From the NCBI RefSeq assembly GCF_020164485.1, contig NZ_JAIQZA010000002.1, positions 62,001-126,000 on the forward strand: a DNA stretch of 64,000 nt. Reading direction: 5' to 3'. The notes under the pieces are model-generated. The model worked only from the letters and a program-made list of their open reading frames with translations. It ran no database searches and was not told the DNA's origin. Position 1 is the stretch's first letter, and each line of letters begins with the position of its first letter. The translations under genes were made by a program, and so were the position numbers. Source of the stretch: Salegentibacter tibetensis. GTDB taxonomy: Bacteria > Bacteroidota > Bacteroidia > Flavobacteriales > Flavobacteriaceae. Positions 1 through 64,000 of the stretch are shown here, in pieces.

Positions 1-18
1 GGCGAAAATCAGTGATAT

Positions 19-957
19 TTAAAAAGGCAAATTGCTTAAATCCACATTTCCACCGGAAATGATAAGCCCTACTTTTTTTCCGCGGAATTTCTCTTTTTCT
101 CGTAAAATCGCGGCAAAAGCTACCGCGCTGGAAGGTTCTACCACAATCTTCATTCGTTCCCAGATGAGTTTCATAGCCGCGATGATTTCATCTTCTTCTA
201 CCCTAATAATTTCAGAGACCTTATCCCTGATAATCGGGAAGTTCTTATCGCCAAGGTTTGTTTTTAGTCCGTCTGCAATGGTATTAGTAGTTTCATTGAA
301 TTCGATTTTTCCGCTTTTTAAAGAACGATAGGCATCGTCAACTTCAAAAGGTTCAGCACCAATAGTTTTGCAATTTTCAGCATAAAAATCTACGGCAAGA
401 GCTGTTCCGGCTATAAGTCCGCCACCACCTACAGGGGTGATTATCATATCCAGTTCAGGGAAATCTTCCAACAGTTCTTTTGCCGCGGTTCCCTGACCGT
501 AGATAACATTGAGGTCATTCGATGGATGTAAAAAAGTAGCACCGGTTTGCTTTTGTATTTTCTTGGCAGCTGCTTCGCGAGCTTGTAAGTTGGGTTCACA
601 TTCGGTAATTTGACCGCCATAGGTTTTAACCGCTTCTTTTTTAACCTGTGGGGCAGAAGAGGGCATCACAATATAAGCTGGGATTCCCAGACTTTTTGCC
701 GAAAGGGAAACCGCCTGTGCAAAGTTGCCCGAAGAATGCGTTACTACTCCTTTCGATCGTTCTTTATCGCTTAAAGCTAAAATTGCCGCGGTGGCACCAC
801 GCATTTTAAAAGCACCCATCTTCTGAAAATTCTCACATTTAAAGTAAATTTCAGTTTCGGCTATTTTGTTCAATAAATTTGAAGTTAATACCGGTGTGTG
901 ATGAATGTATGGGGAAATTTCTGAATGTAGTTTGGTGAATTCTTCTTTACTGATCAT
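19..957 (-). CDS. PLP-dependent serine/threonine dehydratase (IlvA/serine racemase-like)
   Basis: This 312-residue fold-type II PLP enzyme probably deaminates threonine or serine to the 2-oxo acid plus ammonia; racemase or threo-3-hydroxyaspartate lyase activity is possible in this subfamily. The Schiff-base lysine is K51 in GAFKMRGA, the substrate loop is SSGNFAQA (75-82), and the phosphate-binding glycine run is GGGG (177-180). The usual His of SSGNHAQ is Phe here, as in many serine racemase-like members. There is no C-terminal ACT regulatory domain, so it looks like a short catabolic enzyme rather than biosynthetic feedback-inhibited IlvA. It is the last of several minus-strand genes at the window edge, and its stop codon is inside the window. 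Confidence 0.88.
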   Translation of the reverse strand: MISKEEFTKLHSEISPYIHHTPVLTSNLLNKIAETEIYFKCENFQKMGAFKMRGATAAILALSDKERSKGVVTHSSGNFAQAVSLSAKSLGIPAYIVMPSSAPQVKKEAVKTYGGQITECEPNLQAREAAAKKIQKQTGATFLHPSNDLNVIYGQGTAAKELLEDFPELDMIITPVGGGGLIAGTALAVDFYAENCKTIGAEPFEVDDAYRSLKSGKIEFNETTNTIADGLKTNLGDKNFPIIRDKVSEIIRVEEDEIIAAMKLIWERMKIVVEPSSAVAFAAILREKEKFRGKKVGLIISGGNVDLSNLPF

Positions 958-1008
958 TATGACTGCTTTTTGAGCAATAAAATTAAAGAAATTTTATTCA
1001 GTAAACTA

Positions 1009-1094
1009 CCTCGGTGCAAGCCCCAAGAGGCATTATTGGAAAATATATTCTGATTTCGAGGCAGTCCCGCCTGAATGCTTCGGGCAAGCCTCGG
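1009..1094. repeat. Dispersed intergenic palindromic repeat, copy A
   Basis: An 86-bp GC-richer island begins cctcggtgcaagcc and ends cgggcaagcctcgg, so its ends are roughly inverted. The reverse complement of 45504-45592 aligns along its whole length, including the central cccgcctgaatg and cttcgggcaagcctcgg blocks. It fills the gap between the dehydratase and the universal stress gene and has no coding potential I believe in. Confidence 0.75.
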
Positions 1095-1149
1095 AGGATT
1101 TAAATCTCGATTATCGAGTAAAAAATTAAAATTGGGTTTGAAAAATACC

Positions 1150-1602
1150 TTATTTTCCTTCTTCAAAAGGAATGGAAAGAACCGGGATTTCGGCATTTTT
1201 AAATAATTCCACCGAAACACTTTCAGCAAAAAGGTTATAGAAAAAACTGTGTTTATGAGTGCCTACAATTAAAATATCGGCTTTTAGTTTTTTGGCTTCT
1301 TCAAGTACGGTTTCAACGGTAGATCCCTGGATTAAAAGCGCATCAGATTCTATGTTTTTATCGATAAACATATCTCGGATTTGCTGCAACTCCTTATGTT
1401 CGTCTTTTAGTTCATCGGCGCGCATATCCCTTATGTACTGCGGGCCTGCGTCATAACCAACAAAATCGGGATCCGGGGCGGCCACGTGGACCACCCAGAT
1501 CTTTGCCCCGAATTTTTCAGCAATACTTTCAGCATAAGACATAAGTTCTCCCACAGCGTCGTTAAAATCTACCGCTACAAGAATATTTTTAAAGGTTTTC
1601 AT
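1150..1602 (-). CDS. Universal stress protein (UspA family)
   Basis: A single-domain 150-residue Usp protein. The start MKTFKNILVAVDFNDA has the typical first beta strand followed by the nucleotide-contacting Asp. The later segment ILIVGTHKHSFF is the position where ATP-binding Usp proteins carry G-x2-G-x9-G-S/T. That full motif is not evident here, so ATP binding is doubtful. It is a cytoplasmic stress or growth-arrest protein of unknown target. It lies 17 bp downstream of the hydroxyacid dehydrogenase gene on the same strand, so co-transcription is likely. Confidence 0.88.
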   Translation of the reverse strand: MKTFKNILVAVDFNDAVGELMSYAESIAEKFGAKIWVVHVAAPDPDFVGYDAGPQYIRDMRADELKDEHKELQQIRDMFIDKNIESDALLIQGSTVETVLEEAKKLKADILIVGTHKHSFFYNLFAESVSVELFKNAEIPVLSIPFEEGK

Positions 1603-1619
1603 ATGCTGAAATTTTTAAA

Positions 1620-2549
1620 TTAATAACCTCTATCACGCTTAACCACGTTTTTAAGTTCTTCTTCGTCTTGCATTCTTTCATAATTCTCAATAATTTGAGG
1701 AACTACAGAATTTGGATGTGTAACACTGGCAACATGTGGGGTAACCCTGATTTTAGGGTGTTTCCAAAATGGGTGTTCGTCCCTTATTGGTTCTTCCCAA
1801 AAGACATCTAAAGCAGCACCAGAAAGATGGCCGTCGTCTACCTTAGCCAGTAAATCCTGTTCAACTAAATGCTCGCCACGGGCAACGTTAATAACATAGG
1901 CGCCTTCAGGTAACTTTTCAAATAACTCTTTGTCTAAAATTCTTTCGGTTTCAGGAGTTAGTGGAAGCATATTGACCAAAATGTTAGTTTGCTCCAAAAA
2001 TTCATCAAATTCATCTTCTCCCGCGAAACTCTCTACATCATCAAATTCCTTTTTGTGTTTTGAAAAACCAATTACCTGGAATCCGTTTTTCAATAAACAT
2101 TTAGCTACACTTTGTCCAAGGTTACCTATTCCTAAAATACCAACTTTAACTTCGTTATTTCTGGTGTAGGGAACCGGATCCCATTTTTCGTTTATCTGGC
2201 TCTCTCTATAATGTAAGAGGTTTCTTTGATGCGCCAGGACCAGGCTAAGAACAAAAGTCCCCATGTCTTCTGCCAGGCGATCGTCTACAACTTTGGTGAT
2301 TTTTATGTTTTCCGGAAGCTCAGCATCACTGGTAATATGGTCTACCCCGGCGCCCATTGAGGCAACCACTTTTAGGTTCGGGTAATTCTGAAAAATCCCG
2401 CGAGGATGGTTCCAGCTTAAGGCAAATTCCACCTCTTCCTTATCGTGGTCTTCGGGATATACATAAACATTTAAACCCGGATGTTGATTTTTTAAAGCTT
2501 CAACCCAAGCTTCCGGGTCTTTACCCGGACTAACTACTAAAAATGACAT
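1620..2549 (-). CDS. Glyoxylate/hydroxypyruvate reductase (GhrA-like D-2-hydroxyacid dehydrogenase)
   Basis: This 309-residue NAD(P)H-dependent reductase reduces glyoxylate or hydroxypyruvate to the corresponding hydroxyacid. The nucleotide-binding motif GILGIGNLGQS lies in the middle of the protein. The catalytic Arg is in VINVARGEHLV, and the acidic and His catalytic residues follow in the EEPIRDEHPFW and VTPHVAS segments, which is the GhrA pattern. It has family-typical length. The neighbouring Usp and acyl-CoA dehydrogenase genes on the same strand give no clear pathway clue. Confidence 0.87.
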   Translation of the reverse strand: MSFLVVSPGKDPEAWVEALKNQHPGLNVYVYPEDHDKEEVEFALSWNHPRGIFQNYPNLKVVASMGAGVDHITSDAELPENIKITKVVDDRLAEDMGTFVLSLVLAHQRNLLHYRESQINEKWDPVPYTRNNEVKVGILGIGNLGQSVAKCLLKNGFQVIGFSKHKKEFDDVESFAGEDEFDEFLEQTNILVNMLPLTPETERILDKELFEKLPEGAYVINVARGEHLVEQDLLAKVDDGHLSGAALDVFWEEPIRDEHPFWKHPKIRVTPHVASVTHPNSVVPQIIENYERMQDEEELKNVVKRDRGY

Positions 2550-2578
2550 TCTTATCTATTTTTTTGAATGGTTTATAT

Positions 2579-3943
2579 TTAGCTCACAAAGGCACTGTAC
2601 CCTGTAATGGCACGGCCTACAATGAGCGAATTAATTTCTTTTGTTCCTTCGTAACTATAAATGGCTTCAGCATCGGCTACAAAACGTGCTACGTCGTATT
2701 CAAGGAGAATTCCGTTGCCGCCCATAACTTCACGGGCACGACTCACCACATCTCTTGTGCGCATACTACAGAAAACCTTCGCTAAAGACGCGTGTTCATC
2801 TGTGAGTAAGTCGGCATCCTGCATTTCAGATAGTCTGAAAACTAAAGTTTGCATCGCGGTAAGGTTGGAAAGCATTTCTACCAAATGATTTTGAATTAAT
2901 TGATAAGAAGCGATTGGCCTTCCAAATTGTTCTCTTTTCCGGGTGTATTTTAGCGCGCTTTCATAAGCTCCACGTGCACAACCAACCGCCTGCCAGGCTA
3001 CTCCCGCACGGGTCATTCTAAGCACTTTTGCGGTATCTTTAAATGAATCGGCTTTTTGCAGCCTGTCACTTTCGGGCACTATACAATCCGTTAAAGTAAT
3101 AATGGCGTTTTGCACAATTCGCAGGGCCATTTTATCCTCCATTTTTTCTGCCTTATATCCGGGGTTTCCTTTTCTTACAAGAAAACCTTTAACCTGGTTG
3201 CTATCTTCATCCCGTGCCCAAATGATAATCACATCGGCAAAAGTGGCGTTACCAATCCATTTTTTCTGTCCGTTTAAGATCCAGTTCTCGCCATCAAACT
3301 TGCAGGTTGTTTCGAGCCCGCCGGCTACGCCAGAACCCACATTAGGTTCGGTAAGTCCAAAAGCACCAATAGCATCCAGTTTTTGCATCTTCGGAAGCCA
3401 TTCCTGCTTTTGCTCTTCGCTGCCGCATAAGTAAATAGACCCCATTGCAAGTCCGCTGTGCACTCCAAAAAAAGTAGAGATTGAAACATCTACGCGGGCA
3501 ATTTCCTGCGCTATGATGCCTTCCATTAAAAATGGAAGGTTAGGACAACCATAGCCTTCATAGGGCACGCCTGTTATATTTAGTTTTTTGAACTTTTCAA
3601 TGATCTCGTGCGGAAATTTAGCACGGTTCCAATAGTCGTTTACCAAAGGTCGAACTTCATCTTCCATAAAATTGCGCACATCCATTTGGAGCTGGCGTTG
3701 CTCATCGGTAAGCTTAAGGTCTAAATTGTAAAAATCGCCGGTAATGGGAGGAAGGTCACTTTGGCCTTTTTTGCGTTTGGTTTTTAACATTTTCATCAAA
3801 CCCTTGAGTTGCCGCTCATCTAGCTGGCCCAAACTTTTCATTGCTTCTGAAAGATCTATTTGCTCATTTATTTTGGCCAGCTGATCCATATCAACCGACT
3901 TTAATAGGTTGAAGGTGTTTTTTACTTTTCTAAAAACAGACAT
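2579..3943 (-). CDS. Acyl-CoA dehydrogenase, glutaryl-CoA dehydrogenase-like
   Basis: A 454-residue FAD flavoenzyme. An unusual N-terminal extension of about 75 residues (rich in Lys, Leu and Asp, ending near LPPITGDFYNLD) precedes the acyl-CoA dehydrogenase N, M and C domains. The middle domain has AFGLTEPNVGSG. The C-terminal YEGTKEINSLIVGRAITG matches the glutaryl-CoA dehydrogenase catalytic-Glu segment (YEGT..I..L..GRAITG). The likely reaction is oxidation of a short or branched acyl-CoA, with electrons passed to ETF. Glutaryl-CoA as substrate is suggested by that motif but not proven, since no lysine-degradation genes are adjacent. Confidence 0.85.
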   Translation of the reverse strand: MSVFRKVKNTFNLLKSVDMDQLAKINEQIDLSEAMKSLGQLDERQLKGLMKMLKTKRKKGQSDLPPITGDFYNLDLKLTDEQRQLQMDVRNFMEDEVRPLVNDYWNRAKFPHEIIEKFKKLNITGVPYEGYGCPNLPFLMEGIIAQEIARVDVSISTFFGVHSGLAMGSIYLCGSEEQKQEWLPKMQKLDAIGAFGLTEPNVGSGVAGGLETTCKFDGENWILNGQKKWIGNATFADVIIIWARDEDSNQVKGFLVRKGNPGYKAEKMEDKMALRIVQNAIITLTDCIVPESDRLQKADSFKDTAKVLRMTRAGVAWQAVGCARGAYESALKYTRKREQFGRPIASYQLIQNHLVEMLSNLTAMQTLVFRLSEMQDADLLTDEHASLAKVFCSMRTRDVVSRAREVMGGNGILLEYDVARFVADAEAIYSYEGTKEINSLIVGRAITGYSAFVS

Positions 3944-4279
3944 AAGGTGTTTGATTGGTGTAGTAATAAAATTAGGAATTAAAACTGCGTCCGGTTGTTA
4001 AAGCTTTCCGAAGAAATGACTAAAAATCCACATCGTTTTAGCAATTGAATAAAACATCGTTTTAGTAAGATTCCGGTAGAAAAATTTCAGTACTCTAATC
4101 TTCAGAAGTTATATCTTGATTTGCAGTAGTTGAGAGAGAGCAAATTTTACAGGATGGGGAAAAACCCTTGGTTTTTAGAAGCTGCATCTAATTCACTAAA
4201 CTTTAGCATGTTATATTTCTAATGAAATGGTTTGTGTCGTAAATTAAGACTGAATAATTAAAAATTAAATTGAAAAGAC
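3944..4279. other. Intergenic region between divergent genes
   Basis: This 336-bp AT-rich gap lies between the divergent acyl-CoA dehydrogenase and SRPBCC genes. A 12-bp direct repeat acatcgttttag occurs at 4030-4041 and 4054-4065, 24 bp apart. A TATATTTC element at 4212-4219 resembles the flavobacterial -7 box and could serve the rightward gene. No RNA gene or ORF was recognised. Confidence 0.4.
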
Positions 4280-5095
4280 ATGGAACCAGAAAACGAAAAA
4301 AAAACTAACCCAGGAAATTCAAAAAGACCTGAAACAGGGAGCGATTTTGATAAGAGAAATGTTTCAAATTCAGGGAGAACTGAAACAGGTGGCGAAGCGT
4401 ACGACAAAAATTTGTCTAACAAGAAAGGGTCTGAATCCAGCAGCGAAGCAAAAAAGTGGAAATCTAAAGACCGGGATCACGATAATCAAGGAGACTGGCT
4501 CTCCACAATTCGTGAAAACAAAAAAGGTATTTTGGGTGTATTAGGCGCTGTTGTTGGCGGGGCATTGTTATATAAAGGCGCCAAAGGAATGGGAACTTCT
4601 AACAAGAGGAGTAGTAAAAGTGTGACTGCAACCAGTAAATCGACCATTAACCAACCCAGGGAAAAATTATATGCATACTGGAGAAACCTGGAGAACCTGC
4701 CTAAATTTATGAGTCACATAAAAGAAGTAAGGGAAATTGGAAACAATAGATCTCAATGGATAGCTAAAATCCCGGGAGGTTTAGGTACGATTGAATGGGA
4801 TGCTGAAATACTTCAGGAAAGGACAAATCATTTATTAATGTGGAGATCCTTGCCGGGCTCAGAAATAGAGAATTCCGGGGAAGTAAGATTTGAGATCGAC
4901 CCTAAAGGAAGAGGTACTATAGTGGAAACCACAATTACTTACAAGCCACCGGCAGGTGATGCGGGAGGTTTTGCAGCAAAACTCGTCAATCCCGCATTTG
5001 AAAAGATCGTAAAAAAAGACCTTAAGGAATTTAAGAAATTGATGGAGAGTGGTGGCGCTGAAAAAGGAAGAAGCAAATCATCTTCCACAGTTTAA
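4280..5095 (+). CDS. SRPBCC (polyketide cyclase/dehydrase-like) membrane-anchored protein
   Basis: This 271-residue protein has three parts. Residues 1-75 are a hydrophilic low-complexity segment rich in Asn, Lys, Ser and Glu. Residues about 84-103 (GILGVLGAVVGGALLYKGAK) form a glycine-rich hydrophobic helix. Residues about 125-260 are an SRPBCC domain with KLYAYWRNLENLPKFMSHIK and WRSLPGSEIENSGEVRF. Such proteins occur widely in Bacteroidota and often respond to stress, but their ligand is unknown. It stands alone, with a strong terminator 25 bp after the stop codon. Confidence 0.75.
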   Translation: MEPENEKKTNPGNSKRPETGSDFDKRNVSNSGRTETGGEAYDKNLSNKKGSESSSEAKKWKSKDRDHDNQGDWLSTIRENKKGILGVLGAVVGGALLYKGAKGMGTSNKRSSKSVTATSKSTINQPREKLYAYWRNLENLPKFMSHIKEVREIGNNRSQWIAKIPGGLGTIEWDAEILQERTNHLLMWRSLPGSEIENSGEVRFEIDPKGRGTIVETTITYKPPAGDAGGFAAKLVNPAFEKIVKKDLKEFKKLMESGGAEKGRSKSSSTV

Positions 5096-5120
5096 TTGCA
5101 ATATCCTATAATTTAAAATG

Positions 5121-5156
5121 AAAAACCCCGCAGGTTTTAAATTCTGCGGGGTTTTT
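5121..5156. terminator. Bidirectional rho-independent terminator
   Basis: A perfect 13-bp stem, aaaaaccccgcag (5121-5133) with ctgcggggttttt (5144-5156), and a 10-nt loop. It has A and U tracts on both sides and lies between the convergent SRPBCC and metK genes, so it can serve both. Confidence 0.92.
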
Positions 5157-5174
5157 ATATAGTGAGTTTCCGGT

Positions 5175-6431
5175 TTACAAATTAAAAGCCTTTTTTACCT
5201 TATCTACATAATCCAGTTTTTCCCAGGTAAATAATTCAACTTCTTTCTTTATTTCTCCTGAATATGGACTTTTAAAGATCTTGGTAATGGTTCTTGGTTC
5301 TTTTCCCATATGCCCGTATGCGGCAGTTTCACGATAAATAGGGTTTCTAAGTTTCAGGCGGTTTTCAATGGCCCAGGGTCGCATATCAAAAATTTCAGCA
5401 ATTTTTTTAGCGATTTCCCCATCTTTCATATCCACTTTAGAAGTTCCATAAGTTTCTACTGAAATTGAAGTTGGTTTTACCACTCCAATGGCGTAAGAAA
5501 CCTGCACTAAAACTTCGTCTGCAAGTCCCGCAGCAACCAGGTTTTTTGCAACGTGACGTGAAGCATAAGCAGCAGACCGATCAACTTTACTAGGGTCTTT
5601 CCCAGAGAATGCCCCGCCACCATGAGCGCCTTTTCCGCCGTAGGTGTCTACGATTATTTTTCTTCCGGTAAGTCCGGCATCGCCGTGAGGCCCACCAATC
5701 ACGAATTTTCCGGTAGGGTTTATATGATAAGTGATTTCATCATTAAATAGCTTTTGAACATATTCCGGCAATTGCTCTTTTACCCGCGGAATAAGAATTT
5801 CAAGAATATCTTTCTTGATCTTTTTCAGCATCTTATCATCATCCTTGTCAAAATCATCGTGCTGGGTAGAAACCACAATAGCTACAATTTTCTGCGGAAC
5901 ATTATCATCGCTATATTCAATAGTAACCTGGCTTTTAGAATCCGGACGCAAATAAGGAATATCCCTTCCTTCACGCCTTAATTTTGCCAGTTCGATAAGT
6001 ATTTTGTGAGAAATATCTAATGCCAGGGGCATATAGTTTTCGGTTTCGTTGGTAGCATAGCCAAACATCATTCCCTGGTCCCCGGCGCCTTGTTCTTCTT
6101 TGTTTTTCCTGTCAACTCCCTGATTTATATCCTGGGATTGTTCGTGGATTAAAGAAATAACTCCGCAGGAATCTCCGCTAAATTTATAAGCGCCTTTGGT
6201 ATAACCAATATCATTGATTACTTCCCGGGCAATGTTTTGCACGTCTAGATAGGTGTCGCTTTTAACCTCACCGGCAAGAACCACCTGGCCAGTAGTTACT
6301 AAAGTTTCGCAGGCAACTTTAGAATTTTCATCAAATGCAAGGAAATTATCTAGTAACGTATCGCTAATCTGATCGGCGATTTTATCGGGGTGTCCTTCAG
6401 AAACACTTTCTGAAGTAAATAAATAAGCCAT
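5175..6431 (-). CDS. metK: S-adenosylmethionine synthetase
   Basis: A 418-residue enzyme converting methionine and ATP to SAM. All signature motifs are present: [14 protein letters not shown] near residue 12, the ATP-binding [12 protein letters not shown] near 115, and the phosphate-binding [19 protein letters not shown] near 275. It has an extra lysine- and aspartate-rich loop ([15 protein letters not shown]), as is common in Bacteroidota MetK. The start ATG at 6431 is preceded by a SAM-II-like riboswitch. It is the SAM-making end of the methionine pathway encoded around it. Confidence 0.97.
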
Positions 6432-6489
6432 ATTTTTAAATTAGTTTAAAAAATACGGGTTGAATTTGACGAAAAGCTAAGGGAGTAGT

Positions 6490-6565
6490 GATACTGCTTT
6501 AGCATTTTTCTTATACTTTTTTAAAAGCATAAAAGGGTTGCAATCAGTCAAATCCTTCCCTTTAT
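6490..6565 (-). promoter_or_regulatory. SAM-II-like riboswitch upstream of metK
   Basis: Read on the minus strand, P1 aaaggg...cccttt (5' arm at 6563-6558) encloses the loop gatttgactgattgca. After a small extra hairpin come aaaatgctaaagcag (ending near 6494). These match the SAM-II signature (GATTTaAC...TTGCA in the loop, then AAATG..GCTAAA), so the RNA probably folds as the SAM-II H-type pseudoknot with an additional stem. A -7 box TACATTTG on the minus strand (6577-6584) would start transcription just upstream of P1. SAM-II switches usually hide the ribosome start region and repress when SAM is high. I matched motifs by eye; a covariance search was not possible. Confidence 0.72.
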
Positions 6566-6844
6566 TAATTCGGGTACAAATGTATAAAAATAACCCAAAC
6601 TCAAACTTTCTTTAACTTTCTTTTTCTTTCTGTTGAAATGCTTTGGAAATTAACCTGGGTGGTGAAATATTTAAAGATGATTTTATACTTCTGAAGTAGA
6701 GCCTGTTAGATTTAGTTTTTGATTGGTAATTGAATTATAAATAATTTTGATGCGATTAAATTATTGATTACTCATTTTAAATCGATAATAATTTTTTTTT
6801 CATAAAAATGAAGTTTGGGTTTGGTTATTAAAAATTTCTGCCCT

Positions 6845-6852
6845 TATCTTTG
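6845..6852 (+). promoter_or_regulatory. TAnnTTTG -7 promoter element of the met operon
   Basis: TATCTTTG matches the Bacteroidota -7 consensus exactly, with a TTTG-containing -33 region (ggtttgg) upstream. Transcription would begin near 6858, about 15 nt before the first leader ORF. Confidence 0.7.
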
Positions 6853-6872
6853 TACCAAACAAAACAACTAAA

Positions 6873-6944
6873 ATGTACCAGGTAATTTGCAATATGATGC
6901 GTATGATGATGGGGAGGACTTCCGCAGCGCGCTCAATTGCTTAA
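6873..6944 (+). CDS. Methionine-rich leader peptide 1 (attenuator)
   Basis: A 23-codon ORF that starts MYQVICNMMRMMMG. It holds six Met codons, five of them within six codons (8, 9, 11, 12, 13). It begins about 15 nt after the predicted transcription start and ends 21 nt before a strong terminator. The sequence gcagcg (6924-6929) near its 3' end can pair with cgctgc (6973-6978) in the terminator's 5' arm. If ribosomes stall on the Met codons when charged tRNA-Met is scarce, this pairing would allow readthrough; completing translation would cover it and permit termination. The architecture is read directly from sequence; the mechanism is inferred from classical amino-acid attenuation. Confidence 0.75.
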   Translation: MYQVICNMMRMMMGRTSAARSIA

Positions 6945-6965
6945 TCCTGAAAAGATATAAATTGC

Positions 6966-6996
6966 AAAAAGCCGCTGCCAATCGCAGCGGCTTTTT
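6966..6996 (+). terminator. Attenuator terminator 1 of the met operon
   Basis: A perfect 13-bp stem, aaaaagccgctgc (6966-6978) with gcagcggcttttt (6984-6996), and a 5-nt loop caatc. It ends in a run of T and follows Met leader 1. The 5' arm has an alternative partner inside the leader ORF. Confidence 0.85.
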
Positions 6997-7009
6997 GCGT
7001 TTAAAGAGA

Positions 7010-7047
7010 GTCATTTCCGTCCCGATAGTTGTCGGGAGCGGAAATCC
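7010..7047. repeat. Dispersed short inverted repeat (TTTCCG family)
   Basis: An imperfect palindrome from gtcatttccg to cggaaatcc with inner arms cccgata/tgtcggg. Relatives lie at 7101-7148 and 7336-7360, all within the leader of the met operon. They look like mobile intergenic palindromes rather than regulatory structures. Confidence 0.6.
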
Positions 7048-7100
7048 AAATAAAGAAAATAAGATTCCTGTAAAGAGAGAAATTTAAAATAAGTAAATAA

Positions 7101-7148
7101 GATTCCCGTCTTTACTGAAATAAATTCAGCACAAGATGCGGGAATGAC
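7101..7148. repeat. Dispersed inverted repeat (TCATTCCCG family)
   Basis: Outer arms gattcccg and cgggaatgac flank inner arms ctgaa/ttcag. This resembles the common intergenic palindromes of flavobacteria and lies between the two Met leader units. Confidence 0.6.
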
Positions 7149-7160
7149 AAAAATTAAAAG

Positions 7161-7259
7161 ATGAAAAATATTAAGGCAATAAATAATATGATGATGCGCA
7201 CTATGATGATGTGTATGTGTATGCGACACATGAAATGCTATTGCCAAAACCGAATGTAA
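7161..7259 (+). CDS. Methionine/cysteine-rich leader peptide 2 (attenuator)
   Basis: A 32-codon ORF starting MKNIKAINNMMMRTMMMCMC. It contains 11 Met and 4 Cys codons, with MMM twice and alternating M/C at 15-21. Immediately after this tract, gctattgccaa (7237-7247) can pair with ttggtaatagc (7294-7304) over 11 bp with one G-U. That pairing takes the loop and the end of the 5' arm of the terminator at 7289-7324. Ribosome stalling on Met or Cys codons would favour this antiterminator. The His-rich ORF on the opposite strand here is only the complement of the ATG/TGT run. Confidence 0.75.
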   Translation: MKNIKAINNMMMRTMMMCMCMRHMKCYCQNRM

Positions 7260-7288
7260 CTTAGTTTGTTTAGAGTTCAATTTAAAGG

Positions 7289-7324
7289 TCCCCTTGGTAA
7301 TAGCTGCTTAAGGGGATTTTTTTT
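7289..7324 (+). terminator. Attenuator terminator 2 of the met operon
   Basis: Stem tcccctt (7289-7295) with aagggga (7310-7316), a 14-nt loop, then eight T residues. It lies 95 bp before the metY start and competes with the pairing from Met leader 2. Confidence 0.8.
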
Positions 7325-7335
7325 ATTAAAACATT

Positions 7336-7360
7336 GTCATTTCCGCGCAGGCGGAAATCC
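7336..7360. repeat. Short inverted repeat (TTTCCG family)
   Basis: gtcatttccgc...gcggaaatcc with a four-base loop. It is the third member of the family in this leader region. Confidence 0.55.
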
Positions 7361-7419
7361 AAAAACAAAAATCAAGCTTCAAAAAAGAAGCAAAACAAAA
7401 CTTTAAAAAACTAGAAATT

Positions 7420-8712
7420 ATGAGTACTCAAAAATTTTCAACAAACGCATTACATGCCGGTCACGATACTAAAGCTAACGGAGGAACAAGGGCGGTGCCT
7501 ATTTATCAAACAACTTCTTATGTTTTCAATAACTCAGATCACGCTGCTAACCTATTTTCCCTGGCAGAACCCGGTTACATTTATACACGTTTAAATAACC
7601 CTACTAACGATATTCTGGAGCAACGCCTTGCCGCCCTAGAAGGTGGAATTGCCGCGGTAGTAACCGCTTCAGGAACGGCTGCAATTAATACCACGCTTTT
7701 AACGCTTTTAAAAACAGGTGATCATATCGTAGCTTCGAGCAGTTTATACGGCGGAACTTATAATCTTCTTAGTGTAACCTTACCCAGGTTTGGAATTACG
7801 ACCACTTTTGTAGATCCAGAGAATCCGGAGAATTTTAAGAAGGCAGCAAAAGAAAATACCCGTGCGATTTTCGTAGAGTCACTTGGGAATCCAAAATTAG
7901 ATGTCTTAGATCTTAAAGCAATTTCTGCACAAGCTAATGATCTTAAAGTTCCATTTATAGTGGATAATACAGTGGCAACTCCTTCTTTATTAAAGCCTAT
8001 AGAACACGGGGCAGATATTGTTATAGAATCGCTTACCAAGTACATAGGCGGTAATGGAACATCCCTGGGAGGAGCCATAATAGATGCCGGTAATTTTAAC
8101 TGGGCAAATGGAAAATTCCCGGAGTTCACCGAGCCTTCACCGGGTTACCACGGACTTGTTTACCATGAAGCTTTAAAGGAAGCTGCTTTTATTGCCAAGG
8201 TTAGAATTGAAGGCCTTCGTGATCACGGAGCGGCATTAAGTCCATATAACGCATTTCAGATTTTACAAGGTTTGGAAACCCTTGAAATTAGGATAAAACA
8301 ACATAGTGAAAATGCCCTGGAACTAGCCACATGGCTGGAAGAGCAGGAAGAAGTAAAATGGGTAAATTATCCCGGGCTGGCAAGCAGCAAATATAATAAA
8401 CTCGCCAAAGAATACCTTCCGAAAGGACAAAGTGGTGTGGTTACTTTTGGGGTAGAAGGTGGCTTTGAATCGGCGAAAGTTGTTGCTGATGAAACAAAAC
8501 TTTTCTCCCTGGTTGCCAATATTGGGGACACAAAATCTTTGATTATTCATCCTGCAAGCACTACACATCAGCAACTGGACGAAAAACAACAGGCAACGGC
8601 CGGAGTTACGCAAGACCTTATTCGTCTTTCGGTAGGTTTGGAAGCTGTAGAAGATTTAAAAACAGATCTAAAAGAGGCTTTTGCTAAAATTCAGAAAAAA
8701 GCTCTGGTATAA
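7420..8712 (+). CDS. metY: O-acetylhomoserine sulfhydrylase (aminocarboxypropyltransferase)
   Basis: This 430-residue Cys/Met-metabolism PLP enzyme forms homocysteine from O-acetylhomoserine and sulfide. It has the family length of about 430 and the start STNALHAGHD. The PLP lysine is in IESLTKYIGGNG, and the C-terminal LIIHPASTTHQQL and LIRLSVGLE motifs are intact. It is the first structural gene of the met operon, directly behind two candidate Met attenuators. The sulfide it uses would come from the cysH-sir genes downstream. Confidence 0.93.
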   Translation: MSTQKFSTNALHAGHDTKANGGTRAVPIYQTTSYVFNNSDHAANLFSLAEPGYIYTRLNNPTNDILEQRLAALEGGIAAVVTASGTAAINTTLLTLLKTGDHIVASSSLYGGTYNLLSVTLPRFGITTTFVDPENPENFKKAAKENTRAIFVESLGNPKLDVLDLKAISAQANDLKVPFIVDNTVATPSLLKPIEHGADIVIESLTKYIGGNGTSLGGAIIDAGNFNWANGKFPEFTEPSPGYHGLVYHEALKEAAFIAKVRIEGLRDHGAALSPYNAFQILQGLETLEIRIKQHSENALELATWLEEQEEVKWVNYPGLASSKYNKLAKEYLPKGQSGVVTFGVEGGFESAKVVADETKLFSLVANIGDTKSLIIHPASTTHQQLDEKQQATAGVTQDLIRLSVGLEAVEDLKTDLKEAFAKIQKKALV

Positions 8713-8724
8713 TTTATTGTTGGT

Positions 8725-8777
8725 GGAAAGGCAAAGGAAAAAGCAGCCAGGTTAAGTCTTTTTCCTTTTGCCCTTTC
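8725..8777. other. Long intercistronic stem-loop
   Basis: gaaaggcaaaggaaaaag (about 8726-8743) is complementary to ctttttccttttgccctttc (8758-8777) with one bulge. It lies between metY and the acyltransferase gene and could stabilise metY mRNA or act as a partial terminator. Confidence 0.6.
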
Positions 8778-8798
8778 TAAATCGAAAAAAAGAAAAAA

Positions 8799-9869
8799 AT
8801 GCTTCAGGAACTCTGTTTAAAAGATTTTGAAAATTCCGCGGGAACGGTTCAGGATATTTATTTGAGCTTTCAACAATTTGGTCAGAATTCCGAAACTGCG
8901 CCGATTGTTCTAATAAATCACGCGCTTACCGGAAACTCCCAGATAACCGGGAAACTCGGCTGGTGGACCAAAATAGTTGGTCCTCAAAAATGTATCGATA
9001 CCGAGAAGTTCAGTATTCTGGCCTTCAATATTCCGGGGAATGGGTTTAACGGAAAAAAAGAACATTTAATTCTTAATTATAAAGAATTTACCCTTACAGA
9101 TATTGCCAGAATCCAGGCTTTAGCGCTCCAGCAATTAAAAATTGAAAAATTGTTTGCCATAATTGGGGGCTCTATTGGGGGCGCTTTGGCCTGGGAACTG
9201 GCCGCTTTAAAACCCGGTTTGGCCGAAAATATTATTCCGATCGCCACAGATTATAAAGCTACAGATTGGGTTTTGGCAAATTGTAAAGTGCAGGAGCAAA
9301 TCCTGAATAACTCCAATGCGCCGGTGAAAGATGCGAGAATGCATGCAATGACTTTTTACAGAACGCCACAATCGCTAAGCAAAAAGTTTAACCGAACCAA
9401 AGAAGAGGTGAAGCCTTGTTATAAAGTTGAAGGCTGGTTGCAATATCACGGCGATAAACTGGAGGAACGTTTTCAATTGGCTTCTTATAAGTTTATGAAC
9501 CATTTGCTAACCACCATAGATATTAGCAAAGGCAACGGTAATTACCTGGAAGCCGCAAAGCAAATAGAGGGAGATATTCATATTGTAACAGTAAATTCAG
9601 ATTGGTTTTTCCTGGCCGATGAGAACTGGGATACTTATGTAAACCTTTCCCTTGTAAAAAATAATGTAAGCATTCACGAAATAAGATCAATTCACGGGCA
9701 CGATGCGTTTTTAATTGAAGCTTCCCAATTGTCCAGGTTTTTAAAACCGGTATTTAAGACCAACAATAAAGAAAATGAAACCGGCGTGACGCTGAAAGCA
9801 AAAAGTTTCAACAAACAGGCTAAGGAAGATAGGTCTGTTTCAAATTCCCAATTTGGGGTTAAAATATAA
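8799..9869 (+). CDS. metX: Homoserine O-acetyltransferase-like alpha/beta hydrolase
   Basis: This 356-residue MetX-type alpha/beta-hydrolase would activate homoserine with acetyl-CoA for the sulfhydrylases around it. The nucleophile elbow is GGSIGGALAWE (MetX proteins usually have GGSMGG), the triad Asp lies in VNSDWFFLADEN, and the His in IHGHDAFLIE. The early HALTGNSQ motif corresponds to the oxyanion-hole segment. It ends 4 bp before the homoserine dehydrogenase start, so it belongs to the same operon. Acetyl versus succinyl donor specificity cannot be settled by eye. Confidence 0.85.
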   Translation: MLQELCLKDFENSAGTVQDIYLSFQQFGQNSETAPIVLINHALTGNSQITGKLGWWTKIVGPQKCIDTEKFSILAFNIPGNGFNGKKEHLILNYKEFTLTDIARIQALALQQLKIEKLFAIIGGSIGGALAWELAALKPGLAENIIPIATDYKATDWVLANCKVQEQILNNSNAPVKDARMHAMTFYRTPQSLSKKFNRTKEEVKPCYKVEGWLQYHGDKLEERFQLASYKFMNHLLTTIDISKGNGNYLEAAKQIEGDIHIVTVNSDWFFLADENWDTYVNLSLVKNNVSIHEIRSIHGHDAFLIEASQLSRFLKPVFKTNNKENETGVTLKAKSFNKQAKEDRSVSNSQFGVKI

Positions 9870-9873
9870 ATAG

Positions 9874-10947
9874 ATGAAGAAAGTGAATATCATCTTATTT
9901 GGAATAGGTAACGTAGGTAGTACCTTAATCCAGCAATTGCTCAGCGCAAGGGAGCAATGGGAAAAGCATTCCGGGGTTTCGGTAAGTATTCCCGTGATCG
10001 CCAATTCGAAGAAAGCGCTTTATAATGCCGAAGGCATTTCTGAAAACTGGCAAAAGGATTTCAAAAAATCTGCTGAAAAGTACAAATTGGAAGATATCCT
10101 GGATTTTACCAAGGAAAACGACCTGGAACACCTTATCGCAATAGATGCCACAGCGAGCAAGCAATTTGTAGAGCTTTATATTCGGCTAATTCAAAACGGA
10201 TTTAATCTGGTAGCCGCCAATAAAGTGGCGAACACCCTTTCTGCCGATTTTTATAATAAATTACGCAAAGAACTAGATTACCACGGAAAATATTTTCATT
10301 ACGAAACCAACGTGGGTGCAGGTTTACCAATTGTACAAACCATTCAGGGCTTGCACCAGGCGGGAGAAAAAGTCACTAAAATTAGGGGTGTTTTTTCCGG
10401 TTCTTTGAGTTTTATTTTCAATACTTTTTCTGAAAACAAAGAGAAATTCTCTGATGTATTGCGAAAAGCTGGAAAATTGGGATATACAGAACCTGATTCC
10501 CGGGAGGACCTTTCGGGAAATGATGTTGGAAGAAAATTGCTGATCCTGGCTCGCGAGCTTCAGCTGGAAAAGGAATTTCAGGAAGTTAAAATTCAATCCT
10601 TAATTCCGGAGAAACTGAACGGACAAACTTCCGCGGAAGAATTTCAGCGTAGAATAGGCGAGCTTGACGAAATATTTTTTCAGCATAAAAAGGAACAAAA
10701 CAAAGATCACGTACTGCGGTACATAGGGGAAATTGAAGTAGGAAGTGCCAGCCTGGAGGCAAAACTTATTTCTGAACCTAGAAATAGCGCGCTGGGACAA
10801 ATTAAAGGAGCCGATAATATTTTTGAAATTTACACTGAATCTTACGGCGATCAACCGCTGGTAATTCAGGGAGCCGGGGCAGGAGCAGCGGTAACCGCCC
10901 GCGGAGTAGCAAGCGATGTGCTTAAATTATCGCAAAGATTAAATTAA
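9874..10947 (+). CDS. hom: Homoserine dehydrogenase (monofunctional)
   Basis: This 357-residue enzyme reduces aspartate semialdehyde to homoserine with NAD(P)H. The Rossmann motif is LFGIGNVGSTLIQQ at residues 8-21. The later AANKVANTL, NVGAGLPIVQTIQGL and GVFSGSLSFIFN segments are the catalytic-domain signatures, as in the C-terminal half of ThrA. There is no aspartokinase part and no ACT domain, so feedback inhibition is not expected from this copy. A methionine-dedicated homoserine dehydrogenase within a met operon is common in Bacteroidota. Confidence 0.92.
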   Translation: MKKVNIILFGIGNVGSTLIQQLLSAREQWEKHSGVSVSIPVIANSKKALYNAEGISENWQKDFKKSAEKYKLEDILDFTKENDLEHLIAIDATASKQFVELYIRLIQNGFNLVAANKVANTLSADFYNKLRKELDYHGKYFHYETNVGAGLPIVQTIQGLHQAGEKVTKIRGVFSGSLSFIFNTFSENKEKFSDVLRKAGKLGYTEPDSREDLSGNDVGRKLLILARELQLEKEFQEVKIQSLIPEKLNGQTSAEEFQRRIGELDEIFFQHKKEQNKDHVLRYIGEIEVGSASLEAKLISEPRNSALGQIKGADNIFEIYTESYGDQPLVIQGAGAGAAVTARGVASDVLKLSQRLN

Positions 10948-10967
10948 AAACAACAAAACCAACAATT

Positions 10968-12131
10968 ATGCATTTTGAAACCGAAGCCATTAGAACACAA
11001 AACGAGCGTACACAGTACCAGGAGCATTCCACGCCATTGTACTTAACGTCCAGTTATGTTTTTGATGACGCCGAAGATATGAGAGCTTCATTTTCTGAAG
11101 AAAAGGAACGCAATATTTACAGCAGATTTACCAATCCCAATACTTCAGAATTTACTGAAAAAATAGCCAAAATGGAAGGGGCAGAGGCCGGTTTTGCTTT
11201 CGCGACCGGAATGAGCGCCGTATTTTCAAGCCTGGCTGCCTTGCTTAATAGTGGTGACCATATAATTTCAGCACGTTCGGTTTTTGGTTCTACACATAGT
11301 TTGTTTACTAAGTTTTTTCCAAAGTGGAATATTTCACATACTTATTTTAATGTGGACGAAGTTGATAAAATTGAAAGTTTAATAAAGCCCGAAACAAAGA
11401 TCATTTTTGCTGAAACGCCAACCAACCCCGGTGTAGATGTTCTGGATTTGGAAGTTTTAGGGGAGATTGCTAAAAAACATAATCTTATTTTAATTATAGA
11501 CAATTGCTTTGCCACACCCTGGCTGCAGAATCCTATAAAATTCGGGGCGCATTTGGTGATACATTCGGCTACAAAATTAATAGACGGGCAGGGCCGTGTC
11601 CTGGGCGGTGTAACAGTTGGAAATGCCGATCTTATTAGGGAAATCTACCTGTTCTCAAGGAATACGGGGCCGGCTTTGTCGCCGTTTAATGCCTGGGTGC
11701 TTTCTAAAAGTTTGGAAACGCTTGCAGTACGTTTGGATAAACATTGTGAAAACGCGGAGAAAGTGGCAGAATTTTTAGAAACCGAGGCCAATGCCGAAAA
11801 TGTAAAATACCCATTTTTAAAGTCGCATCCGCAGTACGAGATTGCCAAAAAGCAGATGAAAAAAGGAGGGAATATCGTAGCGTTTGAGATTAAGGGAGGC
11901 ATTGAAGCCGGGAGAAAATTTATAGATGCTATAAAACTTTGTTCAAGATCGGCTAATTTGGGGGATACCCGAAGCATCGTTACGCATCCTGCATCTACAA
12001 CCCACAGCAAGTTGAGTGAAGAAGACAGGTTAGAAGCGGGGATAAAACCCGGATTGGTCAGGGTTTCAGTAGGACTGGAACATGTGGAAGATGTGGTAGC
12101 AGATTTAAAACAGGCTCTAAACTCAATTTAG
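10968..12131 (+). CDS. Trans-sulfuration family PLP enzyme (O-succinylhomoserine sulfhydrylase/cystathionine gamma-synthase-like)
   Basis: This 387-residue Cys/Met-metabolism PLP enzyme has YSRFTNPNTSEF near residue 58, PLP Lys in IHSATKLIDGQG, IVTHPASTTHSKL and LVRVSVGLEHVED. It differs clearly from the metY product and lies 20 bp after homoserine dehydrogenase in the same operon. MetZ-type direct sulfhydrylation fits the context. Cystathionine gamma-synthase is the alternative, and no metC-like gene is nearby. Confidence 0.85.
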   Translation: MHFETEAIRTQNERTQYQEHSTPLYLTSSYVFDDAEDMRASFSEEKERNIYSRFTNPNTSEFTEKIAKMEGAEAGFAFATGMSAVFSSLAALLNSGDHIISARSVFGSTHSLFTKFFPKWNISHTYFNVDEVDKIESLIKPETKIIFAETPTNPGVDVLDLEVLGEIAKKHNLILIIDNCFATPWLQNPIKFGAHLVIHSATKLIDGQGRVLGGVTVGNADLIREIYLFSRNTGPALSPFNAWVLSKSLETLAVRLDKHCENAEKVAEFLETEANAENVKYPFLKSHPQYEIAKKQMKKGGNIVAFEIKGGIEAGRKFIDAIKLCSRSANLGDTRSIVTHPASTTHSKLSEEDRLEAGIKPGLVRVSVGLEHVEDVVADLKQALNSI

Positions 12132-12226
12132 TTATGGTAATTTCAGCAGGAATCGGGCTTTTTGATTTTTCCGTAGAGAATTCAATAATAAATGCGAAAA
12201 AGTCAAACTTTAAGTATATTCGCAAT

Positions 12227-12643
12227 ATGCTTTCAAAAAAGACCAAATACGGTATTAAAGCCCTGGCGTTTATCGCGAAAAGAGGTGATAAAAAACCGGT
12301 ACAAACTTCAGAGATCTCAAAAAGTGAAAGTATCTCGCAGAAATTCCTTGAAAGCATACTTCTGGAATTGCGAAAATCGGGATTTTTAGGGTCTAAAAAA
12401 GGTAAAGGCGGCGGCTATTATCTAATCAAAGAGCCGGAAGATATTCGAATGACTTCAGTAATTAGGGTTTTGGAAGGTCCTATTGCAATGGTGCCTTGTG
12501 TAAGCCTTAATTACTATGAAAAGTGTGACGATTGCCCCAGTGAAGAAGCCTGTTCAGTACATAGTTTAATGATTCAGGTAAGGGATAGTACCCTAAAGGT
12601 TCTGGGCGATAATACTTTAGCCGATATTTCTACTAAGAAATAG
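12227..12643 (+). CDS. Rrf2-family transcriptional regulator (IscR/CymR-like)
   Basis: A 138-residue regulator. The start chosen is ATG 12227 (MLSKKTKYGIKALAF), the family-typical N terminus; an in-frame upstream ATG at 12134 would add 31 unrelated residues. The winged helix includes ISQKFLESILLELRKSGFLGSKKGKGGGY. The C-terminal part has VPCVSLNYYEKCDDCPSEEACSVH, with four cysteines in the zone where IscR binds its [2Fe-2S] cluster. It sits between the met operon and the cysH cluster, so it is probably a sulfur or cysteine regulator. A TATATTCG box ends 4 nt before the ATG, implying a nearly leaderless mRNA. Confidence 0.87.
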   Translation: MLSKKTKYGIKALAFIAKRGDKKPVQTSEISKSESISQKFLESILLELRKSGFLGSKKGKGGGYYLIKEPEDIRMTSVIRVLEGPIAMVPCVSLNYYEKCDDCPSEEACSVHSLMIQVRDSTLKVLGDNTLADISTKK

Positions 12644-12712
12644 GAAATAAGAAATAAATGTTAAATACTGAAATTTAGGCCTTTAATAATTGGTCTGCTA
12701 AAAAAACAAAGT

Positions 12713-12748
12713 TACTTTTGTTCCATAACCTACTAATCCGATAGGTTA
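12713..12748 (+). promoter_or_regulatory. Promoter plus palindromic operator for the cysH cluster
   Basis: TACTTTTG (12713-12720) matches the TAnnTTTG -7 box. It is followed at the predicted start point by the inverted repeat taaccta-N9-taggtta (12726-12748). A palindrome across +1 is typical of a repressor site. The adjacent Rrf2 gene is the obvious candidate regulator; this link is an inference. Confidence 0.55.
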
Positions 12749-12771
12749 ATAGAATTTAAAGAGGAAGCAGT

Positions 12772-13023
12772 ATGATACTGGATCAGGTAAAATCTAAAAG
12801 CACTTATAAAAAAGACAGTACTTCTGAGAAGCCCTTACGAAGTATTTTGAAAACGGTGAGTTGGAGAATTGTAGGGACCATAGATACGATTGTCATTTCA
12901 TGGGTTCTTACAGAGGAGATTGAAACTGCACTCGCAATTGGGTCGGTAGAATTAGTAACTAAGATGATCCTGTATTTTGGCCATGAGCGGCTTTGGAATA
13001 TGATCAGTTTTGGGAAAGAGTAA
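12772..13023 (+). CDS. DUF2061 small membrane protein
   Basis: An 83-residue protein with the DUF2061 pattern: SILKTVSWRIVGTIDTIVIS followed by a second hydrophobic helix and KMILYFGHERLWNMISFG. It probably spans the inner membrane twice. The function is unknown, but the gene often precedes sulfate-assimilation genes in Bacteroidota, and here it lies 66 bp before cysH behind the same operator-like palindrome. Confidence 0.85.
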   Translation: MILDQVKSKSTYKKDSTSEKPLRSILKTVSWRIVGTIDTIVISWVLTEEIETALAIGSVELVTKMILYFGHERLWNMISFGKE

Positions 13024-13089
13024 AATTACGTTTTAGAAAAGTATATAAAGTATAGTTAGGTTCGGAGACGGCCAGAAAATTTGTAAAAG

Positions 13090-13719
13090 ATGAAACGGTA
13101 CAGCGAAAATGAATTAAAGATCCTTAATCAGCAGTTTAAGGGAATTACACCGGCAGAGATCGTACAATGGGTAATATCAAACTCGGTAAGACCAGTGATC
13201 ACTACCAACTTTAGGCCTTATGAAGCCGCAATTTTACACGCGGTTTCAGAAATAGACCCGGTAATAAAAGTGGTTTGGTGCGACACCGGCTATAATACCC
13301 CGCAAACTTATAAACACGCAAAGCAGGTAATAGACCAGTTATCACTTAATGTTAAGCTTTACACACCAAAGCAAACCGCTGCTTATCGTGATGCGCTTTT
13401 TGGTGGAATCCCGGATATTAATAATCCCCAACACGAAGAGTTTACTAAACAGGTGAAACTGGAACCTTTTCTGCGGGCTATGCGTCAGCAAAATCCAGAT
13501 GTTTGGTTTACCAATCTAAGAAAGGGCCAAACCAGTTTTAGAGATAGCATAGATATTTTAAGCTATAGCAAAGACGGAATTTTAAAAGTGAGTCCGTTTT
13601 ATCATTGGAGCGATGAAAAACTGGATGCTTATTTAGAGCAACATGAACTGCCAAACGAGTTTAAGTATTTTGATCCTACCAAAGTTTTGGAAAACCGTGA
13701 ATGTGGTCTTCACGCTTAA
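13090..13719 (+). CDS. cysH: Phosphoadenylyl-sulfate reductase
   Basis: This 209-residue thioredoxin-dependent reductase converts (P)APS to sulfite. The catalytic Cys lies in the C-terminal RECGLHA, and VVWCDTGYNTPQTY is the nucleotide-binding segment. The two CC pairs that ligate the [4Fe-4S] cluster of APS reductases are absent, since the only cysteines are in WCDTG and ECGLH. This argues for the iron-free PAPS-type enzyme. No ATP sulfurylase (cysDN or sat) genes follow it here, so sulfate activation must be encoded elsewhere. Confidence 0.9.
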   Translation: MKRYSENELKILNQQFKGITPAEIVQWVISNSVRPVITTNFRPYEAAILHAVSEIDPVIKVVWCDTGYNTPQTYKHAKQVIDQLSLNVKLYTPKQTAAYRDALFGGIPDINNPQHEEFTKQVKLEPFLRAMRQQNPDVWFTNLRKGQTSFRDSIDILSYSKDGILKVSPFYHWSDEKLDAYLEQHELPNEFKYFDPTKVLENRECGLHA

Positions 13720-13770
13720 ATAAAAGAGATGGAAAAAGAGCATAAATATACTTTAATGTACCGTTAAATA

Positions 13771-13791
13771 ATGTGTATTCCCTGCCCTTAA
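13771..13791 (+). CDS. Possible cysteine leader mini-ORF (MCIPCP)
   Basis: A six-codon ORF with Cys at positions 2 and 5, followed 24 nt later by a terminator-like hairpin ahead of the sulfite reductase gene. The layout mimics the Met and Phe/Tyr leaders of this window. I found no convincing antiterminator partner, and a six-codon ORF can arise by chance, so it is only a candidate. Confidence 0.35.
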   Translation: MCIPCP

Positions 13792-13815
13792 AAGTATCTT
13801 TTATAAAAATTATAG

Positions 13816-13854
13816 AAGGTCCAATTAAGTGAAAACTAGAAAAGGACCTTTTTT
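13816..13854 (+). terminator. Terminator-like hairpin before sulfite reductase
   Basis: aaggtcc (13816-13822) pairs with ggacctt (13844-13850) around a long 21-nt loop, followed by a T run. It could end cysH transcription or serve as an attenuator for the sir operon. Confidence 0.55.
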
Positions 13855-13898
13855 GTTAAACACCTGTAGTTCAGGCTTCAATTTAAAAATTATCAATA

Positions 13899-15992
13899 AT
13901 GCAAAGTTTTAGAACCGAAATAGAGAACCCAATTGTAGAGCAAGATATCCTTGATTTAGAAAAGAAAATCAGGTTGTTTCGTGAGGGAAAGGCAGATGAA
14001 GAAAAGTTCCGAAGCCTGCGATTAGCGCGTGGGGTTTACGGGCAACGACAGGCGGGCGTACAAATGGTTAGGATAAAATTGCCGTTTGGAAAGGTAACTT
14101 CAGAACAACTACATAGAATTGCCGATGTTTCTGATGAATACTCAAAAGGCCGTTTGCATATTACTACGCGTCAGGATATCCAGATTCACCACGTGAGTTT
14201 AGACAGAACTCCAGAGCTTTGGGCGCAGCTGGAAAAAGATGATATTACTTTGCGTGAAGCCTGCGGAAACACTGTGAGGAACGTAACCGCTTCCCCAACC
14301 GCGGGAATTGATAAAAACGAACCTTTTGATGTTTCCCCATACGCGCACGGTACTTTCCAGTTTTTTCTACGGAACCCGATTTGCCAGGAAATGGGAAGAA
14401 AATTTAAAATTTCTTTCTCTTCTTCAGATGAGGATACTGCCTTAAGTTACATTCATGACCTTGGTTTTATCGCGAAGTTGAAAGATGGAAAACGCGGATT
14501 CAAGGTAATGTTGGGCGGTGGACTTGGTTCTCAACCAAGACATGCCGATGAGCTATATGATTTTCTTCCGGTGGAAGAAACCCTTCCTTTAATTGAAGGG
14601 GTATTGAGAGTTTTTGATCGTTACGGTGAACGTGCAAAACGCCTGAAAGCGAGGATGAAATTCCTTGTAAAAGATATAGGAAAAGATGCTTTTATGGAGT
14701 TGGTAGCCGAACAAAATACGGCCCTCTCTAAAAACCATCCAAAATTTGAAGTTGAAAAATTTGAAGCTGCACCGCCGCTTCAGGATGTTGAGGTGCCTTC
14801 AGTAACAATTGAAGATCAGAAAGATTTTGAAACCTGGAAAAACACCAATGTTCTTCCGCAGAAACAGGAGGGCTTGTTCGCGGTTGGAATTCGTGTTCCC
14901 TTAGGTGATTTTTATACCGGTGGCGCCAGGAAACTGGCAGATTTGGTGAAAAAATACGCCGGTAATGAGATAAGACTGAGTCTAAGACAGGATATTTTAA
15001 TTCGCCACGTAAGGGAAGAATTCTTAGCATTTTTCTATTCAGAATTAAAGAAACTGGGCTATGCCGATACCGGTTATGATAAAACGGTAGATATCACGGC
15101 CTGCCCCGGTACCGATACCTGTAACCTGGGGATTGCCAGCAGCACCGGAATTGCCGATGTACTGGAAGATGTTTTAAAAGAAGAATATCCGCAGTTTATA
15201 AACGGAAAAGATATTACGATAAAAATAAGCGGCTGCATGAACGCCTGCGGGCAGCATAATATGGCTGAGATCGGTTTTCAGGGAATGTCGGTAAAAGTTG
15301 GCAAAACCGTGGCACCGGCAGTTCAGGTGCTATTGGGCGGAGGAACCCTTGGGGACGGCCAGGGCCGTTTTGCCGATAAAGTGGTGAAAGTACCCAGTAA
15401 ACGCGGGCCGGAAGCTTTACGATTCTTGCTAAACGATTATGAAGCAAATGCAAATGCTGAAGAAAAATTTGCGGAATATTACGACAGGCAGGGGAAAACA
15501 TATTTCTATGATTTATTGAAAGAACTGGCCGATACTTCAAACCTAACAGAAAACGAGTTTGTAGACTGGGGTCACGAAGAACCTTACATAAAAGCTGTGG
15601 GTGTGGGCGAATGTGCCGGGGTTGTTATAGACCTTATCGCAACCTTATTATTTGAAAGCGAAGAAAAAATAGATAATGCTAAAAGTGCACTGGAAAGAAA
15701 TGCCTGGGCAGATAGTATTTATCATTCTTATACCTCAATTGTAAATTCAGCCAAGGCTTTATTGCTGGCAGAAGATGTAAAAACCAACACCCAGGCGGGG
15801 ATTATTTCTCAGTTTGACGAGTTGTTTGTAGATACCAAAAAAATTGAGTTATCGACTTCTTTTAAAGAATTCGTTTACCAAATGAATGAGCATGAGCCAA
15901 CGGAAGCTTTTGCCAATAAGTATTTAGAAGATGCGCATTTGTTCCTAAAAAGAGTAGATGCATTTAGAACAAAGGAGGTACAAAATGTATAA
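13899..15992 (+). CDS. Nitrite/sulfite reductase hemoprotein with C-terminal HEPN-like domain
   Basis: A 697-residue siroheme and [4Fe-4S] enzyme, here expected to reduce sulfite to sulfide. Two half repeats are visible, each with a substrate/siroheme segment (LHITTRQDIQIHHV and IRLSLRQDILIRHV). The cluster ligands are C402 and C408 (CPGTDTC) and C446 and C450 (CMNAC). After about residue 555 the protein continues into a helical HEPN-like domain of about 140 residues (AWADSIYHSYTSIVNSAKALL), which classical sulfite reductases lack. cobA begins inside its last codons, so siroheme supply is coupled to the apoenzyme. Confidence 0.88.
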   Translation: MQSFRTEIENPIVEQDILDLEKKIRLFREGKADEEKFRSLRLARGVYGQRQAGVQMVRIKLPFGKVTSEQLHRIADVSDEYSKGRLHITTRQDIQIHHVSLDRTPELWAQLEKDDITLREACGNTVRNVTASPTAGIDKNEPFDVSPYAHGTFQFFLRNPICQEMGRKFKISFSSSDEDTALSYIHDLGFIAKLKDGKRGFKVMLGGGLGSQPRHADELYDFLPVEETLPLIEGVLRVFDRYGERAKRLKARMKFLVKDIGKDAFMELVAEQNTALSKNHPKFEVEKFEAAPPLQDVEVPSVTIEDQKDFETWKNTNVLPQKQEGLFAVGIRVPLGDFYTGGARKLADLVKKYAGNEIRLSLRQDILIRHVREEFLAFFYSELKKLGYADTGYDKTVDITACPGTDTCNLGIASSTGIADVLEDVLKEEYPQFINGKDITIKISGCMNACGQHNMAEIGFQGMSVKVGKTVAPAVQVLLGGGTLGDGQGRFADKVVKVPSKRGPEALRFLLNDYEANANAEEKFAEYYDRQGKTYFYDLLKELADTSNLTENEFVDWGHEEPYIKAVGVGECAGVVIDLIATLLFESEEKIDNAKSALERNAWADSIYHSYTSIVNSAKALLLAEDVKTNTQAGIISQFDELFVDTKKIELSTSFKEFVYQMNEHEPTEAFANKYLEDAHLFLKRVDAFRTKEVQNV

Positions 15993-16794
15993 TTCACCAA
16001 AACTAAGCGTGGTAGGCGCAGGGCCTGGAGATCCGGAATTGATCACCATTAAAGCTCTAAATGCTTTAAAAGATGCCAAAGTGGTACTTTTTGATGCGCT
16101 TATAAACCGAGATCTATTAGAATATGCACCGCAAGCGGAGCATATTTTTGTAGGAAAACGAAAAGATAAGCATCGTTATTCACAGGATGAAATTAACGAG
16201 CTCATTGTAAAATATGCCCTTGAAAGAGGCCATGTGGTGCGATTAAAAGGTGGCGATCCTTTTATCTTCGGAAGGGGATCTGAGGAGATTAATTATGCCA
16301 AAAGCAAAGGTTTGGAAACGGCTGTGGTTTCAGGGATTACTTCCTCAATAGCGGTTCCGGCAAATGTGGGAATTCCGTTAACACAACGGGGAACTTCTGA
16401 AAGTTTTTGGGTGATCACAGGAACAACCACTCAAAAGAAACTCTCTGATGATGTTCGCCTGGCAGCACAATCTACCGCAACGGTGGTTATTTTAATGGGG
16501 ATGGCGAAACTCGCTGAAATTGTAGAGGTTTTTAGCCACTACGGAAAAGAAAATATTCCGGTTGGAATTATTCAGAATGGTACTACCGCCAATGAGCAAT
16601 CGGGTTTCGGAACCATTAAAAGTATTGAGAAAGTAGTTGCTAAAAAACAATTAACCGCTCCCGCCATTATTGTTATTGGTGAAGTGGTTCGCGAAAGCGG
16701 ACAGCTGAAAGCTGTTTTTCAGGAAGTTCAAAATCAGTCACAAAATTCATTAATTAATGAAACCTGTGAGGTTTTAAAAACCTCACAGGTTTAA
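15985..16794 (+). CDS. cobA: Uroporphyrinogen-III C-methyltransferase
   Basis: This SAM-dependent enzyme makes precorrin-2 for siroheme. The start ATG 15985 (MYNSPKLSVVGAGPGDPELI) was chosen over an upstream in-frame ATG at 15958 because it has the family N terminus and a strong AGGAGG ribosome site at 15973-15978. It overlaps the sir stop codon by 8 bp. VRLKGGDPFIFGRG is the SAM/substrate loop. The last 11 residues are encoded by a perfect palindrome (16760-16792), a dispersed element that seems to have entered the 3' end and altered the C terminus. Confidence 0.92.
   Translation: MYNSPKLSVVGAGPGDPELITIKALNALKDAKVVLFDALINRDLLEYAPQAEHIFVGKRKDKHRYSQDEINELIVKYALERGHVVRLKGGDPFIFGRGSEEINYAKSKGLETAVVSGITSSIAVPANVGIPLTQRGTSESFWVITGTTTQKKLSDDVRLAAQSTATVVILMGMAKLAEIVEVFSHYGKENIPVGIIQNGTTANEQSGFGTIKSIEKVVAKKQLTAPAIIVIGEVVRESGQLKAVFQEVQNQSQNSLINETCEVLKTSQV
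16760..16792. repeat. Dispersed palindrome (aaacctgtgaggttt family) inside the cobA 3' end
   Basis: aaacctgtgaggttt (16760-16774) is followed by its exact reverse complement (16778-16792). The same 15-nt arms, in the opposite order, form the palindrome at 62826-62858, and a variant (cctgcgaggt/acctcgcagg) lies at 40289-40316. No U tract follows here, so it is not a typical terminator, and transcription must pass it to reach the next two operon genes. Confidence 0.85.
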
Positions 16795-16803
16795 GTGCAG
16801 ACT

Positions 16804-17397
16804 ATGGAAGAAAGAAACGAATTATACCCGGTCTTTTTAAAGGTCAATAAGCTGAATATCCTGGTCGTTGGAGGCGGGCAGGTGGGACATGAAAAATTGC
16901 ATTTCCTGTTTAAATCGAGTCCGAATGCCAATGTAGAAATTGTAGCAAAATGGTTTTTGCCTGAAACAGAAGAACTGGCAAAAAAACACGGGGCCAAATT
17001 GACCAAAGGCAGATATAGAAGAAAATATCTTAAGAACCGGCATTTTGTAATCGCGGCTACCAATGATGCTAAATTGAATAAGCGCGTTTATAAACACGCC
17101 AAAAAGCGGTATTTACTGGCCAATATAGCCGACACTCCGGAACTCTGTGATTTCTATATGGGCGGAATTGTAAATAAAGGCCACGTAAAAATAGCGATTT
17201 CCACGAATGGAAAATCGCCTACCGCGGCAAAGCGTTTACGCCAGTTCTTTGAGGAAGTAATTCCTGAGGATGTAAACCAAATGGTAGAAAACCTGAATGA
17301 ATATCGAAGCACTATAAAGGGCGATTTTGAAGCCAAAGTAGAGCAAATGAATTCTATAACCGAATCTTTAAAAGTTAAAAACAAGAGTGATGATTAA
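16804..17397 (+). CDS. Precorrin-2 dehydrogenase/sirohydrochlorin ferrochelatase-type protein (CysG N-terminal half)
   Basis: A 197-residue protein with the Rossmann start LNILVVGGGQVGHEKLHFL and the CysG-N segment VIAATNDAKLNKRVYKHAKK. It would oxidise precorrin-2 and insert iron to give siroheme for the sulfite reductase upstream. ATG 16804 was chosen over the GTG at 16795. It overlaps the next gene by 8 bp. With cobA it forms the split equivalent of CysG. Confidence 0.87.
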   Translation: MEERNELYPVFLKVNKLNILVVGGGQVGHEKLHFLFKSSPNANVEIVAKWFLPETEELAKKHGAKLTKGRYRRKYLKNRHFVIAATNDAKLNKRVYKHAKKRYLLANIADTPELCDFYMGGIVNKGHVKIAISTNGKSPTAAKRLRQFFEEVIPEDVNQMVENLNEYRSTIKGDFEAKVEQMNSITESLKVKNKSDD

Positions 17398-18454
17398 GAC
17401 AGATATCCTGATAATTGGGGCCGGACCAACCGGATTGTTTACCGTTTTTGAAGCGGGATTGCTAAAGTTGAAAACCCACTTAATAGACGCGCTGCCGCAA
17501 CCCGGCGGGCAATGTTCTGAGATATATCCTAAAAAACCAATTTATGATATTCCGGCATTTCCAGAGATTTTAGCGGGAGATTTGGTTGGAAACCTCATGG
17601 AACAAATAAAACCTTTTGAACCAGGCTTCACTTTGGGCGAACGCGCCGAAACTTTGGAAAAGCTGGACGATGGTACTTTTATAGTAACCACAAATAAAGG
17701 CACCAAACACCACGCACCCGTGGTGGCTATAGCCGGTGGATTAGGTTCTTTTGAACCAAGAAAACCCCCTATTGCCAATATTGCAGATTTTGAAGATAAG
17801 GGTGTTTCTTATTTTATTAAAGATCCTGAAGTTTACCGCGATAAGAAAGTTGTGATCGCCGGTGGAGGGGATTCAGCTTTAGACTGGGCCATTTACCTGG
17901 CCGATGTTGCTGCTGAAGTTGCTTTGGTACACCGGAGGGCAGAGTTCCGTGGGGCATTGGATTCTGTAGAAAGAGTTTCAGAATTGGCCAAACTTGGTAA
18001 GATTGAAATGATAACCAATGCTGAGGTTGTTGGCCTTAGAGGTGAAGATCAACTTGAGCAGGTGGTAATTAGGCATAAAGATGAAGCCCGCGGGGAGGAA
18101 TTTAAAGACGTAGACGATTTTATTCCGCTTTTCGGATTGTCGCCTAAACTGGGCCCGATTGGAAGCTGGGGGCTGGAAATAGAGAAAAATGCGATTAAAG
18201 TTGATAATTCTTACGATTATCAAACCAACATTCCCGGTGTTTATGCCATTGGTGATGTAAACACTTATAAAGGAAAATTGAAATTGATCCTTTCCGGTTT
18301 TCACGAAGCGGCGATTATGTGTCAAAGTGCTTATCAGCGAATTTTTCCTGATAAAAAATATGTACTTAAGTACACCACCGTTGGTGGCGTAACCGGATTT
18401 GATGGTAGTAAAAAAGAAGCCAAAAAAGAAGTGGTACAGAGTATTGGGGTGTAA
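17390..18454 (+). CDS. Ferredoxin/flavodoxin-NADP reductase (thioredoxin reductase-like)
   Basis: A flavoprotein of about 354 residues with the FAD motif ILIIGAGPTGLF near the N terminus, the NADPH motif VVIAGGGDSALDWA in the middle and GVYAIGDVNTYKGK near the C terminus. The CxxC redox motif of thioredoxin reductase is absent, which points to the TrxR-like ferredoxin-NADP reductase class. As the last gene of the sir-cobA-cysG cluster it probably supplies electrons to sulfite reductase. ATG 17390 was chosen over the overlapping GTG at 17387. Confidence 0.87.
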   Translation: MIKTDILIIGAGPTGLFTVFEAGLLKLKTHLIDALPQPGGQCSEIYPKKPIYDIPAFPEILAGDLVGNLMEQIKPFEPGFTLGERAETLEKLDDGTFIVTTNKGTKHHAPVVAIAGGLGSFEPRKPPIANIADFEDKGVSYFIKDPEVYRDKKVVIAGGGDSALDWAIYLADVAAEVALVHRRAEFRGALDSVERVSELAKLGKIEMITNAEVVGLRGEDQLEQVVIRHKDEARGEEFKDVDDFIPLFGLSPKLGPIGSWGLEIEKNAIKVDNSYDYQTNIPGVYAIGDVNTYKGKLKLILSGFHEAAIMCQSAYQRIFPDKKYVLKYTTVGGVTGFDGSKKEAKKEVVQSIGV

Positions 18455-18630
18455 TCCCCTGGCCCCGAAGGGGGAATTAATTAGAATAAAATACAATAGT
18501 TTTAAAGCTTATTAAGCTCCCCTCCTTTTTAAGGAGGGGTGGCCGATAGGCCGGGGTGGTTTAACCCTTCTGTCATTGCTTCGGAATGCCCGTTTCGCTT
18601 GAGAAGGGAGGAGTTTTAACCGCCATATAT
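18455..18630. repeat. Intergenic GC-rich repeats downstream of the sulfur operon
   Basis: Two palindromic motifs follow the reductase stop. One is cccctggccccgaaggggg (about 18459-18473). The other is the hairpin cccctcc-ttttt-aaggagggg around 18515-18538, followed by ggccgataggccggggtgg. They resemble the ends of the DUF559 insertion in metH (agccccccagcctccaaaagg) and belong to the same broad class of C/G-rich flavobacterial intergenic repeats. No coding content is visible. Confidence 0.55.
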
Positions 18631-18740
18631 AGCGTGTGTCGAGTTAATCGGGAAGAGCCGTATCAAGAAAGCTTTCGGGAGTGGAGAGGCGCACTCCGTC
18701 AATTTCTGACGGAGCCGTCTACTTGATTGGCGGTAGTACT
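18631..18740. mobile_element. Possible degenerate 3' end of a group II intron
   Basis: The stretch contains cgagttaatcgggaagagccg, then gaaagct, then ggcgcactccgtc, a hairpin with tgacggagccgtc and ctacttgattggcggtag. This layout resembles the domain V/VI tail of bacterial group II introns (GAGCCGTA...GAAA..., then a D6-like hairpin). The second strand of domain V (...ACGGTTC) is not recognisable and no reverse transcriptase is nearby. At best it is a decayed remnant, recognised from memory only. Confidence 0.3.
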
Positions 18741-18751
18741 TAAACGAATTT

Positions 18752-19609
18752 TTAATTTAACCACTTTTTTACTCCACCATGTCCTGAACAAGTTCCTCGT
18801 CTATTTCTACTAAAGCTATAGGTTCCGTCTTTACATAATGCTGTCGCTCCGTTCGGTGGTGAATTATAATAGGATGGAGATTGGACCTTTTCTCCAAAAG
18901 AATTAGTGTAAAACTTTACATTTGATCTTGGTTGATTATAATTATTGTTGTTATAATCAGGATAATATTTTTCTTTAGGTTTGTAGTTAAGAATTGAGGA
19001 GACTTTACTTTCTTTTTCTTCATTTAGTCTCCTTAATTCATTTGCACGATCAATTTGAATTTCTCTATATTCAGCAACTACGTGTAAATAGTTGGAAACC
19101 GAATCAAAATTTTGGAGGTTAGAATTTAGATCTTCAAGATTTTGTTTTTGAGTTTGAATTTCTACTTTGTATAAGTACATTGATTCAACTTCATTCTCGA
19201 ATTTAACTATGTATTCTTCTAATTCATTCAGACTATTTTTCTGAAATGAAAGATTATCTTTTATTCTTTCAAGATGTTTTTGTTTTGTATTTAAATCAGA
19301 TCGAAGCTCTTCTAAATCCTGAATATTATTTGTTGCTCTTATTTCATCTCTATATAGGATTAGATTTTCTCTAATTTCCTTAGCTTCTTTAAATAATGAT
19401 TGAATTTCCTGGAATTTTTTTTCTATGTGATATTTATCATTGTCATAGGCCTCAGTGGTATTGAGAACTACATCATCATCAAAATATCTTTCGTACAATG
19501 TATAGTATCGGTTTTCTCCTGCTACAAATTCAGATTTTTTACTTATAAAAAATTCATAAATGGAAACGGAAGCAACTAATATTAAGAGAAAGGAAAATAT
19601 TCGTTTCAT
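18752..19609 (-). CDS. DUF3761-type secreted/membrane-anchored coiled-coil protein
   Basis: A 285-residue protein. Residues 1-20 form a hydrophobic signal or anchor. Residues about 60-200 are strongly heptad-like and rich in Glu, Lys, Leu and Asn (coiled coil). The C-terminal 35 residues (ALCKDGTYSFSRNRRGTCSG, then HGGVKKWL) match the DUF3761 pattern. Function is unknown. It is the last of three co-oriented accessory genes separated by related spacers and has lower GC than the flanking metabolic genes. Confidence 0.7.
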   Translation of the reverse strand: MKRIFSFLLILVASVSIYEFFISKKSEFVAGENRYYTLYERYFDDDVVLNTTEAYDNDKYHIEKKFQEIQSLFKEAKEIRENLILYRDEIRATNNIQDLEELRSDLNTKQKHLERIKDNLSFQKNSLNELEEYIVKFENEVESMYLYKVEIQTQKQNLEDLNSNLQNFDSVSNYLHVVAEYREIQIDRANELRRLNEEKESKVSSILNYKPKEKYYPDYNNNNYNQPRSNVKFYTNSFGEKVQSPSYYNSPPNGATALCKDGTYSFSRNRRGTCSGHGGVKKWLN

Positions 19610-19779
19610 CTAATTGTTTTTAAAAAAGTATTACCACCAACAGCTACGGTTACCTCAAGTTTTGAAATTATGGATCCGGACTTGTCGGCTTAGTTATTTT
19701 CTTTCCTGGTTTCTACTAAAATTATAGTTTTTCTACAATACCCGTTATTTGCGATGAACCGATGTTATGATTTGTAATT
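19610..19779 (-). repeat. Cassette-type spacer repeat 1 (attC-like?)
   Basis: It shares two ordered blocks with the spacer at 20503-20649: gtcggcttagttattt (19684-19699) and cgttatttgcgatgaaccg (19743-19761), 59 bp apart. The ends carry imperfectly complementary motifs (cataac on the gene-proximal side; ggtaac/gttacc). The arrangement recalls integron gene-cassette spacers, but no integrase is seen. Confidence 0.5.
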
Positions 19780-20502
19780 TTATTCATCACTCAATAGAAG
19801 TTTCGTTTCAATTTCTCTCTTATTTTCTCCCAATACTTTTAAATACTCATTTAGGTAATCAGATAAACTATCAAGGTCTTGGTACAAACTAAGTTTATTT
19901 ATTCCATAAAAATCTAAAGATCTAATTATTCCATTTTTTGATTTGGAATCGATAACTATTTTATGAAGTTGTTTTCCTAAAGTTTTTTCTAAACCAATTT
20001 CAGGTTTACCCGAGATTGTGAATAAACCTCTTTGATTTATAATTCGGGATGCTAAACCGCTTGGAAAGAAAACAGCAAAATTTTTAAACTCAAAAGGATT
20101 TTCTCCTCTTTCAAATTCATTAATATCTGTAATGGCATAATAGTATATTACACCATCTTTATCGAAATTTTCATAACAAGCAAAATAAGCTGCAACTAAA
20201 GGATTTTTTGACCAATCTAATAATCTAGTTCCTAATCCGTGATGTTGAGCAATAGCCAGCCAATCCCAGTCATTATCAGGATATTTATCTAAATGAAATT
20301 TGGCATATCTTTTCCAAGCTTTGAAAGTATGAGCATCTGTGAAAGTTGCAGAATAATTTTTATGGAATTCTTTTCTTCCTGCTTTTGGAATAACAGACCA
20401 ATTCTTATCTGATTGTCCCCTAAAAATTAATGTATTTCTTTTCTTTAGAGGCTCGAGTTTTTTAATTAATTCCTCAAAACTTTTGATGTATATCTCTTTC
20501 AT
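19780..20502 (-). CDS. FRG domain protein
   Basis: A 240-residue protein with the FRG signature TLIFRGQSDKNWSVIPKAGR near residue 25 and the second core motif AQHHGLGTRLLDWSKNPLVA near residue 88, followed by YYAITDI. FRG proteins are often carried on mobile elements and near defence systems; their biochemical role is unknown. It has no signal peptide. It lies between two related spacer repeats, which suggests a mobile cassette. Confidence 0.85.
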   Translation of the reverse strand: MKEIYIKSFEELIKKLEPLKKRNTLIFRGQSDKNWSVIPKAGRKEFHKNYSATFTDAHTFKAWKRYAKFHLDKYPDNDWDWLAIAQHHGLGTRLLDWSKNPLVAAYFACYENFDKDGVIYYYAITDINEFERGENPFEFKNFAVFFPSGLASRIINQRGLFTISGKPEIGLEKTLGKQLHKIVIDSKSKNGIIRSLDFYGINKLSLYQDLDSLSDYLNEYLKVLGENKREIETKLLLSDE

Positions 20503-20649
20503 AAATTATTAAGCATAACGGTTGCAGCTGTCGCTAGTTTCGGGAATAAAGACTCGGATTAGTCGGCTTAGTTGTTTAATAATTGGCTACAAAATAGTAA
20601 TTTTTCAGCATACTACTCGTTATTTTCAATGAGCCGTGGTTAGCCACTG
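20503..20649 (-). repeat. Cassette-type spacer repeat 2 (attC-like?)
   Basis: It contains gtcggcttagttgttt (20562-20577) and cgttattttcaatgagccg (20618-20636), 56 bp apart, matching the spacer at 19610-19779. It begins near gcataacggttgcagctgtc and ends near ccgtggttagccac, so the ends are partly inverted. Confidence 0.5.
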
Positions 20650-21171
20650 TTAATTTTCTTCCACTAAAACATAATTGGAGTCCATCTTTGGATTTTTATT
20701 ATATCCTATAACTATTTTAAAACCTGGTAACTGCCATTCTCTCAATTCGAAATGAGATTGCTCATTCATAGTCATTAAATCATATTTTGTGAATTCTTGA
20801 CCTAAATATTTAGCTTCACCAAGTTCTACATAAAATTTATCCACTAAAACTTTAATTGATCTTTCTTCTGGATGATTTTGAGCGAGATAAAGAGATTTTG
20901 TTCCATCTTTATTATCAGTTAAACTTATGTAATCAAACTCTTTATCTCCCAACTCAAATGTTATATCGGAAACTTTAATAGCACCAGCTAGTTCTTCATT
21001 CAATGAAATTTCAGACGGCTCCATTTCTTCGTGATTATAATAATAAGGATTTATTCCAAGTTTGGAAAGAATTGCTTTTGTTCCTTCTTTTGTTCTTGTC
21101 TGCTTTATTTTTTCAGACTTTGAATTATTAGACGAACTTTTGTTTGATTTGAAAAAATCGAATAGTCCCAT
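20650..21171 (-). CDS. Hypothetical protein with Ser/Asn/Lys-rich N terminus
   Basis: A 173-residue protein I do not recognise. It starts MGLFDFFKSN and then a Ser/Asn/Lys-rich linker (residues 9-30), like many phage-type or cassette-borne small proteins. The rest looks like a compact alpha/beta domain (FELGDKEFDYISLTDNKDGT). No signal peptide, membrane helix or catalytic motif was seen. It is the first gene of the three-gene cassette-like array. Confidence 0.6.
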   Translation of the reverse strand: MGLFDFFKSNKSSSNNSKSEKIKQTRTKEGTKAILSKLGINPYYYNHEEMEPSEISLNEELAGAIKVSDITFELGDKEFDYISLTDNKDGTKSLYLAQNHPEERSIKVLVDKFYVELGEAKYLGQEFTKYDLMTMNEQSHFELREWQLPGFKIVIGYNKNPKMDSNYVLVEEN

Positions 21172-21391
21172 TTTTTTGAAAATTTATTGTTGTGAACTCG
21201 TTAAACCCACATCCTTCCAAACTGAACTAAAGTTCGCAACCAGTATAAAAGCAGGTTTATTTATAAGCTTCCCGTAAATCTATTAAAAATCTGTTAATTT
21301 CATTTACGAGAATCCGTAAACCCTGCATAAGCTTTAGAACTGTGAGGTTTTTTAGTAAGCATTGCTTAAGTTTGTTCAAAATAAGATTCCA

Positions 21392-21814
21392 ATGAAGATT
21401 AGCCTTAAAAGACTCAATAAAGATTATCATTTTGAAACCGTAAACGAACGTGGAGACATTGTTCACTTAGACAATAAAACCGATGCCGAACCAAAGGGCG
21501 CCAGCCCAATGGATTTATTGCTTCGGGCCATTGCCGGTTGCAGCAGTATTGATATTGTTATGATCCTTAAAAAGCAACACCTGGAACTTGAAGATCTTCA
21601 GGTAGAAGTTGAAGGTTTTAGGGAAGATGGTGCGATACCCAATGTTTTTAAGGAAATTCAGCTTAATTTTCTTTTAAAAGGAGATGTGCCTGCAGCAAAA
21701 GCAAAACGCGCAGTAGACCTTTCTATGGAGAAATACTGTTCTGTTTCTAAAATGCTGGAAAAGGCAGCTGAAATTAATTATGCTATTACTCTAAACGGGG
21801 AGTTGATAAATTAA
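21392..21814 (+). CDS. OsmC family protein
   Basis: A 140-residue OsmC/Ohr-fold protein. Start ATG 21392 (MKISLKRLNKDYHFE) was chosen over a TTG-type extension at 21362. The segment PKGASPMDLLLRAIAGCSSIDIV holds the first conserved Cys, and KYCSVSKMLEKAAEI the second, the pair used for thiol peroxidase activity. It probably detoxifies organic hydroperoxides. A small stem, ttattact/aagtaataa, lies about 30 bp after the stop. Confidence 0.87.
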   Translation: MKISLKRLNKDYHFETVNERGDIVHLDNKTDAEPKGASPMDLLLRAIAGCSSIDIVMILKKQHLELEDLQVEVEGFREDGAIPNVFKEIQLNFLLKGDVPAAKAKRAVDLSMEKYCSVSKMLEKAAEINYAITLNGELIN

Positions 21815-21964
21815 AAGATTCTGTTTATTTGCCTTATTAATTTTTATTACTTCAGTGAAAGTAATAAGGATCACCTGTTTTTTAGAAATAAATTACAGTA
21901 GGGCAACTAAAATAAATTATCCGTAAAAATAGTAAGCACACCTTGCATTTAAAAGGCTGTGCCG

Positions 21965-21972
21965 TATATTTG
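21965..21972 (+). promoter_or_regulatory. TAnnTTTG promoter element of metH
   Basis: TATATTTG is a perfect -7 box. It lies about 29 bp before the SAM-I aptamer, so the aptamer would be near the 5' end of the transcript. Confidence 0.65.
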
Positions 21973-22000
21973 CTGATTCAAGTTCATTGTTTATAACATC

Positions 22001-22105
22001 GTTATCAAGAAAGGTTGAGGGAATAGACCCGTTGAAACCTTGGCAACCCTCCTGTAATGGGAGAAGGTGCTACGTTCTACTGCGCTTTTGGCGCAGATAG
22101 ATAAC
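22001..22105 (+). promoter_or_regulatory. SAM-I (S-box) riboswitch upstream of metH
   Basis: The classical S-box core is present: P1 gttatc (22001-22006) with gataac (22100-22105), then caagaaaggttgaggga, gacccgttgaaaccttggcaacc and gaaggtgctac. The P4 hairpin ctgcgc...gcgcag is intact. It should bind SAM and reduce expression of the split methionine synthase and metF when SAM is plentiful. A short palindrome gaaagaattctttc with a T run follows within 40 nt and may be the expression platform. Confidence 0.95.
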
Positions 22106-22159
22106 AAGAAAGAATTCTTTCCCGCTTCTTTTTTTGATAGTGATTTTAGATAAAATTAT

Positions 22160-23176
22160 ATGTCGAAATTAGAAGAACAACTTCAAAAAAATATACTCAT
22201 TTTAGACGGTGCCATGGGCACGATGCTTCAGGATTACAAATTTTCTGAAGAGGATTTCCGTGGAAAACGTTTTGCTGACTGGCCGGTACCGGTGCAGGGA
22301 AATAACGACCTGTTATCCATTACCCAGCCTGAAGCAATTGCAACCATTCACCGCAAATATTTTGAAGCCGGTGCCGATATTGTGGAAACCAACACCTTTT
22401 CTGCAACCACCATCGCTATGGCCGATTATAAAATGGAAGAGCTGGTAGATGAACTCAATTATGAGTCGGCCAGGATTGCCAAAGAAGTCGCCGTAAAAAT
22501 GACTGAAGAAAATCCGGAAAAACCTCGTTTTGTAGCCGGCGCTATTGGGCCAACCAACAAAACAGCGAGTATGAGTCCCGATGTTAACGATCCCGGTTTC
22601 AGGGCAATTTCGTTTGAAGAATTGCGGGTAGCATATAAACAACAGGCCAAAGCTTTAATAAAAGGTGGCGTGGATATACTTCTGGTAGAAACCGTTTTCG
22701 ACACTTTAAACGCTAAAGCCGCGCTTTTTGCCATAGAAGAACTTAAAGAAGAATTGCAACTCGATATTCCTATAATGGTTAGCGGAACAATTACCGATGC
22801 TTCGGGCCGAACCTTATCGGGGCAAACCGCTGAAGCTTTTCTAATTTCAGTATCGCATATTCCGTTGCTAAGTGTTGGTTTTAACTGCGCTTTGGGCGCT
22901 AAAGAACTAACTCCGCACTTGGAGGTTTTAAACCGTTTTGCGAGTTCCGGTGTTTCGGCTTATCCTAACGCAGGCTTGCCAAATGCTTTTGGAGAATATG
23001 ATCAGGATGCTGAAGAAATGGCAACGCAGATCAAAGAATATTTAGAAAAAGGACTGGTAAATATCCTGGGAGGTTGCTGCGGAACAACACCTGAGCATAT
23101 TAAAGCTATAGCTGAAATCGCCAAAGATTATAATCCCAGAAAAATAGTGGAACCTGAATTTTCCACCGCTTTATGA
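22160..23176 (+). CDS. metH: Methionine synthase, homocysteine S-methyltransferase module (split MetH, part 1)
   Basis: A 338-residue Zn-dependent barrel that activates homocysteine for methyl transfer. The N-terminal [12 protein letters not shown] is the typical start. The Zn cysteines are C243 ([10 protein letters not shown]) and C306-C307 ([10 protein letters not shown]). In enterobacteria this is the first module of one large MetH protein. Bacteroidota commonly encode it separately, as here, with a 4-bp overlap into the second gene. It is controlled by the SAM-I riboswitch upstream. Confidence 0.95.
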
Positions 23177-26100
23177 TAGAAACAGTGAAAAAAGAAACAG
23201 ATCAGGAGGAATTTTCTACCCCTAATAAAAAACAAAAAGAGGTGAGACCTCTGAAATTATCAGGCCTTGAGCCACTAATAATTACTCCCGACAGTAATTT
23301 TGTAAATGTAGGGGAGCGTACCAATGTGGCCGGTTCCAAAAAATTTCTTCGGTTAATTAAAGAAGAGAAATTTGAAGAAGCCCTTGAAGTTGCCAGGGAC
23401 CAGGTAGATGGTGGGGCGCAGATTATTGACATCAATATGGACGATGGCCTTATTGAAGGTAAAGAGGCTATGGTGAAGTTCCTAAACCTAATTGTAGCCG
23501 AACCCGATATTGCCCGTGTGCCTATTATGATAGACAGTTCTAAATGGGAGATTATTGAAGCCGGTTTGCAGGTGGTCCAGGGAAAATGTGTGGTGAATTC
23601 CATTAGCCTTAAAGAAGGTGAAGCAGAATTTATTGAGCACGCCACCAAAATAAAGCGCTACGGGGCAGCGGTAATTGTAATGGCTTTTGATGAAGTGGGG
23701 CAGGCCGATAATTATGAACGCCGAATTGAAATCGCAAAACGATCTTATGATATTCTGGTCAATAAAGTGAAATTTCCGCCCGAGGACATCATTTTTGACC
23801 TGAATATTTTCCCGGTGGGAACCGGGATGGACGAGCATAAACGCAATGCTATAGATTTTATTGAGGGAACACGTTGGGTAAAAGAAAACCTTCCACATTG
23901 CAGTATAAGCGGCGGAGTGAGCAATGTTTCGTTTTCCTTCCGCGGAAATAATCCGGTACGGGAAGCCATGCATTCGGTGTTTTTGTATTACGCTATTAAA
24001 GCCGGAATGAATATCGGGATTGTAAATCCTGCACTTCTTGAAGTTTATGATAATATTCCAAAAGATCTTTTAGAACATGTTGAAGACGTAATCCTGGACA
24101 GGAGGGAAGATGCCACCGAGCGCCTGCTTGAATTTGCCGAAACAGTGGTAGGTTCAAAACGAGAAAGTAGAGTAGATCTTTCGTGGAGGGAAAAACCCTT
24201 GCAGGATAGGGTTACCCACGCACTGGTAAAGGGAATCGATGCTTTTATTTTAGAGGATATAGAACAGGCCCGCCAGGAAGCCGATCAACCTATTGAGGTC
24301 ATCGAAGGTCATTTGATGATAGGAATGAACGTGGTTGGTGATCTATTTGGAAGCGGAAAGATGTTTCTTCCACAGGTAGTGAAATCGGCGCGGGTAATGA
24401 AGAAAGCGGTAGCTTATCTTTTACCTTATATAGAAGCTGCAAAAAAAGCCCCCCAGCCTCCAAAAGGGGAGGATTATTGGGAAAAGGCTGAACCGGAACT
24501 CTTCGTTTCAATGAAGGAATTTGCCAAAAAACATCGCTATAATAATATTAGTGAAGCCGAAACCATTTTGGGTGATGTTTTAGATACAGGGGACTTAAAG
24601 GATTATGAGTTTAAGAAACAGCATATAATAGGAAGTTATATAGCCGATTTTGTGTGTCTTAAAGAAAAGCTTGTCGTAGAAATTGATGGCTTGATCCATC
24701 AATTGCCCGAAGATAAAACAACTAACGAAGAAAGAACAGCCTGGCTAAAAGAGCACGAGTTCAGAATTATTAGGTTTAAGGGCGATGATATACATTCTGA
24801 TCTGGACAGCGTTGTAAATAAAATTTCCAGAATGCTTAAAAAGGCGCCACCATCGAGTGCTGGAGGGGCTGGAAAAGTTTTAATGGCCACCGTTAAGGGA
24901 GATGTTCATGACATTGGGAAGAATATTGTGAGCGTGGTATTGAGTTGCAATAATTATGAAATTATAGACCTGGGCGTTATGGTGCCTTCAGAAAAAATTA
25001 TAGCAACAGCCAAAGCAGAAGGTGTTGATGCTATTGGGCTAAGCGGTTTGATCACACCTTCTTTAGACGAGATGGTTTTCCTGGCCAAAGAGATGGAACG
25101 GCAAAATTTTGACGTGCCTTTGTTAATTGGAGGCGCCACTACTTCAAAAGCGCATACAGCGGTTAAAATAGATCCGCAATATAAAAATGCGGTTGCCCAC
25201 GTAAACGATGCTTCCCGTGCAGTTACCGTAATTGGTGATTTATTGCGGGAAGATACTCGTATAAAATATATGAGCGATCTTAAAGCCGAATATGATAAAT
25301 TCAGGCTTAATTTTAAGAAAAGGAGTAAGGTGAAATCCTTTTTACCTATAGAAGAAGCAAGAAAAAACAAGTATTCAATTGAGTGGGAAACCACTCAAAT
25401 CACTAAGCCAAATAAGCCGGGAATTCAGCAGATTGATGATTTCGATTTAAAAGAACTTGAAGCTTTTATAGACTGGAGTCCGTTTTTTAGAAGCTGGGAT
25501 TTGCACGGCCGGTACCCCGATATTTTAAAAGATAAAGTAGTAGGGGAACAGGCAACTTCTTTATTTGCAGATGCTAAAGTTTTGCTGAAAAGAATTCTTG
25601 ATGAGAAATTATTAAAAGCAAAAGCGGTGTACGGATTGTTTCCGGCAACTACCATAAACGATGATGACATCGAGGTTTCTTATGAAGAGGATTCAGAAGG
25701 AAAAACGATGCTTTTCAGAACCCTTCGGCAGCAATTAAAAAAGCACGGAGGAAAACCAAACTTTGCGCTTTCCGACTTTATTGCGCCAAAGGAAACGGGA
25801 ATTCAGGATTATATCGGTTGTTTTTGTGTGACAACAGGTTTTGGAACTGCAGAGCTCGCCGCGAAATTTGAAGAAGACCACGACGATTATAATTCGATAA
25901 TGATAAAAGCCCTGGCCGATCGTCTTGCGGAAGCTTTTGCAGAATATTTACATAAAAAGATAAGACGCGAAGATTGGGGTTATGCTCCCGAAGAGAATTT
26001 AAGCAACGAAGAATTAATTAAGGAAACCTATAAGGGAATTCGCCCCGCACCGGGTTATCCGGCCTGTCCAGATCATTTGGAGAAACTAAGTATTTGGGAG

Positions 26101-26316
26101 GTTTTAAAGGTAAAAGAGCGAATTGGCGTAGAGCTTACCGAAAGTCTGGCGATGTGGCCGGCCGCAAGTGTAAGTGGTTATTATTTTGCCAATCCTGAAG
26201 CGCGTTATTTTGGCCTTGGTAAAATTAAAGACGACCAGGTAAAAGATTTTGCCGAGAGAAAGGGAATTCCGTTGAAGAAAGCTGAAAAATGGCTTAACCC
26301 GAATATCGCAGATTAA
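23173..26316 (+). CDS. metH: B12-dependent methionine synthase, folate/B12/activation modules, interrupted in frame by a DUF559 domain
   Basis: A 1047-residue protein; about 900 is usual for this split half. Order: pterin-binding barrel (about 35-300, [16 protein letters not shown]); four-helix cap to about residue 425; a foreign 141-residue segment (426-566); the B12-binding Rossmann domain with GDVHDIGK (axial His H579); and the SAM-binding activation domain with [12 protein letters not shown] (957-968). Homologues run from the cap (..PYIEA.K) almost straight into GK..(M/L)[11 protein letters not shown], so removing 426-566 restores a normal protein. All catalytic motifs on both sides are intact, which suggests the enzyme tolerates the insertion in this surface linker. 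metF follows 78 bp downstream. Confidence 0.95.
24447..24870 (+). mobile_element. DUF559 endonuclease-like element inserted in frame in metH
   Basis: About 424 bp with imperfect terminal inverted repeats: left agccccccagcctcc, right (reverse complement) agcccctccagcactc. It encodes residues 426-566 of the host protein. [13 protein letters not shown] and the E-rich helix lead into [15 protein letters not shown] and [11 protein letters not shown], then [18 protein letters not shown]. This is a complete DUF559 (Vsr-like PD-(D/E)xK superfamily) domain with D492, E503, D505 and H509 in the expected order. Stand-alone DUF559 genes in flavobacteria are often flanked by similar C/G-rich palindromes. 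There are no intein splicing residues at the edges. Confidence 0.85.
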
Positions 26317-26394
26317 ACATAATGAATAGCAAGGTAGATTGTAAAAATGTAGAATGAAAGTACAGTTTACAATATACATTTTACATAAGATTAA

Positions 26395-27351
26395 ATGAAA
26401 GTAACAGAACATATAAAACAAGCTAAAGGAGAAACATTATTCTCTTTTGAAATCGTTCCACCACAAAAAGGAAGGAATATTCAGGATCTCTATAATAATA
26501 TAGATCCCCTAATGGAGTTTAATCCGCCGTTTATAGATGTGACTACCTCTCGGGAAGAACACGTTTATATTAAAAAAGCGGACGGTTTACTGGAAAGAAA
26601 GATAACCCGTATGCGCCCCGGAACGGTTGGAATTTGTGCAGCAATAAAGCAAAAATATAATGTAGATACTATTCCACATGTACTTTGTGGCGGTTTTACC
26701 CGGGAGGAAACTGAGTATTTACTGGTAGACTGTCATTACCTGGGTATTGAAAATGTAATGGCACTTCGCGGGGATGCTATGAAACACCAACGCTATTTTG
26801 AACCTACTCATGGTGGAAACTGTTTTGCCAGTGAGCTGGTAACACAAATTAAAGATTTGGGAGAAGGAAAATACCTAAACGAAGTTATTGAATCTGATAA
26901 TAACGCCGATTTTTGTATTGGTGTGGCCGGTTATCCCGAGAAACACCTGGAATCACCGTCTTTACAAACCGACTTAAAAAGGCTTAAGGAAAAAATAGAT
27001 GCAGGCGCAGATTATGTGGTAACACAAATGTTTTTTAATAATAAAGCTTATTTTAATTTTGTAGACCTGGCAAGGGCAGCAGGAATCACTGTTCCCATAA
27101 TTCCCGGTATAAAACCAATAGCCGTTAAAAGACACCTGCAACTGTTGCCACAGGTATTCAGCATAGATTTGCCTGAAGAATTGATAAAAAATGTGGAAGC
27201 CTGTAAAAACAATACCGAAGTTAGGAAAGTTGGTATTGAATGGGCTATAGAACAATCTAAAGAACTGAAAGACGCCGGAGTTCCTGTTTTGCATTATTAT
27301 TCAATGGGAAAAAGTACTAATGTTCAGAAAATTGCGGAGGCGGTTTTTTAA
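26395..27351 (+). CDS. metF: Methylenetetrahydrofolate reductase
   Basis: A 318-residue FAD enzyme supplying 5-methyl-THF to the methionine synthase encoded just upstream. The start MKVTEHIKQAKGETLFSFEI has the catalytic Glu in the FEI..P segment. LRGDAMKHQ, ADFCIGVAGYPEKH and VTQMFFNNKAYF are family hallmarks. The 78-bp gap after metH contains no terminator, so it is probably in the same SAM-I-controlled operon. Confidence 0.95.
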   Translation: MKVTEHIKQAKGETLFSFEIVPPQKGRNIQDLYNNIDPLMEFNPPFIDVTTSREEHVYIKKADGLLERKITRMRPGTVGICAAIKQKYNVDTIPHVLCGGFTREETEYLLVDCHYLGIENVMALRGDAMKHQRYFEPTHGGNCFASELVTQIKDLGEGKYLNEVIESDNNADFCIGVAGYPEKHLESPSLQTDLKRLKEKIDAGADYVVTQMFFNNKAYFNFVDLARAAGITVPIIPGIKPIAVKRHLQLLPQVFSIDLPEELIKNVEACKNNTEVRKVGIEWAIEQSKELKDAGVPVLHYYSMGKSTNVQKIAEAVF

Positions 27352-27375
27352 AATATTAGGCTACATTTGCGGATA

Positions 27376-28476
27376 ATGAAGAAAATTACCGCCCTTATTT
27401 TTCTTTTTATCCTCGATAGTATATCGGCCCAGGAACCCGGGAAGAATTATTATTCTTTTGATGCCAGTTATTTCTACGGAACCATTGCCGAGCATAGTCC
27501 CGATATTGCCCATTTAATTACCGGACATCCTACGGGGCTTATCCTTGGTTTTAATAAAAAAAGTTTCGGATTTGAAGATTGGGAAAAACGCTACAACTAT
27601 CCCGATGTGGGAGTTTCCCTTACCTATCAGGATCTGAAAAATCCTGATTTGGGCGAGAATTACGGACTTTACTCGCATATGAATTTCTACCTGTTCAAAC
27701 GCAATTTAATGTTTAGAATAGGACAGGGGCTTGCTTATGCTTCCAATCCATATCATCCCGATAATAATTTTAAAAATAACGCCTACGGTTCGCGCTTGCT
27801 TAGTTCTACCTACCTGATGGCGAATTATAAAAAAGAGAATATTTTTGAAGGTTTGGGCATGCAGGCAGGCTTATCATTAATTCACTATTCCAATGCCGAT
27901 TTCACTTCTCCAAATTCCAGCACCAATACTGTTACTTTTAACCTGGGAGTGAATTATGTGCTGGATCATCAAAACCAGCCAAATTATATTCCTAAAGGAC
28001 CTAAAGAAAAATATACAGAGCCAGTTCATCTAAATTTTGCTTTACGGAGCGGGGTAAACACCATGGGAATTATCGGGTCTAAACAATACCCGTTTTTGAC
28101 TTTTTCAGCTTACGCCGATAAGGTGCTGAATCATAAAAGTACTCTCCAGGCAGGAACAGAGCTTTTCCTTTCAAAAGCAATGGAAGAACGTATTTATTAC
28201 CAGTCCGTAGCCTTTCCTTCCGGAAATACTACCGGCGATGAAGATTCAAAACGCGTTGGAATTTTTGTTGGACATCAGTTAAATTTCAATAAATTATCGG
28301 TGATCACCCACCTGGGATATTATGCCTATTTTCCTTATGAGCATTTTGTAGATCAGTTATATAACCGGGTTGGTTTACAAAGAAAAATTACCGAGAATCT
28401 TTGGGCTTCGCTCACCGTGCGATCCCATTATGCCAATGCTGAAGCTGTAGAACTTTCAATAGGATATCGATTATGA
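27376..28476 (+). CDS. PagL-like lipid A deacylase/acyloxyacyl hydrolase
   Basis: A protein of about 366 residues with a signal peptide ending near ISAQ. ATG 27376 (MKKITALIFLF) was preferred to TTG 27367. The middle part has the outer-membrane beta-barrel pattern of alternating hydrophobic residues, and LSLIHYSNADF contains the His-x-Ser-Asn signature of the PagL active site. The second half (after about 200) adds a further barrel-like region, which makes it longer than classical PagL. It probably trims lipid A acyl chains in the outer membrane. Confidence 0.78.
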   Translation: MKKITALIFLFILDSISAQEPGKNYYSFDASYFYGTIAEHSPDIAHLITGHPTGLILGFNKKSFGFEDWEKRYNYPDVGVSLTYQDLKNPDLGENYGLYSHMNFYLFKRNLMFRIGQGLAYASNPYHPDNNFKNNAYGSRLLSSTYLMANYKKENIFEGLGMQAGLSLIHYSNADFTSPNSSTNTVTFNLGVNYVLDHQNQPNYIPKGPKEKYTEPVHLNFALRSGVNTMGIIGSKQYPFLTFSAYADKVLNHKSTLQAGTELFLSKAMEERIYYQSVAFPSGNTTGDEDSKRVGIFVGHQLNFNKLSVITHLGYYAYFPYEHFVDQLYNRVGLQRKITENLWASLTVRSHYANAEAVELSIGYRL

Positions 28477-29228
28477 AAAAAGGAATTTTATGCATAGCGA
28501 TATTGATTTTTATCTTTTTGGGATGTGATTATGAAGAAGCGCCCACTTGTATAAAAACTTCCGGGGAAATTATTTCTGAAGAATTTATTGTTGATGCTTT
28601 TGAAGAGATTATGGTCTATGAGCGTGTTAAGCTCTTTATTGAACAGGGCGATGAATATAAAGTTAAGATTGAAACCGGAGAAAATCTTAGGGAAAATGTT
28701 TTTGTTGAAGTAGTTGATAACCGACTAGAACTCAGGAATGAAAATTCCTGCAACCTTTTTCGGGATTATGAGGTCACCAGGATTTTTGTGACCACACCTA
28801 CCTTAAACTGGTTGCAAAACAGCAGCGGAAGTGCTATAGAAAGTATTGGTGCGCTTAATTTCCCAAAACTTTGGTTGCGATCTTTTAATCAGGAACGCGA
28901 CCCGAAGATTCACACCAATGGCGATTTTATTCTTGACCTGGAGGTTGAAAATCTAAGAATTACCAACGATAATATTTCCAATTATTTCCTCACCGGAAAT
29001 GCCGAAAATGTAAACCTGTTTTTTGCCAATGGAGACGGAAGGCTGGAAGCAGGAGATTTTATCGTGCAGCATTACGATATTCTGCACCGCGGAACCAATA
29101 AATTAATCATCAATCCGCAGCAATCTTTAAGAGGGGATATTTTTGGGTTCGGAGATATTATTTCCAAAAACCGCCCACCCGAAGTAGATATAGAAGAACA
29201 CTACACCGGCCGACTTATTTTTGAGTAA
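28473..29228 (+). CDS. DUF2807 (head GIN domain) lipoprotein
   Basis: A 251-residue lipoprotein whose signal peptide ends in IFLGC (C18). EEFIVDAFEEIMVYERVKLFI and repeating short beta strands (LQNSSGSAIESIG, EVENLRITNDNIS, VQHYDILHRGTN) fit the DUF2807 beta-helix domain. It is envelope-located, of unknown role. It overlaps the PagL-like gene by 4 bp, so the two are co-translated and may act together on the cell surface. Confidence 0.8.
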   Translation: MKKGILCIAILIFIFLGCDYEEAPTCIKTSGEIISEEFIVDAFEEIMVYERVKLFIEQGDEYKVKIETGENLRENVFVEVVDNRLELRNENSCNLFRDYEVTRIFVTTPTLNWLQNSSGSAIESIGALNFPKLWLRSFNQERDPKIHTNGDFILDLEVENLRITNDNISNYFLTGNAENVNLFFANGDGRLEAGDFIVQHYDILHRGTNKLIINPQQSLRGDIFGFGDIISKNRPPEVDIEEHYTGRLIFE

Positions 29229-30129
29229 GTTCAGCAAATAAACTTTCCAGGTTCCTGGTTTTTTGATTTAGCTGAAGTGTCTTTAATCCGTTGTCGTGGG
29301 CAAAATCAAAAACTGCCGGGCGCATATCTTCTTTGGTGTCGAAAGTGAGTTCGTAGGCAAATCCGCCTACATTTTTAGCCGCAAGAAGATGTGGTAATTT
29401 CTGAAGGGCAACTTGTTCAACCCGGTAATCGAATTCCACTAAAATCACCTGTTCATTTTCTTCGCGTAATTCCTTTAAATGCTTATCGGCAACAACTTTT
29501 CCTTTATTGATAATAATCACCCGGTCGCAAATAGCTTCCACTTCCTGCATAATATGAGTAGAAAGAAAAATAGTTTTACCGGATTTTTCTTTCCCTATAT
29601 TCTTAATGAGATTCCTTATCTCCACCAATTGGTTTGGGTCCAGCCCAGTGGTAGGTTCGTCTAAAATTAAAACTTCCGGGTCGTGGAGCAGGGCAGTGGC
29701 CAGCCCAACACGTTGGCGATAACCTTTAGAAAGTTGCTCTATTTTTTTATTAGCTTCAGGTTTAAGGCCGGTAAGTTGAATAACTTCTTCTATCCGCGAT
29801 TTATCGGTTTTGTAAATTTTGGCGTTGAATTCTAAATATTCTCGCACATACATTTCAGTATATAGCGGGTTGTGTTCGGGTAAATACCCAATTTGCTGCT
29901 GGATTTTATGTAAATCGTCTTCAAGGGAAATTCCGTTTACTTTAGCTTTTCCTTCAGAAGCAGCTAAATAACCGGTAAGGATTTTCATTAAAGTAGATTT
30001 TCCAGCGCCGTTTGGTCCCAAAAAACCCACAATTTCCCCTTTGTTCAACTTAAAAGAAACAGCATCCAGCGCTTTTTGTTCACCGTAAAATTTAGAAATT
30101 CCTTCAACATAAATAGACATAGCAAGCAT
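29215..30129 (-). CDS. gldA: Gliding motility ABC transporter ATP-binding protein GldA
   Basis: A protein of about 300 residues; the likely true start is [15 protein letters not shown] at 30120, with an upstream in-frame ATG at 30129. Walker A is GPNGAGKST, the signature LSKGYRQRVGLA, and Walker B VLILDEPTTGLDPNQ. The C-terminal MRPAVFDFAHDNGLKTLQLNQ is diagnostic of GldA rather than a generic ABC ATPase. It works with GldF/GldG in gliding and type IX secretion of flavobacteria; those genes are not adjacent. Its 5' end and -7 box are duplicated at 30986-31149. It overlaps the 3' end of the DUF2807 gene. Confidence 0.9.
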   Translation of the reverse strand: MLAMSIYVEGISKFYGEQKALDAVSFKLNKGEIVGFLGPNGAGKSTLMKILTGYLAASEGKAKVNGISLEDDLHKIQQQIGYLPEHNPLYTEMYVREYLEFNAKIYKTDKSRIEEVIQLTGLKPEANKKIEQLSKGYRQRVGLATALLHDPEVLILDEPTTGLDPNQLVEIRNLIKNIGKEKSGKTIFLSTHIMQEVEAICDRVIIINKGKVVADKHLKELREENEQVILVEFDYRVEQVALQKLPHLLAAKNVGGFAYELTFDTKEDMRPAVFDFAHDNGLKTLQLNQKTRNLESLFAELTQK

Positions 30130-30221
30130 TTTTTCAAAAGTAAGAATTATTGTTGTGGAGTCGGGACTGGAAGTTGGAGAATGGGTGTTAATGGTTTTTT
30201 AGCACGTAATACTGATTCTTA

Positions 30222-30680
30222 TCAATTCTCATTATTTAAAGTCAAAAGCTCTTCAATTATATTTTGAGAAATTCGAAAGTCTGTATCTAAAATTTTTTGG
30301 ATAACCGGTTTAACTTTATCAATAAATCCTAGTTGTTTTGCTTTATGAATAATCCCCAGGGTACCTGTGATTTTTAGATTTAGACGATTTGCCAGTTTCC
30401 TTGCTTTTAAATCATCCAATAGCAGTAAAGTGTTTTTTAGTTCTTTCGCCAAAGCTATTGCACTTGCTTCGCCTAAATCTAATTGTAATTCTAAAATTTC
30501 CTGAAATTCTTTATTTGAAACCGGTTGTACTTTAATCCAATTTGGAAGTTCTTCACCAAATTCTTCGGCAATTTCGGGAGTAGTAATAACTTCAGAATAT
30601 ACTTTTTTAAGCAGCTCAAGATGGTTAATCCTGGAAAAAAGAATTAAAATACTGGTATCAGAAATGACTGTTCTAGGCAT
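30222..30680 (-). CDS. DUF3368 PIN-like putative toxin
   Basis: A 152-residue protein beginning RTVISDTSILILFSRI, a PIN-type acidic start. Further conserved acidic residues lie in LDLGEASAIALAKEL and LLLDDLKARKLAN, which together form the typical Mg-binding ribonuclease set, followed by GTLGII. This is the DUF3368 arrangement found as the toxin partner of UPF0175 proteins. It overlaps the antitoxin gene by 8 bp. Confidence 0.85.
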   Translation of the reverse strand: MPRTVISDTSILILFSRINHLELLKKVYSEVITTPEIAEEFGEELPNWIKVQPVSNKEFQEILELQLDLGEASAIALAKELKNTLLLLDDLKARKLANRLNLKITGTLGIIHKAKQLGFIDKVKPVIQKILDTDFRISQNIIEELLTLNNEN

Positions 30681-30900
30681 TGGAAATATCAGAGTGTAAA
30701 TCGGAGATAGAATTACTAAAAATAGAAACCCCGTAGTTGCCTAAAAGTTCTATAAATGTCCTTTTAGAAACACCAGCCATTTTTGCAGCTTGTCCTAAGC
30801 TCAACCTGGAGTCTTCATATAGCTTGGTAGAAAGGATCATGAGAAGATCATAATCTTTCATATCTAAAGAACTTGGTATATCTATTTTTATAGTTCTCAT
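30673..30900 (-). CDS. UPF0175 family antitoxin
   Basis: A 75-residue protein with IDIPSSLDMKDYDLLMILST, then LSLGQAAKMAGVSKRTFIELL, a helix-turn-helix pattern, and a C-terminal GVSIFSNS tail that would cover the toxin. It is the first gene of a two-gene toxin-antitoxin operon. The pair is sandwiched between gldA and a truncated copy of the gldA 5' end. Confidence 0.85.
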   Translation of the reverse strand: MRTIKIDIPSSLDMKDYDLLMILSTKLYEDSRLSLGQAAKMAGVSKRTFIELLGNYGVSIFSNSISDLHSDISNA

Positions 30901-30966
30901 AACTAACTGGTTTTAGGTTAAAGTTACTAAAATGTCTTTAATAATTGATTCTTTCTTTTTAACCTA

Positions 30967-31134
30967 CTTTAAAATATCCATTGGAATTTTCATTAAAGTA
31001 GATTTTCCGGCGCCGTTTGGTCCCAAAAAACCCACAATTTCCCCTTTGTTCAACTTAAATGAAACGGCATCCAGCGCTTTTTGTTCGCCGTAAAATTTAG
31101 AAATTTCTTGAACATGAATAGACATAGCGAGCAT
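30967..31134 (-). pseudogene. Truncated duplicate of the gldA 5' end
   Basis: On the minus strand this 55-codon ORF starts [18 protein letters not shown], retains GPNGAGKST and then runs into unrelated sequence and a stop. The duplicated block 30986-31149 matches 29981-30144 over 164 bp with 8 mismatches and no gaps (about 95% identity). It includes the -7 box TACTTTTG. The break falls in the codons after Walker A, so the product cannot be functional. Confidence 0.9.
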
Positions 31135-31384
31135 TTTTTCAAAAGTAAGGATCTTTATATCGCCGGAAATAGGTCATATTTAGGAATATTCAGTTTCGAA
31201 AAAGCAATCCTGTTGTAGATTTCGGAATTACCGGGTACTTATTTTGAAACTCATTAGAAATATTTCGATGATTCTATAGAAAAAAAATCAAGTCTGCAAA
31301 AAGCTTGAGGAAGCTTAAAAAAACCTAAAAAAGGGTTTTTCATTAAGGAATTATATTCTACTTTAGCCCCGTAACAAAAAAACA

Positions 31385-31462
31385 ATGAATCACTTAATTA
31401 GCTGGAACGCATTCTATTTTTTTTATTTCTATTTCAGAGATAGGAACGGGAATGCTATGTAA
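31385..31462 (+). CDS. Phe/Tyr leader peptide of the pheA operon
   Basis: A 25-codon ORF starting MNHLISWNA, then FYFFYFYF: eight aromatic codons in a row (5 Phe, 3 Tyr). It stops 23 nt before a terminator. cggga (31447-31451) near its end can pair with tcccg (31488-31492) in the terminator's 5' arm, which gives mutually exclusive structures. Shortage of charged tRNA-Phe or tRNA-Tyr would stall ribosomes and let transcription continue into pheA. The ORF, its composition and the terminator are directly visible; the mechanism is inferred from known Phe attenuators. Confidence 0.85.
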   Translation: MNHLISWNAFYFFYFYFRDRNGNAM

Positions 31463-31485
31463 TTAAGTAAAAAATTATATAAAAA

Positions 31486-31514
31486 AGTCCCGATAAAATC
31501 GGGACTTTTTTTTT
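31486..31514 (+). terminator. Attenuator terminator of the pheA operon
   Basis: A 9-bp stem, agtcccgat (31486-31494) with atcgggact (31498-31506), and a 3-nt loop aaa, followed by nine T residues. It lies between the aromatic leader peptide and pheA. Confidence 0.9.
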
Positions 31515-31638
31515 GCTCACTAAGTGAGATTTAATATGTGTGGCCTCAGAGTTTAAATGTTTTGTTTTTTCAACTTAATGTGTGTTGGCTTCACTTCAGA
31601 ATATTAATCTGCTAAGTGGGATTTATTATAAAAAATTA

Positions 31639-32463
31639 ATGGATAAAATTATTGCAATTCAGGGTGTACAGGGTTCATTTCATCATTTGGTGGCCCAGGA
31701 GTATTACCACAATGATGTTGAGGTTTTAGAATGTATGTCTTTTGCCCAACTCACTAAAAGCCTTTTGAAAGGCGAAGCTACCGAAGGTGTGATGGCTATA
31801 GAAAATTCTATTGCCGGGTCTATTTTACCAAATTACGCCCTGATAGATGAAAATAATTTAAAGGTGGTTGGGGAGCATTACATTCCTATTGATATGAATT
31901 TTATGGCGATGCCAGGGCAAAAGATAGAAAACATCAAGAAAGTATATTCGCACCCTATGGCACTTTTGCAGTGCAAGGAATTCTTTAAAAAGCATCCGCA
32001 TATTAAATTGATTGAAGATACCGATACTGCTGAAGTAGCAAGAAGGATTTCAGAAAAAGGAAGTACCAAAGTTGCCGCGGTCGCCAGTAAAGCGGCAGCC
32101 CAGTTATTCGGACTTGAAATTTTGGCCGAAAGCATCCATACCAAGAAAAGCAATGCAACGCGATTTTTAATTATAAGCACCAAAAAGAAGGAGCCAAATG
32201 GCGATAAAATAGATAAGGCTTCTTTAAAATTTGAACTGGAAAGCAAACGCGGCAGCCTGGTTTCGGTTTTAAATATCCTGAGGGATTTTAACCTGGATAT
32301 GACCAAGATACAGAGTATGCCTATTATAGAATTTCCGTGGAAATATTCATTTTTTATCGATGTAATCTTTGACGATTATGCAGAATTTCAAAAAGCGATG
32401 GATATTCTGGAAGTGATGACCGAGCGATTAACAATTTTAGGAACCTACAAAAACAGTTTGTAA
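31639..32463 (+). CDS. pheA: Prephenate dehydratase
   Basis: A 274-residue enzyme converting prephenate to phenylpyruvate. ATG 31639 (MDKIIAIQGVQGSFHHLVAQ) matches the family N terminus; the GTG at 31582 would add 19 unrelated residues. The catalytic region STKVAAVASKAAAQLFGLEI and the triad segment KSNATRFLII precede a C-terminal ACT domain (SLVSVLNILRDFNLDMTKIQS) for Phe feedback. There is no chorismate mutase domain; that activity is fused to the DAHP synthase three genes downstream. Confidence 0.95.
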   Translation: MDKIIAIQGVQGSFHHLVAQEYYHNDVEVLECMSFAQLTKSLLKGEATEGVMAIENSIAGSILPNYALIDENNLKVVGEHYIPIDMNFMAMPGQKIENIKKVYSHPMALLQCKEFFKKHPHIKLIEDTDTAEVARRISEKGSTKVAAVASKAAAQLFGLEILAESIHTKKSNATRFLIISTKKKEPNGDKIDKASLKFELESKRGSLVSVLNILRDFNLDMTKIQSMPIIEFPWKYSFFIDVIFDDYAEFQKAMDILEVMTERLTILGTYKNSL

Positions 32464-33611
32464 TGATAGAGCAGGCCAAAAGGTTGAACCACGTAAAAGA
32501 GTACTACTTTTCTTCAAAATTGAAGGAAGTGCGTGCAATGGCAGCTGCCGGGAAAGATATTATTAACCTTGGCATTGGTAGCCCGGATTTGCCGCCACCG
32601 CCACAAGTGATTTCGGCTTTAAATGAAGCTTTGGTAAACACCGGGGCGCACCAATATCAGCCATATAAAGGTACCGCCGATTTTAGGAATGCTATAGCCG
32701 AATTTTATCAAAATCATTACCAGGTTGCCCTCGATGCCGAGACTGAAATTCTGCCACTTATGGGTAGCAAAGAGGGGATCACGCATATTTCTATGGCTTT
32801 TTTAAATGAAGGCGATGAGGTGCTTATTCCAAATCCCGGCTATCCAACCTATTCTTCGGTTACCGAATTGGTGGGTGCTAAAGCGGTTTACTACGACTTA
32901 AATGCCGAAGGAAACTGGTTGCCGAATTTAGAAGAACTGGCTAAAAAAGATTTGAGTAAGGTGAAGTTAATGTGGGTTAACTATCCGCATATGCCTACCG
33001 GCGCTTCGGCAAATGATAGTCTTTTTGAAGAACTGGTAGCTTTTGCCAAAGCACATAAAATTTTGATCGTAAACGATAATCCGTATAGTTTTATTTTAAA
33101 CGAGCATCCTAAAAGTATTTTAAAAGCTGAAGGTGCTAAAGACATGGTTTTGGAACTGAATTCTTTAAGCAAAAGCTTTAATATGGCAGGTTGGCGAATA
33201 GGAATGCTCTGCGGAAGCGAGAAAAACCTGAACACTGTACTGAAAGTAAAAACCAATATGGATAGCGGGATGTTTTATCCGCTTCAGGCCGGAGCAGCTG
33301 CTGCTTTAAGATTAAACGGAGATTGGTTTTCTGCTCAAAATGAAATTTATCACAGCCGAAAAGAAAAAGTGCTGGAACTAGCTGAAGCTTTGCAATGCGA
33401 ACCCGAAAAAGACCAAACCGGGATGTTTGTTTGGGCAAAGGTTCCGAAGGGAACAAATGCAGAAGCTTTTGTAGATTTTTTACTTAATAAATACCACATT
33501 TTTACCGCTCCGGGATTTATTTTTGGAAGTAACGGGAAAGGTTATATTCGGTTTTCACTTTGTGCAACCGAAGAAAATATTAACAGGGCTATAAAAAGAG
33601 TTACCTCATGA
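32463..33611 (+). CDS. Class I/II aminotransferase, probably aromatic amino acid aminotransferase
   Basis: A 382-residue fold-type I PLP enzyme. The PLP lysine lies in NSLSKSFNMAGWRIG, with NPGYPTYSS and VNYPHMPTGA upstream. The position between pheA and tyrA, with start/stop overlaps on both sides (pheA stop overlaps its ATG; tyrA ATG lies inside its end), makes transamination of phenylpyruvate or hydroxyphenylpyruvate the likely role. Prephenate or aspartate specificity cannot be excluded. Confidence 0.9.
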   Translation: MIEQAKRLNHVKEYYFSSKLKEVRAMAAAGKDIINLGIGSPDLPPPPQVISALNEALVNTGAHQYQPYKGTADFRNAIAEFYQNHYQVALDAETEILPLMGSKEGITHISMAFLNEGDEVLIPNPGYPTYSSVTELVGAKAVYYDLNAEGNWLPNLEELAKKDLSKVKLMWVNYPHMPTGASANDSLFEELVAFAKAHKILIVNDNPYSFILNEHPKSILKAEGAKDMVLELNSLSKSFNMAGWRIGMLCGSEKNLNTVLKVKTNMDSGMFYPLQAGAAAALRLNGDWFSAQNEIYHSRKEKVLELAEALQCEPEKDQTGMFVWAKVPKGTNAEAFVDFLLNKYHIFTAPGFIFGSNGKGYIRFSLCATEENINRAIKRVTS

Positions 33612-34456
33612 AAGTTCAAATAATAGGAATAGGACTTATAGGCGGTTCGTTTGCGCTGGATATCAAATCGGCTTTTCCCGAAGCGGAAATCTACGGGAGC
33701 GATGCTGATGAAAAGAATTTGAAGAAGGCGCAGGAACTTGGGATTATAGATCACCCGGCGAAAATTGAAGATGTTGAGCACGCTGATGTTGTTTTGGTGG
33801 CAGTTCCGGTAGATGTTGCGAATAAAGTAGTGACAGAAGTTTTAGACCTGGTTAAGGAAAATACCCTGGTTTTTGATGCCGGTTCTACAAAATCGAGACT
33901 TTGTAAAGAAATTGCAAATCATAAAAACCGGAGAAATTTTTTAGCGGCTCATCCTATTGCAGGAACCGAATTTTCCGGCCCTGAAGCAGCGATCCCTAAT
34001 TTGTACAGGGATAAAACAAATATTATCTGTGAAGTAGAAAAAACAGCATTTAAACTTCAGGAAAGGGCGCTGGATATTTTTCAAAAACTGGGAATGCGCA
34101 TCAGGTATATGGATCCTGTTTCTCACGACAGGCATATTGCTTATGTTTCGCATTTATCGCATATAAGTTCCTTTATGCTAGGAAAAACAGTGCTGGAAAA
34201 AGAACGTAACGAGCGGGATATTTTCGATCTGGCGGGCAGTGGATTTGCTTCCACAGTAAGGCTTGCCAAAAGTTCGCCGGCAATGTGGTCGCCCATTTTT
34301 CAGGAGAATAAAGAGAATGTGCTGGAGACTTTAAATGAATACATCAATAACCTTACGCATTTTAAAGAATTGCTGGAAAAAGACGATTTTCAGGAGGTAT
34401 ATAACGAAATGCAACGCACCAATCATATCAAATCAATTTTAAACGGAATAAACTAA
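33608..34456 (+). CDS. tyrA: Prephenate dehydrogenase
   Basis: A 282-residue NAD(P)-dependent enzyme leading to hydroxyphenylpyruvate and tyrosine. The nucleotide motif is IIGIGLIGGSFALDI at the very N terminus. AAHPIAGTEFSGPEAA carries the catalytic His region, and HIAYVSHLSHISSF is the second conserved patch. There is no chorismate mutase or ACT domain. It overlaps the aminotransferase gene by 4 bp. Confidence 0.95.
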   Translation: MKVQIIGIGLIGGSFALDIKSAFPEAEIYGSDADEKNLKKAQELGIIDHPAKIEDVEHADVVLVAVPVDVANKVVTEVLDLVKENTLVFDAGSTKSRLCKEIANHKNRRNFLAAHPIAGTEFSGPEAAIPNLYRDKTNIICEVEKTAFKLQERALDIFQKLGMRIRYMDPVSHDRHIAYVSHLSHISSFMLGKTVLEKERNERDIFDLAGSGFASTVRLAKSSPAMWSPIFQENKENVLETLNEYINNLTHFKELLEKDDFQEVYNEMQRTNHIKSILNGIN

Positions 34457-34479
34457 AAATTAGGATTAAATTTTAAATT

Positions 34480-35562
34480 ATGGAAAACAAGAAAGAACTA
34501 AGAAACTGGCTGGACGATTTTGGATTAGATCATCCACTGGTAATCGCAGGCCCCTGTAGCGCTGAAACCGAAGAGCAGGTTTTAAAGATCGCTCATCAAT
34601 TAAAAGATACAGACGCCACGGTTTTACGTGCCGGAATCTGGAAACCAAGAACAAGACCCGGAAATTTTGAAGGTGTTGGTGCGCTTGGTTTAAAATGGTT
34701 GAAAAAAGCCAAAGAAGAAACCGGGATGTTGACCACTACTGAAGTCGCGAATGCGAACCACGTAGACCTTGCTATGGAAAATGATGTTGATATTCTTTGG
34801 ATTGGTGCCAGAACTACGGTTTCACCGTTTATCGTTCAGGATATTGCTGATGCACTTAAAGGAACTGACAAAACGGTATTGGTTAAAAACCCGGTAAATC
34901 CAGATCTTTCCCTTTGGTTAGGTGCGGTAGAAAGATTTCATACTGCCGATATCAAAAATTTAGGAGTGATTCACCGTGGATTTTCAGCTTACGAAAAGAC
35001 CAAATACAGGAATAACCCTGAATGGCAAATCGCAATTGAGCTTCAGAATAAATTCCCGGATCTTCCGCTAATTTTAGATCCTTCGCATATCGCGGGACGT
35101 AGGGATATTATTTTTGATCTTTGCCAAACAGCCTTAGACCTCAATTACGACGGCCTTATGGTTGAGACCCACCACACTCCTGATGATGCCTGGAGTGATG
35201 CAGCACAGCAAATCACCCCCGCAGCACTTGTTCAGATTATGAAAGATTTGAAGATTAGAAAAGAGGTTTCAGAAAGTGAAGATTTTAAGAATAAATTGAA
35301 CACTTTAAGAGCTAAAATTGACGTAGCCGATAACCAATTGATCGACCTGCTTTCAAAAAGAATGAAAATTTCAGATGAAATTGGTAGGGTGAAAAAATCA
35401 CAGAACGTTTCGGTTTTACAAACTAAAAGATGGAACGAAATTCTTGGAAATATGGTTCTGGAAGGAGAACAACACGGCTTAAGCGAAGAATTTATTCTGC
35501 GTTTATTCAAAGCGGTTCACCAGGAATCCATTAACCACCAGGAAAAAATTATGAAAGCATAA
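34480..35562 (+). CDS. Bifunctional DAHP synthase/chorismate mutase
   Basis: A 360-residue fusion. Residues 1-265 are a class I 3-deoxy-7-phosphoheptulonate synthase of the KDO8PS-like type (VIAGPCSAETEEQV, LILDPSHIAGRRD, VETHHTPDDA). Residues about 270-355 are an AroQ-type chorismate mutase (LRAKIDVADNQLIDLLSKRM, then KWNEIL-like RWNEIL). It performs the first step of the shikimate pathway and the branch step to prephenate. The mutase domain probably mediates feedback inhibition. It is the last gene of the leader-controlled operon. Confidence 0.94.
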   Translation: MENKKELRNWLDDFGLDHPLVIAGPCSAETEEQVLKIAHQLKDTDATVLRAGIWKPRTRPGNFEGVGALGLKWLKKAKEETGMLTTTEVANANHVDLAMENDVDILWIGARTTVSPFIVQDIADALKGTDKTVLVKNPVNPDLSLWLGAVERFHTADIKNLGVIHRGFSAYEKTKYRNNPEWQIAIELQNKFPDLPLILDPSHIAGRRDIIFDLCQTALDLNYDGLMVETHHTPDDAWSDAAQQITPAALVQIMKDLKIRKEVSESEDFKNKLNTLRAKIDVADNQLIDLLSKRMKISDEIGRVKKSQNVSVLQTKRWNEILGNMVLEGEQHGLSEEFILRLFKAVHQESINHQEKIMKA

Positions 35563-35629
35563 TAAGCCTTGTTTTTCATGATTTTTGGTTTAAAAGCGAG
35601 TAGTGAATGCTGCATTTGCTATTTTAGCA

Positions 35630-35767
35630 AAGTGGCTGTTTGGAGATTAATTAATGGACGTCATCCTGAATTTATTTCAGGATCTAATATATAGACAACC
35701 TAGATCCTGAAACGAGTTCAGGATGACGAATAGATGACGAAATAAATTTTTTTTCAAACAGCCGCTT
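35630..35767. repeat. Nested inverted-repeat element
   Basis: Outer arms aagtggctgtttg (35630-35642) and caaacagccgctt (35755-35767) enclose inner arms cgtcatcctgaa (35659-35670) and ttcaggatgacg (35717-35728). An element with similar outer arms (taaggctgt/acagcctta) lies at 42652-42761. It is a typical dispersed flavobacterial intergenic element and fills the gap between the aromatic operon and rsgA. Confidence 0.75.
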
Positions 35768-35784
35768 AAAAAACCATAATGTGA

Positions 35785-36735
35785 ATGAAAGGAACCGTTT
35801 ATAAATCTACCGGAAGCTGGTACCAGGTGAAAAGTGAAGCCGGAAAGTTTTACGATTGCCGTATTAAAGGAAAATTCCGGATTAAAGGTATTAAAAGCAC
35901 CAACCCGGTTGCAGTGGGTGACCGCGTGGAATTTGATATTGAAGACAAGGAAGGTGCAGAGCAGGGAGTGATCAAGAAGATCGATAAGCGCGAAAACTAC
36001 ATTATTCGTAAATCGGTTAACCTTTCTAAGCAAACCCATATTATTGCAGCCAATATAGACCAGGTTTTTTTACTTATCACACTAAATAATCCGCCTACAC
36101 TTACCACTTTTATAGACCGATTTCTGGTTACTGCGGAAGCTTATCACGTGAAAGCGGTTTTACTTTTTAATAAGGTAGATACCTATAACGAAGATGAGCT
36201 GGTAGAGATTAAATATCTTGCAGCTATATACAGAAATGCAGGATATGATTGTATAGGAATTTCTGCCACCACCGGAAAAAATGTAGATAAGGTGAAGGAA
36301 ATGATGCTGGGCAAAACCAGTATGTTTGCCGGCCATAGCGGTACCGGAAAATCTACTTTGATCAATGCAATTGAACCCGGTTTAAATTTAAAAACTTCCC
36401 AAATTTCTGAACAGCATAAACAAGGCCAACATACCACCACTTTTGCTGAAATGTTCGACCTTAATTTTGATGCCAGAATAATTGATACCCCCGGAATTAA
36501 AGGTTTTGGCGTGGTAGAAATAGAAAAGGAAGAGTTGGGAAATTATTTCCCTGAGTTTTTTAAGATGAAGCAGGATTGCAAATTTCATAATTGTCTGCAC
36601 CTGGAAGAGCCGCAATGCGCGGTAAAAGATGCGTTGGAAGATGGCGAGATCGCCTGGAGCCGTTATAAAAGTTATTTGCAGATTTTAGAAGGAGAAGAAG
36701 ACAATTACAGGACAGATATTTATCCAAAAAAATGA
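35785..36735 (+). CDS. rsgA: Ribosome small subunit-dependent GTPase A
   Basis: A 316-residue circularly permuted GTPase acting in late 30S maturation. The OB-fold start MKGTVYKSTGSWYQVKSEAG is followed by the permuted motifs: G4 VLLFNKVDTY, then G1 FAGHSGTGKSTLINAI, then G3 IIDTPGIKGFG. The C-terminal zinc knuckle is CKFHNCLHLEEPQCAV. It is followed by dtd with a 4-bp overlap. Confidence 0.96.
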   Translation: MKGTVYKSTGSWYQVKSEAGKFYDCRIKGKFRIKGIKSTNPVAVGDRVEFDIEDKEGAEQGVIKKIDKRENYIIRKSVNLSKQTHIIAANIDQVFLLITLNNPPTLTTFIDRFLVTAEAYHVKAVLLFNKVDTYNEDELVEIKYLAAIYRNAGYDCIGISATTGKNVDKVKEMMLGKTSMFAGHSGTGKSTLINAIEPGLNLKTSQISEQHKQGQHTTTFAEMFDLNFDARIIDTPGIKGFGVVEIEKEELGNYFPEFFKMKQDCKFHNCLHLEEPQCAVKDALEDGEIAWSRYKSYLQILEGEEDNYRTDIYPKK

Positions 36736-37184
36736 GAGTAGTTTTACAGCGGGTTTCTAAAGCTTCAGTACAAATAAACCACGAAATTAATGCTGTAATG
36801 CGTACCGGTTTATTGATTTTATTGGGCATCGAGAATGAGGATGATCAGGAAGATATAGATTGGCTCTGCAATAAAATTGTAAAAATTCGCATTTTTAATG
36901 ATGAAAATGACGCGATGAACCTTTCCTTATTAGATGTGAACGGTGACGCCATAGTGGTTAGTCAATTTACCTTACACGCTTCCACCAAAAAGGGAAATAG
37001 GCCTAGTTTTATAAAAGCTGCAAAACCTGATGTTGCGGTTCCACTTTACGAGAAATTCGTCGAAAAACTGGAAGAAACTTTAGGAAAGCCGGTAGGAACC
37101 GGAGAATTTGGTGCCGATATGAAGGTGGAGCTACTCAATGATGGGCCGGTGACAATTATTATAGATTCAAAACAAAGGGAATAA
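36732..37184 (+). CDS. dtd: D-aminoacyl-tRNA deacylase
   Basis: A 150-residue proofreading enzyme that removes D-amino acids and Gly from tRNA. The start MRVVLQRVSKASVQI, the catalytic SQFTLHAST motif and the cross-subunit TGEFGADMKVELLNDGPVT motif are all present. Its length is standard. Confidence 0.96.
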   Translation: MRVVLQRVSKASVQINHEINAVMRTGLLILLGIENEDDQEDIDWLCNKIVKIRIFNDENDAMNLSLLDVNGDAIVVSQFTLHASTKKGNRPSFIKAAKPDVAVPLYEKFVEKLEETLGKPVGTGEFGADMKVELLNDGPVTIIIDSKQRE

Positions 37185-37186
37185 AA

Positions 37187-37513
37187 ATGAACATAGAAAA
37201 CGCTCAAAAGGCTGTAGACGATTGGATAAAAGAACATGGAGTTCGTTATTTTAATGAGCTTACCAATATGGCGCAACTTACCGAAGAAGTAGGCGAGGTT
37301 GCCAGGATAATTGCACGCCGGTATGGGGAACAAAGCGAAAAAGAATCAGATAAAGAAAAGGATTTGGGAGAAGAGCTGGCAGATGTGATGTTTGTGGTGC
37401 TGTGTCTTGCTAACCAAACCGGGGTTGATCTTCAGGAAGCTTTTGATAAAAAGCTGGATATAAAAACAAAAAGAGATCACGACAGGCATCATAATAACGA
37501 AAAGTTAAAATAA
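37187..37513 (+). CDS. MazG-like nucleotide pyrophosphohydrolase
   Basis: A 108-residue all-alpha NTP pyrophosphohydrolase. The metal-binding ELTNMAQLTEEVGEVAR (ExxE) and ELADVMFVVLCLAN (ExxD) motifs are intact. It probably removes non-canonical nucleotides. It lies 2 bp after dtd and shares a base with the next ORF, so it is co-transcribed. Confidence 0.9.
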   Translation: MNIENAQKAVDDWIKEHGVRYFNELTNMAQLTEEVGEVARIIARRYGEQSEKESDKEKDLGEELADVMFVVLCLANQTGVDLQEAFDKKLDIKTKRDHDRHHNNEKLK

Positions 37514-37776
37514 TGAAGTTCAAAGAGATGATTTCGCAAAGAGCCTTCTGGAAATCGGTTTTATTCCTTGGCATTGGCTTCCTGATTGTATATGATGTTG
37601 TAAGTATGCTGTTTGAATACGGCGGATTTCATTTTAAAGCCTTTTTTACTGAACGTACAGAAGATGGGAAGTTATTTCGCTTTATTGCGGGACAACTACT
37701 TGCCGCTTTTGCTTATGGTTTTATTATTGCGTTTGGGCAGTTTAGAGGAAAACAAAAGAGAGATGCTAAAAATTAA
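37513..37776 (+). CDS. Small two-helix membrane protein, unknown function
   Basis: An 87-residue protein with hydrophobic helices at about 15-35 (VLFLGIGFLIVYDVVSML) and 60-77 (LLAAFAYGFIIAFGQF), then a basic tail. I do not recognise a family. It is co-transcribed between the MazG-like gene and aroA. Confidence 0.75.
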   Translation: MKFKEMISQRAFWKSVLFLGIGFLIVYDVVSMLFEYGGFHFKAFFTERTEDGKLFRFIAGQLLAAFAYGFIIAFGQFRGKQKRDAKN

Positions 37777-37788
37777 TATAGCAAATTA

Positions 37789-39018
37789 ATGAATTTAAAG
37801 ATTTCAAATACCAAAAAGCATCTGGCCGGAAATATTAAAATTACCGGCTCTAAAAGTGAATCCAATCGCTTACTGATTTTGCAGGCTTTATATCCAGATT
37901 TAAAAATCAGTAACCTTTCTAATAGTGACGATACCCATTATTTGCAAAAAGCCCTGCAAAGTGATGAGGAATTAGTAGATATCCATCACGCCGGGACGGC
38001 AATGCGATTTTTAACAGCTTATTTTTCGGCTCAAGAAGGCCGGGAAGTGGTTTTAACCGGAAGTAAAAGAATGACCGAGCGTCCTGTTAAACTTTTGGTA
38101 GATGCGCTAACACAAATGGGAGCCGATATTTCTTACGAACAGAACGATGGCTACCCACCAATAAGAATTAAAGGAAAAAAGCTTATCGCTAATCATGTTT
38201 CATTGCAAGCTAATATTAGCAGTCAGTATATTTCTGCATTAATGCTTATTGCACCTGCGCTGCCTAATGGACTCGAAATTAATCTGAAAGGACAAATTAC
38301 TTCTACGCCTTATATTAAAATGACTTTAGAGATCCTGCAACGCGCGGGAATTAAAGGAAATTTTGAAGGAAATACTATCAAAATTGAAGCTATTCCAGAA
38401 GTAGAAAGTCAAACTTTGGCGGTAGAATCAGATTGGAGTTCGGCTTCTTACTATTATAGTCTGGCCGCGATAAGCGAAACAGCCGATCTTAAATTAAGCA
38501 CGTATAGGAAAACCAGTTTGCAGGGAGACTCCTGCCTGGCTGAAATCTATAAGCAATTTGGGGTGAGTACTAAATTTGAAGGAGATCATATTATCCTTGA
38601 GAAGCGTCCTGGTAGTAAACCAAAACATATTGAAGAAAACCTTCAAAATTCACCTGATATCGCCCAGACCATAGCGGTTACTTGTTTGGCTTTAAATGTA
38701 CCTTGCCATTTAACCGGCTTGCACACCTTGAAAATTAAGGAGACCGATAGATTGGAAGCTTTAAAAACCGAAATTGAAAAATTTGGTAGTAAGGTAAAAG
38801 TCACTCAAAACAGCCTGAAGCTTCTTCCGCAGAAAGATTTTGCAGAAAATGTTTCAGTAGGAACTTATAACGATCACCGTATGGCGATGGCTTTCGCACC
38901 ACTGGGACTTAAAATTCCTTTTGAAATTGAAGATGCAGAAGTGGTTTCAAAATCCTATCCTGGCTTTTGGGAAGATTTTGAAAAACTCAGTTTCGAGATT
39001 GAAAAAACTTCAATTTAA
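37789..39018 (+). CDS. aroA: 3-phosphoshikimate 1-carboxyvinyltransferase (EPSP synthase)
   Basis: A 409-residue shikimate-pathway enzyme. The motifs ITGSKSESNRLLILQAL, HAGTAMRFLTAYFS (with Thr-Ala-Met-Arg), ISSQYISALMLIAPAL, IKETDRLEAL and GTYNDHRMAMAFAPL are all present. It is somewhat shorter than the E. coli enzyme, as is usual in Bacteroidota. It serves the same pathway as the leader-controlled aromatic operon 2 kb upstream but is not in it. Confidence 0.95.
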   Translation: MNLKISNTKKHLAGNIKITGSKSESNRLLILQALYPDLKISNLSNSDDTHYLQKALQSDEELVDIHHAGTAMRFLTAYFSAQEGREVVLTGSKRMTERPVKLLVDALTQMGADISYEQNDGYPPIRIKGKKLIANHVSLQANISSQYISALMLIAPALPNGLEINLKGQITSTPYIKMTLEILQRAGIKGNFEGNTIKIEAIPEVESQTLAVESDWSSASYYYSLAAISETADLKLSTYRKTSLQGDSCLAEIYKQFGVSTKFEGDHIILEKRPGSKPKHIEENLQNSPDIAQTIAVTCLALNVPCHLTGLHTLKIKETDRLEALKTEIEKFGSKVKVTQNSLKLLPQKDFAENVSVGTYNDHRMAMAFAPLGLKIPFEIEDAEVVSKSYPGFWEDFEKLSFEIEKTSI

Positions 39019-39071
39019 AAGCTTTTTTTAAATAAACCGTTAAATACTTGACAACCCCTACCTTGAGATTG

Positions 39072-39079
39072 TATATTTG
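39072..39079 (+). promoter_or_regulatory. TAnnTTTG promoter element of queA
   Basis: TATATTTG is a perfect -7 box, with cttgaca as a possible -33 region at about 39047. The ATG lies 20 bp further on. Confidence 0.65.
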
Positions 39080-39099
39080 CGGCTTCTAAAAATGCAATT

Positions 39100-40155
39100 A
39101 TGGGAATGAAACTTTCACACTTCAATTTTGAGCTTCCGGATGAACTTCTGGCAGAGTACCCTTCAGAGAACAGGGACGAAGCCAGGCTTATGGTTCTTAA
39201 CCGAAAAGAACAAACAATTGAACATAAACAATTTAAAGATATTCTTGATTACTTCGAGCCTGAAGATGTTATGGTATTGAACAATACCAAAGTATTTCCG
39301 GCACGTTTATATGGTAATAAAGAAAAAACCGGTGCGAGAATCGAAGTATTTCTTTTAAGAGAGTTAAATCCTGAAACAAAACTTTGGGATGTTCTTGTAG
39401 ATCCTGCAAGAAAAATTAGAATCGGGAATAAACTTTATTTTGGGGATGACGAAAGTTTAGTGGCTGAAGTTATAGATAACACTACTTCTCGGGGAAGAAC
39501 CCTTCGTTTTCTTTACGACGGTTCTTACGAAGATTTCAGAAAGAAACTTAAGGAACTTGGGGAAACCCCGCTTCCAAAATATATAAAGCGTGATGTGGAA
39601 CCTGAAGATCAGGAACGTTACCAAACAATATACGCGAAAGAAGAAGGAGCTGTAGCGGCACCAACTGCCGGACTTCACTTTTCTAAGCACCTTTTAAAGC
39701 GTTTGGAAATAAAAGGAGTAGATTTTGCTGAAGTTACCCTTCACGTTGGTTTGGGAACTTTTAGCCCGGTTGAGGTAGAAGATCTTAGCAAACATAAAAT
39801 GGACAGCGAAGAAGCTTTTATTGAAAAGAAAGCTACCCAAACTATAAACAAAGCAAAACTGGAAAACAGACGTGTTTGTGCCGTAGGTACAACCGTAATG
39901 CGTGTGTTGGAAAGCGCGGTTTCTTCAAACCATACTTTAAACGAATTTGGTGGGTGGACCAATAAATTTATCTTTCCTCCTTACGATTTTAGTATTGCGA
40001 ATTGTATGGTGACTAATTTCCATACGCCGAAATCTACGCTTCTTATGATGATCTCGGCTTTTGCCGGTCACGATTTTATGAAGCGTGCTTACGAAGAAGC
40101 GGTAAAGGAAAAATATCGTTTCTATACTTATGGAGATGCGATGTTGATCATCTAA
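39100..40155 (+). CDS. queA: S-adenosylmethionine:tRNA ribosyltransferase-isomerase
   Basis: A 351-residue queuosine-pathway enzyme that transfers ribose from SAM to preQ1 in tRNA. The start is [20 protein letters not shown]; the second Met at 39106 is equally plausible. [28 protein letters not shown] and [18 protein letters not shown] are diagnostic. It is a monocistronic unit with its own promoter and terminator. Confidence 0.96.
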
Positions 40156-40176
40156 TTCCAAAAAGTTTTAAATTAT

Positions 40177-40216
40177 AAAAGCCACAACTTATAAAAATAG
40201 GTTGTGGCTTTTTTAT
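40177..40216 (+). terminator. Terminator after queA
   Basis: aaaagccacaac (40177-40188) pairs with gttgtggctttt (40201-40212) over 12 bp, followed by a T run. Confidence 0.9.
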
Positions 40217-40440
40217 TGTGATATTGCTTTAGAACAGAAGCTACTCCTGTAAGGCTTAGAAACCTTGTAGGTTTATTTAATTCACATACCTGCGAGGTAT
40301 AAAAAAACCTCGCAGGAAGATAGGTATGTTAAGGGTAAATTTATTAAGTTCCGAAAAATGAAACATTAATTTTGCTTAGCGCCAGAAATTCAAGAACCTC
40401 GGGGAATTAAACCCTCAATGGGGGGATTAAAACACTTAGC
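40217..40440. repeat. Intergenic repeats between queA and rlmN
   Basis: This gene-free stretch holds two elements. One is a palindrome cctgcgaggt/acctcgcagg (40289-40316) of the same family as those at 16760 and 62826. The other is the sequence aagaacctcggggaattaaa with ccctcaatg after it (40392-40420). That matches the flanks of the repeat at 45504-45592 but lacks its internal 80 bp. Confidence 0.6.
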
Positions 40441-40473
40441 TTCAGCTTAACTTAAAAATCCTTTAATTCTTCA

Positions 40474-40481
40474 TACTTTTG
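40474..40481 (+). promoter_or_regulatory. TAnnTTTG promoter of rlmN, nearly leaderless
   Basis: TACTTTTG ends 4 nt before the rlmN start codon GTG (40486). The mRNA should therefore begin at or within a few bases of the start codon. Confidence 0.6.
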
Positions 40482-40485
40482 CAGC

Positions 40486-41529
40486 GTGAAAAATAAGAAG
40501 AAAGACATACGGGCACTTACCAAAGTACAACTACAGGAATTTTTTGTAGCCAATGGCGATAAATCTTTCCGCGGAAGTCAGGTATACGAATGGCTTTGGA
40601 ATAAAGGCGCGCACAGTTTTGATGCGATGACCAACATTTCTAAAGCTACCCGTGAAATGCTGGACGAGAATTTTGTGATCAATCATATTCGGGTAGACCG
40701 GATGCAGCGCAGTAGCGATGGCACGATTAAAAATGCCGTGAAACTGCACGATCAACTCACGGTTGAATCGGTTTTGATTCCTACGGCTAGCAGGACGACG
40801 GCTTGTGTTTCCTCGCAGGTGGGCTGCAGTTTAGATTGCCAGTTTTGTGCCACCGCAAAATTAAAAAGAATGCGAAACCTGAATCCCGATGAGATTTACG
40901 ATCAGGTGGTTGCAATAGATAACGAAAGCCGTTTGTATTTTGACCGGCCGCTTAGCAATATCGTTTTTATGGGAATGGGTGAACCGCTTATGAACTATAA
41001 TAACGTGATGAAAGCGGTAGAAAAGATTACTTCACCCGAAGGTTTGGGGATGTCCCCAAAACGGATTACCATTTCTACTTCAGGTGTGCCAAAAATGATC
41101 AAGAAACTGGCCGATGATGAAGCCAAAATTAAACTTGCTGTTTCTCTTCACTCGGCAATAGACGAGGTGAGAACGCAAATAATGCCTTTTAATGAAACTT
41201 TTCCCTTAGCCGATCTTCGGGAAGCTTTGGAATACTGGTATTCTAAAACCAAAAGCCGAATCACTTACGAGTACATTGTGTGGAAAGATATTAACGATAC
41301 CCGCAAAGATGCCGAAGCCCTGGTACGATTTTGTAATTATGTGCCGTGTAAGGTGAATTTAATTGAATACAACCCTATAGACGACGGGAACTTCCAGCAA
41401 GCCTCTTCTAAGGCTACAGATATGTATCAGCAAATTTTGGAGCGCAACGGGATCACTGTTACCGTAAGGCGTTCCCGCGGAAAAGATATAGATGCTGCTT
41501 GTGGTCAGTTGGCTAATAAATCGGCTTAA
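40486..41529 (+). CDS. rlmN: Dual-specificity 23S rRNA/tRNA adenine-C2 methyltransferase
   Basis: A 347-residue radical SAM methyltransferase modifying A2503 of 23S rRNA and A37 of tRNA. The Fe-S motif CxxxCxxC is CSLDCQFC, followed by FMGMGEPLMNYNNVM, and the C-terminal catalytic Cys is in DAACGQLA. It starts with GTG (MKNKKKDIRALTK). The promoter lies directly against the start codon. Confidence 0.95.
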   Translation: MKNKKKDIRALTKVQLQEFFVANGDKSFRGSQVYEWLWNKGAHSFDAMTNISKATREMLDENFVINHIRVDRMQRSSDGTIKNAVKLHDQLTVESVLIPTASRTTACVSSQVGCSLDCQFCATAKLKRMRNLNPDEIYDQVVAIDNESRLYFDRPLSNIVFMGMGEPLMNYNNVMKAVEKITSPEGLGMSPKRITISTSGVPKMIKKLADDEAKIKLAVSLHSAIDEVRTQIMPFNETFPLADLREALEYWYSKTKSRITYEYIVWKDINDTRKDAEALVRFCNYVPCKVNLIEYNPIDDGNFQQASSKATDMYQQILERNGITVTVRRSRGKDIDAACGQLANKSA

Positions 41530-41660
41530 CTTCCCTCATTAAGGGTAATTCTATATGGCTTAACAGGAAGATTTAAAATTGTTTTTTATACTTGATTTGC
41601 TTGTCTTCAACTTCCTTATTTTGATAGAAAAACCACCGCTGAATATTCTCTATAAATAAT

Positions 41661-41668
41661 TATCTTTG
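41661..41668 (+). promoter_or_regulatory. TAnnTTTG promoter of the polyprenyl synthase gene, nearly leaderless
   Basis: TATCTTTG ends 8 nt before ATG 41677, so little or no 5' UTR is expected. Confidence 0.6.
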
Positions 41669-41676
41669 GTGGCTTA

Positions 41677-42654
41677 ATGAAAGTAATTTCCCAAATAAAA
41701 CTCCCGGTTGAGAAAGAGATGGAACTTTTTGAAAAAAAGTTCCTGGAAGCCATGTCTTCTAAAGTGGCATTACTTAACAGGATCACCCATTACATTGTGA
41801 ATCGCAAGGGGAAGCAGATGCGGCCTATGTTTGTTTTCCTGGTGGCAAAGATGGTTTCAGACGGTAGCGTGAACGAGCGTACCTATCGCGGGGCTTCAGT
41901 TATAGAGCTTATTCACACCGCTACACTGGTGCATGATGATGTTGTGGATGATTCTAACCGCCGACGCGGGTTCTTCAGCATAAATGCTTTATGGAAAAAT
42001 AAGATTGCAGTTCTGGTGGGCGATTATTTGCTTTCTAAAGGTCTGCTGCTTTCTATAGATAATAATGATTTTGACCTGCTGAAAATTATTTCAGTAGCCG
42101 TTCGCGAGATGAGCGAAGGCGAATTGCTGCAAATAGAAAAGGCCAGGCGTTTAGATATTACTGAAACCGTTTATTACGAGATTATTCGGCAAAAAACGGC
42201 TACGCTTATCGCAGCTTGTTGCAGTTTGGGAGCTGCTTCGGTTAAACCTGATTCTGATGAGACTGCCAAAATGAGACGCTTTGGCGAATTGATTGGGATG
42301 GCTTTCCAAATAAAAGATGATCTTTTTGATTATGGCGATGAACAAATAGGAAAGCCCACCGGTATTGATATTAAGGAGCAAAAAATGACTTTGCCTCTAA
42401 TTTACGCCTTAAATAATTCGACCAAAAAGGAAAAAGACTGGGTAATTAATTCGGTTAAAAACCACAATAAAGACAGGAAGCGGGTAAAGGAGGTGATTCA
42501 GTTTGTAAAGGATAAAGGCGGCCTGGACTATGCGGTAAAGCGCATGGAAGAATTTCAGCAGGAGGCCATGGTGATTTTAGAAGATTATCCAAATTCTCCA
42601 TATAGGGAATCCCTGGAGCTTATGGTGAATTATGTGATAGAACGTAAAAAATAA
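41677..42654 (+). CDS. Polyprenyl diphosphate synthase (octaprenyl-type)
   Basis: A 325-residue trans-prenyltransferase. The first Asp-rich motif is VHDDVVDDSNRRRG and the second FQIKDDLFDYG. GKQMRPMFVFLVAK and GDYLLSKGLLL are the other conserved patches. It probably makes the side chain of menaquinone. It is monocistronic, followed by a repeat element. Confidence 0.93.
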   Translation: MKVISQIKLPVEKEMELFEKKFLEAMSSKVALLNRITHYIVNRKGKQMRPMFVFLVAKMVSDGSVNERTYRGASVIELIHTATLVHDDVVDDSNRRRGFFSINALWKNKIAVLVGDYLLSKGLLLSIDNNDFDLLKIISVAVREMSEGELLQIEKARRLDITETVYYEIIRQKTATLIAACCSLGAASVKPDSDETAKMRRFGELIGMAFQIKDDLFDYGDEQIGKPTGIDIKEQKMTLPLIYALNNSTKKEKDWVINSVKNHNKDRKRVKEVIQFVKDKGGLDYAVKRMEEFQQEAMVILEDYPNSPYRESLELMVNYVIERKK

Positions 42655-42761
42655 GGCTGTGCTGTTTTACACTGCCGTCTAAAATAGGGGCTTAAACCCC
42701 CGATAAAATCGGGACAGGCTCTGAAACACGTTCAGGGTGACGTAAAAACAAAACAGCCTTA
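42652..42761. repeat. Nested inverted-repeat element
   Basis: Outer arms taaggctgt (42652-42660) and acagcctta (42753-42761) are perfect complements. Inside are cccccgataaaatcgggac and a cgttcagggtgacg half-palindrome. It is related in layout to the element at 35630-35767. Confidence 0.65.
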
Positions 42762-42787
42762 GTTAATTTTAATAAAGAAATTGCCGA

Positions 42788-43018
42788 TTAATTATCGTCT
42801 TCGTGAATCTCTTCATCGATTTCTTTTCCAACTTTTTTAGCTTCTTCTTCAACTTTTTTGGCGCCTTCTTTAACTTTTTCACCGGCTTTATTCACATTGT
42901 CTTCAATGTCTTTGCCAAAAGACTCTACGGCATCTTCCGTTTTTTCTTTCGTGGTTTCACGGCAGGAATATAAACCCAGGGTAAAAACGGCAACTAAAAT
43001 AAATATAAACTTTTTCAT
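42788..43018 (-). CDS. Small charged lipoprotein A
   Basis: A 76-residue lipoprotein starting MKKFIFILVAVFTLGLYSCR; the start at 43018 was chosen because it creates a proper lipoprotein signal ending LYSC. The mature part is an amphipathic Lys/Glu-rich helix (GEKVKEGAKKVEEEAKKVGK) ending EIHEDDN. It is related to the next gene upstream, which shares SCRETT.EKTEDA and the HEDDN tail. It probably coats the membrane; the function is unknown. Confidence 0.75.
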   Translation of the reverse strand: MKKFIFILVAVFTLGLYSCRETTKEKTEDAVESFGKDIEDNVNKAGEKVKEGAKKVEEEAKKVGKEIDEEIHEDDN

Positions 43019-43098
43019 GATAATTTGATCTTGGTTTAAACTAAAAAAAGCCACTTTCGATTAAAAAAGCAGCTTTAAAATTTCTTTGAAAGAAACGA

Positions 43099-43302
43099 TT
43101 ACATATTATCGTCTTCGTGCATTTCTTCGTGCATTTCTTCACCTGCTTCTTCCATTTCATTTCCTGCTTCGTCTGCAGCGTTTTCAATATCTTCACCAGC
43201 AGACTCCATAGCGTCTTCTGTTTTTTCTTCAGTAGTTTCTCTACAAGAATAGATAGAAAGAGACATTGTTGCAACAGCAAAAAGTAAAAATAATTTTTTC
43301 AT
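43099..43302 (-). CDS. Small acidic lipoprotein B (paralogue of A)
   Basis: A 67-residue lipoprotein with signal MKKLFLLFAVATMSLSIYSC and a highly acidic mature part (EDIENAADEAGNEMEEAGEE, then HEEMHEDDNM). It shares the first 12 mature residues and the last 5 with lipoprotein A, so the pair arose by tandem duplication followed by loss of the Lys-rich part or its replacement by Glu. Confidence 0.75.
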   Translation of the reverse strand: MKKLFLLFAVATMSLSIYSCRETTEEKTEDAMESAGEDIENAADEAGNEMEEAGEEMHEEMHEDDNM

Positions 43303-43348
43303 TTTAGAATATGTTTGATTAGTTGAATCAGCAAATTTAAACTATTTT

Positions 43349-44131
43349 TTAATTATGCAAGGGATTCTTTTCAATCAAATACTTCCAATATCGTTTAGGT
43401 AAATGTTGGTGATGAAGCCTTGTGTTTATGCGGGATCTAATGGTTGTAGCTTCAAAATATTTTTTCCATAATTCCTGAAAGTCCATTTCAAAATCATTAA
43501 AAATATATTGATTTGCTTCAGCTTTATCTGTATTTATAGAAAAATCAAAGCTGATAATCTCTGTTTTGTGGAGATCGTAATATAGCCCAAATTTACGCGT
43601 GGTGTCATAAATAATCCAATGTTGGTCACTGTACCTGGAAGTAAAATGTTTGTTTATAAGAGGAAGCACATTAAAATCGGGCGCAATCGTTGCAAAATAG
43701 ATATTGTCTTTAGTAAGTTGAAATCTTACAAAAGCTTCCATTCGGTGTTTTTCCCGTCTTACCTTTTTGGCAGTTTGTGCAATTTTTAGAACGTGAGGAT
43801 TCGTAAAATCTCCATCTACATTGTTTTTATGCTTAAATGTGTACTGAAAATACTTCAGAATTTCCAATTCAATGCCGGGTTCTTCACTTAAATAGGCGTT
43901 ATACACTGAATTTGCACCACGAGCTGAAACATAAGATTTAAAAGCCTTCAAAACCCGGTTTGCCTTTGATTTATCTGTTATAACTTCAAGAATTTCACTA
44001 AAGAAATCTCCTTTATTCGCATCTGGAGGATTTATTGCGATTACCTCTAATTTTTCCTCATAGCTTAAAAAAATGCAGGTGAGAAGGCCGTTAAAAGTAC
44101 CGTCGTAATTTAGTGAAGCTGTAGCCTGCAT
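43349..44131 (-). CDS. TIGR03915-type SAM/DNA-repair partner protein (DUF4130)
   Basis: A 260-residue protein with NYDGTFNGLLTCIFLSYEEK at the N terminus, PHVLKIAQTAKKVRREKHRME in the middle and a C-terminal DUF4130 part (HFTSRYSDQHWIIYDTTRK, then YWKYLIEKNPLHN). It nearly always pairs with the radical SAM gene upstream, as here, where the two genes abut with no gap. The pair is thought to repair or modify DNA in a manner related to spore photoproduct lyase. Confidence 0.87.
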   Translation of the reverse strand: MQATASLNYDGTFNGLLTCIFLSYEEKLEVIAINPPDANKGDFFSEILEVITDKSKANRVLKAFKSYVSARGANSVYNAYLSEEPGIELEILKYFQYTFKHKNNVDGDFTNPHVLKIAQTAKKVRREKHRMEAFVRFQLTKDNIYFATIAPDFNVLPLINKHFTSRYSDQHWIIYDTTRKFGLYYDLHKTEIISFDFSINTDKAEANQYIFNDFEMDFQELWKKYFEATTIRSRINTRLHHQHLPKRYWKYLIEKNPLHN

Positions 44132-45391
44132 CTAAAATAGACTTAATTGACTGCTATATTCTTTTCTGAATTTCCCAACAGAATTTCGAAGAATAAGTGA
44201 TTTGATTTTTGCCGATCCCAAATCACGGGTTTCCCAGCCTCGGGAATCACAAATTATAAAATACTTCGCCCGGTTAAGTGAAACGCCAATGGCTTTTAAA
44301 TGATCGTGATTTAACTTCCGGTATTTTCTAGCGTTTAAGATCTTGCTCACCGATTTTAAACCTACACCTGGAATTCTTAATAGGGTTTCTTTTTCGGCGC
44401 GATTAATATCTACCGGAAAATGCTGCGGGTTCCTTAAGGCCCAGCTCAATTTTGGATCAACTTCAACATCTAAATTTGGAAACTGCTGGTTTAGTAATTC
44501 GTTCACATTAAAACCATAAAATCGCATTAACCAATCGGTTTGATAAAGCCGGTTTTCCCTTAGCATGGGAACCTGGGAACCCAGGGAAGGTAATCTTGGG
44601 TCGCTTCGAATTGGAACATAACCGGAATAATAAACCCGCTTCATATTATAATTTGTATAATAATGATTTGCAGAAAGCATGATCTCCCGGTCACTTTCTC
44701 CTGTTGCGCCCACGATCATTTGAGTGCTCTGGCCGGCAGGTGCATATTTTGGTGTGTTTTTGATTAATTTTTTCTCTGATTTATATTGAATTATTTCATT
44801 TTTCACCTTCTCCATTGGCTTTATGAAATCGGCGTGGTCTTTTTCGGGAGCCAGTTTCTTTAATCCGGAAACCGTAGGAATTTCAATATTTACGCTTAAC
44901 CTATCGGCATAAAGCCCGGCTTCGTACATCAACTCATCACTGGCGCCTGGAATAGATTTTAAATGAATATAGCCGTTAAAATTTTCTTCCAAACGCAATT
45001 TCTTTGCTACTTTTATAAGACGCTCCATTGTGAAATCAGCATCTTTAAAAATCCCTGAACTTAGAAATAAGCCTTCAATATAATTGCGTCGATAGAAATT
45101 GATGGTGAGATCTACTACTTCCTGCACTTTAAATGCAGCTCGTTTTATGTCATTGCTTCTGCGGGTTACACAATAGGCGCAATCAAAAATACAATAATTG
45201 GTAAGCAGTATCTTGAGCAGGGAAACACAACGCCCATCTTCTGTATAGGAATGGCAAATTCCCATTCCGTCAGAATTCCCCAGGCCTTTATTTTTATTAG
45301 AGCGTTTACTACCACTGCTGGAGCAGGAAACATCATATTTCGCAGCATCGGCAAGAATTTCCAGTTTTTCCTTAATTCGATCAAACATCAT
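44132..45391 (-). CDS. Putative DNA modification/repair radical SAM protein (TIGR03916)
   Basis: A 419-residue radical SAM protein. The Fe-S motif CxxxCxxC is CIFDCAYC, within LLTNYCIFDCAYCVTRRSND. The C terminus contains a helix-hairpin-helix DNA-binding motif (LLRIPGVGLKSVSKILNARK), which supports action on DNA. It is paired with the DUF4130 gene. An alternative Met lies one codon later (MFDRIKEKLE). Confidence 0.88.
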   Translation of the reverse strand: MMFDRIKEKLEILADAAKYDVSCSSSGSKRSNKNKGLGNSDGMGICHSYTEDGRCVSLLKILLTNYCIFDCAYCVTRRSNDIKRAAFKVQEVVDLTINFYRRNYIEGLFLSSGIFKDADFTMERLIKVAKKLRLEENFNGYIHLKSIPGASDELMYEAGLYADRLSVNIEIPTVSGLKKLAPEKDHADFIKPMEKVKNEIIQYKSEKKLIKNTPKYAPAGQSTQMIVGATGESDREIMLSANHYYTNYNMKRVYYSGYVPIRSDPRLPSLGSQVPMLRENRLYQTDWLMRFYGFNVNELLNQQFPNLDVEVDPKLSWALRNPQHFPVDINRAEKETLLRIPGVGLKSVSKILNARKYRKLNHDHLKAIGVSLNRAKYFIICDSRGWETRDLGSAKIKSLILRNSVGKFRKEYSSQLSLF

Positions 45392-45480
45392 GGTTTCGAA
45401 GTTTGGTTCAAAAATAGGAAAAAATCCAATATTTAGGAATAAATACTTGTTAATTGAAAAAATTAAATGTTTTTCAATTT

Positions 45481-45600
45481 AATCCCTCATTGAGGGTTTA
45501 ATTCCCCGAGGCCTGCCCGAATCATTCAGGCGGGCTTGCCTCGAAATTATAAAATAGTTTTCCAATTCAGATCTCGTGGGCTTGCCCCGAGGTTCTTAAT
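45481..45600. repeat. Dispersed intergenic palindromic repeat, copy B with flanks
   Basis: The core 45504-45592 is the reverse-strand relative of 1009-1094. Its outer flanks (ttaattccccgagg and gaggttctta) match the short site at 40392-40427, where the core is missing. Both core ends carry cctcgggg, so the core looks like an optional segment bounded by an 8-bp repeat. Confidence 0.7.
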
Positions 45601-45637
45601 TTTTCTAAAATACTTCGGTGGATTTTCAGCTTAAAGA

Positions 45638-47302
45638 CTACTCCTCTTCTGGATCTTCGCCAGCCAATCTTGCAAAATTTCGGTAAGCCTGTTCCACCTT
45701 TTCTTCAGGGGTAGTGGCAAATTCTTCTTCTGTTACATTATATTTCTGCTGAAGGGAATCCAGGCTTGAATGCAACTGTTCTCTTACTTCGGCATAATCA
45801 GGGTGATTGTAAATATTATTCATTTCTTGAGGATCTTCCTTGAGATCGTACATTTCCCATTCATCTATGTCATCATAAAAATGCATCAGTTTAAAACGAT
45901 CAGTTCTGATACCGTAATGCCTTTTCACCATATGAAAGGCCGGAAAATCGTAGTAATGATAATAAATTGCATTTCTAAAATCTTCATCTGTAACTGAATT
46001 ATTTATTAAAGGCCTTAAAGATTTTCCATGCATATCTTGTGGAATTTCAGCATTGGCAAAGTCCAGGAAAGTGGGTGCAAAATCTATGTTCTGAGTAAGT
46101 GCATCAATTTCGCTGCCGGCTTCAATTTCGCCGGGCAACTGCATTAGCATCGGCATTGCTAAAGACTCTTCATACATAAAACGTTTGTCAAAGAATCCTT
46201 TTTCCCCGAGATAAAACCCCTGATCTGTGGTGTAAACAATCAAAGTATTTTCGTCTAAGCCGCTTTCCTCAAGATAATCTAAGATTTCCCCAACCCCTTC
46301 GTCTACAGAAGCAACGGTTGCTAAATAGTCCTGAAGGTAACGTTGCCCTTTCCATTTGGCAAGTTCTTTACCGGATAGATTAGCATCGTGAAAGGCATCA
46401 TTTTTAGGCCGATAAGCTTTGTTCCAGGTATCCCGTTGTTCTTTTGTCATTCTTTCAAAATCTGTTTTCCAGGGATTATGTCTTAAGGAGTCGCTGCCTT
46501 TTTCTACGCTCATCTTTAAGTCATGACCTTCATACATATCCTCATAAATAGTTTGCTGTTGCTGTTGTGCTGCTACCTGGCCCTTGTGATCAGAAAAGTA
46601 ACTATTGGGTAGAGGAAATTCAGTAGAATCATATTTATTTAAATGCCTAAGTGCAGGCATCCAGTTTCTATGTGGCGCTTTATGTTGAACCATGAGCATA
46701 AATGGTTTTTCTTCAGAGCGGTTATTTTTTAACCAGTCTAAGCCCATTTTGGTAATAATATCGGTAGCATAGCCTTCAATTCTTGTGGTATCTTTTCCTT
46801 TAATAAAATCTGGGTTATAGTAATTCCCCTGATCTACAAGAATATTCCAATGATCGAAACCTTCGGGTAAACCGTGAAGATGCCATTTGCCTACCAGGGC
46901 GGTTGCGTAGCCAACCTCTTTAAGAAACTTGGGAAGGGTGGGTTGAGAACCATCAAATACCTCTCCATTCATCCTGAACCCATTTTCGTGACTGTGCTTT
47001 CCTGTTAAGATTACTGCCCGACTTGGGCCACAAATAGAATTTGTGCAAAAATTATTATTGAATTTCACTCCATTTTCGGCAATGCGATCAATATTAGGTG
47101 TCGGGGCTAGCTGACTTACCGGATGACCATAAGCACTAATTGCCTGGGCCGCATGATCATCGGTCATTATAAAGACGATATTTGGGCGTTTATTCTGGTC
47201 TTCTGATGCTTTCTTTTCATCAGAATTATTTTTGCAGGAATTAAGACTGAAAATGCTTAAAGAGAAACTTAGAATAACGAAAAGTGCTTTCTTAAAGATC
47301 AT
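45638..47302 (-). CDS. Sulfatase, S1 family (GlcNAc-6-sulfatase-like), lipoprotein
   Basis: A 554-residue arylsulfatase-fold enzyme. The lipoprotein signal ends SLNSC (C23). Metal-binding D48-D49 lie in IVFIMTDDHAAQ, and the formylglycine motif is C91-G-P-S-R in SICGPSRAVILTGKHSHENG. VGKWHLHGLPEGFDHW and TTDQGFYLGEKGFFDKR are typical of the S1 subfamily acting on 6-sulfated N-acetylglucosamine. The substrate is not proven. It needs a maturation enzyme (anSME or FGE), which is not in this window. It is divergent from the locus regulator. Confidence 0.87.
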   Translation of the reverse strand: MIFKKALFVILSFSLSIFSLNSCKNNSDEKKASEDQNKRPNIVFIMTDDHAAQAISAYGHPVSQLAPTPNIDRIAENGVKFNNNFCTNSICGPSRAVILTGKHSHENGFRMNGEVFDGSQPTLPKFLKEVGYATALVGKWHLHGLPEGFDHWNILVDQGNYYNPDFIKGKDTTRIEGYATDIITKMGLDWLKNNRSEEKPFMLMVQHKAPHRNWMPALRHLNKYDSTEFPLPNSYFSDHKGQVAAQQQQQTIYEDMYEGHDLKMSVEKGSDSLRHNPWKTDFERMTKEQRDTWNKAYRPKNDAFHDANLSGKELAKWKGQRYLQDYLATVASVDEGVGEILDYLEESGLDENTLIVYTTDQGFYLGEKGFFDKRFMYEESLAMPMLMQLPGEIEAGSEIDALTQNIDFAPTFLDFANAEIPQDMHGKSLRPLINNSVTDEDFRNAIYYHYYDFPAFHMVKRHYGIRTDRFKLMHFYDDIDEWEMYDLKEDPQEMNNIYNHPDYAEVREQLHSSLDSLQQKYNVTEEEFATTPEEKVEQAYRNFARLAGEDPEEE

Positions 47303-47399
47303 AAAAATATGTTTATCTAATTGAGAAAGAACTAAAGTACAAAAAGTATGTAATTTTATCTTAAATTAGACCTATACAAAAACTGCTCAAAAGTGTTTC

Positions 47400-50150
47400 A
47401 TGCAATTATCAAGATCCAAAATATTAGCTGTAATATTCTTTGTTTTTCAGGTATATAACCTGTTTTCACAACAGCTTACTCCACCTATACATAACTATTC
47501 TTCTGCGGAATATAGGGCGGCCAGTCAAAACTGGGATATTGATGTAGATGAAGAAGGTATAATATATACCGCCAATAATCAAGGCCTATTGAGATTTGAT
47601 GGCCAATCCTGGGATTTATTTCCGCTGCCTAACGGAAGTATAATTCGTTCGGTATTCGTGTATAAAGACAAGATTTTTACGGGATCTTATAAGGAATTTG
47701 GTTACTGGAAGGAGGATATTACAGGTAAACTCTTTTATACCTCTTTAATACCAAAGCTTGGGAAATATGCTATGCAAAGTGAGGAGTTTTGGGAAATCCT
47801 GGCATTTAATGGGGATATTTATTTTAGATCTTTTGGAGCGATTTATAAATATGATCATAGCACGATAAAGCCCATCCAAAATGTAGTTAGTAATAAAATG
47901 ATGGTCTATAAAGACAAGCTTTTACTAGCCGTAAGAAAAGATGGACTATTTTCCCTTAATAAGAATAATGAGCTTCAAAAATTGCCAAATCAGGAAATCC
48001 TGAGGGGAGAAGTAGTGGTAGATATGGCAATTGAAGGAGATGATCTTTTTATCGGAACCCGGGAGTACCTGTTTAAATATGATGGTGAGTTATGCGTGTT
48101 GTATGATGATAGTAAATTACAGGATGAATTAAGACGATCTGAGCTAAATCATGTTATGGCCTTAAATGGTGGGAAATTACTATTTGGTACAGTAAAGAAT
48201 GGGATTATAAATTACGATCAAAATGATAGATCCTATAAAATTTTTAACCGTAATAATGGTCTGCAAAATAATACGGTTTTGGGATTTGTGGAGAAGTTTG
48301 GTAATATCTGGTTAGGTCTGGATAACGGAATTGACCGTATAGAATTAGATTCTCCGATTGAATTCTATACCGATGATACCGGGGAACTTGGTGCTGTTTA
48401 TGATCTGGCATTTCATGACGATAAAATGTTCCTTGCAAGTAATACCGGTGTCTATAATTTTAGCGATAACCGGCTGGAAATTATTGATGGCGCTGAAGGA
48501 CATACCTGGAACCTGGAAATTTTAAATGACACCTTGTTTGTAAACCACAACACTGGAACTTATCAAGTGTTTGAAAATAAAGTTAAGCCGGTAGAGACTT
48601 CAACAGGAAGCTTTAAAATTAGTGAACTTCCCTACAACAGTAGTGATTATTTGATTAGTAGTTATACCGGGATTCGAAATTTCAGCAGGCGATCGGATAG
48701 CATCTACGGACTTGATAGTTTGAATTTCCCGGTTAAAAATATTGTTTTTGAAAATGAAAACACCCTCTGGGCGGCACATCCTTATGAAGGGCTTTATAGA
48801 GCAGGATTTGAAAATAATTTTAAGAGGACCAAATTTGTTGAGAAGATCCATATTCCAGATGGAGGAAATAGTATTAATACCAATGTCTTTAAGATTAACA
48901 ACCAGTTGGCTATTTTTAATGGAGATCATTGGTTTAAATATAATCCTTTTAAAGATTCTTTAGAAATCTTTGAAGAACTTACTCCTTTTAGAAAGTACAA
49001 AATTTTGTTGAAAGATGAAAACACTTACTGGTTTAGTCATACAGAAAACAACTTCCTAAAATTTTCTGATTTTGATAATAACAATATCGTAGTGACACCG
49101 GCTAGCCTCGGGAATAGACTTGTAAAAAATCACGAAAAAATTCTGAAAAATGGGGATTCGCTCTACTATGTTGCGCTTAACGATGGCTTTGCACGAATAG
49201 ACCTTGCTAAGTTTATAAAGAATTTGGATAATATGTACGTTAGTAAACCATCAGTAAAAGGCTTTTCAGATTTGGAAGGTCGGTATGACCTTACAGGAAG
49301 ACCTGTGGTTCCTTATAAAAGTTCCAGGGATTTGAATATTTATACTTCGTTACCAGTGTCTGGTGCAATGGGTTTAAGATATCGGATACACGGAGAAGAC
49401 ACTTTAAGTGGAGAAGTTAATAATGGATTGATTAACCTACAAAATTTAAATCATGGGAATTATGAATTACAACTGTTGGCTATAGGGCCTCAGGCTGAAG
49501 TAGTAGAGAAAACCAACTTTAATTTTAAGATTAGACCTCCATGGTATTTATCCCATATAATGAAACTGGTATATATTCTTATCGTTCTATCTCTGCTTGT
49601 TCTGGTATACTGGTTTAATCAATTGAAATTAAAAAAACATCAATTATTACTTGAAGAAAAATTCGAGAAGGAACATCAGGAGCGGCTGAATAATCTCGAA
49701 AAAGAACGATTAAAAAATCAAATTACCTTAAAAAGGAAAGAATTGGCTAACACTACGATGGTGGCAGCAAAAAAGAATGAAATGCTCATGGAAATTCAAA
49801 ATGAATTGAATAAGGATAAAAGCAATTTTCCCAATCAATTTAAAATGAAGCATATTCTAAATAAAATTAATCGCGCGATCAAGAATAAGGATGAATGGCA
49901 GGTATTTGAAACAAACTTCAACGAATTACACGAAGATTTCTTTAAAGATGTTTTAGATAGTTATCCTAATCTTACCAATAAAGACTTAAAGCTCTGTTCG
50001 TATTTAAAAATGAATCTTACTTCAAAAGAAATTGCTCCTTTAATGGGAATTTCGGTGCGGGGAGTAGAAGTACACCGTTATCGTTTACGAAAGAAAATGG
50101 ACTTAAATAAGAAGGAGAATTTGACAAATTTTCTTATAAAAAATTTCTAG
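47400..50150 (+). CDS. Triple-Y sensor/LuxR-type HTH transcriptional regulator
   Basis: A 916-residue transmembrane regulator. A signal peptide (ending LFSQ) is followed by a periplasmic beta-propeller sensor (about 25-640; repeats such as GLLRFDGQSWDLF, GLQNNTVLGFVEKFGNIWLG), a Y_Y_Y domain (about 645-712) and one membrane helix (about 720-738, KLVYILIVLSLLVLVYWF). Then comes a long coiled coil and a C-terminal LuxR-like HTH (LTSKEIAPLMGISVRGVEVH). It resembles hybrid two-component sensors but lacks kinase and receiver domains, so a periplasmic glycan signal would act directly on DNA binding. It probably controls the SusC/D genes that follow. Confidence 0.87.
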   Translation: MQLSRSKILAVIFFVFQVYNLFSQQLTPPIHNYSSAEYRAASQNWDIDVDEEGIIYTANNQGLLRFDGQSWDLFPLPNGSIIRSVFVYKDKIFTGSYKEFGYWKEDITGKLFYTSLIPKLGKYAMQSEEFWEILAFNGDIYFRSFGAIYKYDHSTIKPIQNVVSNKMMVYKDKLLLAVRKDGLFSLNKNNELQKLPNQEILRGEVVVDMAIEGDDLFIGTREYLFKYDGELCVLYDDSKLQDELRRSELNHVMALNGGKLLFGTVKNGIINYDQNDRSYKIFNRNNGLQNNTVLGFVEKFGNIWLGLDNGIDRIELDSPIEFYTDDTGELGAVYDLAFHDDKMFLASNTGVYNFSDNRLEIIDGAEGHTWNLEILNDTLFVNHNTGTYQVFENKVKPVETSTGSFKISELPYNSSDYLISSYTGIRNFSRRSDSIYGLDSLNFPVKNIVFENENTLWAAHPYEGLYRAGFENNFKRTKFVEKIHIPDGGNSINTNVFKINNQLAIFNGDHWFKYNPFKDSLEIFEELTPFRKYKILLKDENTYWFSHTENNFLKFSDFDNNNIVVTPASLGNRLVKNHEKILKNGDSLYYVALNDGFARIDLAKFIKNLDNMYVSKPSVKGFSDLEGRYDLTGRPVVPYKSSRDLNIYTSLPVSGAMGLRYRIHGEDTLSGEVNNGLINLQNLNHGNYELQLLAIGPQAEVVEKTNFNFKIRPPWYLSHIMKLVYILIVLSLLVLVYWFNQLKLKKHQLLLEEKFEKEHQERLNNLEKERLKNQITLKRKELANTTMVAAKKNEMLMEIQNELNKDKSNFPNQFKMKHILNKINRAIKNKDEWQVFETNFNELHEDFFKDVLDSYPNLTNKDLKLCSYLKMNLTSKEIAPLMGISVRGVEVHRYRLRKKMDLNKKENLTNFLIKNF

Positions 50151-50187
50151 GTTGTTAATTCACATGATTAAAATTAACATAAATATA

Positions 50188-50346
50188 CTACATCATTACT
50201 ACATCATTAATTCAAATAATTGTTAAAAACTTACTTCAAAATGGTTTTAAATAACTGATAAACAGAATAATAAAACTTATATATGTGTGATGTAGCGGTA
50301 GTGTACTACATCGTTTGCGAAAAATCGAGACTTGGTTGTATCTTTC
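50188..50346 (+). promoter_or_regulatory. Putative operators and promoter of the SusC operon
   Basis: An 11-bp direct repeat ctacatcatta occurs twice in tandem (50188-50209), one helical turn apart. Further on, gatgtag (50289-50295) and ctacatc (50306-50312) form an inverted repeat with a 10-bp spacer. The palindrome ends 26 bp before TATCTTTC (50339-50346), a -7-like box, so it covers the -33 region. The heptamer therefore occurs four times in 125 bp. The triple-Y regulator encoded next door is the likely binder. Confidence 0.55.
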
Positions 50347-50374
50347 TGTTAAAATTCAGTAAAAATTCAACCGT

Positions 50375-53300
50375 ATGAAATTAAAATTATTTTCCATTTG
50401 TATGGTCCTTTTATCTGGTTTTGGCTTCGCTCAGGAAACCAAAACTATTTCAGGGATAATCACGGACCAAAATGAAATACCTTTACCCGGAGCCGAAGTA
50501 AAGGTTATTGACAAAGACATTTTTGACGTCACCGACTTTGACGGAAATTTCAGTTTAGAAAATGTGGAAGTTGGCGATGCCATTAGAGTAACATTTCTCG
50601 GGTTTCTGCCACAGCAATTTACAGTAGGTCAGAATAATGAATATTCTATTGCTTTAGAAGAAGATACCGATCAACTGGAGGAAGTTGTTGTAATTGGTTA
50701 TGGTACGCAGGAGAAAAGAGATTTAACCGGAGCTATTAGTACTGTATCTGCTGAGGAAGTAGAAAGAACACCTACAGCTAATGTTATGCAATCTTTACAA
50801 GGTAAAGTTTCGGGAGTGCAGATTGTTAACGCTGGTTCTCCAGGGGATTCTCCAACTGTAAGAATTAGGGGTCTGGGTACCTTTGGGGATGCTACAGGTG
50901 TATTATATGTTGTAGATGATGTTCTATATGATAATATTGATTTTTTGAATACCAAGGATATTAAATCTATAAACGTACTAAAGGATGCTTCCTCTTCTGC
51001 GATATATGGCGTTAGAGCAGCTAATGGGGTTGTGATTATTGAAACAAAATCTGGTAGAAAAAACCAAAAACCTCAATTTGAATACGATGGTTATACAGGT
51101 TTTCAACGTGCACAGAATGTGGTGAAACTGGCAAACACCGAACAATTTGCTACAATGGCAAGGGAATCAGGTTCTGCACCCGATGCTCAGTTTATTACTA
51201 ATGCTATTCAGCGCTATGGTCGTAGCCGTATAAATCCCAATGTACCTGCGGTTAATACCGATTGGTATAAGGAAATCCTAAGGGAAGGCTTAATGCAAAA
51301 CCATAGTATCTCTGCTTCTGGTGGAGGGGAGAGTGTGGTTTATGCTGTTGGAGCTAACTATTTAGGGCAGGATGGTATCCTGGATATGAAAAATGACTAT
51401 GAACGTTTTAATATTCGTTCTAAAGTAGATATAGATTTAACCGATCGCCTAAAAATGGGGGTTAACTCTATTTTCAGTAACGCGACTAAGCATTCTCCAG
51501 ATAATGCAGCCTGGTTTAGGGCTTATTTTGCAGTTCCTACTATGCCGGTAATAGACGAGACAAATACTGAGGCCAGCCCTATTCGTTATTCTAACGCTCA
51601 ATTATTAGGTTATAGAGGAACACAAAACCCGTTTCAGAATCTTTCTTATAACCAAAACAGAATAAAAATAAGAAAGCTTCTAACTTCTGCGTTTTTGCAA
51701 TATGAAATAATAGAGGATAAACTGGATATTAAAACAACCTACAGTCATGATTATTCTTCTTTAGAGGAAAGAAATGTAAACCTTCCCTATACTCTTGGTA
51801 ATAACTTTGAACGTAGGTCAAGTATCAGAAGGGCTAATAATAATTTCTCGAATCAATACTGGGATAATGTTCTAACATATGAAGATAGTTTTGGGGATCA
51901 CGATCTTACTTTAATGGCCGGTACTTCCTTTAGAGATGAAGCCAGTAATACATTTTCTGCCACCGGTTTTGATATCACCGGGATTGGCCTTGAAACAAGC
52001 TGGTTTTTGGATTTTGCCGATCAGGATACCTTTAGTAATAATGTAAATGAAATAGGTAGAAGATTTTATGGATTATCCTATTTTGGTAGGGTAGCCTATA
52101 GTTTTAAAGATAGATACCTGTTATATGGTACTTATAGAGCTGATGGCTCTTCTAAATTTACTTTAGATCCCTGGGGATATTTTCCATCTGTTGGATTAGG
52201 ATGGGTTGTTTCTGAAGAGGAATTCCTTGTAGATAATGATGTAGTGGATTTCTTCAAATTAAGAGCAAGCTGGGGAAAATTGGGTAATGATAACGTAGCG
52301 GCCAGTGATGGGTCTAATACCATTAATGTAGTAACAGCCCCAATAGGAGATCAGCCTCGTACGGGTCTAACTTCTACCAGTGTGTTTTCTAATAATACCT
52401 GGGAAGTTGTAGAAGAAAAGAACTTTGGTCTAAATCTTGAGGCATTTAATAGAAGATTATCAATTGATGCCGATTATTATATACGCGATACCCACGATGC
52501 TATACTTCCAGTTTTTATACCCATCGTCAACAGAAGTGTAAATAGAAATTCTGGACTTATAAGAAATGAGGGCTTAGAGATTGTTGCAAACTGGAATCAA
52601 CAGGTATCTGAAGATTTTAGTTTTAGGATAGGTGCAAATTTCAGCACTTTAAAAAATGAGACACTTGAAATTGAAGATGAAAGAGGATATATTGATTCTG
52701 GTTCAGCTGAATTTAGACAACGCACAACTATTGGCGGTCCACTACTAGGTTTTTATGGATATGAAAGAATTGGGGTTTACCAAAACCAACAAGAAATTGA
52801 TGCCGATCCTGTGGCTGTAGAAAACGGCCTTGTACCCGGAGATTTTATTTACCGCGACCAGAATGGAGATGGAGTTATTGATGATGCCGATAGGGTGATT
52901 CTGGGATCTTTTCTTCCTCAATACACCTTTGGTGGTAACATTGGATTTTCCTATAAAGCCTTTGATTTCTCTATGGATTTTTACGGTCAAACCGGTAATA
53001 AGATCCTGAATAGAAAACGAGGGGAAATTATCTTCACTCAGGATACCAATATGGATGCCGATCTTGCAATTAATAGATGGCACGGGGAAGGAACAAGTAA
53101 TACTTATCCTTCTTCGGCGGGATTACGAAAGGCCTGGAACCAAAGATTAAGTAATTTCTGGGTAGAAGACGGAGATTTTTTCCGAATTCAGAATATTCAG
53201 GTAGCCTATAATTTGAAAGCAGAAGGGATACCAGATACAAGGATCTATTTTACTGCAGAGAAACCATTTTCATATTTTAACTATAATGGATTCAATCCTG

Positions 53301-53377
53301 AAGTGTCAAACGGTGTAGACAGACAAACCTACCCTGTTCCTGCAATTTACACCATGGGTGTTAATATAAAATTCTAA
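50375..53377 (+). CDS. SusC/RagA-family TonB-dependent outer membrane transporter
   Basis: A 1000-residue glycan importer. A signal peptide (ending GFAQ) precedes a CarbopepD_reg-like beta domain (about 25-100), then the plug with LEEVVVIGYGTQEKRDLTGA, VRIRGLGTFG and INVLKDASSSAIYG (a SusC signature), and then the beta barrel to the C-terminal FNPEVSNGVDRQTYPVPAIY and a terminal Phe. It imports oligosaccharides through the outer membrane with TonB-ExbBD energy. It is the first gene of the operon and is followed 10 bp later by its SusD partner. Confidence 0.95.
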   Translation: MKLKLFSICMVLLSGFGFAQETKTISGIITDQNEIPLPGAEVKVIDKDIFDVTDFDGNFSLENVEVGDAIRVTFLGFLPQQFTVGQNNEYSIALEEDTDQLEEVVVIGYGTQEKRDLTGAISTVSAEEVERTPTANVMQSLQGKVSGVQIVNAGSPGDSPTVRIRGLGTFGDATGVLYVVDDVLYDNIDFLNTKDIKSINVLKDASSSAIYGVRAANGVVIIETKSGRKNQKPQFEYDGYTGFQRAQNVVKLANTEQFATMARESGSAPDAQFITNAIQRYGRSRINPNVPAVNTDWYKEILREGLMQNHSISASGGGESVVYAVGANYLGQDGILDMKNDYERFNIRSKVDIDLTDRLKMGVNSIFSNATKHSPDNAAWFRAYFAVPTMPVIDETNTEASPIRYSNAQLLGYRGTQNPFQNLSYNQNRIKIRKLLTSAFLQYEIIEDKLDIKTTYSHDYSSLEERNVNLPYTLGNNFERRSSIRRANNNFSNQYWDNVLTYEDSFGDHDLTLMAGTSFRDEASNTFSATGFDITGIGLETSWFLDFADQDTFSNNVNEIGRRFYGLSYFGRVAYSFKDRYLLYGTYRADGSSKFTLDPWGYFPSVGLGWVVSEEEFLVDNDVVDFFKLRASWGKLGNDNVAASDGSNTINVVTAPIGDQPRTGLTSTSVFSNNTWEVVEEKNFGLNLEAFNRRLSIDADYYIRDTHDAILPVFIPIVNRSVNRNSGLIRNEGLEIVANWNQQVSEDFSFRIGANFSTLKNETLEIEDERGYIDSGSAEFRQRTTIGGPLLGFYGYERIGVYQNQQEIDADPVAVENGLVPGDFIYRDQNGDGVIDDADRVILGSFLPQYTFGGNIGFSYKAFDFSMDFYGQTGNKILNRKRGEIIFTQDTNMDADLAINRWHGEGTSNTYPSSAGLRKAWNQRLSNFWVEDGDFFRIQNIQVAYNLKAEGIPDTRIYFTAEKPFSYFNYNGFNPEVSNGVDRQTYPVPAIYTMGVNIKF

Positions 53378-53387
53378 AAAGATGATT

Positions 53388-54962
53388 ATGAAAAAATATA
53401 GTTTAACAAAATTATTTCTTCTATGCCTTATTTTTGGCTTTGGAGTTAGTTCGTGTAGTGAGAAGTTAGAGGAGCGGCAAGGACAATTAGATACAGGTGA
53501 TCTTGATTTTACCAACGCCAGTAACATGATTCAGCCTCTCATTGGTGCCTATTATGAATTTGCTACACGAGGATGGGAAGAACCTCTCTTGTTGGGAGTA
53601 AGAGGTGATGATGTAAACGCCGGTGGTTTAGGAGACCAGCAACCTTTTGCCGATACCGATATGTATTCTTATGATAAAGATTACTGGATGTACAACTCCC
53701 TTTGGAATGTTCATTACAATGATATTATTAATATGAATAGCGCGATCTTGCAAATTGAAAGGTTTAAAGAATTTGCAAATGCTGAAGATATAGATAGGGC
53801 CGATCAATATATCGCTGAAATAAAGGTGCTGAGAGCCTGGTTTCATTTGAATCTTGCCAGAACCTGGGAAGATGTTTTTATAATTACTTCCAATCAGCCC
53901 GAAGAAGAACTGGAACAAGGAGTTTCTTCAAAAGCTGCTGTAATGCAGTTCATTTCAGACGAAATGGATATGGCTATCCAAAATCTCCCGGATGCACGTC
54001 CAAACGAGCGTACCGATATCCAGGGTGGAGTTACCCAGTATACAGCTTATGCCCTTAAAGCTCTTGCTCATCAGGAATTGGAAAACTACCAGGAGGTAGC
54101 GAATGCTGCCGGTGCTATAATAAGCTCAGGTAAATTTTCTCTTTATCCAGATTTTTATCAACTCTTTAAAAAACCTGGAGAGTTGAGCAACGAGAGTTTG
54201 TTTGAGATACAATATTCAGATTATGGAACTGAGGCAGGAGATGCACTGTATCATTTATATGCTCCTTTTGGGCCACAAAACTGGACACCTGCCCGTGAAA
54301 ATGCGCAGAGTGGCTGGGGCTTCTATGAGCCCAGTGACAAATGGATAAAATTTATGGTCGATCGTGGAGAGGAAACCAGGTTGCAAACAAGTGTTTTGTT
54401 TACCGATAGAGGTATAGCAGAGCTTGAAGCCGATGGTACCGAGTTACCGGCATTTGTTTCTAATACAACGCCTTCAGGCGATGTTATAAATGACTATGCC
54501 CGTGCAAAATTCGCAAGTGGTAAACACTATCTTCCCTCAATTCAACTTACCGATGGAAGAAATAATTACAGCGCAGGAAAAAATTTAATTGTGATTCGTT
54601 ATGCCGAAATCCTGCTAATGTATGCAGAGGCCTTAACGCTAGGAGCAAACGGTTCAGCGATTTCTGCAGATGAAGCGGTAAATATAGTAAGAGACCGTGC
54701 CGGGATGCCAGCTTTAAGTGGTGTGACCCATGAGCAGGTGTTGGATGAAAAATTTGCTGAATTAGCCATGGAATGGGGAATTAGATATTATGATATGATT
54801 CGTCACGATAAATATGGGGAATTAAGCTATGACGGAAGAAATTTCACTGCCGATAAGGAGTATTTACCTTATCCACAGGCGCAGTTAGATGCATTACCTA
54901 TTGAGGCAACGGCAGTAGATAGAAATACTGTGATGAACGATATTTTATTACAATTAAACTAA
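53388..54962 (+). CDS. SusD/RagB-family nutrient-binding lipoprotein
   Basis: A lipoprotein of about 524 residues, the lid of the SusC transporter. ATG 53388 (MKKYSLTKLFLLCL) was preferred to the Met two codons upstream. The signal ends GVSSC (C23). Tetratricopeptide-like helices include AEIKVLRAWFHLNLARTWED, and the C-terminal VIRYAEILLMYAEAL and EWGIRYYDMIRHDKYGEL motifs are SusD hallmarks. The ligand is presumably the same glycan that the GH144 enzymes cut. Confidence 0.95.
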   Translation: MKKYSLTKLFLLCLIFGFGVSSCSEKLEERQGQLDTGDLDFTNASNMIQPLIGAYYEFATRGWEEPLLLGVRGDDVNAGGLGDQQPFADTDMYSYDKDYWMYNSLWNVHYNDIINMNSAILQIERFKEFANAEDIDRADQYIAEIKVLRAWFHLNLARTWEDVFIITSNQPEEELEQGVSSKAAVMQFISDEMDMAIQNLPDARPNERTDIQGGVTQYTAYALKALAHQELENYQEVANAAGAIISSGKFSLYPDFYQLFKKPGELSNESLFEIQYSDYGTEAGDALYHLYAPFGPQNWTPARENAQSGWGFYEPSDKWIKFMVDRGEETRLQTSVLFTDRGIAELEADGTELPAFVSNTTPSGDVINDYARAKFASGKHYLPSIQLTDGRNNYSAGKNLIVIRYAEILLMYAEALTLGANGSAISADEAVNIVRDRAGMPALSGVTHEQVLDEKFAELAMEWGIRYYDMIRHDKYGELSYDGRNFTADKEYLPYPQAQLDALPIEATAVDRNTVMNDILLQLN

Positions 54963-54968
54963 AAAGCA

Positions 54969-56687
54969 ATGAAAAAAATAAATAAATATTTTTTCGGAAT
55001 ATTTTCATTTATTCTACTACTTACTTCCTGTGAGTATGATGGAATAGATCCACTTACCCAGGTAGACCCGGGAGCCGATGCTGGAGCTCCTGAGGTAACG
55101 ATTAACTACCCCAATGAGGGAAGTACAATTCAGGTGCCTGAAGCTGTAGCTTCGATCAACATTAGATTTGAGGTAGTTGACGATATAGAAGTTGATATGA
55201 TTGAGGTCCTGGTTAATGGTAACCAGATTGCCACTTTTGACGAATTTCTTGATTATCGAATCGTAAAGAAAGAAGTGTCCTTTGATAATGTGACCAACGG
55301 AGAACACACGCTAACTATTAATGCCACAGATACTGCTGGAAATACTACCAGTAAAACTGTAAACTTTAGTAAAGAGCCTCCTTATACTCCAAAATATGCC
55401 GGAGAGTTTTTCTATATGCCTTTTGATGGAGATTTTATCGAACTGGTAAATATCTACATGGCTGATGAAACCGGAAGCCCGGTTGTTTCCAGTGATGCTT
55501 ATTTGGGAACAGGATCCTATGAAGGAACTGCTGATTCTTATATAGATGTGCAGCTAGATCAGGACAATTTGGGAAGTGAATTTAGCGGTGCTTTTTGGTA
55601 TAAAGTTAATACTGATGAGGCTAACCGTGCCGGAATACTGGTAGCCGGAGCCAACGAGGAACGTCAACAAGGTTTCCGTTTATTCAGAGAAGGATCGGCT
55701 GAGGAACAGAGGCTAAAATTGAATGTGGGAACCGGAACCGGAGAAAGCTGGAATGACGGTGGAGTAATTGATGTTGCCGAAGGGGAATGGGTTCATATTG
55801 CATTTAGTATAACTCCTTCTGAAACGATTATTTACTTTAACGGAATGCCGATGAATACGGGAACTATGACTGGTGCTATTGATTGGTCAGGAGTCGAACA
55901 ACTTACCATTGGTTCGGGTGGAGAGACATTTAGCTATTGGGATCACAGAGCTGATATTAATAGTAATATTGATGAACTAAGACTATTTAATACAGCTTTA
56001 AGTCAGGCTGATGTTCAGGAACTGATCAATGCTTCTTCCATTACTCTCGACTTACCTTTTAATGGTGATTACAGAGATATGGTTGCCAATCGTGAAGTAA
56101 CAGAAGTAGGATCTCCAGGTTTTGCAGGAGAAAGCGTAGAAGGTAACAATGCTTATGCAGGTGCTGAAGGATCTTATTTGCAATTGCCATCTGATGGACT
56201 TTTGAGTGATGAATTCAGTGCTACATTCTGGTATAAAGTAAATGCCGATCCAGACCGTGCAGGTATTATCACTATAGGTCCTGAGGATGAAGAAAACCCA
56301 GATGCACAAAACAATAGAACCAGTGGTTTCCGCCTGTTTAGAGAAGGAAACGCCGATGAACAACGTATTAAGTTAAATGTAGGAACTGGCTCTGGAGATA
56401 GCTGGAATGACGGAGGTGTGATAGATGTAGCTGCGGGAGAGTGGGTACACGTCGCTTTTACTATTTCAAATTCTGAAAGTAAAATTTATTTGGACGGAGA
56501 ACTGGTGAACACCGGGGATGTTTCCGGAGGTGTAGACTGGACAGGAACCGACATTGTATCAATCATGTCTGGTGCTCCAAGGTTTACCGAATGGGGTCAC
56601 CTTTCCGATCAAAGTTATATGGACAATCTGCGTTTCTATAACAAAGCTTTAACTGCGGAAGATATTCAAGCCGCAATGGGAGAATAG
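54969..56687 (+). CDS. Surface glycan-binding lipoprotein with Ig-like and two LamG domains
   Basis: A 572-residue lipoprotein (signal ends LLTSC, C21). Residues about 38-135 form an Ig/Big-like domain (TINYPNEGSTIQVPEAVASI, then HTLTINATDTAGNTTSKTV). Two laminin-G-like concanavalin folds follow (about 145-355 and 355-570). The two are recent internal duplicates: FRLFREG.A.EQR.KLNVGTG.G and SWNDGGVIDVA.GEWVH recur in both. Directly after susCD, this is the usual position of the surface glycan-binding protein that captures polymer for the cell. Confidence 0.85.
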   Translation: MKKINKYFFGIFSFILLLTSCEYDGIDPLTQVDPGADAGAPEVTINYPNEGSTIQVPEAVASINIRFEVVDDIEVDMIEVLVNGNQIATFDEFLDYRIVKKEVSFDNVTNGEHTLTINATDTAGNTTSKTVNFSKEPPYTPKYAGEFFYMPFDGDFIELVNIYMADETGSPVVSSDAYLGTGSYEGTADSYIDVQLDQDNLGSEFSGAFWYKVNTDEANRAGILVAGANEERQQGFRLFREGSAEEQRLKLNVGTGTGESWNDGGVIDVAEGEWVHIAFSITPSETIIYFNGMPMNTGTMTGAIDWSGVEQLTIGSGGETFSYWDHRADINSNIDELRLFNTALSQADVQELINASSITLDLPFNGDYRDMVANREVTEVGSPGFAGESVEGNNAYAGAEGSYLQLPSDGLLSDEFSATFWYKVNADPDRAGIITIGPEDEENPDAQNNRTSGFRLFREGNADEQRIKLNVGTGSGDSWNDGGVIDVAAGEWVHVAFTISNSESKIYLDGELVNTGDVSGGVDWTGTDIVSIMSGAPRFTEWGHLSDQSYMDNLRFYNKALTAEDIQAAMGE

Positions 56688-56699
56688 ATTATTAAAAAT

Positions 56700-56733
56700 A
56701 ATTCCGGTCCTAACCTGGGCCGGAATTTTTTTG
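56700..56733 (+). terminator. Terminator after the glycan-binding protein gene
   Basis: attccggtcc (56701-56710) pairs with gggccggaat (56717-56726), including one wobble, and a run of T follows. It separates susC-susD-SGBP from the hydrolase genes and would lower or partially terminate transcription into them. Confidence 0.85.
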
Positions 56734-56825
56734 TCTTGCTAAAATAGTTTAGTGAGAGTGGTCTATATACTTAAAAAAATATTCGGAATTCATAATTTAT
56801 ATTCTTTCTCAGTTAAAATTTCAAG

Positions 56826-58157
56826 ATGTTTAGATACTTATATTTTATAGGATTAATGTTGATTTTTTCTTCCTGCTCCAGTGATGAAGGTCCGGGATAC
56901 CAGGAACCTTACGATCCTAATTCAGAGGTTGAAGAGGAAGAAAAATTAACTGATGAGGAATTGCTTGACCTAGTCCAGCAACAAACCTTTAAGTATTTCT
57001 GGGATTTTGCCGGCACTAATTCCGGCTTAGCCCGTGAACGTTCTCAGGCCGATGCTTATGGAGGACAGGGAAGAAATATAGTTACAATTGGGGGTTCCGG
57101 TTTTGGTATTGCAGCTTTTCCAGTCGCCGTAGAACGTGGATGGATAAGTAGGTCTGAAGCTATTGAAAGACTGAAAAAAATTCTTGATTTTCTGGAAGAG
57201 GTCCCCACCTATCATGGTGCTTTTTCCCATTGGTATCTCGATGATTCTGCTCAAACCCGTGCTTTTAGTGAAAAAGATAATGGAGGGGATCTGGTAGAGA
57301 CCGCATTTTTAATGCAGGGGCTTCTAATCGCCAGGCAGTATTTTTCAGGAGAAACCGAAATCACCAATCGAATTACTGCTCTTTGGGAAGCCGTGGAATG
57401 GAATTGGTACACTCAAGACGAAGACGTGCTTTACTGGCACTGGTCTCCTAATTATGCATTTGATATAAACCTGAAAATTCAGGGATGGAATGAATCGCTT
57501 ATGGTTTATGTGCTTGCTTCGGCATCGCCAACTTATTCTGTTGAGCCGGGAGTCTACCATCAAGGTTGGGCTTCTAACGGTAATATGGTAAATAACCGGC
57601 AGTATTATGGGATAGATCTCCCATTAGGACCTGCCTACGGTGGGCCGCTATTTTTTGCACATTATTCTTTTATAGGACTGGATCCAAGAAACTTAAGCGA
57701 CCAATACGCCAATTACTGGGAACAGAACACCGCGCATAGCCTTATTCATTATAATTATGCGATAGATAATCCCAGGAATTTTGAAGGTTATGGGGAGCAT
57801 AGCTGGGGCTTTACCGCCAGTGATAGTTATGAAGGATATTCGGCTCACAGCCCGGCTAACGATTTAAGTGTAATTACGCCAACGGCCGCCTTGTCGTCTT
57901 TCCCTTATACTCCGGAAGAATCTATGAAAGCACTAAGATATTTTTATGAGGAAAAAAGAAGTGAACTTTGGGGACCCTACGGTTTTTATGATGCCTTTTC
58001 TGAAGAAGAGAACTGGGTAGCCGATGGCTATCTGGCTATAGACCAGGGACCAATTATTTCAATGATAGAAAATTACAGAACTGGTTTACTCTGGGATCTT
58101 TTTATGCAGGATGAAGAAGTACAAGCCGGTTTAAATAAACTGGATTTTGATTATTAA
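56826..58157 (+). CDS. GH144-family (PF10091) glucanase, lipoprotein, copy 1
   Basis: A 443-residue lipoprotein; the signal ends IFSSC (C17), followed by SSDEG, an acidic start typical of surface export in flavobacteria. The (alpha/alpha)6-barrel of the Glycoamylase/GH144 family covers residues about 40-440, with TIGGSGFGIAAFPVA, DNGGDLVETAFLMQGLL, WNWYTQDEDVLYWHWSP, FAHYSFIGLDP and HSWGFTASD. Characterised GH144 enzymes are endo-beta-1,2-glucanases. The two following genes encode paralogues. A separate promoter is possible because a terminator lies upstream. Confidence 0.87.
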   Translation: MFRYLYFIGLMLIFSSCSSDEGPGYQEPYDPNSEVEEEEKLTDEELLDLVQQQTFKYFWDFAGTNSGLARERSQADAYGGQGRNIVTIGGSGFGIAAFPVAVERGWISRSEAIERLKKILDFLEEVPTYHGAFSHWYLDDSAQTRAFSEKDNGGDLVETAFLMQGLLIARQYFSGETEITNRITALWEAVEWNWYTQDEDVLYWHWSPNYAFDINLKIQGWNESLMVYVLASASPTYSVEPGVYHQGWASNGNMVNNRQYYGIDLPLGPAYGGPLFFAHYSFIGLDPRNLSDQYANYWEQNTAHSLIHYNYAIDNPRNFEGYGEHSWGFTASDSYEGYSAHSPANDLSVITPTAALSSFPYTPEESMKALRYFYEEKRSELWGPYGFYDAFSEEENWVADGYLAIDQGPIISMIENYRTGLLWDLFMQDEEVQAGLNKLDFDY

Positions 58158-58168
58158 TAGGAATATTT

Positions 58169-60337
58169 ATGAAAATATGTGGAGCTTTTTGTATTTGTCT
58201 CTTTTTCCCGTTCATACAATATGCCCAGGAAACTGAATACAACCATGTATTTTTCGATAATAGTTTAATGGAGGAAAGCTGGTTTTATGGTGAAACTTCT
58301 TACACTTCGCCTTCACATATTTTAAATATACAAGGTAGATTACCAGTAAATACTGATGTGGCCTTTACACCCGGTAACAGTCTTCACCTAAATTACCGTT
58401 CAGCACCAGAAGGAACTTGGAAGGTGAACCTTAAATATCCCGATTGGCGCGGTAAAGACTTTCTCAAAGAAGGAGATATGCTGAGTTTCTGGTTATACGT
58501 TGCTAATGAAACTCAAAAAGATAATCTTCCGGAAATAGCCATTGGTTTAGATGAAGACAAGCTTTCTAATTTTATTCAACCCGGTAAGTATATTAGTGAT
58601 TACTCAGAAAAGAAATGGATGCAGGTAAAACTTCCCCTGGCAGAATTTACTGGATCTGAAGCACTGGCTAATAGCAACAATATCAAGATAATTTCAGTTA
58701 AACAATCGCCCAATGATGTCGGGAAAAATGAAATTTTAATCGATCAGGTTGAAATTATAAACGAAGAAAAGCCTTATGTAGAACTGCAGACTACCAAAAT
58801 AAGGAGTGCAGAGGGATTTGAAAGACACGTAGATCTTAGTTGGGAGCTGGAAGCATCTCCAGCCACTCGTTATGTGAAAATATACCGGTCTCATGATAAT
58901 AAAAATTTCACTGGGATAGGCGTTCAAAGTCCGGATGAATTCTCTCGTTATGTAGATTATACGGGTGTTCCCGGAAAAACCTATTACTATAAGCTGAGCA
59001 GTGTTGGTTATGATTATACCGAATCTCCATTAACTGAATCTACTCAAGTTAGTACAAGAGAAATGAGTGATGAGGAGCTATTAGATATGGTTCAGGAAGC
59101 AAGTTTTCGTTACTACTGGGAGGGAGCCGAAGTCAATAGCGGTTTAGCCCTGGAAAATATACCCGGAAGAAGAAATATGATCGCAACTGGAGCTTCAGGC
59201 TTTGGAATAATGGCGCTGATCGTTGGAGCAGAAAGAGGCTTTATAACTAAAGATGAGTTTATAACCCGAATGGAAAAAATAGTACGTTTTGTTGAAAATG
59301 GAGATCGTTTTCACGGTGCATTACCGCATTTTATGGACGGCCCTACCGGGAAAGTAGAAGCATTTTTCGGGAAATATGATGATGGGGCAGATTTAGTTGA
59401 AACCTCTTTTTTTATGCAGGGACTTTTGGCAGCCGAGCAATATTTATCAGAAGATGATCCTGAAGAAAATAACCTGAGAAATAGAATTTCTGTCATCTGG
59501 AAAGAGGTGGAATGGGATTGGTTTAAACAGCATGAAGATAGCCCTTATTTGTACTGGCACTGGTCGCCGGAACACGAATGGCATATAAATCATAAGCTTA
59601 TAGGATGGAATGAGACCATGATAACTTATTTCCTCGCTATAGCATCACCCACCCACGGTATTTCACCCGAAATGTATTATAGCGGTTGGGCTAGCCAGGA
59701 TACCATTGCAAAGAATTATCGCTCAAACTGGGGCCAAACATCAGAAGGCTCTATGTATGCTAATGATACAAGCTATTTCGGAGTTCCTTTAGAAGTAGGA
59801 GTAGGTGTGGGAGGTCCTCTCTTTTTTACTCATTATTCCTTTTTAGGACTCGATCCAATGGAGATGGAAGATAAATACACCAATTATTTTGATACTAACA
59901 AGAGTATCGTTTCCATTAATTATAGGTATTCCTTAGAAAATCCGGGGAATTATGAAGGTTACGGAAAGAATAGTTGGGGCCTAACAGCCAGCGACGGCCC
60001 CTGGGGTTATAAGGCCCGGGAAGCAAAACCTGAAATGGACGATGGTACGATCGCACCCACAGGAGCGATAGCTTCATTTCCTTATACCCCGGAAAAATCA
60101 ATGGATGCGTTAAAGCATTTTTATCGTGAATATGGCTCTTTTCTATGGGGAGAATATGGCTTTAGAGATGCATTTAATCTATCTGAAGACTGGACCGCTA
60201 ATATTTTTATGGGTTTAAACCAGGCTCCAATGGTAGTGATGATAGAAAATCATAGAAGCGGACTAATATGGGACTTGTTTATGAAGAACGAGAATGTACA
60301 GGAAGCGCTTAAAGAAATTAAAAAAATAGAAGATTAA
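58169..60337 (+). CDS. GH144-family glucanase with N-terminal accessory domains, copy 2
   Basis: A 722-residue secreted enzyme with a signal peptide ending QYAQ and no lipobox. Residues about 25-205 look like a carbohydrate-binding jelly roll (NSLHLNYRSAPEGTWKVNL, DMLSFWLYV). Residues about 208-300 form a fibronectin III-like domain (LSWELEASPATRYVKIYRSH). GH144 covers about 305-720 (TGASGFGIMALIVGAERGF, DDGADLVETSFFMQG, YWHWSPEHEW, NSWGLTASDG). It lies 11 bp after copy 1. The lack of a lipid anchor suggests a periplasmic or secreted role distinct from copies 1 and 3. Confidence 0.86.
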   Translation: MKICGAFCICLFFPFIQYAQETEYNHVFFDNSLMEESWFYGETSYTSPSHILNIQGRLPVNTDVAFTPGNSLHLNYRSAPEGTWKVNLKYPDWRGKDFLKEGDMLSFWLYVANETQKDNLPEIAIGLDEDKLSNFIQPGKYISDYSEKKWMQVKLPLAEFTGSEALANSNNIKIISVKQSPNDVGKNEILIDQVEIINEEKPYVELQTTKIRSAEGFERHVDLSWELEASPATRYVKIYRSHDNKNFTGIGVQSPDEFSRYVDYTGVPGKTYYYKLSSVGYDYTESPLTESTQVSTREMSDEELLDMVQEASFRYYWEGAEVNSGLALENIPGRRNMIATGASGFGIMALIVGAERGFITKDEFITRMEKIVRFVENGDRFHGALPHFMDGPTGKVEAFFGKYDDGADLVETSFFMQGLLAAEQYLSEDDPEENNLRNRISVIWKEVEWDWFKQHEDSPYLYWHWSPEHEWHINHKLIGWNETMITYFLAIASPTHGISPEMYYSGWASQDTIAKNYRSNWGQTSEGSMYANDTSYFGVPLEVGVGVGGPLFFTHYSFLGLDPMEMEDKYTNYFDTNKSIVSINYRYSLENPGNYEGYGKNSWGLTASDGPWGYKAREAKPEMDDGTIAPTGAIASFPYTPEKSMDALKHFYREYGSFLWGEYGFRDAFNLSEDWTANIFMGLNQAPMVVMIENHRSGLIWDLFMKNENVQEALKEIKKIED

Positions 60338-60380
60338 TATTTACAATTAAAATAAAACCGAAAACTAAACTATATATCCA

Positions 60381-61757
60381 ATGAGACACTTCAAATCAAG
60401 TATCTTTTTTATCGCTTTAATACTTTGCATAGGCTGTAAAAATGAAAATAAAAGTGAAGCAAATAAGGAGAGTGGAAATACAGAATCTGAAACACTTTCA
60501 GAAGAAGCCTTGCTGGACACAGTTCAGAAGCAAACCCTTAAGTATTTTTGGGATTATGCAGAGCCAAATTCAGGAATGGCTAGAGAACGCTATCACCCAG
60601 ATGGGGAATATCCGAAAAATGACGCCCACGTAGTAACTACAGGTGGATCTGGGTTTGGATTAATGGCGATTGTTGCCGGGATGGAACGGGAGTTTATCCC
60701 AAGGGATTCTGCGGTTGCACGTTTAGATAAAATTGCAAATTTCCTGGATAATGCTCCTAGATTCCACGGGGTTTGGCCACATTGGCTTAACGGTGAAACC
60801 GGCGAAACCCAGGCCTTCAGTGATAAAGATAATGGGGGAGATCTTGTGGAGACTTCATTTTTAGCCCAGGGTTTTATCGTGGTTCGTGAATACCTGAAAA
60901 ATGGAAACGAAGAAGAAAAAGCCGTTGCTGCAAAATACGATGAACTTTGGAAAGGTATCGAATGGGATTGGTACACTAACAATAAAGATGGACTTTACTG
61001 GCACTGGTCGCCTGACTATCAATGGGAAATGGACTTTATGATTGAAGGCTACAACGAGTGTTTGATCACTTATGTAATGGCCGCTTCCTCACCAGATCAC
61101 GCAATTCACGCAGATGCCTACCATGAAGGTTGGGCTCGTGGAGGAGATATTGTAAGCGATAAAGAAGCCTACGGAATGCCACTAATTTTGAAACATAACA
61201 CCCGTGGTGATAAAGCCGGTCCGCTTTTTTGGGCGCATTATTCCTATTTAGGATTAAATCCAAAAGGTCTTGAAGATAGATATGCTAATTACTGGGATTT
61301 GAATGTAAATCACACTAAAATCAATTATGAATATGCCCAGGAAAATCCGAATGATTTTGAAACCTATAATGAAAATTCCTGGGGTCTAACCGCAAGTTAT
61401 ACCCGTAATGAAGACGATGGAATAGGCTATACAGCCCATTCCCCTGATACTGATCGTGGGGTGGTTTCACCAACTGCTTCGATTAGTTCAATTCCGTATA
61501 CTCCTGAACTTTCTTTGGGTGCTATGAGGTACTTTTTTGAAGATCAAAACGAATTACTCTGGGGACCAGCCGGTTTTTATGACGCCTACAGTCTTGAAGG
61601 CGAAGATTGGGTGGCTCCAAAATACCTGGCTATAGACCAGGGACCACAGGTGGTGATGATAGAAAATTATCGCTCCGGTCTTATCTGGGATCTGTTTATG
61701 GGAGCTCCGGAAATACAGGAAGGATTGGAGAATTTAGGATTTAATGTTTCGAATTAA
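60381..61757 (+). CDS. GH144-family glucanase, lipoprotein, copy 3
   Basis: A 458-residue lipoprotein (signal ends CIGC, C19) with a Ser/Glu/Asn-rich linker and then the same barrel: VTTGGSGFGLMAIVAG, DNGGDLVETSFLAQGF, WDWYTNNKDGLYWHWSP, WAHYSYLGLNP and NSWGLTAS. It is closer to copy 1 than to copy 2 in length and architecture. Three GH144 paralogues in a row suggest division of labour by chain length, substitution or cellular location. Confidence 0.87.
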   Translation: MRHFKSSIFFIALILCIGCKNENKSEANKESGNTESETLSEEALLDTVQKQTLKYFWDYAEPNSGMARERYHPDGEYPKNDAHVVTTGGSGFGLMAIVAGMEREFIPRDSAVARLDKIANFLDNAPRFHGVWPHWLNGETGETQAFSDKDNGGDLVETSFLAQGFIVVREYLKNGNEEEKAVAAKYDELWKGIEWDWYTNNKDGLYWHWSPDYQWEMDFMIEGYNECLITYVMAASSPDHAIHADAYHEGWARGGDIVSDKEAYGMPLILKHNTRGDKAGPLFWAHYSYLGLNPKGLEDRYANYWDLNVNHTKINYEYAQENPNDFETYNENSWGLTASYTRNEDDGIGYTAHSPDTDRGVVSPTASISSIPYTPELSLGAMRYFFEDQNELLWGPAGFYDAYSLEGEDWVAPKYLAIDQGPQVVMIENYRSGLIWDLFMGAPEIQEGLENLGFNVSN

Positions 61758-61762
61758 TTTAT

Positions 61763-62761
61763 ATGAATCACTTTCCATCATATTTCAATAAAAAATGGAG
61801 TCTTGCTCTTTTTCTCTTCGTATTTACAAGTATGGGGTATGTATGGGCACAGGAAGAAGCTTTTGAATTTGTAGTGCTCCCGGATACCCAGACTTATGTT
61901 GAAGAATATCCTGAAATTTATTTGCACCAAATGCAGTGGTTAGCAAATAATAAGGATAGATTTTCTTTCGCGTTGCACGTTGGCGATATTACCCAGAATA
62001 ATAATGGAAAAGAATGGGATATCGCTAAAAAGGGTTTCAATTTTATCGATGGAAAAGTTCCTTATTCCTTTGCTTTGGGTAATCATGATATGGGAAGCGA
62101 AAGCGGAAAATTTGCCGATACCAGAAATACTTCTTTAGCCAATGCGTTTTTTTCGGTTGATGATTTTCCTAATCTTATAACCTCTTTTCCGGAAGGCAAA
62201 GTTGATAATTTATTAAGTGAATTTAAGACAGGCGGCCATAAATGGATGGTACTGTCATTAGAGTTTGGCCCCAGAAATAAAACCATTGCCTGGGCCAATG
62301 AATTGATCGCTAAATACCCCGAACATAACTTTATTTTAATAACCCACGCTCACGTTTATGAAGACAGCACCCTTCACGATGGTGAAGACTGGTGGCTGCC
62401 CGAAAACTACGGTATTGGAGAAGATACCGGCGAAGAAGCACCCAATAACGGCGGACAACTTTGGGAGAAATTGATTAAAAAGCATGATAATATCTCGATG
62501 GTGTTTTCCGGGCATATTCTTAAATCCGGAGTAGGAACTTTAGTAAGCGAAGGAGAAAATGGAAATAAGGTGTACCAAATGCTCGCCAACTATCAGAAAG
62601 GCGTTGAAGGTTCAGAAAATGGTGGAAATGGCTTTTTTCGAATCATTAAGGTTAATCCTGAAAATCAAAAGATTGCTGTAAAAACTTATTCTCCATGGCT
62701 TGATGAATTTATGGAGGAAGAGGAACATGATTTTACCTTTGAAAATGTATTGTTTGAATAA
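61763..62761 (+). CDS. Secreted calcineurin-like metallophosphoesterase
   Basis: A 332-residue exported protein (signal near residues 12-30 ending VWAQ). The five metallophosphoesterase motifs are visible: VVLPDTQTY, HVGDITQNN, LGNHDMG, ITHAHVY and FSGHILKSG, giving the dinuclear metal site. It starts 5 bp after GH144 copy 3, so it belongs to the glycan operon. In that context a phosphodiester on the glycan, such as a phosphoglycerol substituent, is a plausible substrate; this is inference. Confidence 0.88.
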   Translation: MNHFPSYFNKKWSLALFLFVFTSMGYVWAQEEAFEFVVLPDTQTYVEEYPEIYLHQMQWLANNKDRFSFALHVGDITQNNNGKEWDIAKKGFNFIDGKVPYSFALGNHDMGSESGKFADTRNTSLANAFFSVDDFPNLITSFPEGKVDNLLSEFKTGGHKWMVLSLEFGPRNKTIAWANELIAKYPEHNFILITHAHVYEDSTLHDGEDWWLPENYGIGEDTGEEAPNNGGQLWEKLIKKHDNISMVFSGHILKSGVGTLVSEGENGNKVYQMLANYQKGVEGSENGGNGFFRIIKVNPENQKIAVKTYSPWLDEFMEEEEHDFTFENVLFE

Positions 62762-62825
62762 TAGTAGTAAAGGTTTCTGCAAGGTATATAAAACCTTGTG
62801 GTATCAGGTCTATGGCGTATAAACG

Positions 62826-62858
62826 AAACCTCACAGGTTTCAAAAACCTGTGAGGTTT
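62826..62858. repeat. Dispersed palindrome (aaacctcacaggttt family)
   Basis: aaacctcacaggttt (62826-62840) and its exact complement (62844-62858) have the same 15-nt arms as the palindrome inside cobA, in swapped order. It lies between the phosphoesterase and the esterase gene. A nearby degenerate copy (aaggtatataaaacctt) lies around 62780. Confidence 0.85.
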
Positions 62859-62878
62859 ATATAAATGATAAATAAAAA

Positions 62879-63676
62879 ATGAAGAAGAGATTTTTATACA
62901 TATTAGCGGTTTTTATTTTAATTCTGATGTTAGTTCCGTTTACGGTAGCGGCGCAGGAGCAGGAAGCCTTTAAAAAGCAACATTTTATAAAAGATGCTGA
63001 TACCTTGAATTATCGCATTTTATTTCCGAAGGATTTTTCTGAAGAAAAAGAATATCCTGTGGTTTTATTTTTACACGGTGCGGGGGAGAGAGGTAGTGAC
63101 AATCAATCGCAATTAATGCACGGCAGTGAATTATTTCTGAAGAATCAGGAGAAATTTCCGGCTATTGTGATTTTTCCGCAGGCTCCGAAAGATGATTACT
63201 GGGCAAAGGTTGAGGTGAATCGGGATACTGTTCCTTTTCAATTCGATTTTATGAATAAAAAGCCTGCAACTAAATCCTTGCAAATGGTGATGGATTTAAT
63301 GGATGAAATGACTTCCAAAGATTATGTAAATAAAGCCCGAATTTACGTGGGCGGGCTCTCTATGGGAGGAATGGGAACTTACGAACTCATTTATAAAAAA
63401 CCCGAAATGTTTGCCGCGGCCTTTGCTATTTGTGGTGGTGCAAATCCCGAAATAGCTAAAGAATATCCTCAAGGATTTAATATTTGGCTTTTCCACGGAA
63501 AAAAGGATGATGTAGTGCTCTCAAAATATTCTGAAGCAATGGCCCGCGCCATTAATCATTATGGCGGAAATGCTAAACTTTCGCTTTATCCGGACGATAA
63601 TCATAATAGTTGGGATTCGGCTTTTTCAGAGCCAAATTTATTGCCCTGGCTATTTTCGCATGAACAAACTGAATAG
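62879..63676 (+). CDS. Secreted alpha/beta-hydrolase (prolyl oligopeptidase/esterase-like)
   Basis: A 265-residue exported hydrolase (signal ending TVAAQ). The oxyanion segment is LFLHGAGERGSDN, the nucleophile elbow GGLSMGGMGTYEL, the Asp lies in FHGKKDDVV and the His in YPDDNHNSWDSAF. This is the pattern of phospholipase/carboxylesterase-type enzymes common in polysaccharide loci, where they remove ester groups such as acetyl or succinyl. The substrate cannot be told from sequence. Confidence 0.85.
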   Translation: MKKRFLYILAVFILILMLVPFTVAAQEQEAFKKQHFIKDADTLNYRILFPKDFSEEKEYPVVLFLHGAGERGSDNQSQLMHGSELFLKNQEKFPAIVIFPQAPKDDYWAKVEVNRDTVPFQFDFMNKKPATKSLQMVMDLMDEMTSKDYVNKARIYVGGLSMGGMGTYELIYKKPEMFAAAFAICGGANPEIAKEYPQGFNIWLFHGKKDDVVLSKYSEAMARAINHYGGNAKLSLYPDDNHNSWDSAFSEPNLLPWLFSHEQTE

Positions 63677-63726
63677 AGAAGGAGAAAAGAATTAGGCAAT
63701 TAGTAATCTATTTAAGACGGAAAGAG

Positions 63727-64000
63727 ATGAAAAGTTTAAAAAAAATACTTACAACAACGGCCTTTTTATGTAGTGCAATAATATCTGCACAGGAGGTGGT
63801 TCCGGAAACTTATATCAATCCTTTGGATATTGACTATTCCTATATGGTTTATAATTCAAGTAAGAATATTTCCTACCGTTCCGGGGCAGATCCTGCGGTA
63901 ATTGAATTTCGTGGCGAATACTACATGTTTGTCACCCGTTCTTTTGGTTATTGGCATTCCACCGATTTGATCAATTGGGAATTTATTAAACCAAAACAAT
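63727..64000 (+). CDS. GH43-like beta-propeller glycoside hydrolase (5' part only)
   Basis: The gene runs off the window; 91 codons are visible. A signal peptide ending IISAQ is followed by SYRSGADPAVIEFRGEYYMF and TRSFGYWHSTDLINWEF, the first propeller blade of GH43-type proteins with the catalytic-base Asp in ADPAV. It continues the glycan operon. Sugar specificity cannot be judged from this fragment. Confidence 0.8.
   Translation, partial: MKSLKKILTTTAFLCSAIISAQEVVPETYINPLDIDYSYMVYNSSKNISYRSGADPAVIEFRGEYYMFVTRSFGYWHSTDLINWEFIKPKQ

Follow-up and report, generated by a model that had tools for sequence, protein, structure and literature searches.

In-frame DUF559 nuclease elements with palindromic ends in methionine synthase and other enzymes of Bacteroidota: a probable splicing-free homing-type mobile element

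Selfish DNA residing in essential genes is, to our knowledge, generally thought to need splicing, whether as an intron or as an intein. Inteins are in-frame selfish inserts in conserved genes and come with a homing nuclease. RAYT proteins are Y1 (HUH) transposases, and Rickettsia palindromic elements are short and are not known to have a gene of their own. Palindromic DNA of this kind is described as lying in frame in protein genes, where it is apparently tolerated (PMC3733652). The EDxHD (Vsr-like) homing endonucleases of the I-Bth0305I family are described from introns and free genes (PMC3943268), and in fungal mitochondria the rps3/homing-endonuclease fusions have an endonuclease frame fused to the host gene (PMC10448965). 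No description of an element such as the one reported below was found in searches of the open-access literature.

The locus lies in the window, by which we mean the whole 64,000-nucleotide stretch of Salegentibacter tibetensis DNA that was analysed. It has the following features:

21999..22107, plus strand: SAM riboswitch upstream of both metH genes (RF00162, 92.2 bits, gathering threshold 44.4)
22160..23176, plus strand: first metH gene, coding for the homocysteine S-methyltransferase module; shares 4 nt with the second metH
23173..26316, plus strand: second metH gene (pterin, B12 cap, B12-binding and activation domains) with the in-frame insert, 1047 aa
24447..24870, plus strand: inserted element, full extent, 424 nt, with boundaries set by empty relatives and by the two-copy MetH of genome G251
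24447..24471, plus strand: left palindromic end AGCCCCCCAGCCTCCAAAAGGGGAG, read in the protein as APQPPKGE, 2 mismatches to the repeat pattern
24514..24837, plus strand: DUF559 / Vsr-like nuclease domain (PF04480, aa 448-555), with a lead segment from 24475
24845..24870, minus strand: decayed palindrome at the right end, in inverted orientation to the left one; its counterpart in genome G014 is well kept

The initial annotation had placed a DUF559 element at 24447-24870 inside the second MetH, and Pfam finds PF04480 (DUF559) within these coordinates (aa 448-555, E 6e-24, 84.4 bits against a cut-off of 20.6). The proposed position between the B12 cap and the B12 domain is confirmed by the Pfam order, the cap (aa 344-416) and the B12-binding domain (aa 567-660) flanking DUF559, and by empty relatives, which have a short linker there; both joints were likewise confirmed to be in frame and free of stops in the open reading frame 23173-26316. 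The element begins with AGCCCC and ends with GGCT. Its ends had been called imperfect inverted repeats, which needs qualification in both directions: some relatives have near-perfect ones, while the window copy is decayed and its left and right ends match over only about 12 nt. Their suggested likeness to the repeats at 18459-18540 turned out to be weak in sequence (local scores of 7.5 and 8.5, obtained without a control).

Over the same span filled MetH has 1016 aa and empty MetH 881 aa. Because this net gain is 135 aa and the element is 424 nt long, about 19 nt of the MetH linker were replaced, so that it was not cleanly split. No target-site duplication with clean insertion was seen, and short loops are replaced in both MetH and IleRS. 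The second metH is the only MetH locus detected in the window genome (G000) at E ≤ 0.001, the four further matches of that search being DUF559 genes. Three tandem solo DUF559 genes of 122 aa each are present in the same genome (G000:C115:37417-38583, L002-L004). A structure model of the full MetH (mean pLDDT 76, pTM 0.49) was used for the joints only, the relative placement of the domains being disregarded given these values; the joints at 424-431 and 558-564 have a pLDDT below 50.

Empty sites exist among close relatives. MetH carries the insert in eight of 14 same-genus relatives and lacks it in five, with one incomplete genome giving no match. At the site, empty genes have a short linker such as IEADKSSKRSSAGKV or a near variant, and this short loop is replaced at the junction; the right-hand side of filled genes reads, for example, KKAPPSGAGGAGKV. 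The domain is not an old conserved fusion shared by MetH throughout Bacteroidota, as 20 of the 30 loci in a tree built from MetH outside the insert lack it. The 10 filled and 20 empty loci are interleaved in this host tree, insert presence requires five changes, all of them forced by starred branches, and filled and empty genes form sister pairs (G014/G004, 100/99; G012/G005, 98/99). Insert and host histories disagree: between G002 and G009 dS is 0.51 for the host and 1.71 for the insert, and between G012 and G013 it is 1.06 for the host and 0.47 for the insert. The insert is under purifying selection that is weaker than that on the host (dN/dS of 0.05-0.19 in the 15 of 45 pairs that could be estimated, against 0.02-0.06).

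Host DNA next to the insertion was compared in 14 same-genus genomes (G029 excluded), and the pair G002-G009 was singled out post hoc, after all 91 pairs had been viewed. From about -120 to +200 codons around the insertion the two genes are 13-19% different in seven of eight forty-codon windows and 5% different in the eighth; elsewhere in the gene the difference is 2-9%. The near/far ratio of this pair, 1.96, is the top value of the 91, followed by 1.50 (also with G009), and the median is 1.03. The best-fitting tract centre is 22-32 codons off the insertion. Inside the tract G002 resembles the window genome G000 in seven of eight bins, and outside it resembles G009 in 13 of 15. Such a tract is what homing with co-conversion would leave, but ordinary recombination could leave it too.

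DUF559 embedded in unrelated proteins, which the initial annotation had suggested searching for, was found across Bacteroidota. DUF559 occurs in 143 of the 299 genomes of the family search, at least 30 of which have a copy within an open frame of at least 800 aa; the phylum search covered 395 genomes, 189 of them matching the alignment of embedded domains, and the scan of named genomes covered the best 80 of 565 relatives. Host domains flank DUF559 on both sides (Pfam) in 13 protein families among the matches listed. Eight of them are MetH, LeuRS, IleRS, MetRS, IcmF, CinA, adenine deaminase and an aldehyde dehydrogenase-MaoC protein (PaaZ-like), LeuRS, IleRS and MetRS being related class I synthetases. 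The remaining flanked hosts are RecG, a UvrD-type helicase, Eco57I-type enzymes, HsdR and type ISP enzymes. There are about 22 insertion sites among the matches listed, several host families having two or more, and the sites represented by MetH L176 and IleRS L201 were defined partly by sequence motifs read by eye. The domain is terminal in some proteins, namely at the C end of HisD and at the N end of HemD, HisF and HemF, which may be plain gene fusions. PaaZ, IcmF, HemF and HisF are the names that we presume to go with the Pfam domains found. HsdS (L238) and the rows labelled other are unconfirmed as hosts, except L110 and L092, which are LeuRS by sequence. The 193 labelled domains correspond to 188 distinct ones, with at least four same-place pairs (L012/L126, L106/L177, L152/L212, L015/L114). 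Several type I, Eco57I-type and ISP restriction enzymes with embedded DUF559 (L225-L241) have other palindromic ends.

In each of the 19 genomes searched, which were taken from 25 LeuRS site 1 rows, the gene with the insert is the sole LeuRS locus found, and the other matches of this search were DUF559 domains or weak synthetase matches below 38 bits. Since cells cannot do without LeuRS, the enzyme must be functional in these genomes either as the chimaera or in some processed form. Enzymes such as LeuRS and IleRS bear out the earlier claim that the element enters essential genes, but the hosts also include nonessential proteins such as restriction enzymes. Within the genus, IleRS is filled in two of nine genomes and has the loop NKEKVEEGERQ or a close variant in the other seven, this loop being replaced by the insert; for LeuRS, two filled genes were compared with seven empty ones. 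Within this one genus the empty LeuRS linkers (L291-L297) are of two lengths, short and long. In the LeuRS of G016 (L111) DUF559 is strongly decayed, with the frame open and several of the six putative catalytic residues lost; this copy may have reached a late point in the element's life cycle.

One MetH, that of G251, has two inserts at two places; their DNA is 81% identical and the likeness stops at the palindromes. In L175, from a Flavobacterium MAG, the second MetH insert likewise has its closest relative in the first insert of its own gene (87.9% aa identity). A second MetH loop, located in the activation domain (DDIE..LRQQ), is hit in four loci (L068, L148, L164, L175). By eye, the activation-domain loop of the L073 MetH seems to hold a repeat scar without DUF559, and other long MetH loops, repeat-derived in appearance, are found in L114 and L133. 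L151, assigned to a Nitrotoga MAG, is a contig whose MetH and insert look like those of Flavobacterium, possibly owing to a binning error. A phage origin was considered and rejected: the 45 viral relatives are only 24-39% identical and include no close source.

Across 30 aligned embedded domains the residues E, H, D, E, D and H do not vary, and all six of these putative catalytic residues are retained in 149 of the 163 non-solo copies and in 27 of the 30 solo ones. They are intact in the window copy, in which a nearly invariant Trp is changed to Gly. One or two of the six are missing in four of the nine filled copies of the genus (G002, G006, G009, G010). Besides PF04480 the inserts match PF18741 more weakly and, once, PF10881. 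A structure model of the domain (pLDDT 87.5) was compared with known structures by Foldseek, which gave 3r3p (I-Bth0305I) and 3hrl as the best matches and the sole hits at E ≤ 0.001 (3r3p E 1.7e-5); profile search finds the same two structures (3r3p HMM E 9.6e-8). The profile alignment to 3r3p matches H50 and E69, the first residue of the E.D motif; D58, D71 and H75 face A, N and W, and E29 falls outside the aligned part. With 3hrl all of the six residues line up except the first His. The model and the profiles show fold and sequence kinship with the catalytic domain of EDxHD/Vsr-like homing endonucleases. A DUF559 gene has been placed in the EDxHD homing family (PMC9403480), and DUF559 is reported to be frequent among Vsr-like endonucleases (PMC12907096).

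Both ends of well-kept copies are the same palindrome in inverted order, e.g., CCCCCCAGCCCCCGAAGGGGGAG and CCCCCCCGCCCCCGAAGGGGGAG in L152. The mobile-element interpretation had been made to depend on inverted ends at other DUF559 loci, and such ends are present there, though not everywhere: in 91 of the 163 non-solo copies and 21 of the 30 solo ones they score above every one of 60 shuffles. By site, the counts are 33 of 55 for MetH site 1, 8 of 23 for LeuRS site 1, 1 of 11 for RecG and 0 of 3 for IcmF site 1. The palindrome type varies among copies. Left and right ends of one copy resemble each other more (mean score 13.3) than ends of different copies do (9.1; n=135), an advantage reached in none of 2000 permutations overall and none of 2000 within sites (n=135), but the own partner is the single best end in just 16 of the 135 copies. 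For solo copies the scores are 15.5 and 9.0, with the own partner best in 11 of 30.

The repeat is also found outside the element in all six genomes searched, which have from 4 to 30 matches each, element ends counted, against 0 to 1 for the reversed control. The window genome has three further matches at no more than one mismatch, which are better copies than the stretch at 18459-18540, and none to the reversed pattern. Read in the MetH frame, the repeat contains a stop codon in none of six MetH left ends and in 40 of 53 copies elsewhere, or 42 of 60 once seven rows of irregular form are restored. This count covers 59 of 75 repeat rows, six right ends and ten overlapping or irregular rows being excluded, and the absence of stops in MetH ends is partly built in, since embedded copies were found via an open frame and a stop would end the host frame.

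Host-site labels cluster on the tree of copies, requiring 36 changes against 114.5 in shuffles. The nearest neighbour is at the same host site for 44 of 51 MetH site 1 rows, and RecG copies and HemD copies form single clades. Each site has mostly its own lineage, which is expected of homing endonucleases and also of vertical descent. In a quick tree MetH site 1 shows nine changes, four of them forced by starred branches. A more careful tree was built from 105 rows, after dropping short rows and rows at least 72% alike, and without restriction-enzyme hosts, HemF, HisF, rows labelled other, L089, L111 and L230. It gives three changes for MetH site 1 (one forced), four for IleRS (two forced) and five for LeuRS (one forced). 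Recurrent independent hits at one site are suggested by the trees, but they are not claimed here, as a single clade per site is not rejected by the AU test (p-AU 0.154 for MetH site 1, 0.189 for IleRS, 0.204 for LeuRS).

Patchy presence, other hosts and the defined ends of the best-kept copies support the original proposal of a mobile element tolerated in frame as an added domain, and we regard it as well supported that such an insertion element, which brings a nuclease domain of its own, moves and is tolerated by the host proteins. More specifically, and with a probability of roughly 0.64, it is a homing-type mobile element with REP-like ends that dispenses with splicing and persists as an additional domain of the protein; the nuclease would do the homing. 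Nuclease-driven spread by homing is the most likely mode given the kinship, the selection and the one tract, and the segment is presumably retained in the protein unspliced, as scans of the sequences gave no known splicing domain or intron family. The element is built from a single open frame, coding for a DUF559 (Vsr-like, PD-(D/E)XK-type) nuclease, and two GC-rich palindromes that flank it in inverted orientation. The left palindrome of MetH copies is free of stops in the frame used and both palindromes would be translated as Pro/Gly-rich linkers, so that insertion in a surface loop would add a folded domain with the host enzyme still working. The nuclease would cut the empty allele and repair would copy the element together with its flanks; rarer jumps to new loops would found new site-specific lineages, and the chimaeric protein would be made and left unspliced. 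A broader version, to which we give slightly less than an even chance, has phylum-wide splicing-free homing elements in which one sequence serves as nuclease gene, REP-like ends and linkers. These would persist as tolerated loop domains of core enzymes, home with co-conversion, sometimes jump loops and shed their ends as palindromic repeats.

The palindromes could instead be the mobile part, moved by other machinery or by general recombination and tolerated like Rickettsia palindromic elements, with DUF559 as a passenger rather than the motor and its spread as ordinary allele exchange. The occurrence of the repeat away from any DUF559 element in the six genomes searched, the apparent scar without DUF559 in the activation-domain loop of the L073 MetH (by eye) and the persistence of copies with damaged active sites all fit this explanation. 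It sits poorly with the six putative catalytic residues kept in 149 of the 163 non-solo copies, with purifying selection on the inserts and with a homing endonuclease among the nearest structures, and we consider it unlikely, if worth keeping in mind. The domain could also be an old fusion that serves the host protein and descended vertically with scattered losses, as the same-site nearest neighbours of most MetH site 1 rows (44 of 51) and the single clades of RecG and HemD would allow. This was rejected, and is very improbable, since sister species differ in insert presence and insert and host distances are discordant; the tract around the insertion, the two copies in one gene and the 13 host protein families among the matches listed speak against it as well.

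Removal of the element by splicing, from protein or from RNA, would account for an in-frame position in conserved genes and for a homing-type nuclease, both of which are intein-like. An intein was rejected as no Hint or other splicing domain is present in 30 chimaeric proteins (Pfam, E ≤ 0.001), and an intron as Rfam at gathering thresholds gives no group I or II intron in window positions 18000-27500, where the SAM riboswitch is the sole match; together with Pro/Gly-rich ends that vary in length and sequence, this makes a spliced element hardly credible. Purifying selection on the insert and restriction enzymes among the hosts would suit a beneficial module, e.g., a guard nuclease tied to core enzymes in defence, but its presence is patchy in sister species and the hosts span many pathways, and we hold this to be the least probable of the explanations considered.

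If a splicing-free homing-type element is the correct reading, a self-coding element seems to manage without splicing in enzymes indispensable to the cell (LeuRS, IleRS). The roughly 22 natural sites, among the matches listed, at which an enzyme accepts a folded domain of about 110 residues amount to a test of domain entry, and the element is a possible origin of GC-rich palindromic repeats in Bacteroidota.

Compared with known systems, the nuclease domain is closest to the EDxHD (Vsr-like) homing endonucleases, being alike in profile and fold to I-Bth0305I (3r3p). The long DNA-binding part described for I-Bth0305I (PMC3943268) is absent from the inserted DUF559 domain, which is translated as part of the host protein; no intron was detected, and the active site lines up only in part. 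The best-kept copies resemble Rickettsia palindromic elements in being palindromic in-frame insertions, a likeness drawn from descriptions, but the DUF559 element differs in being about 400 nt long, in coding for a nuclease and in residing in MetH, aminoacyl-tRNA synthetases, RecG and others of Bacteroidota. With REP/RAYT it shares a nuclease gene between inverted palindromes and further palindrome copies in the genome, if not for every DUF559 copy; unlike REP/RAYT, the insert has PF04480, matches no Y1 family and is located inside proteins. Inteins differ in that no splicing domain was found in the DUF559 chimaeras, whose extra segment is expected to stay in the protein. Finally, the rps3 fusions are two frames joined within an intron (PMC10448965), whereas DUF559 sits in loops inside a number of bacterial enzymes and often has palindromic ends.
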